In this document: positions 1 through 64,000 of the stretch, piece after piece
Layout of the letters: each line of letters begins with the position of its first letter
Position numbering within the stretch: the stretch's first letter is position 1
The notes under the pieces: generated by a model
What the model was told of the DNA's origin: nothing
Databases searched by the model: none
The model's input: only the letters and a program-made list of their open reading frames with translations
Made by a program: the position numbers and the translations under genes
DNA from: Euphorbia lathyris
Lineage: Eukaryota; Streptophyta; Magnoliopsida; Malpighiales; Euphorbiaceae
Direction of reading: 5' to 3'
NCBI RefSeq assembly: GCF_963576675.1
Contig: NC_088910.1
Location: 101,460,807 to 101,524,806, forward strand
DNA: 64,000 nucleotides

Positions 1-1260
1 TTTTTCGCTTTTAATTTGTGCTGACTTAATGTTATTTTAAGAGATTATCAACTCAACGTGTTGGTCAGCACGGGTGAATGATTAGTCAGACAGTTCTAGT
101 GCTATGCTGACTAAGACTGCTTGACTTGAGAGTTGGGAATTGACACTCGAGAGGTCAGCTTCCAACTTAGCACTCAGATTTACTCAGTTTCGGTTTTAAC
201 AATTTATAAGCTGAGTAAATATAACAAGCAACACATGCATATATATGTATATATTGAGAGAAAGAGTTTAGAAGTTACTCAGCACGACTTATCCTGGTTC
301 GGCCTCTCTGCCTACGTCCAGTCCCCAGTTCCTCTTGGGATTTTCAATCCAATACTGAGCTCTTTCAAGGTAGAGCGCAAACCCTTTACAAGGCAGTGAG
401 TATGCAAGAGTACGTCCTCTATTCGTCTACTCAGCTCCTACTAAGTACTACAACCCATCACTTAGATTTTTCTACCACTGAATACTTACAACCAAGTACT
501 CAGCTCAATACTCTCAATATTCTTATTGATCACACACTTGTTCTTTTTCAACTAAAGAACACCTTAGATGATTACAAAACAATCAATCTAGCATTTACAC
601 AGAGAATAGAAAAGTTGGTGTAAGATCTTTTTATATTTGAGTGCTTTCAAGATTTTCTCTCTTGTATTTTTCTTTTGATACTTCGGCAAATGATCCAAGA
701 ACTATCATTGACCTTTTATAGATGAATTTCTGAAGATTGGATCATTTGAGATGATTTAGCCGTTAAGTCCAAAACGGCTCTTTTAGCAGACAGCTTCTGG
801 TCAGCTTCAGTCTGTTCCACCATTCCCTTTCTCTGTTTTCTTCAGGCGTCGGGTTTTGTCTTCTTGCATCAGACTTGTCTTTTTGTGCCAGTTGTCTTTT
901 ACCAATAATCCATTGACCCATGTTTCTTGGAATTAGTCTTCTTTGTATTTTCGAGACTTCAATTATTGGTGCAGAAGATTGGCAGACTTTGTCCTTTAGT
1001 AAACGGATCCTTCATGCTGTCCTGACTGTCACTCAGCTTCATTCGTTATCTTCGAATGTTCAACTTTCATGCTAAGTTCCTTCTTAGTCAACTCCGTTCT
1101 GTTTGTATAATTCTGGAGGACCCTTTTAATTTAGTCAGCTTCGTTCTGGCAACTTTGAAGGAAGCTTCTGATGCTAAGTTTTACTCCACTCAGCTTCTTA
1201 TTCATTCATGCTGAGTTCCGTTCCACTCAGCTTTGGCTTATGCTGACTTTTAACCTGTTT
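1..1260. other. Unassigned region rich in CTCAG/GTCAG motifs
   Basis: No coding region is supported; the open frames here are short and of unremarkable composition. The sequence is unusually dense in CTCAGC, GTCAGC, CTGAGT and CTGACT, with roughly 20 occurrences in 1.2 kb, many followed by TTC (for example near 787, 1033, 1135, 1188 and 1225). The density drops sharply after about 1270. This resembles non-coding retrotransposon sequence (leader or LTR), but no LTR ends, primer-binding site or polypurine tract could be placed. Confidence 0.3.
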
Positions 1261-2008
1261 AACTTTATATATATTTTTGCACTCAATACTGAACAAACAC
1301 ATTAGTACAATTAAATCAAAGCATTAAATTTAATTGCCTCTTAATCATGGATGATTTTATCAAATCAAAATCTTATGGAAATGTGTTTCAACAGTAGTCT
1401 CATTGCGACACTAACTATACTAATTATTTCTCGATATATAGTAGAAAAAACTGACTCACGACTCTCGTCACTCATCGGCAATAGATATATTTGTCTCATT
1501 TATAACCGAAACCCAAGAACAACACAATATCGTAAGGTCCCGTCCTCAAAAGTCACGTGACCTATTCCTAAAGAAACACAGAGTAGGAAATGGCAACCAT
1601 GAGAAAATCGGAAAGTCACCTCGAATAATTTTTCGTGCTCAAATTTTATCCGCCGTTCACAAACGGATTATCCGAACTCCGACCCATTTGACTTTATTTT
1701 TGTTCAATTACTGATTTATAAATGGATTTATATAATTTAACCACATCACCACTTAAAATCAAAGTATATGAGATGAATAAAATTTACAGATGAAAGTATA
1801 GATAATTATTTTGTTAAAATTTGACTAGATCTCAATTGCAAGAAATTCATGATGATAAGGTGAAGTTTGTGCATGCCTGTGGGCCTTATGCTTTTCCTTA
1901 ATATGCTCTTCAGCTGTTTCACTAATCAATTCAATAATCAACTTGGGTCCCACTATATTTTGTAATCCATGTGCCTCTATCAATTTCCATCCTTTTTCAT
2001 TTAAACAT
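1261..2008. other. AT-rich stretch, nothing recognised
   Basis: Mostly AT-rich intergenic sequence. I see no coding signal, RNA gene or bounded repeat. Confidence 0.4.
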
Positions 2009-2672
2009 TAAAATTCAACCCCCTTAACTTGTTTAAATTAGTCATTTTACCCCTTCAACTCATCGAATATCCTATTTACTCCATTAACTCCATAAAAGTA
2101 GTATTTCTCACCTTCTCAACTTGTCCATTTATCCCATCAACTCATAGAATGTTCTATTTACCCCCTTAATTCCATAAAAGTGGTATTTTTCACCCCTTAC
2201 AATCCGTTATCGAAACCTAAATTGATAAATTTTTTTAAACGTTAAACCTATATTTATGTTATTTTGTAAGTGGAACCTAAATTGATATTTCCCCAAAAAT
2301 CATAAGCCTATTTTGGTACATTATCCCTACATATAATGTATTTAACTTGTTTATATTAATGTGCTTGTTATTTGTATTTTTTATTCGTTCTTTCTCTTTT
2401 CAACTTTTTTTACTACTATAAAGGGATAAGAAATATCATGTTTATAGAGTTAAGAGGGTAAATAGGATCATAAGTGGTGAGAAATACCACTTTTATGAAG
2501 TTAAGAGTGTAAATAGGATATTCGATGAGTTGAGAAGAGGTAAAATGATAAATTTGGACAAGTTAAGAGAATGAAAAATACCATTTTTATGGAATTAATA
2601 AAGTAAATAGGAGATTTGATGAGCTGGAGAGGTAAAATGACCAATTTGAACAACTTAAGAGGGCTGGATAAG
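2009..2672. mobile_element. Foldback (long inverted repeat) element
   Basis: Two arms of about 200 bp are inverted copies of each other. The left arm (2009-2215) reads CCCTTAACTTG, then AGTCATTTTACC, then CTCCATAAAAGTAGTATTTCT. The right arm (2447-2672) is its diverged reverse complement, ending in CAACTTAAGAGGG. Each arm is itself a near-tandem of the phrase TTTACCCC..CAACTCAT..CCATAAAAGTGGTATTT. No protein is encoded. The layout fits a non-autonomous Mutator-like foldback element, but no target-site duplication could be fixed. Confidence 0.6.
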
Positions 2673-3065
2673 CATCCTTTACCAAAACCTTCGATTTCAA
2701 TTTCTGATTATTAAAAAAAAAAAAAAGACCGAAGATGGGATCTGAATCTGATCCCTGCTCTTTTGTGTTATCATATGTCAGTCTATATATAAATAAATAA
2801 AAATTCACTTGTCATAAATAGTCTACATAAATACATATATTCTGGTTTTGTGTACATATCAATTGGTCCAGAAAGATTTTTTCTTTTTACATTTTTACAA
2901 TTTCAGAATATATTTAAAGATGCATCTTCTCTAATTCTGCAAAATATTTAAATATTTAGGTTTTAATTTTATTTTATCCAACACATAAAAAACAAAATAT
3001 TTTATTTTAACATTTCACATATTTTTTTTTACGTGTATAACATACAAAAAAAAAAAGTACATTTA
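2673..3065. other. AT-rich stretch with A/T tracts, nothing recognised
   Basis: It contains poly(A) and poly(T) runs (2714-2726, 3043-3056) and no gene or bounded repeat that I can support. Confidence 0.4.
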
Positions 3066-4016
3066 GTTGGCAACCAATGTTATCCAACCGGATCGGAAAC
3101 CGGCCGGACAACCGATCCGAGCCACCCCAGTTTGTTGAATTCTCAACAAACTGGAGAGACCCAGAGGAAATCTGGGACCTGACGGTCCTCTGGTCGCGAT
3201 TTGATCTGATCTTTCCTCCATTTGTCGAGTCGAGCTATCACCCCGATTGGAATAGATATACACAGCCCCTCAACCCCTACTCTAGTCAGCTTTCTATCTC
3301 TTTCTCCAACCCAACCTTCGATGATTCTCCTAGAGGCAAATCCTCGAAGTCAAGAATAAGTGATGGGCCTGATCTTCCGAACTTGTATATTTTTAAAAAA
3401 AAAAAATTAAAACTTTAATATTTTGGTCTTAAAAAAAAAATTAAGACCAAAAAATTATGGAGCAAGAAGAAGCTTCCACCACTTGCCTTGGTTTTACTGC
3501 TTTTATTTATAACATGTGCCTTTGGATAAGTAATCCTTTATTTCCAATGTGGAAATCATAACATCTTTTTGCAAAATCCCCAAATTAACCATATTTTTTC
3601 TTTTCTTTTGTTTATGGAAAGGGACAAATTGAATTTCTTTTGTTTAACATGAATTTAATTGAACGGCAGGTTTTCTTTGCAATGTGAAACAATTATATTT
3701 ATTTAAGAGGGACAAATTGAATTTTTTTTTGACAACGGGACTCATTTAATTATGTTCATACATTTAGTTATAATATATTATTATTATTATATCTCAAATT
3801 ATATACTATAATTTATGTCATGTTGATATATTAGAATATATAATTTATAAAAATAATTTTAAATTAATTATATATATTTAATATATATAAATATTATTTA
3901 TTTATTACGTTATCCGGTTTAATCAATCCGAACCATCCGGTCTGACCAAGTGACCCGTGACCCAATCACCAATCCGGTTTGATGTCCGGTCCGGTTCCGA
4001 TAACATTGTTGTCAAC
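3066..4016. mobile_element. Non-autonomous TIR element of a CCGG-rich family
   Basis: The ends are inverted relative to each other: the left end reads GTTGGCAACCAATGTTATCC and the reverse complement of the right end reads GTTGACAACAATGTTATCGG, both followed by CCGGA-type motifs. The interior is AT-rich. A related element with the same style of ends lies at 53236-53885. The open frame at 3077-3418 overlaps the terminal repeat and has no recognisable domain. A phrase close to the left flank (TACATTTAGTTGGCAAC) recurs at 4190-4206. The superfamily is not certain. Confidence 0.5.
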
Positions 4017-4293
4017 ATTAGAGAAATGCAAATTCTTACCAAAAAGAAAAAGAGAAATGCAAATTAGAAATAACATAACACAGATGTATATTAGAAATAA
4101 AAAATTCATAACTAAGAAAAGTATTCCCCTTATAATCTCTAAAAGTCAATTTTATCAATATGAAGCATTTATGACATAAAAAATAAAATTACATTTAATT
4201 GGCAACACTAGGAGGGTTTTTTTTGTTGAGATTTTCTCAAATTGAATATCAAGTTACAATCTCAATTATTAATTATACAAAAATTAGTTATTA

Positions 4294-4982
4294 CTTCCTC
4301 CGTTCTTAAATAAGTGTCGTTTTAGATAATTGTTTTTGTTCTTTTTTAAGTGTCGTTTTCGTTTTTCAATAAAATTTAGTATAATTTTTTGGTCTAAGGA
4401 TTTAAATTTTGTCTGGATTTATGTATTTTTTAAGCTTTCAAAGTTTTTTCTCCAACCATTATAGGAGAGAGAATTTTTATTTAGTTAATCAATGTAAATT
4501 TATTAATTTAAGTGAATATTAATTGTGTTTCTTAATTTGTGTGAAAAACTCTAAGGGCTTGTTTGGATGGAGGTATTTTAAAGTAAGTGAGGGTAGCTAA
4601 TCTTGTTTGTTTTGAGGTGTAATTGAATGTAATAGTAAGTGAGGGTAGGTGAGGTGAAATTTGAGTGATTTTCTTTACACCCCAAATTGGAGGGTAGGTG
4701 GGTGACAGATTTTTCTTTTCCAAAATTAACCTCTATATTTTATTTTAAAATAAGACATTGTTTGGATATAAAAGTAATTTTGTATATAACTTACCTTACC
4801 TTACTTTACCTTACCATCAAACCAAACACAATTATATTATTAAACCATCACTTACCGTACCTTCTATCCAAACACAACAAATTATTTCATTCATTTCACT
4901 TACCTTACCCTATCTTACTTTACTTTAAAATACCCCCATCCAAACAAGGCCTAAAACTACACTTATTTGAGAATGGAGAAAG
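4294..4982. mobile_element. Stowaway-type MITE, interrupted
   Basis: The left end reads CTTCCTCCGTTCTTAAATAA and the inverted right end reads CTTTCTCCATTCTCAAATAA, close to the CTCCCTCCGTT termini of Stowaway (Tc1/mariner) MITEs. TA is present on both sides (4292-4293 and 4983-4984), the expected target duplication. Without the nested insert at 4555-4951 the element is about 290 bp, a normal Stowaway length. It encodes nothing. Confidence 0.8.
4555..4951. mobile_element. Tourist-type (PIF/Harbinger) MITE nested in the Stowaway element
   Basis: The ends are inverted: GGGCTTGTTTGGATGGAGGT on the left and GGCCTTGTTTGGATGGGGGT on the right. Both are flanked by the trinucleotide TAA (4552-4554 and 4952-4954), the 3-bp duplication of PIF/Harbinger elements. 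It is 397 bp long and non-coding; the short frames across it are by-products of the inverted repeat. Confidence 0.82.
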
Positions 4983-4984
4983 TA

Positions 4985-5345
4985 GAATTTTTGAAAGTGA
5001 TTTTATAATTAATGATTTTTTAGAAGTATAATTAATGGTTAAAATGTATGAAATTCCAATCGGATAAGATCCCATATGATATGATTAATAGTAAAATATT
5101 AGCAACAATTAATTAATAGAACATAGAATTAATTCACTTGAAATACAATCAATTAGGAGATGAGCCCCTCTCATATTAGGGTAAGAGACCCTAAAAGGAG
5201 TAGCTATACCTTGAAATTGGATAGACAAAAACAGCACACAGTTTCTTTAGTGAGTAGTAGTGCTGCATAATTAATACATATAGTATGGCATTAATTAATA
5301 CTAATAAATAAAACACCATATATAGTACTAATATTCTGATTTAAT
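4985..5345. other. Downstream flank of the GASA gene
   Basis: AT-rich sequence just 3' of the minus-strand GASA gene. It presumably includes that gene's 3' UTR and poly(A) site, but no canonical AATAAA could be assigned with confidence. Confidence 0.35.
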
Positions 5346-6397
5346 TTAAGGGCACTTGGGTCCTCCTTCCTTGGTCTTCCAGTTGTTGTAGCAAGGGCAC
5401 ACTGCTTTATTACCATAATACCCTGGAGGAACACACAAGCACTTGCTGCAACACTTCTGACAGAAGAACATGCATGGCTTGTGGTACTGAGTCTGGCTGC
5501 ATCTCCTCGTGCATTGTGATGGGCACTCTGGTCATTTCACAATTATCCAAAAAAAAATAAAAATTAGAATAAGAACAATTTATATCTCGACCTACCGTAA
5601 TTTCCGCTTCCAGTTTTCAAGATTTGCTTTCTTGGTAAAGAAAAGGGTATTTTTGATATTATCACCTATTTGACCACTGCCAAACCATGTTTGACTATGT
5701 TCTTTTGCAAATTATGTTAGTTATGGGCTTCATGAAATTATTTAAAATAATATATTGTATTTTCAAATGGTTAAAATGATCCATTAATCCTCTAAAATTG
5801 TTTAAATGATCTATTAATCCTCTAAAAACAAGTAGATTTTTAACTTGTTCAAAATTCTTTTTGTTCCGTCACTATGCATTTATAAAGCTAATAAAACATT
5901 TTAAATAAGTTTAATAAGCTAATAAACACCCTTAAAATTACAAAATTCCTTGATATATTAAGCTTTAAACTTCATTTCTATGTCATTAGAAATGTTTAGA
6001 GACTATAATGTTAGTAGCACAATAATTCAGGGACCATGGATGCATTTCGCCTCACATTTTACGCGCAAAATTTGCAGGGAAATTGCAGGCATTCTGGTGT
6101 TTGTTTGGAGGGAAAATGAGGGAAAGTGAAGGAAAATAAGAGAGATCTAGAATGTAGGTAGAGTATGAGTACTTACGGTAGCTCTTGAGACTTCCCGGCC
6201 CGTAACGATTGTTAGAGTGGTGACCTCCATGACCATTAGATGCCATAACCTGAATCGGAAAACGAAAACGAAAACGCTGTTAAAAACGAAGATCAGATTC
6301 GATTTCTCAAAAACAGGGGAGGATATTTACTTACCAGGGTTTGGAGCAATGAAATGGCAATGAGAGCCAAGAGGAAGAGAGCAAAAGACTTAGCCAT
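5346..6397 (-). CDS. GASA/snakin cysteine-rich secreted peptide (three exons)
   Basis: This is a member of the gibberellin-stimulated GASA/snakin family: small secreted peptides with a C-terminal domain of 12 cysteines, tied to growth regulation, redox balance and defence. The model has three exons on the minus strand: 6397-6335, 6249-6177 and 5527-5346, with GT...AG introns of 85 and 649 nt, giving 318 nt and 105 residues. Residues 1-21 (MAKSFALFLLALIAISLLQTL) minus the last few form a clear signal peptide. Residues 22-45 are a His/Asn/Gly-rich variable region. The domain begins around residue 46 with QCPSQC and contains RRC, KPCMFFC, KCC, KCLCVPPGYYGNK, CPCYNNWKT and the family-typical end GGPKCP. 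Exon 1 ends in phase 0 and exon 2 in phase 1, and the frame is kept across both junctions. The group with closest wording is GASA4/GASA6-like, but I give no symbol. No defect is seen, so the gene is probably functional. Confidence 0.95.
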
Positions 6398-6506
6398 GGT
6401 GTTTTCTGCGGATCAAACCCCTCTTTCGATGAAGAAAATATGAATCGCTGAATGAGAATTGAGAAAGGAGGGGATTGATTGAAGAATGAGTTGCAGAGTG
6501 AGGGAG

Positions 6507-6514
6507 TTTATATA
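6507..6514 (-). promoter_or_regulatory. TATA box of the GASA gene
   Basis: TATATAAA on the minus strand, about 110 nt upstream of the start codon at 6397. This is a plausible distance for a plant core promoter with a short 5' UTR. Confidence 0.65.
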
Positions 6515-6748
6515 GAGATTTTTCAGTCACTTGTTTTTATTTTTTATTTTTTTTAATATGAAAGGGGGCAAATTGCTGGAACCGATTGAAATGTGGTGAT
6601 ACCCTGTACTCACCGTTTTTCGTTGTTTGTTTATTATGATTTTTTTGGGGTTCTGTTACATTTTTTTTTAGAAACCATATTGAAGGCGCCTGATTTTCTC
6701 AATTTTCACACGTTATTTTGTTATTTTAATTTTAAATATTAAACTTTT

Positions 6749-6799
6749 TCGCCAACCTGGTTGGGATTCTCGTTGGGTTAGGTCTGTATTTCAATAAAA
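6749..6799 (+). mobile_element. Extremely 5'-truncated LINE insertion (51 bp)
   Basis: The stub reads GCCAACCTGGTTGGGATTCT and ends in TTTCAATAAAAA. This matches the very 3' end of the LINE at 17547-17606 (GCCAACCTAGTTGGGATTCT, then TTCTAATAAAA). It is flanked by a 15-bp direct repeat, aaatattaaactttt, at 6734-6748 and 6800-6814, the expected target-primed reverse transcription duplication. Together these show a LINE copy that kept only its last 51 bp. Confidence 0.85.
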
Positions 6800-6877
6800 A
6801 AATATTAAACTTTTAATTAATGAAAATCATGCATATTTAAATATCTAATTAATAATGTAAACATTAAATTCGATTAA

Positions 6878-7108
6878 AATCACCAAATGTGTAGTGTTTT
6901 GTTACATACTTTTCACCTTCTATTTGCATTTTCATTTTAAAAGGTAGAGTTTTAAGTGTTTGATTAGATACATCATGTTTATCTTTTATAGTTGAAAAAT
7001 AGATATTTACAAAATTAGAGAATTCATGCTTTTTTAGAAAAGCAGCTTTTTTAAAAGGCAAACGTAAACAGAAACAGGAACAACAAACACTAAATAACCA
7101 AACGGATT
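6878..7108. repeat. Diverged copy of the GTTTGG-type MITE
   Basis: It shares internal phrases with the MITEs at 7403-7731 and 26021-26229: a GTTTTAAGTGTTTG phrase on one side, GCTTTTTTAGAAAAGCAGC in the middle, and AACAACAAACAC near the other side. Its ends are degraded. The open frame here is a by-product. Confidence 0.5.
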
Positions 7109-7350
7109 GCATTTTGATAGTCATCACCCCAATTTTTACCCCAATTGAAACTAAAAAGAGAAATAGAGTATTATTTGTCTCTTTTATAAAGGAATAAATC
7201 GTTATTTGGCTTATCAGCTATTCAAAAATCTCTTCCGTTGATTTAGGCCTAATACTTATTTTATCCCTAAATTAAATATTTTAGTGAAAGATAATTAATA
7301 TTGTCTTTAAAAACTTTTTGTGCAAATATGATATATCACAATGAAATATT

Positions 7351-7830
7351 TGCATAAACAATATAAAGACTATGATTAAAAAAGTAGGGATAAAGAAGCT
7401 TAGGGGATGTTTGGGTACTCATTTTCGTGCTCCTGTTTGCCTTTTCAGTTCGAAATGGAGAGTTTTAGGTGTTTGGTTAGTGACATTCCTGTTTGCCTTT
7501 TACACTTGAAAAGCAACATTAGGTGTTTGGTTAGTGACATACTGTTTGCTTTTTACACCTGAAAAGCAGCCTTTTACAAAAGCAGAGAATCTCTGCTTTT
7601 TGGAAAAGCAGCTTTTTCCAATAGCAAACAGCAAACCGTAACAGCAAATAGCAACTAGCAACAGTAAGCAGGAACAACAAACAGCAAACAACAAACAACA
7701 ACAGCAAACAGTAGGTAAAACAAACAGACCCTTAGTCACACGATTTATACAGGTTTGGTTGCATAAACAATATAAAGACTATGATTAAAAAAGTAGGGAT
7801 AAAGAAGCTTAGTCACACGATTTATAAAGA
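7351..7830. repeat. Tandem duplication, first copy split by a MITE
   Basis: A unit starting GCATAAACAATATAAAGACT and ending with GAAGCTTAGTCACACGATTT occurs twice. Copy one is 7351-7402 plus 7735-7757, split by the MITE at 7403-7731. Copy two starts at 7763 and is unbroken. Its last part, AAGAAGCTTAGTCACACG, is repeated once more around 7827-7845. The unbroken copy shows the empty site of the MITE. Confidence 0.75.
7403..7731. mobile_element. PIF/Harbinger-like MITE (GTTTGG ends)
   Basis: The left end reads GGGGATGTTTGGGTAC and the inverted right end reads GGGTCTGTTTGTTTTAC. TTA flanks both sides (7400-7402, 7732-7734). The adjacent tandem copy preserves the uninterrupted GAAGCTTAGTCAC site, which confirms both ends and the 3-bp duplication. 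The interior is a long stretch of CAGCAAACA-like repeats. It is non-coding. Confidence 0.8.
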
Positions 7831-7845
7831 AGCTTAGTCACACGA

Positions 7846-9492
7846 TTTATACAGGTTCGGTAACTACGGTCTAAGTTTTGTCCCCATAAAAACCTCTCGA
7901 GATTTTTCACTGCGATTCTTTTACAAGGCAAGAATCAAGTGTGTGGTGCTCTTACAACTTAAAAGCTACCCAAGTATCTTCCCGATATTTATCTCTTTCA
8001 AACTTTCTAAGTGTTTGAGAAACTCACCCTTCAATTACTCTACAAACTAAATTGAGAAATTTTACAACTTTAAACTTTCAGGTGCTTAAGAACCTACACT
8101 TTTTTATGGAACTAGTAAGAACCAAGACTCAAGCTACACATTTGATATTTCTTACGAATGATAGAATTGATAAAAATGAATTCTAATCACTTTTTTTAAT
8201 CTCATAATGAAGGAAAAATAAATGGAAGAACACAAATGATCTTTCTCATAATGATGTATTCTTTCTTTTCTTCAACTTTGTAATTTTTTCTTAAATCAAA
8301 ATGTGAGAATGCCTTGTATTTATATGCAAATGGAGCAGGAGCCAGAGGGGGAGGGTCGACCGACCCTACGACCCCGCCAGAAAACCCCAGGGATGGGGTT
8401 TTCCACCCTGGCTCCGCCAAGGGCCGCCATGGCTGGAGCCCCTCCAACCATGGCAACTGAAGAAGAAGACATAGATTTTCTTGTTCCTTCAACACATGTG
8501 TTTGGTGTCTTTCTTATGTGGATTGGATCAGATTGCGAGCGTGCCAGTAGTTTTAACTAAAACTACAAAAAGAACTATGAATTGGATCTAACTTCTAATC
8601 AAACGAAAGTGTAAAAAGCTTAAAAGACATAAAAGTGCTTAGAGTTCGTAACGGAATCTAGAAGACTGATTATGACTACGCTAAGATGTTGCATAAAAGA
8701 GAGAATTCAAAGGAAAAAACGTTGCTTGCATTGCATTGAATGGGTTTGTTAACATAACTGGGAGACTAGAGCTACAACTTACAAGTTGAAAGTTAGATCA
8801 AGATGAATAAACTAAGAATGTAGAATAGCTAAAGTCTGTAATGTGAGAATTGTTTGAATTCCATTAGGATTGGGTTTGATTTGATTTCATTTTGTTGAAT
8901 TGGTTTAAGTTGGATCTCGTTTCTTGCTTTTTCTCTTCTCTAAATATTGTGGTTTGCTAGTGCTAATAACTGTCGTGCCCACGTTCTTGCTCCCACTAAC
9001 CCACGTTCCTTTGTGTGACAGGTTCTGTTTCTCCATTAACTACCCACGTTCTCCTTCATTCAAGCTCCTATAGTCTTGGTTCGTGGGGCGTGTTGTTGCT
9101 TTCTCTTAAGCTCTACTTCTCCTGTCGTTTCGGTTAGCCTACTCCTTTTCTTGTGGCTAGTTCTTGTTGAGCGGTGTTCTCCAACTCTTTCTCTGTTTGA
9201 CACTTTTTCTATGTTGATCCCTTCCAATTAATTCCCAAGTAATTGTAGGGGAAACAAGATGGACGGGCATTTTAGCCCTTTCTATTTGTTTTTTTTTCAA
9301 ATAGAACTTGCCCAAAACGATGTCGTGTTGGTCAGGTTCTATTGAAAAAAAAAGATGGAAATGGTTAAAATGCCATTTCCATCTTGGCCTCTTCTTTCTA
9401 TTTTTATCTCTCATGCTTCGTAGCATAGAGAAAGAAGAGGCCAAATTGATATTTTACTCCTACTAAAAAGAGAAAATTACCTAGATTACTCC
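7846..9492. other. Unassigned region, possibly old retrotransposon sequence
   Basis: The start (ACAGGTTCGGTAACTACGGT) and the phrasing up to about 8160 resemble LTR-retrotransposon non-coding sequence, but no ends were found. A GC-rich island lies at 8335-8460. An imperfect hairpin lies around 9385-9443 (GGCCTCTTCTTTCT against AGAAAGAAGAGGCC). The open frames on both strands across the GC-rich island have no recognisable domains. Confidence 0.3.
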
Positions 9493-9495
9493 TTA

Positions 9496-9893
9496 AAGCA
9501 TCTCCAATAGAGGGTGCCCAAAAGAGTGCCAAAACTTGATACATAATTTCAAAATATAATATTTTATTGTCTCTTTCATCCACATCACTTTTGGCAACCT
9601 TTATTTAAAAAATGCTCCAATAGAGGTTGCTTGAAAAGTTGCCATTATAATCCTATAAATTATTATTTTATTAAAAATATTAAATTAAAAAGCTACAGAT
9701 TTTATTATTTCTAGGAGAGGGACCACCTATTTCATATTAAAAAATAATAAATAAGGTTGGCAAGAGGTTGCCCAAAATTGGCAACTTTCCTTGGCACCCA
9801 CAATCACTCCAATAGTGGGCACCCTTTAAAAGTTGTCAAACCTGATGCCACATCAGCTGACACTCTTTTGGGCACCCTCTATTGGAGATGCTC
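9496..9893. mobile_element. Tourist-like MITE (GCATCTCC ends)
   Basis: The left end (AAGCATCTCCAATAGAGGGT, then GCCCAAAAGAGTG) is the reverse complement of the right end (CACTCTTTTGGGC, then ACCCTCTATTGGAGATGCTC). TTA lies on both sides (9493-9495 and 9894-9896). It is 398 bp and AT-rich inside, with two further internal copies of the CTCCAATAG.GG.TGCC phrase. It encodes nothing. Confidence 0.8.
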
Positions 9894-9896
9894 TTA

Positions 9897-10319
9897 ATCA
9901 TTTTTTATTTTCACTCAACTTCTAACTTCCAACTTTCAAGTAAGTATTTTATTTATCCATTATTTATTTTTGTTTATTTTGTTTATAGATTTAGTTTTAT
10001 GATTTATATAGGGATTGTTAAATTGGGATTTTTTTTTTTGTGATTTCTAATTTACAATTTTAGTTTGAGATTATTAATATGTTGTTTTTGCTTAGAAATT
10101 CTTTATTAATTCTAATTAATTTAGGATTTCTAATTTAGGGTTTGTTTAGAATTTCTAATATAGGGTATAATTTGGGTATTTCTAATTTACTTTAATTGAA
10201 ATTATGATTTATTTATTATGTTTGAGATTTCTAATTTACTATAATTTCGGCTGTTTGTTTTTATTTTATTTAGGAACAATATGAATACGATGGGAGATAT
10301 GACAAAATTTTGAACGATA
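9897..10319. other. AT-rich stretch before the LINE
   Basis: Repetitive short phrases such as TTTCTAATTTA recur about every 30-40 bp. No gene is seen. Near the end the phrase ATATGAATACGATGGGA occurs twice (10279-10295 and 10317-10333). Confidence 0.35.
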
Positions 10320-10402
10320 TGAATACGATGGGAATGGAGCGCCGCCGCCTCCCTTAACCTACCTTAATCTCCCCCCGCCGCCGTCCGCCGCCTCACTCTC
10401 CG

Positions 10403-11680
10403 ATGGCGGAACCATACTTCTCCCCTCTGGATGAACACGTGGATATTCGAGTTCTCTTCAATCCAAAATACCGGGTGGCTCCTCCTCCGGCGTCCGCAAT
10501 CCCGAAGCCCGCTCCGACGAAAGCTTCATATTCCTCTGTTCTTGCAAAAAATTCGACTATGACCACAGAATCGGCGGCAACTGTCTCGGATTTTGGGGGT
10601 ATTCGATCGGTTAAGATCTCCCAAGCAGCCTATGATCGTCGTCTAGCCCTTTGCGAACACTCGCTTATTGGCCGCCTTATTCTCTCAAAAGGAGACGCCC
10701 CTAGAAAGGTTGGGGATTTGAAACAGGTACTGACATCTATTTGGGGACTTAAGGACCCTTGGAGATTGATCTCAATTGGCAGAGGCTTTTATCAGGTTAT
10801 TCTTCCCTCTATGGAAGCTAAGGCTTCGGCCCTCAGTAGAGGGATTATCAATGTCAAGCCGGGTACCTTCCGTCTTCAGCTATGGAAGGCGGATTTTGAT
10901 CCGTTTGCGGAAAAATCAACTCATGCAAAGGTTTGGACTCGTTTATATGCTTTACCCTGGGAATACTGGGATCCACAAATCTTATCTGACATTGCCCGCG
11001 GGTTAGGAGGGCTCATTCGCCTAGATAAAGCCACTCTGGAGGGAGACTTTGGTCACTACGCTAGGATGTTAGTAGACATTGATCTGGATTCTGAACTACC
11101 TACTACTCTGGGTATTGAGCGAGAAGGGAAACAATTCTGGATAGAGGTTGTTTACGAGAAGCTTCCCAACTTCTGTAAAATTTGTTCGAACATAGGGCAC
11201 TTGGCCTATGAATGCAAAAAAAACTTGAAGCCTGAGCCAAAATTGAAGTTTGTAGCTGATCAGCAAAAAATAAGGCCCTCTTCTCCCAAGCCTAGGGGAC
11301 AGCATAAGGAAATCGAAGAGGGGGCGGATAAAGCCTGGGTTGCGGTATCAGTTAGCACCAGTAAGGAGGTTCATGTCCCAATTGCGCAACTTGTGCACTC
11401 ATCACCAGATGAAGGGGATATGACAGACAGCCCGGTGGGGGCTGGAAAAGACCAGGATTTAGAGGACGAGGTGCTTGAGCGACCACTTTCTCCTGGCAAC
11501 TCAAATATTAGCAAGCTCAAGGATCCCGCCTTAAGCTCGAACAATAGCTGGGCAGACGAAATGGAGGATGAAAACCAGTCCTGGGAAACAGCGACATCTA
11601 ATAAAAAAGGTGGTCAGCGCACAAAGAGTCAGTCAACCCGGGTAAAGCGGGTCAGCAAACCCCCATTACGTTTCTCATGA
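10403..11680 (+). CDS. LINE ORF1: gag-like RNA-binding protein with DUF4283 and CCHC zinc knuckle
   Basis: The frame is uninterrupted for 425 residues. Residues about 75-240 match the DUF4283 type found in plant LINE ORF1 proteins (for example LCEHSLIGRLI and WTRLYALPWEYWDPQIL). A CCHC zinc knuckle follows with C258, C261, H266 and C271. The C-terminal 130 residues are acidic and Ser/Lys-rich and probably disordered. The protein is expected to coat LINE RNA and bring it to the target. The stop codon overlaps the ORF2 start as ATGA at 11677-11680, so ORF2 would be made by termination-reinitiation. It is intact here, in contrast to ORF2. Confidence 0.88.
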   Translation: MAEPYFSPLDEHVDIRVLFNPKYRVAPPPASAIPKPAPTKASYSSVLAKNSTMTTESAATVSDFGGIRSVKISQAAYDRRLALCEHSLIGRLILSKGDAPRKVGDLKQVLTSIWGLKDPWRLISIGRGFYQVILPSMEAKASALSRGIINVKPGTFRLQLWKADFDPFAEKSTHAKVWTRLYALPWEYWDPQILSDIARGLGGLIRLDKATLEGDFGHYARMLVDIDLDSELPTTLGIEREGKQFWIEVVYEKLPNFCKICSNIGHLAYECKKNLKPEPKLKFVADQQKIRPSSPKPRGQHKEIEEGADKAWVAVSVSTSKEVHVPIAQLVHSSPDEGDMTDSPVGAGKDQDLEDEVLERPLSPGNSNISKLKDPALSSNNSWADEMEDENQSWETATSNKKGGQRTKSQSTRVKRVSKPPLRFS

Positions 11681-14600
11681 AAGTTCTATTCTGGAACTGC
11701 AGGGGTATCTTCAATCCAGGTACCCAAAGCTATCTTTTTAGTTTATGTCAGAAACATAAACCGGATTTTTTGTGCATTGCAGAACCCATGTGTGATATAG
11801 ATACTATTAATCATAGATTTTGGGATAGATTGGGTATGACTTTCATTGCCTCAAATTTGCGAGAAAGAAAGACTCTTTGGCTTTTTAAGGCCAGCTCGGT
11901 TACTTATCACACCGACATTCACACTAGGCATGAACAGTTCATCCTCATTACTTGCCTTATTCAGAACAAGCTTCAGTTTCTTTGCTTTATCTATGGTAGT
12001 GTTTGGGCGAATAGAAGAATAACGCTTTTTGATGAGTTAAATCAGTTGCAGATCAGTCACCCGGGCATGTGGTTACTGGTGGGAGATTTCAATGCCATCC
12101 TAGGGGCGCATGAAAAAACAGGTAATCCTCCTCCTCCGCGGCCGTGTCGGGAGTTCAGGGGTTTCCTTGATGATGGGGAATGGAGGGAAGTGCAGACTTC
12201 CGGTTCCTTCTATACATGGACTAACGGCAGACAGGCTAGTGCCAGAGTAGACAGTAAGCTTGACAGAGCAGTGGTTTCGGAAGATTTTGCTGATTATTGG
12301 ACAGTGAACTGCACGGTCTTAACCCGTCATCAGTCAGATCATCATCCCTTGCTGATTCGATTTTATCAAAAGAATAACGGGAAAGCTCGCTTCCGTTTTC
12401 AGTCAATGTGGATCACTCATCCTACTCTCAGGGAAGTAATTAGTGAGTTTTGGAACGATATCCATCCAAATCTTGGCCCGATGCAGACATTGAGCTATAA
12501 ACTAAAGGGGCTGCGTGCGGTTCTTAGAGCTTGGAACAAGGAATGTTTTGGGCATCTTGATACTAACATTGCAAACAGTGAAGCCAAATTACAAGAGATT
12601 CAGCTTGCCATCTCGTCTGGGGGGTTCACTGCTGAGCTGCAGGCGCATGAATCTGAAGCTCACGCTACCTTGGACACGCATCTGTTACAAAAGGAGACTT
12701 ATCTCAAAGAGAAGAGTAGAGTTAATTGGTTGGCTTTGGGTGACCGGAACAGCAGGTTTTTCCACCGTATGGCCAATCAGATTAAATCCAGGGCTGGGAT
12801 TCAGGCCATGCTTATTGACGATAATATTTGCACGGATGAGGCTGAAATTGCTGATCATATTACAGCCTATTATGCACAGCTGTTTGCCAACCCGGTAGGG
12901 AGCCTGCCGGATCTGTCGAATATCAAAGAGGTTATTCCGAATTTAGCTACGCTGATATGAATCTGTTAGGGATTAAAGCTAGTTAATCAACTGTAGCGCA
13001 GCGGAATTGCGGTTTAAAATTTATTTCTAATCCCTTTAGTTTGATCTTTGTCTGTTAACTATTGATTGAATAAAACCTTTTGGGATCCGTTTAAGGATAT
13101 AAACATACCCGGACTGTCTCTTCTAGAGACGGCTGAAGAATCCACAAAGTAGTATGATCTCCGTAGTCAGGTGCACGAACAGCTATCGAGCCAGAACCGG
13201 TGCTAGCCGAAGAACAAAGAAGAACTGGAGAGATAATGAAATTTGCCAAACAAATTCCACTTTCTCAAAACATGTTTCTACCGCAATTTACTTTTGTGAT
13301 TTTTTCAATCTACATTTAGATGGTGGCCGAACATGTATACGGTTAATTTGATTGTTTTAGGTTTTAGGCTTTTATTATATATAGTGTAGTTATTCCTAAA
13401 CCTAATTGGTTTAGGGTTAATTGGTTAATTACAAAACTAATCTAATCCTAACATAATCACTTAAATAAATACCAATAGTATTTATTATATGCAATTAGTT
13501 ATAATTAGATTAAATTTAATTACCCCAATTAAATAAATAACACTAATTAATAAATTGACATATTAGTTTGATTAATTATTCACGAATGCAATTTCATTAA
13601 TTTACAAATTAATTAATTATATCCCGTAAACTAATTAACCAATTAAATACTCAACGCCTAAATCCATTAATCAATTACATTGATACAAAGTATCAATTAA
13701 TCAATTAATTAACCACCAATTAATTACCTTGACATTTTACTGTCAACCAATTAATTAATCTCATCTCTCCAGTGTATCGTTCTATAAATTCTAACTCAGA
13801 TGTTCAATGTGCACGATCCTATGGGACTGTCCTTAGCTAGCAGTGGGCTCACGGCCCACAGACAGTAAGTGGGTTCTAGCAAACCATTACTGCCCCTAAC
13901 CAATACAGCTATTTCAGCAGTCTAAAGATGCAGAGACCCTGTAGTTATCTCTTAACTTCTTTTACCATTTGATATCGATATTATAAACTAGAGGCATGGC
14001 GACTGTCATCCTCTCTGATGTTTATGATATTTCTTGATCTTAAGTAGATTGATGAAACAGATAAGTAAACTACTTATCAGGGTGTGGCCACACACTTATC
14101 AATCTCACTTATCAAGTGGCCTGTGATATCATCTCACTATTACATGAGTGGTAATTCCATCACTTCAATATCAATACCAATGTGTTCACATGTTCACCCA
14201 ATCATACCCGTATTTAGCATCCTGTTACTGACTTGTTAGGCGTATGTCAAAGTGAACCGGATCCCATATTGATATTATAATGAAATCTGGTCTGAAGACA
14301 GTTAGAGTTCTACTTAAGAAAACTAATGACACAACCACCATGTAGTTTTCTCGAGCGAATCGATCCAGTCACATGTATACAACATGTACCCATATTCACA
14401 ACTGACTTATCAAGTGCTATGGCTAGTATCAATTACTACCATACAGTCGTCGAATATACAAGTCTGTGGTCCTGATCATTCCCATGATAGAATAGACTTG
14501 GGATACGGTTTTACGATTATCAATCAATGGATTCTCTATTCATATTATAGCACAAGATATAAATGAACTAGATTAATGCCTTTATTAATGTGACACAAAT

Positions 14601-17468
14601 ACATATTATAAGAACCAATGCCTATGAACTAGGACACACCAACATTTGTCTCTAATCAGTCCGCCGTCGTATGCGGATATTAAAGAAACTGTGATGAACA
14701 TGGATGCTTCAAGCGCGCCAGGTCCAGATGGGTTCACTGGTATCTTCTTTCAAACATTCTGGGAGACGGTTGGCCCGGATGTCTGTCGCGTGGTACTCAA
14801 TTTTTCCACACTGGTTTTATCTCAACAGGGTTGAATTCGAGTATTATGGCTTTAATCCCGAAGTCGGACGGGGCCCTCAGAATTGATCAGTTCAGACCGA
14901 TTGTCATGAGTAACTTCGTTTTCAAGATTATCTCGAAGCTTCTGGCTGACAGGTTGTCTCAGGTGGCTAAAGAAATTGTTTCGCAGAACCAATTTGGCTT
15001 TATTAAGGGCCGCAGCATTCACCAATGCATCGCGGTTGCCTCGGAGGGCGTTAACTCCTTACAGAAAAAGTGTTTTGGTGGTAACTTGAGCATGAAAATT
15101 GACATTACCAAAGCTTTTGACACCATGGACTGGAACTTTCTCCTTGAAGTCCTGGATTCGTTTGGCTTCAACCTTCAGTTCAGAGATTGGATCCTCAACA
15201 TTTTATCTTCAGCCAGAATTTCGATCATGACACCGGCGGGGGTCTCTGGTTAATTTGGTTGTTCGCGTGGAGTGCGCCAAGGGGATCCCCTCTCCCCAAT
15301 CTTATTCAGCCTCACGGAAGACTACCTCAGTCGCCTCTTATCCAAGCGGTGCGACTCAGGCATGCTGGTTCCCGTCACTTATTCGGCCACATCTCACTTG
15401 CCTACCCATCTTCTGTACGCAGATGACATCCTTTTGTTCTGTAAAGTGACCGTTGCAAATGTCAGGCTCATTAAAGAAATTTTTGAGCATTACGGCACCC
15501 TGTCTGGGCAAAGGGTTAGTTGGAATAAATCTGAACTTTTTGTTGGTAAGCATATCACTCCGCGAAGAAGCGCGAGATTAGCTGAGATTTCTGGTATCCG
15601 GTTGGGGAGTTTACCATTCATGTATCTTGGCGTGCCACTGTTCTGCGGTGCCCCGAGGTTAGCTCACCTCAAGAATCTGGCGGACAAAACTGCCAATGTG
15701 TTTTCCAAGTGGAAGGGTAGTGCTCTCTCAATGGCGGGTCGGTTGTTGCTAATTAAAACTGTGGTTAGTAGCTCTCTTATTCACTCAATGATTATTTACA
15801 AATGGCCACGGACACTTCTGAAAGGGCTTACCAAAAAGATGAAGAACTTTATTTGGTCTGGCTCCACGGGTGACAGGAAATTAATCACCCCCTCTTGGGA
15901 CCTCTGCAACAAGCCTATGTCTGATGGGGGTCTGGGGTTGAAGAATCTAGACTTATTGAATTTAACCTTGACAGGTAAAATTGCATGGGGGAGTCCTCGC
16001 TGAATCTTCTTTATGCTTCAATCTCCTTCGCTCCAGATTTCTGAACCGTGCTGGTCTTACAAGGAAGATCTCGTTATCCTCAATTTGGAGTTCGATTAGG
16101 TTAGCCTATGATAAGCTAAGGCAACATTGCAAATGGTTTGTGGGATGCAATTCACGTCTTAATTTCTGGAATTCTGAATGGCTGAATCCGACGGTGGCGG
16201 ATAGACTCGGCTTAACCCACTCGGAGAGAGTTCAATGGGAAGAGGATATCCATCAGTTCTGTGTCCTTCATAATTGGCCTGACCTCCCAAGCCTACCCCC
16301 GGAGATCAGGTATGCGGTTCTATCCATCAGTATTAGTCGGGAAGCCGGCGACACCTGTGTTTGGAAACCTTCGGCAAATGGTCGGTTCTCGGTTAGCTTG
16401 TTTTATAAATGGCTGCAGCCTCCTCCGCGAACTCATCCTATCAGCGCCATTTGGAAGCTGCACATCCATTCATCTCATTCGATGGTCGCTTGGAGGGCTT
16501 TTCATCACAAAATTCCGATGCACAACGAGCTGCAAAGGAGGGGCGTTTATTTGGCGTCGTGTTGTGTTCTATGTTTGGCTAGTACGGAATCAACTGACCA
16601 TTTATTTGTTTCTTGTACTTTTGTGAAATGTCTCTGGCAGGCTATTGAAAGTCTCTTTGGTAGAAGGCTCCCCGAAACAAGCAACATTGGTAATCTGATT
16701 GTTCAGGCCTTGCATCTCAATTTCAGCTCTCAGCTTCGGGCCTTGTGGCAGTAGTCTATCGTTCATGTTATCTGGACGGTTTGGAAGATGAGAAACGCAG
16801 CTATTCATGACGGAACCCCTCCTTCGATCTCTTTGGCTCTCAGGTTCCTCTGGTCGCAGTTAAGGCAAGTAAACGGACTCAACAACGGTACAACGTGGAA
16901 TTCGGTAACTGAACTGTCAATCCTTGCAAACCTTTACATCACGCCTAGGTCCCATCGTGCTCCCAAAATCCTTCCAGTCAGATGGCAGCGGCCTCCTCTA
17001 GGCTGGACTAAAGCGAACACAGACGCGTCGGTGTCAAACGGCACTTCGGGCTATGGCGGGATTTTCAGGAACGCAGTAGGCCTCCCGATCGGAGCTTTCG
17101 CTGCTGCTTCTGATCTGCCGCTTGCACATCTGGCCGAGCTGAAAGCGGCAATGTAGGCTATCGTCTTCGCTAGGGACAACAGATTTAATCCGCTTTGGAT
17201 AGAAAGCGATTCAACCTATGTGGTAAGGCAGATCCGTCATCGTGTGAAGGAAGTCCCTTGGATCTTAAGAGAAGACTGTCTTGAGAATCTAAGGCAAATG
17301 CAAGTCGTAGTGTCCCATATCTTTCGTGAGGGCAATAAAGTTGCAGACTGTCTAGCCAATTTGGGAAGGGTCAGTCAAACGCTTCAATGGTGGCAAAATG
17401 CCCCTCCAGCTTGTTCAGAATTTATTTGTGAGAATGTTAACGACCGTACTGTTTATCGGTTTGTTTAG
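11677..17468 (+). pseudogene. LINE ORF2 (endonuclease, reverse transcriptase, RNase H), disrupted
   Basis: Segment 11677-12960 is the AP-type endonuclease with WNCRG near the start, GDFNA in the middle and SDHHPLL at the end of the domain, followed by the linker to the polymerase. The reverse transcriptase continues after the LTR insert: APGPDGF (from about 14719), ALIPKSDG, then FIKGRSIHQ, DITKAFDTMDW, RQGDPLSP and the catalytic YADD at 15416-15427. A zinc-binding domain follows (WRAFHHKIPMHNELQRRGV, then Cys/His residues), then RNase H with its acidic residues in NTDAS, AELKA, ESDST and the final EGNKVADCLA. Lesions are a frameshift and stop near 12950-12960, the 1.68-kb LTR insert, a frameshift near 14830, an in-frame stop at 15251-15253, a frameshift near 15980, and stops at 16752-16754 and 17154-17156. 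It cannot make a full protein. Confidence 0.9.
12964..14644 (-). mobile_element. Solo long LTR of a Copia retrotransposon
   Basis: Read on the minus strand it begins TGTTGGTGTGTCCTAG and ends CTTTAATCCCTAACA, giving TGTT...AACA termini. Length is 1681 bp. Near its 3' end it shares ATTCCGCTGC with the LTR at 40494-42562, and the two starts are alike (TGTTGG.. then GTGTCCTA). The long LTR with these ends suggests an Angela/BARE-like lineage (inference). The flanks do not show a 5-bp duplication: GAATC on the left, TTTGT on the right. No internal domain is present, so this is a solo LTR. The short frames within it are not genes. Confidence 0.8.
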
Positions 17469-17629
17469 CTTTGGTTTCGTTTCTTTTGTTAACTCTTTCT
17501 TTTCCTTTTAATAAAGCAGGTTCGAGGTTCTCAGGGTCGCAACGGGTGCCAACCTAGTTGGGATTCTCTGTCCTGTTTCCTCCTCCTAGTTCTAATAAAA
17601 AAAAAAGATGCATAATTTTTTTGAAACGG

Positions 17630-17815
17630 ATATACAATTAGTGTAGAATAACGAACAAAATGTGTATAATGATGTTTAAAATTGACCAAACTTGTCAATA
17701 AAGAGGTAAAATTGCTAATGTCTGTCAACATTATGGGCAAAATTGCACAATTTTAGACTTTAGGAGTAAAATTGCTCCTGTATGTAAACATTAGCGGATC
17801 TTTTCACCATATTTT
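17630..17815. repeat. Dispersed repeat with TAAAATTGC / CAAAATTGCAC phrases
   Basis: It contains AATTGACCAAACTTGTCAAT, GGTAAAATTGCTAATG and GGAGTAAAATTGCTCC. The same wording recurs at 46540-47030 and 55145-55310. These look like the ends or arms of an old Mutator-like foldback family. Confidence 0.5.
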
Positions 17816-18562
17816 TTTAAACATGTTGAAGTAGCATTTAATTTTTTTTTTTTTTTGCCCATAGTCTAGCCCCTTCAACCTTTAGCTCGTGGCTCCGCCA
17901 AGAATGGAGTGATATATCTGTTGGATTCTGTCAAGGACTGATTCTGAATTTTACCAATTAAAGATTTGTTGGAAAATTATCTGTTTGGTCCTTGTAGTTT
18001 TATTATTCTTCAATTTGGCCAATAATAGATGACTTGTCCTTTGATTTGTTGATGTGAAGAGCTTACAGGATTGTAGTTAACTTGAACATCGACTGACTTT
18101 ATCAAATTAGTCTTCATAGTGTCACATCTCTAAGTTAACTCGAAGAATAGAATCAAATGATAAATAAAAAAGTATTGTATCAAATGAATTTCCCTAATAT
18201 CATTTCTTAACATAAAATCAACTTGTATAAATAGTTTAGGGAAAGATTTGATGTGTACATAAACCAATTAAGTATAATATTCAACATTATTTTGGAGGAG
18301 TTAATATCAACATATTTAATTACTCTTCACTTTAATAAAAAAATATATACATGAGAATTTTTCGTAAGCTCGTAATTGCACATACAAAGAATTATGCGTT
18401 TTTAGCTTTTTGATATCCATATTCTTAATTTTTTATAAGCTCAATTCTTATGCCATAGGATTTTAGAAACACAATTGGTATTTTACAGAATACAGATCAT
18501 GCATGTTAGAAAAATACATTTTTCAAAGCTTTATCTTTCACGATGATATGCCACACAAGAAT
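17816..18562. other. AT-rich stretch, nothing recognised
   Basis: It has a poly(T) run at 17840-17855 and otherwise no supported feature. Confidence 0.4.
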
Positions 18563-18733
18563 TTTCACATGCATCTTAATGAGCAAGTGAATTTGCTCAT
18601 TCGCTGTTAGATATAGGCGTATTAAATCTAAGCTTCAGGATGCTTTGAATCACCACCTTAGAATTCTAATAAGCATAGATCTAATGGTGAATGAGCAAAT
18701 TCTACATGCTCATTAAGGTGCATGTGATCAAAA
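18563..18733. mobile_element. Small MITE (TTTTCACATGC family), copy 1
   Basis: The left end (TTTTCACATGCATCTTAATG) and the inverted right end (TTTTGATCACATGCACCTTA) are terminal inverted repeats, and the inner arms repeat GAATTTGCTCATTC. The same family occurs at 23997-24175 and 36040-36150. It is about 170 bp and non-coding. Confidence 0.65.
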
Positions 18734-19294
18734 TTGGACATCATTCATAATGTTGATCAATAAGTTTATATTTAAAAAACTATATTTTATTTAAAAGCAT
18801 TTTGAAATAGTTGACATAAAAAACAGAATATTCATTCTGCATAAGGATTAACTCAAGCAGATTTTTTGGCAAATACTGAGCAAATTTTTGCAATTTCTGA
18901 TAAGTGACAAATCTATTAAAATCATAATGAGTACAATTTTTTAATTTTTGTTTTGGTCCATATATTTATTTATTTTACATGTGATTAATTTTTGATTTGG
19001 TTAAAGTAGTTGATTTTAATTACTTTTTTTTCATTTAATTAATTTATTAAGACAGAACATGTTATATCGTTAAAAATAATCCAAGACTCTAAATTTATTA
19101 TCTATTTTAAACTAAACAGACACAAAGAGAACTAGATGTATCATTCTCTTTCCAGAATAAAAAACAAAAGGATCCTGAATCATTCCATTCCTTTTTCATA
19201 GTTTCCTTTTATAAATTCTATCATGTAACTAATACGCGAACCAAACATCACCTTAAGATAATAAATGTATCAAACATGACATGGTTTTTTTTAT
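18734..19294. other. AT-rich stretch, nothing recognised
   Basis: No gene, RNA gene or bounded repeat is seen. Confidence 0.4.
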
Positions 19295-19303
19295 TATTTT
19301 TTA

Positions 19304-20056
19304 GGCAAAAAGCATCATGAGGCCCCCTGATCTTTCATTGTTTGGTGCATTAAGCCCTCGATCTTTTATTTAGACACATTGAGCCCCTGATCTTTCATCA
19401 TTTGGTGCATTAAGCCATCGATCTTTCATTTAGACACATCGAGCCCTTGATCTATCATATATGGGTGTATTAGGCCCTTCCATAAATCAATAAATATATA
19501 GGTTTATTAAGGGCATGTTTGGTGTGACAACAAATGATGTTCTAAAAATAACAAATTCTAAAATAAAAAATATATTATACAAATTAATAAAAATAATTTA
19601 AATAAAAAATAAAAAATAAAAAATTTATTGAACACAACAAAACCTTGTTTTTCGATAATTATGTTCTAAAAATAAAAATAATGTTAAAATTGAAGCACAT
19701 TTTGTGGAAATAAGAAGGTAATTTTATCAATAACAAGTAACTACAAACAACTGTTCATGAAAAAAGCTTTTCGTGAAAAGCTCCAAAATGCTGCCGTGTC
19801 CAGAGAAAATGCGAAACGCTGCAGTTATATAAACCTAACCAAACATGCCCTTAATAAACCTATATATTAATTAATTTATGGAAGGGCCTAATACACCCAT
19901 ATATGATAGATCAAGGGCTCAATGTGTCTAAATGAAAGATCGAGGGCTTAATGCACCAAATGATGAAAGATCAGGGGCTCAATGTGTCTAAATAAAAGAT
20001 CGAGGGCTTAATGCACCAAATAATGAAAGATCAGGGGCCTCAGGATGCTTTTGGCC
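19304..20056. mobile_element. Mutator-like foldback element with 9-bp duplication
   Basis: The termini are GGCAAAAAGCATCATGAGGC and, inverted, GGCCAAAAGCATCCTGAGGC. Arms of about 215 bp are near-perfect inverted copies, each with three CCCTGATCTTTCAT / TTTAGACACAT.GAG units. A perfect 9-bp direct repeat, tatttttta, flanks the element (19295-19303 and 20057-20065), diagnostic of Mutator-like transposition. The core (19505-19860) is itself bounded by GGGCATGTTTGGT and its inverse, and may be an older nested MITE. It has no coding capacity. Confidence 0.85.
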
Positions 20057-20065
20057 TATTTTTTA

Positions 20066-20570
20066 CACTGGAAGGCTAAAGATAATAAATGTAACCAACA
20101 TAACTTTTTTTTTTTTTTTTAAGACAAACATAACTTAATTATACCGGAAATTGCATTGCATTAATCATATAAATATTAGAATTGTATATGAATTTAGTTT
20201 TTATTTTTTCAAAAAATCAATTTAGTTGTTAAACCCACTATTTTAATAGTAGTAAGATAAAACACGAAATAAATAAGGACGGTGAGACATTTAATGCAAG
20301 GGTGGAGCGAGTTAGTTAAGCAGTTGAAGAAAGTGGACCCACAAGCAAGAAAGTTAAATCTTTTGTTCAAATCAGTTAAAAATATTTTAATATTTTAATT
20401 TTAAATGGAAGGAAAAGTCTGATCTCTTCTTTTGCTTTGGTTTGTCTCACTACACGTGCTTTCCACTGACCACAGCACGTGACCCAAACCTGTGCCGCTT
20501 TGACAAATTTGCGCACAATGCGCTGTAAATCATTCCATTTCTCTTCCCACCAATCGAAACGGGTAATGAG
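20066..20570. other. Unassigned AT-rich stretch
   Basis: The minus-strand frame at 20376-20576 is short and has no recognisable domain. Nothing else is supported. Confidence 0.35.
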
Positions 20571-20577
20571 GCTCATA

Positions 20578-20653
20578 GTAAAAGTTTAGAAAATATTCTC
20601 AAAACATAGTAGAAGTTTAGAAAATATTCTCAAAACATAGTAAAAGTTCATTT
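20578..20653. repeat. Short tandem repeat, unit about 35 bp
   Basis: The phrase AGTTTAGAAAATATTCTC followed by AAAACATAGTA occurs twice in tandem, with a third partial copy (CATAGTAAAAGTT). Confidence 0.7.
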
Positions 20654-20693
20654 TCACTTAATAAAATTATTTAAATTTGATTTTAGGTGCGTT

Positions 20694-20853
20694 CTATGGT
20701 TACTTTGTTTTTGACAAAGTACCATTACTTGATTTGTTTTCACCATTGGATGATGGAGTATAAAATTAATCCAATGGTGAAAACACACAAAGTAAGACTT
20801 ACTTTATTAAAAACAAAGTAAGACTTACTTTGTTAAAAACAAAGTAAGCATAG
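20694..20853. mobile_element. Small foldback MITE (TTACTTTGTTTTT arms)
   Basis: The left arm reads TGGTTACTTTGTTTTTGACA and the right arm inverted reads TGCTTACTTTGTTTTTAACA. The middle is inverted too (TTTTCACCATTGG against CCAATGGTGAAAA). The right arm carries an extra tandem copy of an AAGTAAGACTTACTTT unit. It is non-coding. Confidence 0.6.
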
Positions 20854-21376
20854 CCGTTACCTTGATTTGGTTGGTGCCTTTAAATTTGATTTTGGTGCCT
20901 TCAATCGTTTCAGTTAGCTTTTACTGAAATTAGATCTGACAATTCATGTTGGAGTCGTGTTCATATTATTTTTAGATTCTTGTTAAAAAAAGAATAAATT
21001 AAAATTCAACTCAAAAATTTTCATATCACAATCGTATTAATTTATTCGGGTTAGTGTCGATTTCATATAATATTTTCGGATTACATGTGATTTTGTTATG
21101 CATATATCATAACTTTTAAAAATATAAGAAATATGATATTATTTTTAAATATTCAATGTCATTTTTAGATTAGAATATTAACATTAACCATCAAAAAGTC
21201 TGTTAATATTATATTAGGGGTCATGTAATGTATATAATAATTTGGGAGGTTCGAATCATATTTGCAAGTAATAATTATAATTTATTATCTTTATTAATAA
21301 AAGTTACATATAAAAATATGAAAGAATATATCAATTTCTACCAAAAAAAAAAAAGAATATACCAATAATTTTAAGA
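20854..21376. other. AT-rich stretch, nothing recognised
   Basis: Some of the text (TTTTGTGTCG and similar) hints at old repeats, but no ends could be defined. Confidence 0.35.
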
Positions 21377-22584
21377 GTTAATTACAAATAACTACTTGTG
21401 GTTTGGCTGATTTACAGACCTTTACCTGTGGTATTTTTCTTTTGCAAACGCAATTCTGTGATTTGCAAAATTTTATATTTAAGTTCACTTTGTTAGAATT
21501 TGGACGATAACGATTTCGAAATTAAAATTTTCAAGAGTTTTTTTTTTGAATCAAAGAATGAATTTAATTAATTGAATAAGGATCCTTACAAAACGCTTTT
21601 AGTAAGCAATCCGGGATATCAAATGAAAGAAACTCACTAGCATTGGAAAGGGCATGTCGTGCAACGACATGTGACACCCCGTTCGCTAGTCGAGGAATAA
21701 AAGACACTTTGAAATCGTGCCTGTTTCTCAAAATCAAACGACAATCTTCTATAATGCTGCCGAAATCGGATAAGTCCTCGGCTGAGGAATTAACCTTAGC
21801 TACTACTTCTAATGCATCACATTCAAAATCAACATTTGAACAATTAAGCGAGATTGACCAATGCATAGCTTCACGAAGAGCCATAGCTTCGACTCACCTC
21901 GGGTTTGCTATAAACGGAAAAAGTAGACTTCGAAATGCCATAAACGACCCATCTGAACTTCGTAGTACTGCCCCTGAACCACACGCATTCCCCTTCTGGA
22001 ATACCGCGCCATCCGAGTTACACTTCACCCGCCCCGCCGCAGGCAACTGCCATTTTATATGAACCGAACGCTGGATGTTGCTGCTCGTCGTCTTCCGGTG
22101 CTGCTGAACTCGCCATTCATCAAGGAACCGCCGTGCTCCTTCCATTGCAGGTACGGGCAGCAAGAATTTCTGCTCCCAAATCAACAGGTTCCGTTGGTTC
22201 CATATGGTCCACATGGTGAGAGCAACGCGACTGGCAACTCAAAATTTTCAAGAGTTAAATGATATTCTAAGCAACTTTAATTTTCAACTTTTTAGGTTTG
22301 ATGTCATTTAGGTATTGCTTTTTTATGAGAAGAGAAACATAATGTTTAGAGAGAGAAGTCTCCAAAAAATGATGAATTGAAAAATTAAGAATATGTTTTC
22401 ATAGTAAATATAATATCAAACAACTTTAATTTTTGAAACTTTTCATTTTGAGGTCGTTATCGGTTAAATTTGACAAAGTAAAAAAACATGTAAAATTTTG
22501 CAATCACATGGTTGTATTTGCAAAATACAACAGGTATCGGTCTGCACAGCGGTCAAAGCAACAAGGTAGTTATTTGTAATTAAC
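21377..22584. mobile_element. TIR element carrying a LINE insertion
   Basis: The left end reads GTTAATTACAAATAACTACT and the inverted right end reads GTTAATTACAAATAACTACC. Both continue into GCAGACC-like text after a variable segment. Without the LINE at 21540-22240 and one duplication copy it is about 490 bp. No target duplication was found, so the assignment to Mutator-like elements is only by style. Confidence 0.55.
21540..22240 (-). mobile_element. 5'-truncated LINE fragment (RNase H end) with 16-bp duplication
   Basis: On the minus strand two frames cover the ORF2 C-terminus: WTIWNQRNLLIWEQKF (linker) and then RNase H with CNSDGAVFQ and GSGAVLRSSDG (22214-21894), followed after a stop by EAMALREAMHWS-type text, DFECDALEVV and the final domain (21884-21564). 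It ends in an A tract read on the minus strand (T run at 21538-21547). A perfect 16-bp direct repeat, aaaattttcaagagtt, lies at 21524-21539 and 22241-22256. It is a dead, 5'-truncated copy from a LINE lineage different from the one at 10.3 kb. Confidence 0.85.
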
Positions 22585-23396
22585 CTTAATTTTAAATATT
22601 TGTGTTATTTTGTGTCGTTTTCAGGTTAGCACATCAATCCTAACCCAATCCAAAAATTTGTGTTTCAACCTAAAAATGACACATTACCTACTAAACTAAA
22701 CCAAACACTAAAATTACGTGTCAATTTCATGTCGTATAATCGAGTCGTATGTATTTTTACCACCTCTAACTGAAATTGCACGACGTAACATCTACTCACA
22801 TATTTCAGCATAAAATGACATCTAATAACCTCTCGTCACATGTTTATGATATATTATGTTGGAAAATTTTGAATAAAATTATATATTAATTTAAATACCA
22901 ACAAACACTTCTTTTCATGAACAGTTGTATCCATCCTAAATAGTTGTGTTCATACGTGAACAGTCGCGTCTGTCCGTGTATAGCCGTGTTCGTTTGTGAA
23001 AAGACATATACTTTCGAGTTCTATTTATATATAATGAATTGTCAAATTCATAGGTGGTTGAAAAAAACTCTTTGTCTATTCATAATCTTCCTATTTTCTT
23101 ACTCCGGTGATAACGAGTCTACACACGGTTTAAGTTCGCTTGCGTAATCTGTTGTATCTTAGGAGACGATCGTCAATAGAAACGATATATGTCTTAAGAA
23201 AACTGCTACTACAGGCCTCAAATTTATCTAACCTTATTCTTTTGATTCAAGTTTTATTATTTGTATATTTTTTTTTATGTTTGTTTGTTTTTTTGTTAGT
23301 CACATCTAAAATATTAAACAAAAAAAATTAACAACTTACCAACAAATTTAACCCTTTTATAAGAAAATTCTCATTCTCCTACATTTGTTTTTTATT
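22585..23396. other. Unassigned stretch
   Basis: It contains a cluster of GTGTTCAT / CGTGAACAG-like phrases (22915-23000) of unknown meaning and no supported gene. Confidence 0.35.
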
Positions 23397-23912
23397 GGGT
23401 AAATTACACATATGACCACTGAGCTTTATAAATTTTAACATTATGACTGCTAAACTTCAATTCTTAATGATATTACCATTTAATTTTACATTTTTTAACA
23501 TCAGTGCCCACTCAACTTTAACTAGCTTCTCAAAACGGCCGCTAACGACCTCAAAATGAAATTCTTCAAGACTTAAAGTCGTTCAGAACGATATTTACCA
23601 TGAAACCACATTTTTTATTTTCCAAAATCACATTTTTTGGATCTTTCTCTCTCTAAAAATTCACAATTTCTGTCATAACCAAACGACACCTAAATGATCT
23701 CAAAACGAAAATTTCCAAGAATTAAAGTTCATTAGAATATCATTAACTCTTTGAATTTTTTATTTTGAGGTTGTCAACGATCGTTTTGTGGCATTGAGTG
23801 GCCACCGATATTAAAAAATGTAAAGTTTAGTGGCCATACCGTTAAGAAATGAAGTTCAACGGTCACGATATTAAAATGGATAAATTTTAGTGGCCATGGT
23901 TGTAATTTACCC
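23397..23912. mobile_element. TIR element (GGGTAAATTACA ends)
   Basis: The left end reads GGGTAAATTACACATATGAC and the inverted right end reads GGGTAAATTACAACCATGGC. The arms continue as inverted copies for about 200 bp, with phrases on gene-free themes such as CACTCAACTTTA / TAAAGTTTAGTGG. The larger element at 27614-28878 shares the same terminal GGGTAAATTACA. No flanking duplication could be confirmed. Confidence 0.6.
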
Positions 23913-23996
23913 GCTTCTTATTTATTGATAACAGTGGTGCAATTTTATATTTGGTAAAATTTTCTATTACGAAAGAGTTTATAATTATGAAATGAC

Positions 23997-24175
23997 GGTT
24001 TTGATCACATGCGCCTTAATGACTATGCAGTATTTGGTCATTCACCATTAGATCTAGGCTTATTAGAATCCTGAGGTGGAGATTCAAAACATCCACCGGC
24101 TTAGATTTAATAAACTTAGATCTAACGGTTAATGACCAAATTCACTTGATCATTAAGGTCCATAAGCGTATTTAT
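23997..24175. mobile_element. Small MITE (TTTTGATCACATGC family), copy 2
   Basis: It starts TTTTGATCACATGCGCCTTA and ends with the inverted, more diverged GATCATTAAGGTCCATAAGC. It shares the inner phrases TCATTCACCATTAGATCTA and its inverse with copy 1 at 18563-18733. Confidence 0.6.
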
Positions 24176-24241
24176 TTAGAGTTTTTGAATAATTAATATA
24201 GTTTTTTTAGTATTAAAGTATTCTGTAAGTTGTTTAAATGA

Positions 24242-24548
24242 TTTTTTTTTTTTTGCAATCGGAAATCTAATAGATTAATTGCTCATAACATCATTACAAA
24301 TAAAAAACCACACAATGTTTGGATTATTTCTGTATAAAACTAGAGGGGATTGAAACTCTCAAACTCATCTAGCAAGTTGATGTACTACTCTATTTCCTTC
24401 TCTTCTAACAAATTTGAATGTACAGTTAGAAAACATTTGGGATAACCGCAACACATCCGAATGCAGGAAGTGGAGAGAAGAAACTGGAATAGGACCATCA
24501 GTCAAGGCAGCTACAACAATCTTCGTGTCGGTTTCAACACAAAGGGCT
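24242..24548 (-). mobile_element. LINE 3' fragment: RNase H C-terminal part
   Basis: On the minus strand the text CVETDTKIVVAALTDGP and then FKFVRREGNRVVHQLA is the C-terminal half of a LINE RNase H domain. It is followed by about 120 bp of 3' UTR and an A tract (T run 24242-24255). The N-terminal half of the same kind of domain appears at about 25438-25515, so the copy seems split by the insert in between. Confidence 0.7.
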
Positions 24549-24809
24549 TCCCTGTTTCCTGGGCTCTGCTCGCTCGTCATAGGCACATTGTGAACGCAAA
24601 TAATTGTAACCATATACATATAAAATGACCATAACATAACGGGGCGGGGTTGCGCGCGAGCCGAGTGACGTAGGTGCACAAGAGTCTTTTTTTTCCTCTA
24701 TTAATTTTAATTGAAGAAATAATTAGAAAATAAAACAGCAAGTACAAAAATGAGGGGAAGGTTTGGCACCTCGATGTCGGCTCTTCGCCACCTGGGGCTG
24801 TAGTATGTT

Positions 24810-24841
<32 letters not shown>

Positions 24842-25437
24842 TACGTGAGCCGCCTGCCTTTACCTTTACTTAGCGGCTCCCATATGAAAATCCATCCGGC
24901 AAATACATAATAAAAAAAATCATAAGATAGCATCTTTTCTAAAATTTTCGATTTTCGCGGCTTATGAACCGAACCCGCTGCTTTCTGGCTAATCCGCCGT
25001 ACCAATAGCGAGAGCAGCCGAAGAAAGAGTGCCCATGACGGAAGGCCGCAAAAGCCGCATTATTTACTTATTTAATTCCTTGACTTTCTATGCAATTCCT
25101 TGACAGCGGTTCGGGGGGCACTTGAGTCAGCCGCCGGCGCCCGAATGCGTCTTGACCCCTATCCAATTTTTGGGCCAAGGACCGAGACCTTCACTACTCA
25201 CAGTAGGGCCGGTAAAGGGTCTCTAAACAATCCTCCTTTCCGCCGTTCCCTCCTTGGACGAGCACGAGGCTTAGTCAAGTAGAACCGGGTTGCGCTGCTC
25301 GACCATTAGGGAGAGGTTTGAACTCAGTCCCTCGAAGAAAGATCTTAGTCATTTCGCCTCTGTACTTTGTTGACGAAACAATAGCCGGTCCAATAGCTGC
25401 TTTGCCTGCCCATGGATTCAGCAGCAGTTTGAAAGGT
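24549..25437. other. Probable nuclear insertion of mitochondrial DNA (NUMT mosaic)
   Basis: This segment is far more GC-rich than its surroundings and contains an unmistakable piece of mitochondrial-type 26S rRNA (24760-24850). The text at 25085-25290 (GGCACTTGAGTCAGCCGCCG, GGGCCGGTAAAGGGTCTC) also has plant mitochondrial character, although I cannot name the locus. The pieces are not contiguous in any one known gene, so it may be a mosaic. Open frames on both strands lack recognisable domains. Confidence 0.55.
24760..24850 (+). pseudogene. Fragment of mitochondrial large-subunit (26S) rRNA gene
   Basis: The text GTTTGGCACCTCGATGTCGG, then CACCTGGGGCTG, then CAAGGGTTGGGCTGTTCGCC and TAAAGCGGTACGTGAGC is the highly conserved domain V segment of large-subunit rRNA. 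It corresponds to the Escherichia coli stretch UGUUUGGCACCUCGAUGUCG to GUGGUACGCGAGC, and the variant bases fit the plant mitochondrial form. It stops abruptly after GTGAGC where the gene would continue TGGGTT. At only about 90 bp it is a non-functional fragment. Confidence 0.85.
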
Positions 25438-25515
25438 TGACTTGCAACGAGATTACATTGTCGCGCCAGTCTTAGGCTCTCCTGAATGGCCATAATCTCT
25501 GCTGCTTCGACCGAA
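25438..25515 (-). mobile_element. Possible LINE RNase H N-terminal part
   Basis: On the minus strand EAAEIMAIQESLRLARQC matches the conserved helix of LINE RNase H that normally sits a few residues before the VETD motif. That motif is found 900 bp away at 24548. This suggests one LINE copy split by the NUMT. The match is short, so the call is tentative. Confidence 0.5.
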
Positions 25516-26020
25516 AGGCAAGGGAGGAGTAGGGAAAGAATACAATAAGAGGGAAAGAATTCCATTTGATCACATATAAAGGTTTTTGTTTATGACTCCC
25601 CGAACACTTATGCATATGTGCGTATTTGAGAAAATAGATTTTTTTTAATTGAGATAAAAGTTTTACATATGGTTGTGAGATGGATTCTGGGATAAGGTGT
25701 ACCACCTGTCATTATACGTGTTCAAATCAAAAGGCTTTATATCTTCAACGAGTATATAAAACTTGCTTTGAAATATGTCGGCCGTATGAACTATTTGCAA
25801 GTATAAAATGCGATTGAGAAAGAACTTGGATTACATTCCATTACGTGCGAGTAGGAGATGTTAGACTTATATTCGGATTTGAGCCGAATAAATGGCCCGC
25901 CCGTAAATGGAATGAGCCTAACCCAAAAAAGAGAAAATGAGACTAGGATTTGCCCAAACCTCTCGTTATAACTGTCTAACCTTAATAGAAAAAAATATTG
26001 AAAAGAATGCGAAAGACTAC
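25516..26020. other. Unassigned stretch
   Basis: It includes a short imperfect repeat, GGGAAAGAATACAATAAGAG followed by GGAAAGAATT (25535-25562). There is no supported gene. Confidence 0.35.
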
Positions 26021-26229
26021 GGGTCCGTTTGTTTTATCTGCTGTTTGCTGTTTCCTGTTTGCTGTTTGAAAAGGCTGCTGTTCCAAAAAGCAGGGATTCC
26101 CTGCTTTTATAAAAAGCTACTTTTCGGCTACAAAAGGCAAACAAGAGGTGTCTAACCAAACACCTTAAACTCTCATTTTCAAAGTGAAAAAGACAAACAA
26201 GAGGTCGAAAAGCAGCTACCAAACACCCC
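26021..26229. mobile_element. GTTTGG-type MITE, second copy
   Basis: The left end reads GGGTCCGTTTGTTTTATCTG and the inverted right end reads GGGGTGTTTGGTAGCTG. It shares the internal phrases CAAAAAGCAG and GTGTCTAACCAAACACC with the MITE at 7403-7731. The frames on both strands are mirror-image by-products. Confidence 0.65.
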
Positions 26230-27613
26230 TTACCTCTCTCTATCCTATTGCGTCTCCTCTCTCATAAATACAGTCCCATTTAGTTTATGAATCAATTGTT
26301 TCCTCCATGGTAGTTGATAGGCTCACGAATTGGGTTTTTTATATAAGTAACCCGGTTTTCCAAGTCAAATAAAACACATTCCATTTATATTTTGACATCT
26401 GTCAACTAAGTAAACTATTTTAATTATTTTACTGTATTTACCATCAACATCAAATAAACTATCTGCACAGCAGAGACACCATCTCCATCGTTCTTCACTA
26501 CCACCATTTTTCATCACCGCGGTCTCCATTCATTGCCGCGCCCATATCTCCATAAAAAACGATCTCTGCTGGCTTTACAATTTTTAGACTTTTTAATATT
26601 AATTAACAGATTTTTGAGATTCAATACCATTAATCTTTTATTGTGCTTTTCAATTTTTTTAGATTCAATATGAACTAGTAATTCTACTCGGATTTGGACA
26701 GTGTTTTTGATGAATTACCTTGGCAAGAAAGGTATGGATTTCCATGATACCCTTACCATAAGAACAGTCATTATATATCCCCACACAAATCACTTAAATT
26801 CCTCATAGATGATTGCTGCAAAACCCAAAATTCAATTCCTAGCAAAACCCAATATTCAATTCCCTAATCCAAAACCATCGGAACATATTCCGGTATGCTC
26901 CGGTTACCCAGATATTAATATCGATTATATTAGAACTAAACCATTATTAATCAACCATAAATGCAATTCTACAATTATCATTTCCTTCCTCATAATTAAT
27001 TCCTCTTACTGGGGCATTAATCCCTTTTAACCGGAATGGTATGAAGCCGCGACCGTCAAATAGTCATAGATCAACAGCGGCACTGGATGAAAGCGGCGGT
27101 AGATAGTGGGTTGTTTATTCGGTAGTAACAAAGAGTTTTTGTAATTAATGACGTGTTCAATTTTATATGGAAGGTGTTTTTTATGACTGGGAGAGCTGGG
27201 ACTCTAGTATAAAATCCCAACGAATTGACAATAACACAAAAGTTGCTTGCATTTCTCGTTGCATTCTTATACTTACTGTGGGGTGAAAAATGGTATATAT
27301 ATATATATAACTTATTTAATTTAATACTTATATCGGTTTTTTTTTTTGACATTTACACAAAGTATATGATTAATTATCATATTTGGTAGACATTGATAAG
27401 GTTAGTGCTAACTACTCATGTGAAAAAAGTAATGTGGGTCCGATTAATTGAAGTGACAATATTCAGAAAATGAATCTCAAATTATTATCTTTTAATATTT
27501 TAGGATTTACACTTTTACTACTGTGGTGCTTGCCACCGAATATAAATTGCTAGAAAGAAAAAAAAGATTTACAAAATTTACAAAACATTATCCATGTTTT
27601 TTTTATTAAAATA
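26230..27613. other. Unassigned AT-rich region
   Basis: The frames at 26809-27030 and 27071-27352 are low-complexity or have no domain. A TA microsatellite lies at 27294-27309. Nothing else is supported. Confidence 0.35.
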
Positions 27614-28878
27614 GGGTAAATTACATATGTGGTGTATAACTTTTATTCATAATTACATTTTGGTGAATAACCAAAATTTTATTACACTAAACTGTACAAT
27701 CTTTTAGTGACCTCCCACTAAAGTATACAGCAGGTAATTTTGACCTGTCAACGTCTGATCAACGCGTCATCTCGTCACTTTTAGCCTCCTAGCAAATAAA
27801 AGTGGATCCCACCTAATACTAAATGACTAATTTACCCTTAATTATATTTTCTTTTATTTTTTATTTTTCTTTTATATTAATTTTTTCTCTCTTCCCTATC
27901 TCTCTCTTCCGCCTCCCCCTCTTCCGCTGGCTCCTCCTTCTTTTTCTTGTTGAATCCAGAAAAATTTTCAGTAACATAATCATCGATGGCAACAGTCAAT
28001 CCGAAATCAGAAACTGCGCGACCAAAGCCGACTAATTGGGCGTCGGACGGAGATACAAGTGTAGAGGTATCAATGTCCGCAATAGATCTCCAAACCCCAG
28101 CAATGGACATTCTCCTTCTTTAGCTTCACGCTCCTTATCATTAACAACTACATCCCGAAAATTGCAGAAGATGAAGACGAGAATAGAGCTGTGAGAGAGA
28201 GCAACGCGAAGCTTTTTCAAATCAAACGCTTCTACTACCTGTCCGTTCTGATCCACTGACGGAAATCGATAACACGAGTGATTGCATTTGCTGTAGAGCT
28301 CTTTTAGGTCAAGTGGATTTATGAGGGATGACCTCGGTTTTTTCTGCTTATACATCTTAATTTCATTGTCTTGCTTCCATAACCTCCACAACAAGCGTTC
28401 AACTGTGTGGTGGCCATTGCACCCACCTCCATCCTTCCCTTCTTTTTCTCGGTTGCAGAAGGCATGACAAATATTTGTCTGTATTGGTAATGGATAACAT
28501 AATTTAGGGAAATTACAAAATAAAAGAAGAGTAGAACAAAGTAGAGAAAAAGAAGAAGAAGAAGAAGGAGCCAGTGGAAGAGGGGGAGGCGGAAGGGAGA
28601 GAAATTAGGAGAGAGAAAAGAATTAATATAAAATAAAAATAAAAAATTAAAGAAAATATAATTAAGGGTAAATTAGTCATTTAACATTAGGTGGGATCCA
28701 CTTTTACCTGTTAGGAGGTTAAAAGTGATGAGGTGGCGCGTTGACCGGTCAAAATTACCTGCTGTACACTTTAGTGGGAGGTCACTAAAAGATTGTACAG
28801 TTTAGTGTGACAAAATTTTGGTTGTACATCAAAATGTGATTATAGATAAAGGTTATACATCACATATGTAATTTACCC
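27614..28878. mobile_element. Long-TIR element, possible Pack-MULE
   Basis: Inverted arms of about 340 bp start GGGTAAATTACATATGTGGT on the left and GGGTAAATTACATATGTGAT on the right. The arms include GACCTCCCACTAAAGT, GGATCCCACCTAAT, GGGTAAATTAGTCATTTA-like text and a CTCTTCC-rich segment. The 560-bp core (27955-28510) has a higher GC content and is open for 120 codons on the minus strand, as expected for a captured gene fragment. No 9-bp duplication was found (ATTAAAATA against GGAAAGATG). Confidence 0.65.
28032..28394 (-). pseudogene. Possible captured gene fragment inside the TIR element
   Basis: The 120-codon minus-strand frame (with DLKELYSKCNHSCYRFPSVD and DVVVNDKEREAKEG) and the next minus-strand frame (27877-28110, SPSDAQLVGFGRAVSDFGL) look like natural protein composition rather than repeat. 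I do not recognise the family. It may be exon pieces of a host gene picked up by the transposon. It ends in the terminal repeat on one side and is unlikely to be functional. Confidence 0.35.
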
Positions 28879-29095
28879 GGAAAGATGGAAAGAACAAAAT
28901 GTGGAATACAGGATGGAAGAAGAGAATAAAAATCATCAATAAGAATTGTGGGTTACTAAACCTAGCCACTAATTCCCACCTCTAGCCCCTAGAATTGACC
29001 GAAATACCCTTTGGACTAAATTTCAAAAAATCCAAAACCTCTCAAGAACCCTAAACGTTTTTTGATCAAATCCGGACAACACATTGAGCCGAATC

Positions 29096-32000
29096 ATGGA
29101 TGGCGACAGAAGACGTAAAGGAAAAGATAAAGTGGTAAGATTCACCGCTTTATTTCGTTGAATTCGAGCTCGTAACGAATCTGTGTTGTTTTTTTTGGAA
29201 TTCGCCGGAATCGCAGGTCGGGCGTATGAGTATCACGCCCTCCCTGCGGTTCGGGCATATGAGCATCACGCCCTACCAATGGTGAGGGCGTGATAGCCAT
29301 ACGCCCGAACCGCAAGGAGAGCGTGATACTCATACGCCCGAACCGCAGGGAGGGCATGGTGATATCACGCCCGAACCATTGGCAGGGCGTGATGCTCATA
29401 CGCCCGAACAATGGTTCGGGCGTGATTCCCTTACGCCCACGTGGGTTTTTAAAATTTATATTATTTAAAATTTTATTAATTTTAGTTTAATTTATATTAT
29501 TTAAAATTTTAGTTTAATTTTAGTATAGTATTAGCATGATTTTTACAATTTAATTAATTTAGGGTAATTTTATAATTTTGGTATAAATTGATTAAAACTT
29601 TAGTATAATTTATTATAATTTTATAATTATAGTATATTTACAATTTTATTAATTTAGTATAATTTTTTTATGTAGACGGAGCGGCCTACTAGGGGTGGAA
29701 AATCCATCCCGTCATCTGCTCGTCGTCTAGATATGGACGACGAGGATGATACACCACGTCAAACGAGATTGCGTGGTGTAGATGTATCTAGTCGTAGGCT
29801 GAGAGGGGCTGCGACGGAGCAGTTGAGGAGGGGGCCGATTGCGGATCAGGCCGATATTCATGACGCAGAGGGGGCGACTGATTTTGATGACAGAGAGCCC
29901 AGTAGCGATTCTTTGCAGGACTACCTCGATGTGGCAGCCCGGGCAGTGCGACAGTCCGCTGTTGCACATGATCGCGAGGTTGAGGAGAGCGATGAGCAGC
30001 CGACCCCGGGGAGACAGCCGACCCAGCGCGTAGGAGGTCGTTTTGCGGGTACATGTATTTTTTAGTATTTTTTAGTATTTATAGTATAATTTAGTATTTT
30101 TTAGTATAATTTAGTATAATCTAGTATAATTGAGTATAATTTAGTATAATTGAGTATAATTGAGTATTTTTTAGTATAATTTAGTATTTTTTAGTATAAT
30201 TTAGTATTTATAGTATAATCTAGTATTTTTTAGTATTTTTGAGTATAATTGAGTATAATTGAGTATAATTGCGTATAATTGAGTATTTTTTAGTATAATT
30301 TAGTATTTTTTAGTATAATTTAGTATTTATAGTATAATCTAGTATTTTTTAGTATTTTTGAGTATAATTTAGTATTTTTAGTATAATTTAGTATTTTTAG
30401 TATAATTTTGTATAATCTAGTATAATTGAGTATAATTTAGTATAATTGAGTATTTTTTAGTATTTTTTAGTATAATTTAGTATTTTTTAGTATTTTTTAG
30501 TATAATTTAGTATTTATAGTATAATCTAGTATTTTTTAGTATTTTTAGTATAATTGAGTATAATTTAGTATAATTGAGTATAATTGAGTATTTTTTAGTA
30601 TAATTTAGTATTTTTTAGTATAATTTAGTATTTATAGTATAATCTAGTATTTTTTAGTATTTTTGAGTATAATTTAGTATTTTTAGTATAATTTAGTATA
30701 ATTTAGTATTTTTAGTATAATTTCGTATAATCTAGTATAATTGAGTATAATTGAGTATAATTGAGTATAATTTAGTATAATTGAGTATTTTTTAGTATAA
30801 TTTAGTATTTTTTAGTATAATTTAGTATAATCTAGTATAATTTTGTATAATTTTATAATTATCAGGGACAAGCAAACGTTCCAAAGCTAGTGAGGACGAG
30901 AGCTGGGTAGTTACTGGACCGGTTGCTGGTGGTCCCATTGATGGTTCCGTGATTCCTAGTTTTCTAGGACATGTTGCCTCACGGATGTTGGGAGGAGAGA
31001 TTCGGTCGTTTCTGACATGCTACAACAGATCAGCAGCATGCCGAGATTTGTGTCAGTGGTTTTTAGGTGCGTCACCCGAGGTAAGAATAATATAGTGTGT
31101 CAACATTTATTGTAATTCGTATTTTTAACTATAAACATACAAAACATTCTGTAATTTTATAATTTTATGTGTCATTTTACAGCTGAGGGAGATGATCGAG
31201 AGGACTGGTTTGTCCCACCTTCCACGTGCCATGTTCAGGAACCTCGACACTCCGCTATTGACTGCGTTCGTGGAGCGGTGGCAGCCCGATACGAACTCCT
31301 TCCATATGCCGTTCGGTGAGATGACTATCCAGCTGCATGATGTGTGGCACATTCTTCGGATCCCGATCGACGGTCAGATGGTGTCCGAGTCTCCCCCTGT
31401 TGACTCGCTTCATGCCATGTGCATGATGATGTTTGGGGTGAGTCAGGCTGAGCTTCTATTGCCGACTAGTCGTTTATGGTCAAGTGGAGGTGTATTTGTT
31501 GCGGCTGTACAGAGGCTACCGGGTGAGGGTAGGGATGACGCTACTCGGGCAGCGGCGTGGATGTGGCTTATGCTTGGATCCACTCTGTTTGTTGACAAGA
31601 GTGGAGATAGGATTAGGCCGGCCCATCTTCATGAGGTTTACAGCGGTGTCAGTGGGGCAGCTGGACTATCATGGGGGTCTGCCACATTAGCCATGTTGTA
31701 CCGGCAGCTGGGGATAGCGAGCAGAGGAGATTGCTCCGGTATATGCGGATGTTTGACCCTACTGCAGGCATGGATATATGAGTATTTTCCGGTTTTCCGG
31801 CCGCATAGAGGAGCTCACCTGATCCCAGCTGACCATGTCCGTGCACTGAGATGGGAGGTCGGGGTCCCAGGCAAGACGACCGCCCGACTAGATACCTTTC
31901 GGGGGCAGCTGGATCGTATGACGGCGGCAGAGGTATTTTATAAAATTCTAGAATTTATTTAATTATTATTTATAGTATATTATTTGTATAATTGAGTATT

Positions 32001-32631
32001 ACTTTTTTCCAGGTGACGTGGTTGCCTTATGGTCCTGTCGCTGATGATGATCGGCTTCGGGTGTCCTACGCCGGTTGGATACGGTGTAGAGACATCGTCG
32101 AGCCGTATATGCCCGACCGAGCGCTGCGACAGGTCGGATATACTCAGCCTATCCCAGCTGAGCGTATTAGACCTGATAAAGCAGTACGACCATGGAAGTC
32201 GTTATCGTACAAGCTCACGCATTCCTTAGTCACAGTTGAGGACACCTGGCGGAGATTTCCATCGGCTCGGGGCATCGATCGGAGGAGATGCCGACCAGTC
32301 GGATACGATCCCACTGCCTGTGATCCTGCTTATATGGATTGGTATATGCAGTATTCGCATCCCCATCTCCTTCATGCACCACAGGCTGGACCGGTACAGC
32401 ATTCTCGCGCCAACAGCGAATTGGTAAGTTTATTATTTTTTAATATTATTATTTTGTATTGGTTTATATGTGTTTAATTTTAAATATTTATTTATTGATT
32501 TTTTTTTGCAGTGGGTTAGCTGGTTGTGGCGTGTCACCCAACTAGCGGCTACCCACCGATCTGACGGGGATGTTCCACGCATTAAGAGGGAGATGGATGA
32601 GTTTATGGATGCGTGGCGTCGGGCGAACTAG
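29096..32631 (+). CDS. Plant mobile domain (PMD, MAIN-like) protein, six exons, apparently intact
   Basis: The model is 29096-29134, 29676-30048, 30866-31080, 31183-31932, 32013-32423 and 32512-32631. All introns are GT...AG, phases match at every junction, and the 1908 nt give 635 residues with no internal stop. Residues 1-150 are charged and probably disordered (RRRKGKDK, MDDEDD). The aminotransferase-like plant mobile domain spans about residues 155-590. Its signature is visible in exon 4: FVERWQPDTNSFHMPFGEMT, then DVWHILRIPIDG, then AAWMWLMLGSTLFVDKSG and LAMLYRQLG, with the C-terminal part in exon 5 (WLPYGPV and VGYTQPIP). Annotated relatives are MAIN/MAIL1 and 'phosphatase 7 long form homologs'; MAIN and MAIL1 act in the nucleus in gene silencing with the phosphatase PP7L. 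This copy lies inside a TIR element and is either its cargo or part of its mobility. The start codon is the first ATG before a good donor site; a shorter start inside exon 2 (29733) is possible. Confidence 0.85.
29220..29438. repeat. 33-bp array, 7 units, in intron 1 of the PMD gene
   Basis: Seven 21-nt modules start at 29220, 29253, 29286, 29319, 29352, 29385 and 29418, each separated by exactly 12 nt. A module begins GGGCGT (or close), ends ACGCCC, and has a 9-nt centre, so it is an imperfect palindrome. Modules 1, 2 and 5 read one way (centre ATGAGTATC type) and 3, 4, 6 and 7 the opposite way. Spacer 1 (TCCCTGCGGTTC) is the exact reverse complement of spacer 4. Bases 29219-29273 and 29286-29340 form a hairpin with 55-nt arms, about 6 mismatches, and a 12-nt loop. 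The array is GC-rich inside an AT-rich intron. Confidence 0.92.
30058..30857. repeat. AT array of about 10-bp units filling intron 2
   Basis: Nearly the whole intron is made of the units TAGTATAATT, GAGTATAATT, TAGTATTTTT and TAGTATTTAT. A higher-order pattern is visible: the phrase TAGTATTTATAGTATAAT recurs at 30073, 30202, 30321, 30508 and 30626, with gaps of 118-129 or 187. Degenerate forms of the unit are already present in intron 1 (29480-29660). The splice sites of the intron remain good (donor at 30049, acceptor at 30864-30865). Confidence 0.9.
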
Positions 32632-32834
32632 ATTATTTTTTTTTTATAACTTCATACATTTGAACACTTTTTGTTGTATATATTACGTTTATAAATGTTT
32701 ATGTTTATTAATGTTTATTTTAATTTTTATGTTTTTAAATTTTTTTTGTTAAGTACATTTAACGGACTATTTACGGGTTTAACGGCCTATATACGGGATA
32801 CATAACACATTTTTTTTTTGCTCTCTCGATACAC

Positions 32835-33020
32835 GGGCGTGTGAAGATCACGCCTTCCCGTGTGGCCGGGCGTGATAGCCCTACGCCTCACCGAGTGGTC
32901 GGGCGTGATACTCATACGTCCGACCACTCGGTGAAGCGTAGGGCTATCACGCCCGGCCACACGAAAAGGCGTGATCTTCACACGCCCCACCATGTGGTGA
33001 GGCGTGATGTCTATACGCCC
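32835..33020. repeat. 33-bp array, 6 units, just after the PMD stop codon
   Basis: Six 21-nt modules start at 32835, 32868, 32901, 32934, 32967 and 33000, with exact 12-nt spacers, the same architecture as the intron 1 array (ends GGGCGT and ACGCCC or close). Modules 1 and 4 run opposite to the others. Bases 32859-32906 and 32916-32963 form a hairpin with 48-nt arms, only 2 mismatches, and a 9-nt loop. The spacers contain CACCGAGTGGTC and its inverse. It lies 200 bp after the stop codon and 115 bp inside the right end of the element, so it may be in the 3' UTR or be a subterminal binding array. Confidence 0.92.
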
Positions 33021-33143
33021 TTGCATCGAGAGAGGAAAAAAAAAGTGATTTTTCCACCCCAAAACCTATAAAAGGGTAATTTCGTCCTTTCACGAGGCTA
33101 GAGGTGGGAAAATGGGGCTGGGTTTAACAACACCCTAAGAATT

Positions 33144-33480
33144 TGAGGGTTTGAGAAGTTAAGACACCAATTGACAAGATCATGGCCATGGCCAGCTACA
33201 TTCAATTGTGACCAATGATAGACAACTATATAATATAGTCACCGACTCAATTCTTCCAATTGTGACCAGCGCTGAAGAACGGGCAGTATCGGCTACCGAA
33301 ATCCATACCATGTCTTAGTTAGCATAAGTAATTATCAATTTAATAATCTAATATACCAAATTTTATTTATTCGTTTCAAATACTAAAATCTCAACAAAAA
33401 GAACATAAGTTAATAATAAAATCTCAAATTAGTATTACGATCTAGAATTTAAGATTTCATATAAAACTCATAAACACTAT
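33144..33480. other. Unassigned flank of the PMD element
   Basis: No gene is recognised. The phrase CAATTGTGACCA occurs twice (33205-33216 and 33257-33268). Confidence 0.35.
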
Positions 33481-34450
33481 ACATAATTATAGGGATAAAT
33501 GGAGTAAACGGGTTTTGGCTCATTTACTGATCCATTTATGGTCTGTTCGTAACCTAATCTGATTAGGATTAGAGTTAGGATGATGTTTAACCTAGCTATA
33601 AATAAATAGCTAGAGAGGCTACAACTCTAACACAACATAATAAAAAAAAGACTCTCTCTTTCTCTCTCTCCTATGCATCCCTCTCTCCTCTTTATCTTTG
33701 AGTTTCTTTCTTAGTTCGTGAATCAAGTGTGGTAACCTCCTAGACCGGTGATACAGAGCCAAGATTAATTACTTCCGATGCTATTCAACGGATCTGCACT
33801 ACAAAAGGTAAGTCTAAATCTGTTGATTTACTTATTAATTAGATCCAGGTTCATTACCCATCATTTAGAGGTTAGAGAAATTCATTAGTCTTATCCATTA
33901 TGTCCTTCATTGGTATCAGAGCCCTTTAACTCTGTGTTCCATCAGTTAGGAACCCTTTTATGCATGATTTATGATTCTATTAATTTATTTGATTGAATAA
34001 ATGCATGCTTGATTGAGTCAAGCTTCAAATATGTGTTTTTAATGTGTCTCAAGATGCTTTTGGTCTGCCGAAATCGCCTCGGGGGCTGTTGGAATTTTCT
34101 GGTGATTTTACAGGCTTGCTCGGAATATTATTTAAGACTTTTCTGTAATTTTTAATTTATTTTTGGATGCACAAAATAATTGATATTGAATTAATTAGGT
34201 TTCTGTAATTGTTTTTACTGTGCAAAAACTATTTAAAAATACCCAGAAAATTAGATAAATTAAAATTAAATTACAGAAAAATAAAATCTTTTGAAAAATT
34301 AAATTTATTGAGACCCGTCTCTAAATAAAAGTATTTTTAATAAAAGACTATAATACGTTTTCTAATTTTTTAGATATTCAAAACATATTTTTAATATATT
34401 TGGATTAAATGTGTAATTAAAAATAATTATGATAAATATTTTCTAATTAA
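33481..34450 (+). mobile_element. 5' remnant of a Copia-type LTR retrotransposon
   Basis: The sequence TGGTATCAGAGC at 33911-33922 is the classic primer-binding site complementary to the 3' end of initiator tRNA-Met. Just before it an LTR-like end (..TCCTTCA, 33909) is visible. Upstream are a TATA-like CTATAAATAAATAG (about 33597) and a CTCTCT-rich segment, as in an LTR promoter and leader. After the primer site an AT-rich untranslated leader runs to about 34450 with no gag or pol, so the rest of the element has been lost. The 5' end of the LTR was not found. Confidence 0.65.
33911..33922 (+). promoter_or_regulatory. Retrotransposon primer-binding site (initiator tRNA-Met)
   Basis: TGGTATCAGAGC is complementary to the 3' end of plant initiator tRNA-Met and is the standard primer-binding site of Copia elements. 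It lies one base after a CA-ending LTR. Confidence 0.8.
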
Positions 34451-34461
34451 TTAATGATAGA

Positions 34462-34894
34462 TAGACCTGACCATGGATCGGGCTGCGCCGGACCTATCGA
34501 GTTTTTAGGTAAAAATGTTCAGTCCAAACCCAACCCAATCTGCTATTAAGTTAGGCGGGCTCGTGTTGGGCTGGGCTTGAGCTTAAAAATAAAATCTCAA
34601 ACCCAACCCATATAAACCCACCTATATATATATATTTTTTTTTTAATTATAAGAAATAAAATATTTAAAAATAGATATTTAATATATAAATATATAAATT
34701 TATTAATTAGTATTAATAGGCGGGTCGGACAGGGCTGACTTGTGCTATTTTTATTAATCCCAAGCCCGTCCAAAAAATAAGCAGACTTTAATGGGCCTGG
34801 ACCGGACTGGCCTAAGTTCAATTTTCATTGTCCAAACCCGGCCCAAAGGGCACAGGCCTAGACGGACTGGTACCCGGACCCATGGACAGGTCTA
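34462..34894. mobile_element. hAT-like MITE (TAGACCTG ends)
   Basis: The left end reads TAGACCTGACCATGGATCGG and the inverted right end reads TAGACCTGTCCATGGGTCCG. The interior repeats CCCAACCCA and CGGGC motifs. The TAG start is typical of hAT termini. An 8-bp duplication is not clear, although TGATAGATA occurs on both sides, offset on the right. It is non-coding. Confidence 0.6.
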
Positions 34895-36039
34895 ATAGTA
34901 TTGATAGATAATCAAAATACTATTTTTAAAAAATTTATACGTCATCTGTTGCGTATAACTGTATGACTGTAGTCAGTTTTCAAATATTGCGTAACCAATA
35001 TAATCATACAAGCACGTAATCTGGAAAATTGTTTTTTGACATGAGTCATATGTTCCTCAAAGAAATGGATTGAAGTTGGTTTTTGATACTGAAAGATTTA
35101 GTTCATGATCTAATTTTTCTCTTTTCTTTTGTGTCTTGCCAGCGGCACTGTGAGGACTCCAATCCTTGCTCGTTTTCCCCACCAACATGCAATACTAAAT
35201 CGAACGGAGTGGAACATTAGGAGGTGTCGCTTAAGTAAACAGATCATCTGGAATGACATTGAGGCAATCACGCGTCATTTGGAGTCGTTGTATATTCAGA
35301 TGCAAGAGTGCATTTAGGCAGATGGTTTACATAGAGGGTATGATGAGTATACCCTAATCTGGCGACTCCGCGACTCATTGTAACATAAGAAGTTTAAGAG
35401 TATTTTAGATGCAACATGCAATATTCATGAGAACAACTACAGAAAGACTGTACGGTTGTTCATGAGCCGCTAGGAAAATGGAGTATTCAAATTTCTCGAA
35501 ACAGTTTGACTATAACTCTGCGATCGAGAAAGATAATTTCTATTCATGTATATGCCAGCACCTTGACGAGGAACATAGGAACATGACACACGTCATGAGA
35601 CATGTTCCAGTTAGAAAGTAGAACAAGAGTCTCCAAAAATGCTCTTATACCTTATATATGTATTGGTAAAAGACCATTTTATCCTTATAAAGGAAGGTTT
35701 TGAACTCTATTAAGAGAATGGGCTTTTAGTGAATTGGACCACTCTAATAGACTTGTTAATATCTTTTTCATTGTATCCCAATCCAAATCATTATTAATTA
35801 ATTAAAAAGGATAAAGTATGAGTAGGATGCCGCCACATAAAAGGTAAACTGACTATCCCTCATTCTTGTTTTTCCTATACTATACTAGATAACAAATAAT
35901 AGAGAAGAACATATATTATTATTTAGGATCAATCCAAATATTATTTAATTTAGTTTCGTAAGTTCCTTATTATAATTTAATTCATATATTTCGCCATTAT
36001 TTAACCTAAAATTCCTAAGTATGTTGTTTTCTTTGAATG
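34895..36039. other. Unassigned stretch
   Basis: The 62-codon frame at 35129-35317 (RTEWNIRRCRLSKQIIWNDI) has protein-like composition but no family that I know. Otherwise AT-rich. Confidence 0.3.
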
Positions 36040-36150
36040 TTTCACATGAACCCTAATGATTACGGGTGAATTTGATCATTCACTGTTCGATATAGACTGA
36101 TTAAAATTTTAAGATGAAAATTCAAAGCATCATAGGGTCCATGTGAAAAA
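36040..36150. mobile_element. Small MITE (TTTCACATG family), copy 3
   Basis: The left end reads GTTTCACATGAACCCTAATG and the inverted right end reads TTTTTCACATGGACCCTATG. The inner GAATTTGATCATTCACTGTT phrase matches copies 1 and 2. It is shorter (about 110 bp), which suggests an internal deletion. Confidence 0.5.
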
Positions 36151-36680
36151 TACTGATGTTGTTAATTACTATGAATAGTTTAAAAATAATTAACGATGGT
36201 ACAAAAATAAAATTAGAAATGAATGCATTTAGGATTTTAATGTAATTAAAATTCACCTATATAAGTCTCAATCAAAAATAGACATTTAATATAGAAGATG
36301 AGGAAAATCATAGATAAAGAAATAGATACACAAGATTTGATATGATAAAAGGAAGTGATGGTACCAATTATGACAAAAAACAATAAAGGAAGAATGATGG
36401 GCATGTCACATTCCTTCACCTCCCCACATGCTACCACCAAATTTGATGTGGCACCACCACCCCTACATATTATATTTTTCACTTCATCAATTTTTTAAAT
36501 CTCTATTTTTGTTTAATAAATTTTTTTCTTAAAAATTTCAGGCATTAAACTTTCAACTAATTACAAAAAGTATTATTGAAATGGAAGGGCAAAAATATCC
36601 AACCTAACTATTACTTTTGTGAAAAAATATATATACATAAAATTATTGATATCATGTAAGGCTAAATATTGTGAAATAAA
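36151..36680. other. Unassigned AT-rich stretch
   Basis: No gene, RNA gene or bounded repeat is seen. Confidence 0.35.
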
Positions 36681-37140
36681 TGTCAGGGAAATTTGTTATG
36701 TCTTCGACATTAGGGCAATTATCTAGTGATGAGGAATATGACTAAGCTCGTGAAATCCATATGTGGCCATTTAATCTTTTCCCAAAGATTGAAGCGACGA
36801 ATCATAGTAAAGACTCAATGTTCTATTCTCTATAAAAGGGAACACAATATTAATAAAAAGGATCTTTTTTTAGATTCTGCATATTTATATATATGCCTAC
36901 TTTTTGTCAGAACATTAACTTCATCGTTGAAGTATCCACAAGGACTGATCCTGGTGCAGAAGGAATACTATTAAGCACAACTATTCTGGAGATCTTACTT
37001 TTTTAATTATTTGGTTTAATAAACGTGGAGTGACAAACAATTCCAATTATCTTTTCATTAAGCCCTCTTCAATAAACTTATCTTAAGAGTGTGGCGGTCA
37101 GAACCCTGCGGGGTGGCAGAACCTTGGAAGCCTTCTGACA
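36681..37140 (+). mobile_element. Likely LTR (460 bp)
   Basis: It begins TGTCAGGG and ends CCTTCTGACA, giving a 6-bp TGTCAG/CTGACA inverted terminus as in LTRs. A TATA-like box in CTATAAAAGGGAACAC (about 36829) is followed by AATAAAAAG, fitting a U3-R order on the plus strand. The flanks (ATAAA, AATCG) do not form a duplication, and no primer-binding site follows, so it is a solo or truncated LTR. The open frame at 36726-36974 lies within it and is not a gene. Confidence 0.5.
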
Positions 37141-37492
37141 AATCGAAGCACCCCATCACCTTGATCCGACGATAAAAAACAGCAGTACATCCACCACTAC
37201 TTCTTTTCAAAGCCCTTGCTCAAAATTATAGAAATTACGTAAGGAATCCCTTAAGCTCAAAGCATTTACACAGCGACTAAATGGTTCTCTCGCAAATTGT
37301 TTAGGTCGAACATAAAATCACATCAACTGAATACATAAAATCACATCAACTGAATAGAAACATATCCTGCAAATAATAAACAACACAAGGCTTACATCCG
37401 AACTACACTATTACAAAAAGGGCATCATTAACACATCCAAGACTCACTTGCCTCTGACAAACCGATCGGGATTGGGATCACGTCATAATCCA

Positions 37493-39119
37493 TCAAAAGC
37501 TGATACATATCCTTCCAATATTTGCACTCATCCATATTTCAACCATTCTGACTATGATAAAAGAAATGCTCTCCTCATGAGTCATATGGTGGTTCCTATC
37601 ATGAGGGACGTTACCAATCAATCCATGGTGATAAAACTCTCCAAAAATAATGCTCCAAGGCCTGGGCAGATCCACGAACATGAGACGATTAGGGTTGGTA
37701 GGATAAGCATAACGATCTTTCCTACGACTAGTCAACATAAAACTAGACATAATTTTCTCCACCAGGTGGTCCTTATCTCGTAAGAGTTTCTTCACCCATA
37801 TAGGGTGCGTTTGAGTCAATCCACATTCTCTTTCAATCGGTGCCCTAACACATTGTTGAATCACTCTACAAGACCCCGATACCTTCTAAGTGGTTGACTA
37901 GTGGCTGGCAACCACCACACAGAAATCATTCCATGAGCCTTTGTTAGCTACTAGCCTCAAAAGAACCCTGACCACTTGATTTTTGGGTCCACCGGGCAAA
38001 ATGGTCCCATAACTAGCTCTACCACCAATAATCCCTACAGCCTCTCACTATAGAGTCCCTACAAGCTGATACATATAAGGTGAGGCATTTCCAAAATTGT
38101 TTTTTGCATCAAAGCAACTTTTGTTGCCTCAATCACATCTTGAAGTGACATCGTTACTCTCAAGTAAACCATAAAAGACAAACGCAAAAGTAAGATTTTC
38201 GAAATGAAGCTTTGCGTAAGCACATTCCTTAGAAAAAACAACTTCCCATATTTATACTCCCAGAGGAGATCTTAGCAGGATAAGTCTCATCACAAGATAT
38301 AACGAATCTTCAAACACGGCAAGGTCTTCCATGCAAACATCATTTTTAGGGAAAAATAACAAAGATTCAAAATCTAATTCATATCACATCATTGATAATA
38401 AAGGAAATTACAACATCCAGAAAAAGACTTCCCCACATAAACAAATACACACAAAAAGTCACTCTCCGACGTGTTAACTCAATGGTAAAAAATAGTTAGT
38501 TATAAAACCAGGCCTCATCACAAGAGCACTATTCCTCATAAAAATTTACAAAGTTACATTTGTTAGCTTAAGGCACAGCTTTGGAAAAGCCAATGAAGCT
38601 CTCACCGATGCCTTTTCATAAATATCTAGACCAGACACTAAGCTCTTCAAAATCATAAATCTAGCCTCATGTGATGCCTTCAAAACTAGGGCCCGATCAC
38701 CTTGCAATAACTTCATTTCACGTTCCTTTGAATGTTTTTAGATTAGCAGTCTCCTTTATGGTAGCAACTTGCCCATGACGTAGCTTTTCCCATACAGTTT
38801 CTATGGCATTGGCACGTTTTCACGCATCAGATAGAGCTTGCTCTAGCGTTCTCTTATCCACTATCATTCCGCAGCATGATAAGTTGTTTCTCCATTTCCA
38901 ACTTTCCCTCTTTTTCAGCAGAAAGCTAGAGCATGGCTGCTTGAAGCTCCTTTCATTCTCACTTAACTTCAGATTATTACACTTGGCCCTATTCTCCAAA
39001 TCTTCCATCTTTCGCTTAACATCAGCAAGATCCGCCAGCACCAATGTCTCCAAAGTTTTTCGTAAGTCATTCTCAGTCGACTGCTTATCCGCTAATTCAC
39101 ACAGCACATCAACTTCCAT
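37493..39119 (-). pseudogene. Degenerate minus-strand coding remnants, possibly of a retroelement
   Basis: Two minus-strand frames are protein-like. The one at 39119-38820 (99 codons) looks like a coiled coil (ADKQSTENDLRKTLETLVLA, then DVKRKMEDLENRAK). The one at 37864-37493 (123 codons) has RPWSIIFGEFYHHGLIG and HMTHEESISFIIVRMVEIWM, reminiscent of the uncharacterised 'putative plant transposon protein' domain seen next to retroelements. Between them the frame is broken by several stops (for example the piece at 38241-38059). I cannot assign a family firmly. It is not an intact gene. Confidence 0.35.
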
Positions 39120-39130
39120 CTCTTTTGTCG

Positions 39131-39640
39131 GCTAAAATGGCTCGTATATGCTTCAAATCCTCCGCCTCATAATGATACTTTATGTATGATCCATGGCTTT
39201 CCACCAAGCCCTAGATAAATTTCCATACTTAGATAAAAAAACTAGAATAGATATGCCACATCAAAAGATCAAAAAATCGTACCACTCTAGAAGAAGATGT
39301 TTCCCACTTCAAATAGCTAGTAATTGACGCACCCTCTCTTCTTTTCATCTCCCATGAACATCAGCCAAAATAGCCATCTACCGTGTAAGTAGAGAGTTAG
39401 TCATGTCCTCATCAACGCATATTCACACCACAAATTGGAGAAAAGACAAGCTTATCCTCTATATCCGTCATGAACTCATCCTGTGAAGGGCCAATACTTA
39501 TAGACAGACTGCCCATACCAGACCCCACCACTACCTCCTATGCACCTTGGCTTCCGGGAGCCTTCGATCCCAACATACGATGACATTTTACTATAAGTAT
39601 TGAACTCATCCTATGGAGGGAGATTTACAAAATAATAAGC
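39131..39640. other. Unassigned stretch
   Basis: Perhaps more of the degenerate coding remnant read on the minus strand; no frame longer than 60 codons and no recognisable domain. Confidence 0.3.
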
Positions 39641-39734
39641 ATATATATATAGAGGAGATGGATCAGGGGAAAACACCTCCCTATGTGAGAACATTTTTTA
39701 TATGAGAACACTTTGAAAAAAACGTAGAACATAT

Positions 39735-40350
39735 ATAAGATTATTTAGAACACATGTTATAGAATATAGAACATATATTCCAGTATATGTTCTAAAACTA
39801 ATATCTTGTGTTCTAAAACTAATTATTGAGAACATTTTACTTAACATTTTAGAACGCATGCTATAAAATATAGAACATATACTCCAGCATATGTTCTAAA
39901 ACTAATGCGTTATGTTTTACAACTAATATCTTATGTTCTAAACTAATAATTTAGAACATTTTACTTAACATTTTAAAACTCATGCTATAAAACATAGAAC
40001 ATATATTTTTTTTAAAAGTTTGCGCAATGCGCTTACATTAAAGAAGAAAGAAAAATCCCCACCAGACCCGGATGTGATTCGAACTCATAACCTCCCAAGG
40101 CATAGGTAAGCTCTCAACCACTGGACTAAGAGCTTCACCACTATAAAATATAGAACATATACTCCAACATATGTTCTAAAACTAATGCCTTATGTTCTAC
40201 AACTAATCTCTTATGTTCTAAACTAATAATTTAGAATATTTTACTTAACATTATTAGAATATATGCTATAAAATATAAAACATATACTCCAACATATGTT
40301 CTAAAACTAATGTCTTATGTTCTAAAAGCATACTGACCGGAAGTGTGAGA
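39735..40350. repeat. Tandem repeat, 124-bp unit, interrupted by a SINE
   Basis: The phrase GAACATTTTACTTAACATTT starts at 39830 and 39954, and as GAATATTTTACTTAACATTA at 40234. The first gap is 124 bp. The second is 280 bp, which becomes exactly 124 after removing the SINE and one 21-bp duplication (156 bp). Each unit also has GAACATATACTCCA..ATATGTTCTAAAACTAAT. Confidence 0.85.
40006..40140 (-). mobile_element. tRNA-derived SINE with 21-bp target duplication
   Basis: On the minus strand it starts TGGTGAAGCTCTTAGTCCAG, contains an A-box-like TAGTCCAGTGGTTGAGAG and a B-box-like GAGTTCGAATCAC, and ends in an A-rich tail (40006-40013). Direct repeats of 21 bp with one mismatch lie at 39985-40005 and 40141-40161. 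Removal of 156 bp restores the 124-bp spacing of the surrounding tandem repeat. Two diverged relatives lie at 43145-43256 and 60605-60687. It is a retroposon copy, not a tRNA gene. Confidence 0.88.
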
Positions 40351-40493
40351 TTGATCGGAGACGAATGAAAGACTGAAGATGTTGAATTGCGATGATGAAT
40401 AACTGAAGGCACAAGAGTCACACTGGTAAGCGATGATTGTGTTTTAAAAATAATAAAATATTTACAATAATACCATTATATGTATTTACAATA

Positions 40494-42562
40494 TGTTGGG
40501 GTTTAGTGTCCTATAGACAATTGTTCTAGGATACAAACTTAATGTAAATGAATTGTTCTTTATATCATTTGTTTAATGAGATATATGTTTTATAACTATA
40601 TAAAGGCAATCCCTTTTAAGCACTAAATAAAGTCTAATAAAAGGAAATCCGTAAGTTTATTTAAAGTGATTATAAAGTGTTCATACAAGCATGAAGTGAG
40701 ACAAAACTTTATAGTAAACTGATAAAATTAAAACCACCCCAAGTCAAGTGATATGTTTGGGATTGACATATCACTGTTGAGACTTGTATGTAACAATGTC
40801 TTCTGTCCGACAGAAAGCTGATCTCACAAGCTTCATATATGCAGATATCTGGACAGTTACATAGATCCGATGAAACGTTGTTCATTAGGATTGGGGATCC
40901 GATTTGAGATAACAGGATGGGTAGATTCATCCTTGTCACCTGTTCATCTCATTGGTATTAATAGGTATAACTAATCCTCAGACTCAAAGGAATATTAATT
41001 GGTATTCTGGATTACGGAATGTGATGCTTTGACTCTGGTGTAACACGATCCTTAACAGAGATGACTCTGGGGTGTGAACAGTAGACGTTGGGTATCACAG
41101 GAAGTAATTGCGGAGTCGTTATATATTGGATTGAGCATTTATCACTCCCGATAAATGGGAGATACATCAATGGATCGCTTGTGGAAGACTCGACTATAAA
41201 TCCTTGCAAGGTGATAGCTTAAGAGTAAGAAATACAGATTTCACTTAACCTATCTTTTTGAGTTGACTCGGTCTGTACAAGTAAAACGAACGTCTCGTTA
41301 TATGTGACTTGACATCACCCATAGTCATAAGATTCAGTTCAAGGATGTAGTTGATAAAGGATCGAATTATACTGTAACTAATACGGAAAGGTTAACGACA
41401 GAATCTTATAGCTCTGAGGGAATGATTACGGACTTGCTAATCACATACTCTGTACATCATTCCGTTATGCAAAGATTAAATATAATTCTTTAAAAATTAA
41501 TTTAATAACGTTGCATACGGCTAGAAGCAATAAGAACCTAATGGATCACACATAAGACTTGGAACCTAAAAGAGAGATAGATGTTAATTAATTGATAGAA
41601 GCCCAATTGAGCCCAATAAGGCCCATGGACATAAGGGGGTCGAAATTCATGTAGTGATATACATGAATAATTAATTTGATTTTGTTAATCCTAATTAGAT
41701 TAGGAATATGAATTAAATTAATTAAGAGATAATTAAGTTAGGAGTTTTAATTAGATTAATATACTCCTATTATTATCCAATAAGGTTATTATTATTATCC
41801 TTAATATATTAGATATATAGTGAGATAATAATTAGAAATTCTATTCCGAATGGAATTCCTATTCAGTAACCTAATTCTATCTAACTAGGGATTAGATACA
41901 AGAGATTATAAATATTCCCTTGAGATTTTCGAAATCCAAGCAAGCCATACCCTACTTGTGATTTTCGAAATTCACCTAGTCCAAGAGAGAGAAAATTCAA
42001 CACCCCTAGTTCGAGGACGAGATTTCTCTACGGCTTCGTTTGATCAATTGATTTTCATCTATTTCTTTTATCCTTGATCTTGTGTTGATTAGTTAGAGGC
42101 AATCTACTTTGGTTGCTATTCAACGGTTGATACTAAATTAATCTTTCCGTGTTTTATTTCGTGATTGGGAACTCGGAGAAGAAAACCAAACAAAAAGGAG
42201 AAATTCGTTTTACTACTCCTACATCAGGTCAGTTCACGATTTCGCGGATTCCCGGAGATTGAACCGTCGGATCGTCACGATTTTTGGACAGGAGCTGCTA
42301 GACATATTCTTCCACGTTTCCACCGAAGGGATTGTTGTTCGGAGGTCTGGAAGGTCTGTTTCGGATAGGGGCAGATTGGTAGACAGTTTCTATCTCTTTT
42401 GAAGTTGTGGGCACTTCGTTTGCAACGGTAGATAGAACTTCTAAAAGGTATTTCTTCTTATCATTCTTTATATGAAATAACGGTTAACGGATCTTGTGGT
42501 TAAATGGAAATAGGTTAAATTTTTTATATTTCCGCTGCTATACCTTAGCCTAATTTCCAACA
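40494..42562 (+). mobile_element. Solo long LTR of a Copia retrotransposon
   Basis: It begins TGTTGGGGTTTAGTGTCCTA and ends GCCTAATTTCCAACA, a 6-bp inverted terminus. Length is 2069 bp. A TATA-like GATTATAAATATTCC lies near 41902. It resembles the 1.68-kb LTR at 12964-14644 at both ends. Left flank CAATA is followed on the right by ATAAT; read with the last CA of the LTR this gives CAATA, so the 5-bp duplication may be merged with the LTR end after loss of two bases. No internal coding region is present. The open frames here are by-products. Confidence 0.78.
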
Positions 42563-42696
42563 ATAATATCATTATATGTATTTACAATAAAGCCATCAAT
42601 GAGTGTTCTCACCTAAGAACCATTCTCACATAAGGAAAATGTTCTCACTTGAACCCTCCCCTATATATATATAATGTTCTCACTTGAACCCTCCCC

Positions 42697-42719
<23 letters not shown>

Positions 42720-42728
<9 letters not shown>

Positions 42729-43144
42729 ATCCAAAACAATTACTTGTACTCTTATTCAATCAAATAACAACATGCAATGAGAAGAGAAGATGATTTCATG
42801 AAAAACCAAATAGAAAAATGAAAGAAATAAAAGAAAGACCAAAGTTCGGATGAAAGAGATATATTATAAAAGAGATGGTGTATAAAAGTTGAAAAAAAGT
42901 ATAGTTTATATATACTTCTCTCAAGTTGAGGTTCATAACTGTAGGAGTTGGAAGGCCTCAAGCGTATAAACTAGAAAGAAATGTGCCAATACAATGAATA
43001 TATGCATAAGGTGTAGACATAATTTAAGAAGATCTCAATTTTCAAAAAAACTTTTTATCAAAATGATAAATTTGGCTTTTTGTGTGTGTAACATGCTCAA
43101 TATGTAACTGGTTACAAATAGTCAATCAACTACGTGTTGATCAG
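42720..43144. other. AT-rich stretch, nothing recognised
   Basis: It starts with a TA microsatellite (to about 42728). No gene is seen. Confidence 0.35.
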
Positions 43145-43256
43145 TGGTGAAGCTCTTAGTCTGTTGGTTGAGAGCTTACCTATGATCCTAAAGGTCATGG
43201 GCTCGAATCACATGAGTAGGGGTAGGTTGGAGTGAAGGCTTTAATAAAGAAATGAA
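43145..43256 (+). mobile_element. tRNA-derived SINE, second copy
   Basis: It starts TGGTGAAGCTCTTAGTCTGT, with an A-box-like TAGTCTGTTGGTTGAGAG and a B-box-like GGGCTCGAATCAC, and ends in a run of AAAGAAATGAAAT units. It is the same family as the SINE at 40006-40140. The target duplication is unclear. Confidence 0.7.
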
Positions 43257-43560
43257 ATAAAGAAATGAAAGATTTTGGGAAATCTATTTCATTAATTATA
43301 TATATGTTTGAAATGTGATAATACATTTGTCATTGCAATAGCTCTAAATCTTGTTTTCCTTGTTTTGTGGTATTGGAAATACACATTACTATTACACCGA
43401 TGTGAGATTTATTTCATTTTTACTCCATCACAATCTCTTAAGGTCGCTAATTGTTCAGGCTTTCTATCTCGATACCACTCATTATGGATAAAATCGTTAT
43501 ATATTGACCCACTATTTTCTTCATGGTTCATCCCCAAACCAACATGTCTCTTATACCAAT

Positions 43561-43795
43561 TGTAACAGTCCAGTTCTATATTATGTAAATATTATCTGCT
43601 GTGGTCCAAGTCTCATTCTGACTCTCACGAATTTAAAACCCATCTACATGCATTCGGAACTCATCATACTTATATTTAGTCATTCACTCTTATATTTTCA
43701 ATGTAAGATTCAATTCGTCTGTAACTCCATCACCATCTTTAGAATCACTTAGATCTTCTATCTCAACGTCACATATTCTGAACCAGATCGTTACA
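43561..43795. repeat. LTR-like repeat with TGTAAC...GTTACA ends
   Basis: The segment starts TGTAACAGTCCAGTTC and ends CCAGATCGTTACA, a 6-bp inverted terminus. Diverged wording of its second half also appears just upstream (43384-43500: ACTCCATCACAATCTCTTA against ACTCCATCACCATCTTTAG). No 5-bp duplication is seen, so this is tentative. Confidence 0.35.
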
Positions 43796-44052
43796 ATATA
43801 TACTCCAACTTATTCTTCTTGCAAGTTGAAGTTTTTGAAAAAGTTGTAACAACCGTTTTAGCCAGTCTACTAAAATACTTGGTCTTAGGATTTTTTTTAT
43901 AAAATTTAATATTAGATTCTTCTCGTCCTCTTGTATAAATAGCTCTTCCTCTTGTGTAAATAGCTCATTCATTCATTCATGCACAATGTGACTTGAGAAA
44001 TTCATTATTTTCTCCTTGTACAATTATTCTAATTTTCACTCGGGTTGACATG

Positions 44053-44100
44053 CAGAGGCGGATCCAGTCTAATGCTTAAGGGCTCCGCCCCCCGGTTCCC
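44053..44100. repeat. Fragment of a hAT-type element (GGCGGATCCAG end)
   Basis: CAGAGGCGGATCCAG is close to the terminal CAGGGGCGGAGCC of the hAT element at 54954-55731 and is followed within 20 bp by GGGCTCCGCCCCCCGG, the inverse form. Either a tiny deleted copy or two joined ends. Confidence 0.45.
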
Positions 44101-45425
44101 GACTTCACCTTTAAATAATATTAGTTCCGCACTTGATAGCCTCTCTAATTTTAATTTATGTTGGCATTTTTGTAATATAATTTCAACATTTCAAGATGAC
44201 TGAGTTAGTTAAGATACATGTTTCAACATAAGAGATCCTGATGTTTTTTATTTATCTATTTGATTTTTTTTTTCTTATTTTTATTAATCACTTTCTCTAT
44301 CTTCTTAACTCTTGTGTACTATTTTTTTTCTTAAATCAATTTTTATACTTTTGAGACTAAAAAAACTTAATTTTAAAGTTAAATTATACTTTATGAAAAT
44401 TATAAGAAATTTTTAATTAAAAATAAAAACTGTATAATTCTTAAGAAATTAGTATTGGATTTATAAAATATTAAATATATCTACTTCTTTTAGGCCGACC
44501 ACTTTTAATTTTTTATTATTCAACATATCGAAATGACAAAAATTTAGGGTTCTGGAGAATAAAAAACAATTTGCTCAACCTTAATAGACGAGAGTTTAAA
44601 ATTTTTCTCTATTTCCATAAATCTAACCCCGACACTAGTCGTAAGGCTAAAATTAGATCCGATATATAAAATCCTGGATAATATCTAACTCCAACACCAG
44701 TCGTAAGACTAAAATTAGATCCCATGTATAAAATCTTGGATCCGCATTGTTCACATGTGTTGTGAATGATGTGTATTAGACCAACTCTAATGGGAGAATT
44801 TTTGCTGTTATAATCCCATATGGGGCTATAACAAACCGGTATAGCAATTGTAATAATATTTTGTTTGTTATAGATTGTATAACAAAGAAATATAATTTCC
44901 CTAAAATCCAAAAACACAAAGTTTGGTAGCTATGAATGGCCCTATGGGCACCAGATTCGGCATATGGATTACACGAGCATATCTAGCGAGTTGGCAAATA
45001 TGATGTTCAGTACACGATAAATTACATTTTTTATACCTATTTATAATTTATAATTTTATTTTTACTTCACAAAATTTTAAAAAACTCTTCTTCTCTAATA
45101 GATTGTAACAAAACCTTGTTACTTCACAATGTTGTTATGAATGATGTGTATTAAGAAGATTTAGTTATTTAGGATAGATTTTAGGTAAGAGTTTATTATA
45201 GTGCACGGCAAAGGACAATTTGGTGGCACAGATTACAGAAAGAGTGAAGACTGATGTTCTTTCATTTTGCATGTGGGAAGCACATGCCCCCTCATCTTTA
45301 TTTAATTATTAGTTTATCCAATCATTCATTTCAAATATATCTTCACCACCAACATACTAGTATTTATTACAATTCTTCCTTCATCACCTAATTATATAGG
45401 GGATAAGTAAAAAAAAAAAAAAATG
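44101..45425. other. Unassigned AT-rich region
   Basis: A phrase of about 50 bp with CTAACCCCGACACTAGTCGTAAGGCTAAAATTAGATCC-type wording is repeated in tandem (about 44622-44740; two copies). No gene is seen. Confidence 0.4.
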
Positions 45426-45866
45426 TTAAATAACAATCCTAAATTATTTATCACCGTCTTTATTTGAACTTTTTTACCATTCTCATAATTTTGATCAGAA
45501 ATTGAAAACTCTCTCTTCAAAATCATAAAACCGAACAACAATAATTGATGTGTGACAACCCGAACCCCAAAAATGGATGATTATAAGCCAGAAACATTAA
45601 AATTTACGTTTTTTTTTTACAAAGAACTCATGAAAATAATATATATTTTTTATGACGATTTTGCATTTTTCGTCACAAAAATTTAAACGGTTTAATATTT
45701 TTCGTCACTAAAAATTTTACGACTAAACGGATGCCGCATCTGTTTAGATCAAATTTTGGCTGGTTCTCTAAAAAAAATTCAGTTTTGAAAAAAATTATGA
45801 AAAGGATAAAATTATCTAAATGGGAACGGTGATAAATAATTTGAGAGCAGTAAATAGCAAAATTAA
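45426..45866. repeat. Inverted-repeat element (AAATTATTTATCACCG arms)
   Basis: AAATTATTTATCACCGTC near the left (45443) is inverted as CGGTGATAAATAATTTGAGA near the right (45829), with weaker matches further in. Probably an old foldback element. The ends are not fixed. Confidence 0.45.
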
Positions 45867-46539
45867 AAAAATAACGTAAATAGTCTGAACAATTTTACAT
45901 ATGTCTACTTTTCTCCTTGGCAATTTCTTTTTCTATGATTTGCTCTTTAAGTTTTGAAATTTCATCACTCAGTTTTATTCATTTCTATCTTCTTCATTTG
46001 TTTTTAGCATTAAAAACTCAAATATATTTTAAAGATTCAGTTTATTGCTGTCTAAATGAGAAGGAGAAGGATTGTCTTCCTTTTTCCTCCACCCACCTTT
46101 TCTGTTCTTTTAGTTTCTTTTATTTGTTCGTTAAGTTTTTTTCTCGTTTGATTTCATATATTTTGTCGGATGATTAATCTGTATTGGTTGGTTATCATTT
46201 TTTCATTTGTAACCTTTTTTGGTTTAGTAGGACAGAATTTTTTTAGATATTATCCGTAAAACACTAGATTCATGAGATTGCAAAAGAAATGACTCAGATT
46301 CAAAAATTCTGAATGGTTTAAATGAACAAGTCAGAATTACAGTTGCTTCTCTGCGAATTTGGAGTGAGGAACAATATATGTTCCTTTAATGACTTTTTTT
46401 TTTTACTTTTTGTAGTTTATTTCTTGCCTTCATGGACTATGTATTAAGCATAATATATACTTATATAAGGTTTTATTTCTTAATGTTTTCATGATATCCT
46501 TGTACTTTTATTATCTAATGAATTTTAGCATTCTAAAAA
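45867..46539. other. Unassigned AT-rich stretch
   Basis: The open frame at 45917-46177 is low-complexity (Phe/Ser/Leu-rich) with no domain. Nothing else is supported. Confidence 0.35.
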
Positions 46540-47030
46540 AAGGAGAAATTTTACCCATAACATTTAAAATGGTGCAATAGCAATTTTTACCCCTAACGTT
46601 GGCAAGTCGGATCAATTTAAGAAATAATTCATCAAACTGTCGTCTCAGTCACGAATCTTGTCATCTACACTTCACATATGTGTCACTTTATCAGTAATTA
46701 GTAATAAATTACAAACATATGAGGCGTGAAAAAAATTTAAAAGTTATATTGTATTTTATACGAGTCGAACAAAAAAATCCAAATATTTTATTGAATTAAA
46801 AAATATTAATCTCCAATTCTATTATTAAATTATAAAAAATGTGATTTGTTTTTAGAACCAACTGATATGTAACTGGTGTAAAAAAAAGAATACAATGTCT
46901 TTGTTTTATAATGATGTCTGAAATTCACCAAACTTATCAACGTTAAGAGGTAAAATTATTTTCACTGCTAATATTAAAGGTGGAATTATATAATTTTAGA
47001 TATTAAAAGTAAAATTGCTATTTTATACCT
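46540..47030. repeat. Dispersed foldback-like repeat (AATGGTGCAATAG.. type)
   Basis: It starts with GAGAAATTTTACCCATAAC and AAAATGGTGCAATAGCAATT, and ends with the inverted theme TAAAAGTAAAATTGCTATTT. Related copies are at 17630-17815 and inside the hAT element at 55145-55310. Confidence 0.5.
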
Positions 47031-47930
47031 TATCCTAATTATTTACATATTTTTATTTGATTTTTTTTATATATAAGTTCAAAACCTTATCAGATAAACC
47101 GACTAATAATTTCATGTATATCTATCTAAATATACTGACAACATATGAATTTCTATATAATTGAACATAATTCAACCAACAATATCTCATTCAGTAACAT
47201 CAAAATCATTATAAAAGAAAACTCTGAAATTTTATGAAAGGAAGATTATCAAGCAAAGATGTGTATTTATTTATTTTAATTATTATTTTGATGATGAAAG
47301 TTTTAATACGTAATTATAAGAAATAAATGCGAGGGAGCATGAATATGTTGCTGAATTCAACGACAACGTTCCATAAAATAATTATTATTTTTTAAATAAA
47401 AGAAAAGGAAAATTAATGATGAGATGAAGCAAGTGGGATTATATATGAGTATATACAATTAATGATATTATTATTATTATTATTAAAGCGTCGGTGCATT
47501 TTGATGGTTGCTCATGAGAGAGATCTAGGGGAACAAGTAGCATGTTACCCATACATCAGCAAATTACTAAATTATGACTTTAAACTATGCAATTATTATT
47601 TGGGAACTTCACCTATATCTATATCTATATCTTAAGAAAATAAGAATTAATTCCTATTTTCTCAAACACAAGATTTTCCCCTTATTATAAGTAACTAAAC
47701 TTGCATTCCATAAATGTAAGAAAACAAACGGTCCATCCTCCTATTATTATAAACGATTCACATAGAGTTTTTCCAATACGAAACTCTAGTGAAACTGGAT
47801 TGAAACTAAAAATTTATTAATGAATGCAATTAATATAATTATAATAAATTTTTTTTAGTTAAAATTAATTTTTTTAAAAATTTATGTGCGTTCTCTACAA
47901 AAAAGAGAGTGAAATGAGTATATATATTAG
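47031..47930. other. AT-rich stretch, nothing recognised
   Basis: It includes short microsatellites (TTA repeats near 47465-47485, TATATC near 47611-47631). No gene is seen. Confidence 0.35.
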
Positions 47931-48600
47931 GATCCCTATAATGATTTTTTTGGGATTCCACGGTGATTTCGTTATGGGAACGGGCCGGATATCCCACAGA
48001 ACATGGATAGTACTCCATGTTTAGGATTGCAAATGGGGGAAGGGTGGAAATAGGGATTACTCCCCCCTTCATGTTCCCGTTTAGATAGGGAATCCCCACC
48101 TCCGTTGATGAAAGGAGAAAAAATTGTTCTCATCCCCATCCCTATGGAGATTCTCATTTCCAATTACTCAAAGTGTTAATAGGATTTTCTTGACTAGTAG
48201 AATTTAAAATTTTGTGATATGGATACTTGGAATTCAGTATTAATATAAATTATAATGAAATTATTTTATGGAGACATGGTGGAGGTGGGGATGGGATCTC
48301 CGTAACGTACCAGAGAGGTCTCTGTCTCCCCTCCCCCCTAATTCTTGACTCTGGAATGTTTTTTCCCTTCCCCACCTTATAAGAAAAGTAAATGGTGATT
48401 CCTCATCCTTGTGGAGTGAATCCCCTACAGGGATAAGGAATTTTTATCCAGTTATAACTATATCCATATTTTCATCTCCATTTCGGGTTCGGAAAGAAAA
48501 TGTCCTTTATCCCTATCTCCATTCCCAACTATTTTAATGATTGGATATTCTCATCAGTTTAAATCTTCATGGTTTTCGGATAATTCTCACCCATTCCCAA
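47931..48600. repeat. Repeat region rich in GGGGA/TCCCC phrases
   Basis: Phrases such as ATCCCCATCCCTATGGAG and GGTGGGGATGGGATCTCCG occur in both orientations between 47970 and 48600. This is typical of the GGGGATGGGG-rich plant MITE-like repeats, but the ends could not be placed. The overlapping minus-strand frames are not genes. Confidence 0.4.
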
Positions 48601-49318
48601 CCTAATTTTATTGCATTGAATGGAATAAAGTCATATAAAGTAATGGGTAAATTACACAATGATCATAATTAACAAATTATTTATAACTGTGTCAGACCCT
48701 TAAACAAATTTATTTAAATGTCAAACAAATTTATTTAAATGTCATATTTGGTGGTTTTTTTAAAACTGTTTTTATTTCCTGCAACTGAATAACTGAAAAT
48801 TTGACAAAAGCAAAAATAAAATTATGATATTCTGATATTTTAAGATTTAAAATCATATAATGATAAAATACATAAAAGCGATTTTCATAATTGTAAATAG
48901 TTTTTAAAATATAAATTTTTATGTAATTTTCCCTAAAGTAATTTCGCCCATAATTTTGAGGTGGACGGGCTGGAAATTTACATACTCCAAGTCCAACCCA
49001 ATGGAGAACAAGTATAGATGGACTTGGATGAGGCTGAGCAACAAATAAATTGTCCAAAAATTTCATAAAATCCAATTCATCCAATTTGGCACTACGAATT
49101 GGGCTTAGTTCTAAAGATTGAAGCCCTTCCCTTTTTAAACCAATTCCTTTTGGGCTTTTTACAAAATCATAGCTATAAAATTAGGAAAATTTACCACTAA
49201 ATCATATTACTAAATCATATTACTAAAATTAATTTTGGATGTATCACTATTTTCTATATAATTTTTATATTTTATCTTAATCACACTTTAGTTTCTCTGT
49301 TTATATATAAATTATCTT
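48601..49318. other. Unassigned AT-rich stretch
   Basis: The phrase CAAACAAATTTATTTAAATG is repeated in tandem (48702-48742). The minus-strand frame at 48731-49084 has no recognisable domain. Confidence 0.35.
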
Positions 49319-49500
49319 ATATAGTTTTAGTGAAATCTGTGTATATACATCAAAATTTCTACACATATATATATATATTAATTAGGGAAAGGTATAAAAA
49401 TAAATTTTATAGTTTTAGTGAAATTTGTGTATATACATCAAAATTTCTACACATATATATTAATTAGGGAAATGTATAAAAATAAATTTTATAGTTTGAC
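49319..49500. repeat. Tandem duplication of 88 bp
   Basis: ATAGTTTTAGTGAAAT starts at 49321 and again at 49409, with TATACATCAAAATTTCTACA in both units. The end of the second unit (AGGGAAATGTATAAAAATAA, then GGTTTAAAAGTTTG at 49524) resembles the terminus of the Pack-MULE at 49877, so a relative of that element's end lies here. Confidence 0.7.
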
Positions 49501-49876
49501 CGATTTACAAAAACAGTCTTCGCGGTTTAAAAGTTTGTAAACATTAATCTGTATTTTGTGAATTTTGCATTTAATGGATATCTTAGTCAATTTTTCAACT
49601 AGACAATACTTTATGGTTTATTTAATTTGTAAAGTTAAACCTTGAATTTTAGATAATTTACAAAGTCAGACTTTTCAATTGCCCCGAATCGTTCACTTTT
49701 GAGTTAAATAGTCACGACAATAATTTTTAAAGGAATGATTGAGTTTGTAAAGTACAAAAAAAAAAAAACATATACCCCTTTTTATAAACATTTAAATAAT
49801 ATGGATTGTTTTTGCAAACCAGTCAAATCACAACGTTTATTTTTATTCTTTTTCCTAGTAATTATAATTTTATTTA

Positions 49877-51442
49877 GGGAAAAGTATAAAAATAAACCTT
49901 ATGGTTACACCGGTTTTTGAACAGCACCTATGTGGTTTAAAAGTTTGCAAAATGGTACATTGAGGTTCATTCCGTTAGCAAACACAGGCAAAATTGACTA
50001 ACAGTGTTAAAAGTCAAAGGAAAAAGAGTTAATTTGGTCCTTATATTTTATTTATTTTATAAATTAACCTCCTTATTATCTAATTATCACAAACAAACCC
50101 CAAAATAAAAAATAAAAATCAATTATACCATCTTCACCATCTCTTTAATTTTTTTATTTGTTTTTTTTTTTTTCACTTTCTCTCTTTTCTATCTTAATTT
50201 TTATCTCTCTAAAATCAATTAAACCATCAAACAAACACCCAATTATTCCACCTCATTATTCCATTGTCTTGAATAGCTGTTGGAATAATATTGAATAAAA
50301 TGAAGGAAAGAAAACTAGCCGAGTATGGGAAGAAACTCTTTCTCCTTCTGCTCCTCCTCCTAGTAAACACGAAAACCTAAATCAGATTCAATGAAATTCA
50401 AACTTTAATCACTTAATTTGTTCATCTTTTTTCTGGAATCAGAAGAGATTCATTGTGCAGGAAGACAACTTTTTATATTCAATCTTATTTCTCATCTGTT
50501 TCCTGCACTCTGTTTTCATTTCATCTGTTTTTTCATAGATATGAGCCGAAATGCCCAAATGTTCCTTTCATTTATCTTTGCCTCTTCGAATTCAATAAAA
50601 TTTCCGCGGCGGATTCAACATCTTATGTACTTGACGGAGATGGACAGAAATGGGAACCTTATTTGAAATTTGTAAGTTCTTACGGTAATTCAATTACTGC
50701 TACAGCAGATAGTCAAGATCCTTCTTTGCCGTCGATGGTACCGTACATGATGGCTATGGGTCCGATTGCATTTTTATCCTAACACTTATAGCTCTTTGAA
50801 TCCAAACACGTCGTATTTTGCTGTTGCGGCGAATAAATTTCAACTTCTCAACAATTTCAACGCATCGATTACTGCTGAAGCTATGACAATGGCGTATATA
50901 ATCAAGGAATACAGTCTCACAGCGGCGGAGTCCGGTAGTCTGGCATTAGCGATGGCTTACCAAGTCGGTTAGTGATCACTACAAGCAGCTGTTGGAATAC
51001 TCGGCTAGTTTTCTTTCTTTCATTTTATTCAATATTATTCCACAGCTATTCAAGACAATGGAATGATGAGGTGTAATAATTAGATGTTTGTTTGATGATT
51101 TAATTGATTTTTAGAGAGATAAAAATTAAGAGAGAAAAAAAAGATAGTAGAAAAAAAAAAAATATAAGATATTAAAGAGATGGAAAAGATGGTATAATTG
51201 ATTTTTATTTTTTATTTTGGAGTTTGTTTGTGATAATTCGATAATAAAGGGAGTTAATTTATAAAATAAATAAATAGAATGACCAAATTAACTCTTTTTC
51301 TTTTGACTTTTAACACCGTTAGTCAATTTTGTATGTGTTTGCTAACGGAATGAACCTCAAGGTACTATTTTTCAAACTTTTAAACCACAGGATGTTGTTT
51401 AAAAACTGATGTAACCACAAGGTTTATTTTTGTACTTTTCCC
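49877..51442. mobile_element. Pack-MULE with exact 9-bp target duplication
   Basis: Inverted arms of about 450 bp start GGGAAAAGTATAAAAATAAA on the left and GGGAAAAGTACAAAAATAAA on the right. They run inwards through AACGGAATGAACCTCA-type text, a CACCATCTCTTTAA segment and ATTCAAGACAATGG to GCCGAGTATGGGAAG / ATACTCGGC. A perfect 9-bp direct repeat, ttttattta, flanks it (49868-49876 and 51443-51451). The core carries a fragment of a host receptor-kinase gene. This is the standard structure of a Pack-MULE, a non-autonomous Mutator-like element with captured host sequence. It has no transposase. Confidence 0.9.
50590..50960 (+). pseudogene. Captured fragment of a FERONIA/CrRLK1L-type malectin-like ectodomain
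   Basis: The frame around 50597-50752 reads AADSTSYVLDGDGQKWEP, then SSYGNSITATADSQDPSLPS and VPYM, the N-terminal part of the malectin-like domain of CrRLK1L receptor kinases. After a deletion and frameshift the text resumes at 50769: HFYPNTYSSLNPNTSYFAVA, then ANKFQLLNNFNASITAEAMT and YIIKEYSLTAAESGSLAL, the next blocks of that domain. About 20-25 residues between VPYM and HFYP, and everything C-terminal including the kinase, are missing. Native receptors are plasma-membrane sensors of cell-wall state and RALF peptides. This copy is a non-functional transposon passenger, although it could be transcribed. Confidence 0.85.
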
Positions 51443-51706
51443 TTTTATTTATTTATTCTCTTAAGTTTTTATTTTTATTATTATTTTTAATAAGATTTAG
51501 AAAACGAAATGAGCACAGAGCAAGGACATCACAACCAGATTGACATCCCACACCGAGCTCAAACCTAACCCAAAATATATTAAAAAACAGAAAATACAAG
51601 GAGATGATTGTTTATGTAAAATGAAACCGTTCTAGATGATACAAAATGAAATGATTACAAAAGGAAAGAGTCATGTTCCACCATGTAATTTGTGGATACG
51701 TAACAT

Positions 51707-52154
51707 TAGGAGTATGCATTGGTTAGGTTAAACCGTATATCGAACCGAACCGATTGAATTCGGTTTTTGGTTTTTTGACACTTCAGTTCGGCATCCATTT
51801 TAATTTTATCTACATTTCGGTATTCAGTTCGGTTTAATGAAAAATGTAAAAAACCCGAACCGTACTGAAATACATAATATTATATATATATTTGAAAAGT
51901 CACATATTGTAATCTACCAATCAATTTTCATATGTATTTTAAAATTTTCGTATATCTATTCTTTCTAAACCAATTTGAGTTTTGTTTCATTTATTTTAGC
52001 ATCTTATGTAAGTTAGTATGCTTTATTGTAAAATTATGGATCATACTCCTATCAAATTAGTATGTTTTACTGTAAAAAAACAAAAAGAAAATAACAATCT
52101 CGTATATTGAATTCACAAATTTAATTTAATTTTTTTTATTGTTATTGATAATCT

Positions 52155-52191
<37 letters not shown>

Positions 52192-52409
52192 TTGTTGTTG
52201 TTGAGGTAAATTTAATAAAAAAATATAGTGATTTTTAATTGTCATTTTTTATTTTTTAACTTAATTCGGTTATTCGGTTTAAAGCCAACCCGAACCGAAT
52301 ATTTCGGTTAATTACCTATTATTTGATTTGGTATCGGTGTCAATTATTTTAATCATTTTGGTATTCAGTTTTTTTGGTTCGGTTCGGTTTTGAACCGATG
52401 CACACCCTA
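51707..52409. mobile_element. hAT-type MITE with imperfect 8-bp duplication
   Basis: The left end reads TAGGAGTATGCATTGGTTAG and the inverted right end reads TAGGGTGTGCATCGGTTC, then AAAACCGAACCG. The interior has many CGGTTCGGTT-like phrases. The flanks are CGTAACAT (51699-51706) and CGTGACAC (52410-52417), 6 of 8 identical, as expected for an old hAT insertion. A poly(T) run lies at 52158-52190. Confidence 0.7.
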
Positions 52410-52417
52410 CGTGACAC

Positions 52418-53235
52418 CAAAACGGGCAAGGGGGTATGCAACTCTGTTTTCCTCGCGAAAGACGTGTGAGACTCGAATGTCCCTGACTGCACAGTGAGAG
52501 AGACATGCTAACTAATCTTGATGAAGTTCCCATGGGATGTTCGTGCGACACATCCTGAGAAGATTAACGATATATAGTTGATAACTGCCCTTTTTCTCCT
52601 CTGTTGGTTCTATTAGTGGCTCGGCTGTGAGACCATTTTGACACTAAAATGTGACCTGAATCCACAAAAACGTTTCTTTTGACCTTAAGGCCTTAAAATA
52701 GCATGCATATATGTATGTACATAAGTTGAAATACTCCCAGAAAATGAAAACCCCAAAAAACACCAGAACATAACAAATGGCTTTCTTTGGGGGGGAAATA
52801 TTAGTGGAAAAAAAATCCCCATTAAAACTGGAAAAGAACTCAAACTTTGTGTTGAAATTAAAATTAACCATAAATAAATGTATATTTATGGGAGTATGGA
52901 ATTAGTGGAACAAAATTCTAGTATTACTTTAATGGAAAAACCAGATTTCAACACAAAAGTAGAATAAATCACTAGAGATAAAAATTTCTCCATAATATTC
53001 ATATAGTACAACACTGCTAAAAGAGCAAGATCCCCTTAATGGAACAACGATGACGTTTTGATAAAAACAATAACGAGGACGTCATTTGACCATGCAAAAA
53101 GGTTTTGCATTGTTGCAATATCCAAATTCAATATTTAACTCAATTTTACGTGTTCATTTTTTATAAAGAAAATTTGAAATTTATGCTAGAAGATTGACAT
53201 TACCATAGTACTCAATCACCACCTTCCTTCAATGT
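52418..53235. other. Unassigned stretch
   Basis: No gene or bounded repeat is supported. Confidence 0.35.
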
Positions 53236-53885
53236 TTCAAAAATCGGATGAGAAATCGAATCCGATTGATAACTTGGTCAAGGTTAATGGATTCAAGCAA
53301 TTGATTCAGATTAATTAAACCGAATGATGTTATAAATAATTAATAATATATATATATTAATTTAATTTAAATAATACAATTTACTAGACTTTTAAATTTT
53401 ATTTTATGTATATTTAAAATTTAAATATTAAGTAAACTTTGTTTATATTGCAGAGCTAAATTAAATTTTAATAATATTTATCAAAACTATTAAAAAAATA
53501 ATATTTATCAATATATATATATAAAAGACTATATATTATTTTATTTTTGAGAAAATATAATATTATAAAATTTTAATGTTTAAGTATTAATATAATATAT
53601 AAATATATATTGTTGTTATTAGTTACAAGTGGAAAGCTAATTTAATAGTAAGATGTGTACAGTAATATTTGGTGATCCAAGTTTGAATCCTACCTTCTAC
53701 ATATATTTTTTTAGTTAATCATAACTTAAAAACTAATCAAACCAAACCATGCAGCTGGATCGATTCGCGGTTAATCCGACCGGTTCAATCTTGTTTGTTG
53801 GACATACAAAAAAATCAATATCAACCGAACTAGAGATCTGACCAGTTCGTAGTCAAACCAACCGATCTGATCTGACTTTCATAAC
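53236..53885. mobile_element. CCGG/ATCGG-type non-autonomous element with a tRNA-like segment
   Basis: The left end (ATGTTTCAAAAATCGGATGA) and the inverted right end (GTGTTATGAAAGTCAGATCA) are similar and resemble the ends of the element at 3066-4016. Inside, 53630-53705 has a tRNA-like stretch with AAGTTTGAATCCTACC, close to a B box. The rest is AT-rich. Confidence 0.45.
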
Positions 53886-54277
53886 ACTGCCTTCCTGAAC
53901 TAATTTTGATTTTTAATGTTTTTGCAACATTTCTGTGAAAGTAGAGATGATTTAGCACATTATTTATTATTTATTAATAAGGAACCATTTGAACTAGAAG
54001 TTTAAATTGATAGTTAAGTTTCAATAATAACTTTTATATTAATCTCGGATAATTATTATCTATGTTATTCTCATTTTTCTTAGTTTGTTTTTGTAATAAT
54101 TTTTTAGTTTGTGTAATGTTTAATATTTATCAATGTTAATTTAGTTATATATATATTTTTATTTTTATATTATTAATATAAGAGATGTATTTTTTTTTTA
54201 CCAAGAAAAGTTTAGGGGAGGCATCTCTAATCCCGACATATAGAGACTTATGATAGGAAAAGATATATATTTTTTTT
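53886..54277. other. AT-rich stretch, nothing recognised
   Basis: No gene or bounded repeat is supported. Confidence 0.35.
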
Positions 54278-54278
54278 A

Positions 54279-54831
54279 GGGTAATTAATTTATTAGTTCC
54301 TATATTTTGACAAAACACACTGTTTAGTCTCTGTATTTTCAAAAACACACGGTAAAGTCTTTAACGTTTTTCTCGGTGAACTATTTAGTCCCTAACGTTT
54401 TTCTTGATGAATTGTTTAGTCCCAGCCGTTAAACTCTCATGAAGATTTTGTTAGTCAATTTGGATTTACGTTCTTCTTTTCTTTTATTTTCCTTTCCTTT
54501 AAACTCTAATGCATCTGAAATTAACTTTGAATGTTCTTCTTTTTTATTTTCTTCTTAATCTTTCAAATTCGTAAGCATTGGGTCTGTTCTTTTTCTTGTT
54601 CTCCATACAAATAGCTTCTCTTCTAAATTTGATTTCCTCTTCTGAAGTTTGAAGGTAAATAGTAAAGAGTAATTTAGTCATTTCTGAAGTCATAAACGGT
54701 AAAAAAAAAACTAATAAACAGACGGAAGGACTAAACAGTTCACTGAGAAAAAGGTTAGAGACCTTACCATGTGTTTTTGAAAATACAGGGACTAAACAGT
54801 ATGTTTTATCAAAATATAGGGACTAATAAAT
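54279..54831. mobile_element. Inverted-repeat element (GGGTAATTAATTTATTAG ends)
   Basis: The left end reads GGGTAATTAATTTATTAGTT and the inverted right end reads GGTAATTAATTTATTAGTCC. Inner arms repeat AAAACACACTGTTTAGTC and its inverse GACTAAACAGTATGTTTT, with more inverted text for about 140 bp. It is of Mutator-like style, but no flanking duplication was found. Confidence 0.6.
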
Positions 54832-54953
54832 TAATTACCTCTTTTTATTATATACATCAGTGAATTTTTTTTATCAATGTATTTTCAAAGCTTGATATAC
54901 TCCAAGAGTATTCTAATTTTTTAGATATAGAGTATGCTTTTGTTATCTGTGTT

Positions 54954-55731
54954 TAGTGGCGGAGCCAGAGCTCAAAATTCGGAGGGGCTCCATTGCATGA
55001 TGATTTTTTTTTCTTAATAACGACTTAATGCTTTGATTCATAGTAGTCAAATCAAAAATTTTAAATTTTTGATAATATATGGGTAAATTTGATCATAATT
55101 GGAAACATTAAGGTACAAAACAAGTGAGATTCAATATAAAGTAAGGATAAGGTGCAAAAATACTCTAATGTTTACACCTAAGATCAATTTTACCCCTAAC
55201 GTCTAAAATGGTGCAATTTTACCCTTAACGTTGACAGCCAAGAGCAATTTTATTCTTAACGTTAACAAGTTTGGTCAATTGGATAAATTATTCATCAAAT
55301 TGTCTTCTCGATCATGAATTTTGTGACTAAAAAAATACAATTAAGTTGATAAATTATTCATCAATTTGTCTTCTCGATCATGAATTTTGTAACTCAAAAA
55401 ATACAATTAAAAATAATAAAAGAGAATGAGGTTAATAATGATATTTAATATTGATATTTTTAAAGAAGAATGAGGTTTAAGGGAAAAAATTAAAATGAGA
55501 TAAAAAGTGAAGAGAGGAAGATTCAAACATAGGACCAATTGGATGTAAAGATTCTTTTAATTATTACTCTAACCAACTATGCAAACTTAGTTTTATGTCA
55601 TATAATCACATTCTGCATTATAAGTACTAATTTTAACTATTTTGGAGGGGCTTCCCGGAACTGAATCACTATTCGTCAAGGGTGTTCCGGAGGGCCGGGA
55701 GACCCTCCCCTACCCCCCGGCTCCGCCCCTG
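54954..55731. mobile_element. hAT-type non-autonomous element with perfect 8-bp duplication
   Basis: The termini are TAGTGGCGGAGCCAG and, inverted, CAGGGGCGGAGCCGG. A perfect 8-bp direct repeat, tctgtgtt, flanks it (54946-54953 and 55732-55739), diagnostic of hAT elements. The interior holds an insertion-like segment of the TAAAATGGTGCAATTTTACC repeat (55145-55310) and a tRNA-like segment read on the minus strand (55590-55500: TAGTTGGTTAGAGT, then ATGTTTGAATCTTCC). There is no transposase. Confidence 0.85.
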
Positions 55732-55739
55732 TCTGTGTT

Positions 55740-56280
55740 ATATATGATATTTCATTTTTATTTTCCCATTGATTAATAATAAAAGTATGAGACTTAGATA
55801 AGCATGCATGCAGGCCACTGTGAAATGTTAATAAGTATCTGTTTCCTTGACAAATCCTAATAATAATTTTAATCAGTCTTTACCTATATATTTTAAAAAG
55901 AGTACAATCATAAAGGACCATTAGGTAGATTTGTCAGAAGAAATTATTAGGCTTCTTTCAACCTTCCTTTTGGTCATAAATTAAATTTAGAAAAACATGG
56001 GATTGGTATTTCAATTATGCCAAAAACGAGAGTACAACAACTAATGTTACTCCTTTATTGATAATCCAAACAAGTGTAAATTCAAATAATTTTATCACCA
56101 AAGTCAAGTCTGCATTACATTTGGATTTAACGAAAGTTCTGCCAAATTCTTTTTTTTTTTTTTTGAAGAAGTTCTGCCAAATTCAATTCATTTGGATTTC
56201 CACGGATTGATTCTTTTCTAATTCATGATTTAATTAGTTTGATTGTTTTACTCCATTAGCGCTTGGTTTAATTGGTTCTA
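55740..56280. other. Unassigned AT-rich stretch
   Basis: The phrase AGTTCTGCCAAATTC occurs twice, around a T run (56134-56149 and 56169-56184). This looks like a possible short insertion with a direct repeat. No gene is seen. Confidence 0.35.
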
Positions 56281-57060
56281 TTTTTTTAAGAAATAAACTT
56301 TATTAAGTTAAATCATCTAAAAGAACGTCATAAGAAAAGGAGGTGCACAATCTCACTTTCTCCGAACAAATACAGAACTAACAGTATGTGTTAGTATGAC
56401 CACTGAGTTCGTTCACGTTTTGCAAAAGAGAATGAAACATTTTGTAGCTCTTGAATAATCAAAATACAATATGAAATAACATATGACAAATAAGATAACT
56501 GAATAGATGGTTGGCAAATAGTCTGAACTACTGATAACAGTCTGAGAGAACCTGCAAATTATGGCACTCAACATTTTTCAACCAATAAAGAGCTTCTCTA
56601 ATAGCCATTGCTTCTTTCGAGAATAGGTTCATATGAGCCTCCTAAACAAGCATGATACGCATAGATGCAATTACCTTGACAAATCCTACAGACTAGTACC
56701 CATGTTCTTTGAATACCCTAACATCGATATTACAGGTGAAATATTCCTACTCCAGACGTTGCCAGCGGGAGAAAGCAGTCGTACATGTTGTTGGAGGACT
56801 TTGAAACAAGCACAAAATGTTGGAGGTAGAGTCCATCTACGAGTCACCAAAGTGAAGCATCCAGACCTGCTTAACCATCGCACACTCCAAGAATGCGTGA
56901 TTTTGTCCTCACCGACCGTTTTGCATATTGGACACACATTGTCATGGGAGCTATGTCGTTTTTCCATATTTGACATTGTTGGCAGACAAGAGAAAAACAG
57001 TCTCCAGATAAATGTTTTTACCTTCGATGCCACTTGCAGCCCCCATATTTTCTCCTAGTT
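56281..57060 (-). mobile_element. LINE 3' fragment (zinc-binding domain and RNase H)
   Basis: On the minus strand the frame 57033-56686 reads ASKVKTFIWRLFFSCLPTMS, then CPICKTVGEDKITH, the zinc-binding domain of LINE ORF2. Further on (56640-56400) come EAMAIREALYWLKNVE and VLSDC, then ELQNVSFSFAKRERTQWSY, an RNase H domain that has lost its N-terminal strand. The 3' end (TTAATAAAGTTTATTTCTT, then A's) lies at 56281. The copy is 5'-truncated, internally deleted and non-functional. Confidence 0.75.
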
Positions 57061-57774
57061 TATTTGTCCGGCCTAGTGTGAGTTGTGGAGGTAAATAGCC
57101 GCTCTACAACTATTTTTAATTTAGTATATTCTTGATCTTTCTAATAACAAGTACCATCGATCCTATCAATAAAAACTAATAGTGATAGAAAAGAAAGTCA
57201 TCAATAATAAACTATTAATAAAAACTAAAATAAAGAAGAGACTAATGAAGAGAGTCTCCTCATAGGAACGAAGACTTTTATTGATTTGAAAAGTGACTAA
57301 GAGTTTCAAGTTAATTTTTATTCCAAACTCCTCGAAGCCATGCTAACTAAACAATGTTGGAAGATGCTAATTAACCCGAATTATATTTATGCCAAAAAAA
57401 TTTCAAAAGCAAACACCTCCTAAGTAGTAGCCTTTTGGATATTACCCTAGCAATGTTTGGAGAGGAATGTTGGTCCCTAGAGCATTGATTAAACATGGTA
57501 CTTTTCGAAAAGTGGGATAGGGGAGCCATCGACATATCATGGATTAAAAACAATTATTATAGGAAGCCTCGAAACCTCACAACAAAGTCCCTAGAAATGA
57601 GGTTCAACGTATATTGGAGAATGTTAATATGGTTAAAACATCTTTTCAATGTTTAGTGGCCCATCAATTGGCTAGCATTCCCAATCTTTATGTTGATTTC
57701 TTGATTCGGATGGAAGAGGTTCTCTAGGGGGTTGAAGCTGCCTGGAGATGATCTTCCTTCTCCTAAGATTAGTG
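57061..57774. other. Unassigned stretch
   Basis: The segment 57420-57760 has less AT and some protein-like phrases in several frames, possibly an old retroelement gene, but I cannot identify it. Confidence 0.3.
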
Positions 57775-58260
57775 TTGGAGTCTAATTGAGCTGAGCTTTG
57801 GTCTGTTAATGTTTAGCTCATTAGAAGATTGATAAATTTAAATTTGAGTTCGAGTTTAATATCATGTTCATGAATTGTTCGCGAATAGTTCATTAATTCT
57901 ATTGTAAACTTCACTCGCGAACAATTGATGAATTATATTTAATTATTAAATTTTTTATTAACATAGTTTTTAAATCTACAAAACTAAATTTATATAAAGC
58001 TAGACTATTTTAAATTTGCACTTTTATGAAAATACTATTATTAAAAAAATTGAACCAAGCTTGCTCACAGACATATTCATGAACATTATAATCGAGCTCG
58101 TTTATGAACATATTATCGAGTCTACTCGTGAGCTTTTGAGTCGAGTTTTGCGGTGCTCAAGCTCAGCTCATTTATAAATCGAGTCAAACACAGTCGAGCT
58201 TTAATCGAGCCAAACGTCAAGCCACTCACGAGCGGTTCGACTCATTTATACACATAGTTC
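57775..58260. repeat. Repeat rich in GAGCTCG / TCGAGC phrases
   Basis: Phrases such as GTCGAGCTTTAATCGAGCC and ATTGAGCTGAGCTTTGG at the two ends are typical of a common plant MITE type with TCGAGCTCG motifs. TIR ends were not fixed. Confidence 0.4.
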
Positions 58261-60604
58261 TGCTTGTGTCTAATACTATTTTGTAGTCATAAACAAGGGA
58301 TAAGTTGGTGATTTAGCTCTACGATTATTATGGTACAAAACAATATAATTTTAAGTCTAATATTAATTACCAAACGATGCAATTTCAAGTCTCATTGACA
58401 GAAAGCAATTTCAAATCTTATATATTCAGTAGTCAGAGTGGTAGAGATTGGAGGATGACCAAAACATAAAATTGCATATAAAAAAATTCATAATTTGTAC
58501 GTTAATGATGCATTGAATTGACTTTTGACTTAAGATTACCTTATAAAATAAGTGTAGGCGAAATCTATTAGTATATTCCAATAACTATACCACTAAATTT
58601 ATACATTGTCTCCAAAAAAAATAAAAAATTGTTGGAAAGAATCGACATATTTGATAATAAAAAGAATTAGAAATTGGAAAGTGGAAATATTTATAATATT
58701 TATGGATGGGGATAATTTCAAGTTGAAATCCTCTCATAAAATTAGAATGCTCTATTTAATATCTTGCTTGATCCAACTTAAATATGTGAAAGCCCAAAAA
58801 TAAAATGGACTGGTTCTAAAATTTGTCTCAAAACCCAAAGTCTAGCCCAAACCCGCTCTTATATAAATATTCTACTTTAGGATTTTACTTTTTATTTACA
58901 GTAAAAAAAAGTTCCCTTACAATTTACAATATCATTTTTAATTATTGTATCACCTCTTTTGAAAATTTTAATCTACGGATACTTAATTATAACAAAAAAA
59001 TCCACTGATACTTTGTTTTTACTTACAGTGCATAAATAAATCTAGTTGTTTTATTACTCTATCATCATGTTTACTTTTTAATTTTTTTTTTATAACTTCC
59101 AATGCATGAATATATTTAGCTTTTAACCATTTTTATCATCATTTTAATTTTTAATTCAAATATATTAATTGAACAGATTAAATTGAGCTGGATTGAGTTA
59201 GGCTTTGGAATTAATATGTCTAGATTGACTGTCCAAACCTGTTATAAATAAAATGCGAGTGAATAAGATAATTCGGTATCAAATTCAGTTAAGTCTGATT
59301 CTGATTCCGATTTCGACCCGCCCACCCGCCCAGTGCAGTCCAGCCCAGCCCATGAATATAACTAATATAATAGCATGGTGATGACTGACATTTCTGCAAT
59401 AGAGAAATATAATAATAAAAGGTTAAAACCTCAGAGATGTACTATTGTATTGAATGCACAGGACATCCATTTACATATTCTTTATATGATTATTATTTGA
59501 CTTTCAAGTTTCAACATTGTGACTGTGAACCCACAGTAAATTATTTTTTTAATAGCTTGCTTCTGATTTATTCCATTCAAAGTCTTACTTACATACAGAA
59601 AATGAAATTAATGAGATTTGAATTCCTGTCAGATTTTAATTAATGCTGTTTAATTAATTAAGAACCGGTGCCTAACTATTCTATAAATGGATTATTAGTT
59701 TGGGAAAACTTTTGAAAAATTAAATAAAATAAAGTACAAAAAGAGACTACTTACTTACTGCTATATCATGTGGGTTGAAATTAGAGTGGACCAAACAATA
59801 TATTTTCTAGATTTTGGTTATAATATTTTACTATCAATTTTGAATTATTTATTACTTAAATACATTAAATAAAAACTACTGGGCATATATACAGTGCCAC
59901 TGTCATAAAATAAGAAAATGTTTTTTTTTGACATCCACAGGTACTCATGTGGGGGCTCAAACTCATTTTTACATTTTTAATGTTGTACGAATATATTTTT
60001 TAAACTTCATATCAAATCTACTCCAGTAGATTTTTGTTGCAAGGTTAAAATTTGTCACTGTTGTTTTTAAAAAGTTATTTTTAACGTATAATGATGTAAC
60101 TTTTACCTTTAAGGTTGTGAAACAAGATTAATTTGTCCTTCCTAACATAAAATTTGAACAAATTGAATTGCCAGTTATTTGACTTTATAACTATTTTAAT
60201 AGTATAGTATATATTTGAAGCAGTTTTTGTTAGGATCAATCTATATCCAGTAGATTTATATATTGATATTTTAGATGGGTCTTTATAATTATGTTAACAG
60301 TAGAATAAATATTTTAGATATAATTGGTGTTTGAAAAATAAATAACGAGTCAAATAACATTATATTAGTCACTTTCATCTTTCTGTTAGATAAGAGTAAA
60401 ATTGTTTTTTTTTGAAAAATTAAAGATAGAATTATTCATTTTGTACATTAGTGACAAATCTGCGCTTTCATATTAAACCGTGAGTTTAATATATCCTTGA
60501 TACTTTTTACTATCTTGTCATTACTTCTCACAATGGGCATGTGATCAACATATGAAACACAAAATAACATATCATGCGTTTGTAATTTTGATATACATAC
60601 ATTT
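58261..60604. other. AT-rich region, nothing recognised
   Basis: Frames of 60-68 codons are present, but none has a signal sequence, domain or composition that supports a gene. No RNA gene or bounded repeat is seen. Confidence 0.4.
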
Positions 60605-60687
60605 GTTATTTGTTACGTTTTTTATTCGATCTTATAACCTCCTCAGTTATAAGTGGGCTCTTAACCCGTAAGTTAAGAGCTTCGCCA
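60605..60687 (-). mobile_element. tRNA-derived SINE, third diverged copy
   Basis: On the minus strand it starts TGGCGAAGCTCTTAACTTAC, followed by GGGTTAAGAG, then GAGGTTATAAGATCGAATAA, matching the A-box to B-box part of the SINE at 40006-40140. The tail is degraded. Confidence 0.6.
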
Positions 60688-61646
60688 TAGTAAATAAATA
60701 TATATATTCCAAAAATCATTAGTTGTACATTTTTTAATCTTAATTTTATAAACTTTAATATATAGTAGTAGTGTTATAGAATTCTCTTTTGTCTCCCTTC
60801 TGCTTTTATGCTTTAAATGTTATGCATTTTATATTAAAAGATTTAGAAACTTTAAGCTTTTAAAAACAATATTTATTCGTATTTAAAAAAAAAAAAGATT
60901 TGTTAAAAAAACTCATTCTGGTGAGCAATGAGAAATGGTAATACTAAAAAGATACTAGTAAAAAATAAAGTTAAGAATATAGATTCTAAAATATAAACAA
61001 ATGGTGTCGGATCTAATCAAACATTCAAAAGCTATAATTAAATAATTAAAGAAAAATCCTCGAAAAGTGATCTACCATACTACCACCCATGCTTGGCCAA
61101 AAAGAAAACAATACAGTAAACATGTACTTAAATTTAATATTAGGAAAATTCAATTAAGATAGAAATTAGCCTAATTTCGATAAATGATTTTCTAACTCTC
61201 AACTTAGTTATAATCTAATAGAAATAAAGTAGAATTATAAAAAAAAGAAAAATAATAATAGAAATAAAGTAGCAACAATTGCAATACATGTAAAAGTGTA
61301 CTGTTAAGCGAGTGAAACCGATAGCGAATACATGATTAGTCGGTTGGAAAACAAATTCTATATATGGATGTGTAAATATATATATTTTTTTTATAGTAAA
61401 TTGAACTTTATAATCTGAGTGATTAAGAATCAGTTTTGAATTTTGAATTTAAGGAGGCCTAACAGGAAAAAAACATAAAATTTTTGATTTAGAGGGGACT
61501 TAACATGCCAAAGAAAAATTAAAATTTTGGATTTAGAAAAGACCTAACATGACCTGGACTAATTTTGGGGTGTTAATTCAGCACTCCATCAAAATTTCTT
61601 GGAGACAGGGGTCAGAACCACCACAGTCTCACCAATGTTTATACTC
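60688..61646. other. AT-rich stretch, nothing recognised
   Basis: Near 61440-61560 the phrase AAATTTTTGATTTAGAGGGG / AAATTTTGGATTTAGAAAAG is repeated with variation. No gene is seen. Confidence 0.35.
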
Positions 61647-61655
61647 GTGATCATG

Positions 61656-63210
61656 GGATTTTGCTCCAAAATGGAGCTCATAATGAAGATTATTCTTCAA
61701 TAGGAGCCTAGTTAAACATTTTGTCCACTGTAGGGCTTGTTTAACTAGGCTCGAAACCGGAAGGCTAGCTTCCGATTTCAATTTGCAAGGAAACCGGAAG
61801 CTAGTCTTCCGGTTTCTCAAATTTTTATTTTTTTTATTATACAAATAGAAACCGGAAGTGCAGCTTCCGGTTTCTATTTAAAATAATTTTTTTTTAACTT
61901 TCAAGCGGTGGTCTCTGCTTTTTAAAAACTTTTAATGTAAAATTTTAAAAAAATCCCTATATATTTTTTAACTTTTTAATTTAACTTCAACTTTTAACTA
62001 TTTATTTTAAATTCATATAATTTTTTTTTAACTTTCAAGCGGTGGTCTCTGATTTTTAAAAACTTTTAATGTAAAATTTTAAAAAAATCCCTATATATTT
62101 TTTAACTTTTTAATTTAACTTCAACTTTTAACTATTTATTTTAAATTCATTAATTAAACATTTCCTTATCAAATTAGTTAGTAGTAAACATCTAATTCGG
62201 TTAAAAATGTTTTATTTTTTTAAATATGAGTTTAAAATTATAATTTTGACAGTTTAAATTACTGTTTTTACAGTTTCTTTATAGTCACATTACAGTTTGA
62301 AATATGGTTTTTCACTTTGAACATTTAACTATCACTTCGAACATTTAAACTGTAAAAACTGTAATTTAAACTGTCAAAATTATAATTTCAACTGTAAGTT
62401 AAACCAGCCCTACAGTGGGCAAAATGAGCCCCAAAGTGGGGCAAAATCCATTTAAATTACAGTTTCTTTATAGTCACATTACAGTTTGAAATATGGTTTT
62501 TATACTTCAAATATTTAACTGTCACTTCGAACATTTAATTGTCACTTCAAACAGTTTAAATTACAGTTTGAAATGACAGTTACGATTCGAAGTGACAGTT
62601 AAATAACAGTTAAACCATTTCAAACTGTAATTTAAACTGTTCAAAGTGACAGTTAAATGTTCGAAGTGATAGTTAAATGTTCAAAGTGAAAACCCATATT
62701 TCAAACTGTAATGTGACTATAAAGAAACTGTAAAAACCGTAATTTAAACTGTCAAAATTATAATTTTAAACTCATATTTAAAAGAATAAAACATTTTTAA
62801 CCGAATTAGATGTTTACTACTAGCTAATTTGATAAGGAAATGTTTAATTAATGAATTTAAAATAAATAGTTAAAAGTTGAAGTTAAATTAAAAAGTTAAA
62901 AAATATATAGGGACTTTTTTGAATTTTACATTAAAATTTTTTAAAAAGCGGAGACCACCGCTTGAAAGTTAAAAAAAACTTATTTTAAATAGAAACCGGA
63001 AGCTGCACTTCCGGTTTCTATTTGTATAATAATAAAAAAAAAAACTTGAGAAACCGGAAGGCTAACTTCTGGTTTCCTTGCAAATTGAAACCAGAAGCTA
63101 ACCTTCCAGTTTCGAGTCTAGTTAAACAAGCTCCACAGTGGGAAAAATGTTTAACTAGGCTCCTAATAAAGAATAATCTTCATTATGAGTCCCATTTTGG
63201 AGCAAAATCC
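61656..63210. mobile_element. Mutator-like foldback element, almost fully palindromic, with exact 9-bp duplication
   Basis: The termini are GGATTTTGCTCCAAAATGG on the left and the same sequence inverted on the right. A perfect 9-bp direct repeat, gtgatcatg, flanks it (61647-61655 and 63211-63219). Arms of about 700-750 bp pair over nearly the full length, through GTTTAACTAGGCTC, several copies of AAACCGGAAG.. and CTTCCGGTTT, GCGGTGGTCTCTG and a core of ACAGTTTAAATTAC-type repeats. The left arm holds a 134-bp unit twice (61887-62020 and 62021-62154), while the right arm has it once (about 62850-62985). It has no coding capacity; the mirror-image frames at 61629-61844 and 63022-63267 are by-products. 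Confidence 0.88.
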
Positions 63211-63219
63211 GTGATCATG

Positions 63220-63582
63220 GTAGTTCCAGCACCGGAGGGGTCCAAACCCCTATATCCGTCCAAGTGAGACTATTGATATAGGAGTGGAAAACCATATTTT
63301 ACCTACAAACAAACTGAGTCTTATTTGTTTAGCAAAGAATCCGTAAAGAGGCCAAACTCAGTCTATTTAGTGAAATAATTGTATAACATATGGCCATTAA
63401 CCTTTATTTAACCATATGCATGCATAAAAATTAAACAAAATTATCAAATACTTATATTAATCATGAATACAAAGTGTACATAATGTTTCAAACAACAAAA
63501 GATCAATTATGGCTTCAATATCGAAAATGATACAAAGCTTAGGATTGGATTTATAATTTCAAGCTAACCAATTAGTGGACTT
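63220..63582. other. AT-rich stretch, nothing recognised
   Basis: No gene or bounded repeat is supported. Confidence 0.35.
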
Positions 63583-63794
63583 CACTACAAGAAAATAACA
63601 GTTTACCAATGACACAATGTAGTTGGTAATTGTCATATTTTCATTCGTAATCATCATTAGTATTTTGATTTTCTCTTCAAATTACAACTTTATGTTTTCA
63701 CAATGACTGCTATAAATATTGATTATGTAACGGGGCGGACCAAAAAGCATTACACTTAGGGCGTTACTATTACTAATGACATTTTCTACTAGTG
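63583..63794. mobile_element. Small CACTA-type element
   Basis: The left end reads CACTACAAGAAAATAACAGT and the inverted right end reads CACTAGTAGAAAATGTCATT, the CACTA...TAGTG termini of En/Spm elements. It is 212 bp. The flanks CTT and TCC do not show a clear 3-bp duplication. Confidence 0.65.
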
Positions 63795-64000
63795 TCCCTT
63801 ACCAGATCCGCTTGCATCAATACTCTCGTACTTTGGTTTGTCCTAACTCAAATTCATCCCATCACATGGGAAAAATATATGTCTTTCTACTAGATCTAAA
63901 AAACATAGAGATTCCTCTAAATCAATAAAAATATCATTGAATGGTATATCCTATCAAGAAGAATTTAAAAGACCAGTATCCCCTTCATAAGAGGGAGAAC

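Follow-up and report, generated by a model that had tools for sequence, protein, structure and literature searches.

Paired subterminal arrays of a palindromic 33-bp unit in a family of Mutator-like transposons, some carrying PMD genes, in Euphorbia lathyris

The PMD element and its two arrays

The window, by which we mean the whole 64,000-nt stretch of Euphorbia lathyris DNA analysed here, contains a Mutator-like transposon (MULE) spanning 28948-33135. It has terminal inverted repeats (TIRs) of ~65 bp, is flanked by a target duplication of 8 bp and carries an intact PMD (plant mobile domain) gene of six exons. The target-site duplication, TAAGAATT, is an exact 8-bp repeat at both termini, with the left copy at 28940-28947 and the right copy, identical to it, at 33136-33143. 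The 5' TIR (28948-29012, + strand) starts with GTGGGTTACTAAAC and pairs with the 3' TIR (33071-33135, - strand), which ends with AACAACACCC; the two are 75-77% complementary over 56-61 nt, and the 5' terminus recurs in other genomic copies. According to our splice model, the PMD gene lies on the + strand and consists of exon 1 (29096-29134; 13 codons, the ATG being element position 149), exon 2 (29676-30048), exon 3 (30866-31080), exon 4 (31183-31932; supported also by Pfam and holding the core of the plant mobile domain), exon 5 (32013-32423) and exon 6 with the stop codon (32512-32631). The encoded protein matches PF10536 at 190.4 bits against the curated Pfam cut-off of 34.9; this was its sole Pfam match at 1e-3, no VANC-type protein being found, and sequence searches of solved structures at 1e-3 gave no match for either PMD or the transposase. 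Omega was 0.32-0.53 for exon 4 in nine of ten pairs (0.85 in the other) and 0.23-0.53 for exon 5 in nine of ten pairs (1.07 in the other). Intron 2 holds an array of ~80 copies, all in one direction, of a 10-bp unit (TTTAGTATAA / TTTAGTATTT; 30061-30853, + strand). The family's transposase ORFs had no match within 28948-33135, where the window copy encodes PMD only, and the element is best read as a putative non-autonomous, transposase-less partner.

Array A (29220-29438) comprises seven 21-bp modules with 12-nt spacers in PMD intron 1, while array B (32835-33020), which lies 3' of the PMD stop codon and within a long palindrome, has six modules in a 33-bp register. The initial annotation had described two arrays in exact 33-bp register, one in intron 1 and the other after the stop codon; all 13 modules were found where it had put them, starting at precisely 29220+33n (n=0-6) and 32835+33n (n=0-5), and the splice model together with Pfam bears out their position relative to the gene. 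When the window was searched for GGGCGT-N9-ACGCCC with at most 2 mismatches, 13 matches were obtained against 0.24 expected (maximum of 100 shuffles, 2), and all 13 fall within arrays A and B. As had also been noticed, the modules occur in both orientations (--+++++ in array A by whole-module match, with the right half of module 5 reversed, and -++-++ in array B) and the spacers are partly reverse complements of one another, those at 32889-32900 and 32922-32933 exactly so. Array A is itself in part an inverted copy of array B, at 72% over 92 nt, and array B forms a near-perfect palindrome with 72-nt arms that are 94% complementary, its symmetry being strong over 32835-32987 and weaker (70%) across 32808-33047.

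Each 33-bp unit holds two dyads, a strong one, GGGCGTGAT-nnn-CAYACGCCC, and a weaker one, NACC-nnnn-GGTN. One turn of the DNA helix takes 10.5 bp; 33 bp therefore equal 3.14 turns, and each unit is ~51 degrees off the previous one. Over seven sites this adds up to most of a turn, so the earlier suggestion that the period would align every site on a single face of the DNA fails on arithmetic. The arrays were also considered as coding repeats: a 33-bp period keeps frames open, but no Pfam match was obtained at 1e-3, and array A is excluded by its position inside an intron with GT-AG borders. For MAIN/MAIL1, an ACCCTA-type motif is known. As a lead only, the CACGCCC of the module is one base off the FHY3/FAR1 site CACGCGC given in the available part of PMC6000157.

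Distribution of the arrays within the family

The module scan proposed in the initial annotation, carried out on the host genome (1.02 Gb), yielded 4359 exact modules, and 0 for the reversed control. A gap of 12 nt between module arms occurred 2966 times (control 1), as against 97 for 11 nt (control 3) and 31 for 13 nt (control 50), and is thus 30 and 95 times as frequent as these. Four single sites found in viral contigs were taken as chance. All 20 exact-module clusters that the scan listed within the initial 12.03 Mb of contig C1 were then fetched. Modules in 33-bp register were present in 17 stretches from these clusters, with L028 having only two plus two, and clusters L023, L027 and L039 hold stray modules only. 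Seventeen elements were measured, leaving out L033 and L038 (arrays present, both ends not); the 5' end was not found in L021b and L022, which leaves 15 elements with both ends.

The 5' array starts 271-274 bp from the end in 10 of these 15 elements (242, 260, 262, 281 and 493 bp in the others). As for the 3' array, 110-115 bp separate its last module, taken as the one preceding a degenerate look-alike found at that terminus, from the 3' end of the element in 16 of 17 (49 bp in L028). Module-to-module steps are exactly 33 in 135 of 154 cases across the 17 elements, a total that includes five steps of 114-115 bp due to the degenerate look-alike; L028 gave no three-module chain and stands outside the 164 modules compared. 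Of the 15 elements, 10 have an exact target duplication of 8 bp (one of them poly-T) and 1 an exact one of 9 bp; in the remainder it is imperfect (7/8 bp in 3, 6/8 bp in 1). The 11 exact duplications lie within the range of about 8-10 bp of MULEs (PMC5225508); the PMD element of the window also has terminal inverted repeats, and the family transposase is encoded by sister elements. Array length varies from 3 to 7 units, and units are missing, shifted or irregular in L022, L024, L025, L026, L028, L029, L030 and L037; several within-array indels are not multiples of 33, others span one or two entire units (33 or 66 bp), and unit orientation is largely stable between elements. Copies lacking the arrays or spacing them irregularly, and a widespread satellite, had been named beforehand as grounds for doubt. 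In their strong form neither was encountered: other copies do have the arrays, for the most part in register, and the arrays adjoin transposon ends, a location that rules out a free satellite.

The arrays are not confined to PMD elements. Among the copies sampled, they were present in 11/11 PMD copies, with 56/56 steps of 33, and in 6/6 MULE transposase copies, with 27/28. Transposase coding sequence lies between the arrays in 4 of the 17 elements (L030, L034, L035 and L037), and both of those tested match the Pfam MULE domain PF10551 (L035, 1.6e-26; L030, 3.2e-24). The family has at least 91 transposase copies, and all of those scored share 94% identity or more. Pfam matched no DNA-binding domain within the transposase ORF, whose structure, when predicted by itself, came out at a pLDDT of 33.9, too low to be of use. 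The C-terminal ORF of the transposase elements, which we presume to be OTU-like, had no Pfam match even at E 5, so its name rests on motif likeness. Short derivatives of 0.75-1.06 kb keep both arrays without any whole gene: seven of the 8 have no PMD or transposase match and L024 has one PMD fragment, and in the five that were measured the arrays are 138-348 bp apart. L020a is a PMD remnant. The view of the initial annotation that the arrays belong to PMD is not borne out: they are present on transposase elements and on short elements lacking a whole gene, which rules out a PMD-only feature, and a PMD-specific target for the 33-bp arrays is not supported by the sequences compared. Whatever the cargo, the arrays occur as pairs close to the two termini, at mostly constant distances from them and with an unchanging register.

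Conservation and possible function of the arrays

Nine seven-module arrays, chosen for having seven modules in register, were compared in 36 pairs. Module arms differ at 90/3024 sites (3.0%) and the remaining array sites at 941/4860 (19.4%), while the intron just 3' of the array, compared in 28 pairs with L045 left out for having too little intron, differs at 566/5522 sites (10.2%) and contains 108 indels. The nine arrays align gap-free, keeping in mind that they were preselected for register, and the 252 bp beside the array on the 5' side likewise have few indels. Exchange of blocks between units, in register, was seen and accounts partly for the divergence of cores and spacers. Arms and register are therefore conserved while cores and spacers turn over, and of the two causes offered earlier for the strict spacing, selection or copying, our data support a constraint acting together with a copying process.

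We lean towards the reading that the arrays are subterminal, cis-acting dyad sites at the ends of a MULE family, bound most likely by its transposase; the earlier proposal of subterminal binding sites, judged on sequence, survives as the best model. Since PMD, transposase and short copies all carry them, the arrays are probably general docking sites needed for moving or protecting the element, and not PMD-special. A dimeric family-encoded protein, most likely the transposase, would line up on each array and bring both element ends together, and PMD and short elements, having no transposase, would borrow it through the shared ends. In-register unit exchange, by gene conversion or by template switching via inverted units, would refresh cores and spacers, and would leave the register intact, as near-palindromic symmetry and conserved arms are common to modules and spacers. 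Some observations weigh against the transposase, among them the failure of Pfam to match a DNA-binding domain in its ORF. Known plant MULE transposases are generally taken to bind the terminal inverted repeats rather than arrays that begin 110-270 bp inside the element. Family-wide arrays would fit any trans-acting factor, silencing or anti-silencing included; recent common descent may account for part of the constancy in distance, given the near-identity of the 91 transposase copies; and there are the irregular units in eight elements and the indels that break the 33-bp period.

Another reading, which we consider rather doubtful, is that the arrays would be anti-silencing targets, with the PMD protein binding them in trans across the family and keeping silent chromatin off, in the manner of VANC. 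Such a role for a MULE-captured PMD was suggested by Ikeda et al. (in the available part of PMC5418596), the omega values of exons 4 and 5 make the PMD coding sequence look selected, and CpGs are kept at 97% in the arms vs 75% elsewhere in the array (13 and 11 positions). CpG observed/expected is likewise 1.02-1.21 in four PMD elements vs 0.60-0.76 in their flanks; however, both coding sequence and age can influence CpG content, and transposase elements reach 0.92-1.00 with the flanks of L035 richer still at 1.10. Moreover, transposase and short elements have the arrays just as PMD elements do, a better VANC-like candidate is offered by the one-directional AGTAT array, which among the elements read is confined to those with PMD, and the available part of PMC7156037 does not settle whether PMD proteins bind DNA.

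It appears improbable that the arrays would act as nucleic-acid hairpins, either as cruciform DNA or, in intron 1 and the 3' region, as structured RNA. Array A is predicted to fold at -170.2 kcal/mol (z -16.7) and array B at -182.1 kcal/mol (z -21.5), but palindromic modules in both orientations yield strong folding for free. On the nine arrays, 95.2% of cells pair, and 15 cells changed on both sides vs 7.4 after shuffling (0/500 shuffles as high), although covariation is inflated by relatedness and in-element exchange and the RNAalifold covariation term is slightly unfavourable (+0.38). Spacers 1 and 4 are reverse-complementary at 10.3 of 12 positions within elements vs 9.0 between them (p 0.012, uncorrected, the largest difference of 30 comparisons), yet spacers 4 and 5, which are direct-repeat partners, score equally well (p 0.007), and the ten listed of 42 core comparisons all fail to pass 0.04. 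A neutral minisatellite, present by chance in the ancestral element and inherited by its copies, would explain the variable unit number, the whole-unit indels and the block exchange, but is very improbable in view of arms that differ far less than the adjoining intron, the genome-wide excess of the 12-nt gap, the largely stable orientation and the retention of both arrays by short derivatives.

A broader picture is conceivable, unlikely as we consider it: a two-component transposon society in which transposase elements would give movement and PMD elements a trans-acting anti-silencing protein, both recognising or protecting the family via the 33-bp arrays, with contact arms frozen and cores and spacers changed by unit exchange. 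If so, the changing cores and spacers would dodge siRNA matching, and PMD elements would themselves have added the AGTAT intron array. The role of transposon-borne PMD genes is a question raised by others and, in the part of their text available, left open. Here, PMD elements share precisely phased end arrays with transposase partners from a family of at least 91 such copies at no less than 94% identity. The shared arrays offer short, exact DNA probes with paired controls for testing PMD and transposase binding directly, and their frozen arms and fast spacers are a natural experiment in the survival of protein sites within otherwise turning-over sequence.

Relation to known transposon systems

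The comparisons that follow draw on the available parts of the papers cited. As in Galileo and other Foldback-type ends, multiple transposase sites, here candidates only, lie in tandem repeats of long ends; Galileo, however, belongs to the P-element superfamily and has a THAP-domain transposase, and the words palindrome and spacing are absent from the text of that paper (PMC3688188). Muta1 and other MULEs of Aedes aegypti have 8-9 bp target duplications, short-repeat arrays near both ends and many non-autonomous derivatives that keep the ends (PMC5225508). Muta1 has 9 repeats of 12 bp, separated by linkers of 3-4 bp and contained in a terminal repeat of 145 bp, whereas the arrays described here consist of 21-bp dyads in both orientations with a 33-bp period, stand apart from the terminal repeat, lie in an intron and 3' of a stop codon, and are shared with PMD cargo elements.

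VANDAL elements with their VANC proteins resemble the present family in having motif arrays in non-coding regions and introns, to which the 33-bp arrays and the AGTAT intron array correspond here, and in having a further protein alongside the transposase; in addition, the core of the intron 2 array, AGTAT, resembles the VANC21 motif YAGTATTAY (PMC5735166, PMC10398659), exact occurrences of which numbered 0 in four PMD elements. PMD (PF10536), however, is not VANC, and unlike the VANDAL motifs the 33-bp arrays are palindromic and present also on elements without PMD. MULE-encoded PMD was described by Ikeda et al. in 2017, who reported a rice MULE with PMD and PMD-transposase fusions in several grasses and Amborella (PMC5418596). 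Here too a MULE carries a PMD gene, but the gene stands alone, and the transposase is encoded by sister elements with common ends.

The window element and its counterparts in the genome

The thirteen modules listed in the initial annotation, seven in array A (29220-29438, in intron 1 of the PMD gene) and six in array B (32835-33020, past the stop codon), lie where it had placed them and keep a register of exactly 33 bp, while in shuffled sequence the window held a mean of 0.24 and never more than 2 module matches. The arrays belong to a Mutator-like (MULE) transposable element at 28948-33135, which has inverted repeats of ~65 bp at its ends and is bordered by an exact 8-bp target duplication, TAAGAATT. 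This element carries an intact gene (635 codons, six exons, GT-AG introns) whose protein has the plant mobile domain (PMD; PF10536, 6.7e-56) as its sole Pfam match at 1e-3, and comparison with the transposase ORFs of sister elements gave no match to the family's transposase. Keeping in mind that the pairs are non-independent and that some copies contain stops, omega among five PMD copies was 0.32-0.85 for exon 4 and 0.23-1.07 for exon 5 (in each case ≤0.53 in 9/10 pairs), and it was 0.30-0.70 for the transposase ORF (6 pairs). The mostly low values for the two PMD exons suggest that PMD was probably under selection in the lineage. Elsewhere in the window, an interrupted series of long ORFs at 10358-16754 resembles by eye a LINE retrotransposon, with a nucleic-acid-binding ORF, an endonuclease and a reverse transcriptase.

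The motif scan proposed in the initial annotation found the exact module (GGGCGT-N9-ACGCCC) 4359 times in the 1.02-Gb host assembly, against 0 for the reversed control. Counts of ACGCCC-Nk-GGGCGT were 97 at k=11 (control 3), 2966 at k=12 (control 1) and 31 at k=13 (control 50), some of the listed k=11 matches being of a different kind with A/T-rich middles. Retrieval of all 20 exact-module clusters listed for the initial 12.03 Mb of contig C1 yielded 17 stretches with 33-bp register (one, L028, with merely two plus two modules) and three with stray modules only; copy numbers are to be read as lower bounds. A different palindromic GGGCG/CGCCC array was noticed at G000:C1:1618500-1619050 and G000:C1:152350-152800, with units like GTTGGGCGAACGCCCAAC and the spacing ACGCCC-N10-GGGCGT, directly upstream of a TATA-like CTATAAAAG. 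Several such N10 sites, among the matches listed, are spaced 15-17 kb, as the LTRs of a long retrotransposon would be.

Sampling was also performed from the gene side, with 68 PMD candidates scored from at least 246 hits (11 sampled upstream) and 91 transposase copies scored, all ≥94% identical (6 sampled). The initial annotation had named copies with no arrays or with irregular spacing as what would refute its reading; instead, the array was present in 11/11 PMD copies, with 56/56 steps of 33 bp (two modules being visible in the cut sequence of L049), and in 6/6 transposase copies, with 27/28. At least seven PMD copies lie within ~236 kb at G000:C4:7567646-7803403, possibly a local amplification.

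Common ends and three kinds of cargo

Arrays were usually paired in the fetched C1 elements. When 17 elements, including that of the window, were oriented via their termini (5' GTGGGTTAC..., 3' ...AACAACACCC), the 5' array started 271-274 bp inside the 5' end in 10 of the 15 elements having both ends, the 3' array ended 110-115 bp short of the 3' end in 16/17, and 135/154 steps were exactly 33 bp. In the 5' array, two modules point one way and the others the opposite way, an order that recurs in PMD and transposase elements and in several short ones. Across its final 108 bp, the window element is 82-85% identical to four transposase elements (shuffle control, run on L035: mean 67%, maximum 79%), and its likeness to transposase elements is weaker at 5' 70-270 bp (z of 3.4 for L035 and 5.2 for L037). 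The final 21 bp of the window element (33115-33135), 115 bp past the last module of array B, fit the module pattern if up to 3 mismatches are allowed, and L024, L030, L034 and L035 show a similar look-alike 114-115 bp after their last module; this resemblance may be chance.

Behind these array-bearing ends lie a PMD gene (the window, L026, L029, L031 and L033, with a remnant in L020), a transposase (L030, L034, L035 and L037, of which the two tested both match Pfam MULE) or, in short elements, neither gene whole: 7/8 matched neither PMD nor transposase and L024 contained one PMD fragment, and the six with both ends are 0.75-1.06 kb long. Since a short first exon begins, where found, at element position 144-151 in PMD and transposase elements alike, and since the array apparently sits in intron 1 of the latter too, it seems that one gene body replaced the other behind a common 5' end. 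A 213-codon ORF 3' of the transposase (L030:1984-2622, minus strand; L035:7626-8264, plus strand) is open in all four elements; it is by eye like an OTU protease and has no Pfam match.

Constraint and exchange within the arrays

The consensus unit of 164 modules from 16 elements is GGGCGTGATnnnCAYACGCCC followed by NACCnnnnGGTN, with spacer self-complementarity of 2.93 of 6 pairs versus 1.60 when shuffled. Comparison of spacing against sequence between copies, also put forward in the initial annotation, gave a gap-free alignment of nine seven-module PMD arrays, a set whose selection favoured intact register (genome-wide gap counts are free of such bias), with differences at 3.0% of arm sites versus 19.4% of other array sites (36 pairs). 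In the intron directly after the array, compared in the 28 pairs that had sufficient sequence, 10.2% of sites differed and 5522 bp contained 108 indels (a looser alignment gave 6.7% differences, and the stricter figure was adopted). In four-by-region comparisons, arrays contained 2-4 indel events per comparison set; the sequence adjoining PMD arrays, both in intron 1 and in the 3' region, contained 16-17, but next to transposase arrays the contrast was weaker or absent (1 to 6 events). L031 and L040 share 235 bp of intron without a single difference, yet differ at 8/135 non-arm array sites, mostly through one swapped module core; L050 and L051 show no array excess (3.7% versus 3.6%). In the window, spacer 3 resembles a copy of spacer 4. 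Cumulatively, on these alignments the arms and register look to be under selection, with cores and spacers turning over, partly via in-register exchange between units.

Possible function of the arrays

Because array-bearing ends are common to the members, the shortest of which are mostly ends, the arrays would most simply be read as cis-acting parts of the element ends, for which the family transposase is a candidate binder. The main rival is that the PMD protein would bind the arrays, in the style of the anti-silencing VANC proteins of VANDAL elements. PMD elements carry in intron 2 a one-directional AGTAT array (10-bp unit; 30061-30853 in the window) whose core resembles the VANC21 motif YAGTATTAY; the exact motif was absent from the four PMD elements scanned. 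In four PMD elements the forward counts of AGTAT were 86, 49, 22 and 54 and the reverse counts 3, 2, 4 and 4; array length differs between PMD copies. In transposase elements AGTAT is low and roughly equal in both directions; neither they nor the short elements read showed such an array. The observed/expected CpG ratio of four PMD elements was 1.02-1.21, and that of their flanks 0.60-0.76.

Alternatively, the arrays might function as hairpins: RNA folding of arrays A and B is very strong, and two-sided changes in the nine-copy pairing number 15 versus 7.4 in shuffles. However, the consensus-fold covariation term is slightly unfavourable, the nine sequences are related, and exchange of inverted units would give an identical pattern of two-sided changes. 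Hairpins are taken as a likely route of unit exchange rather than as the function of the arrays.

In the open-access literature, we found no description of this array-bearing MULE family. Multiple transposase sites are demonstrated in the repeated ends of Galileo (PMC3688188), and subterminal repeats are known in the mosquito MULE Muta1 (PMC5225508).
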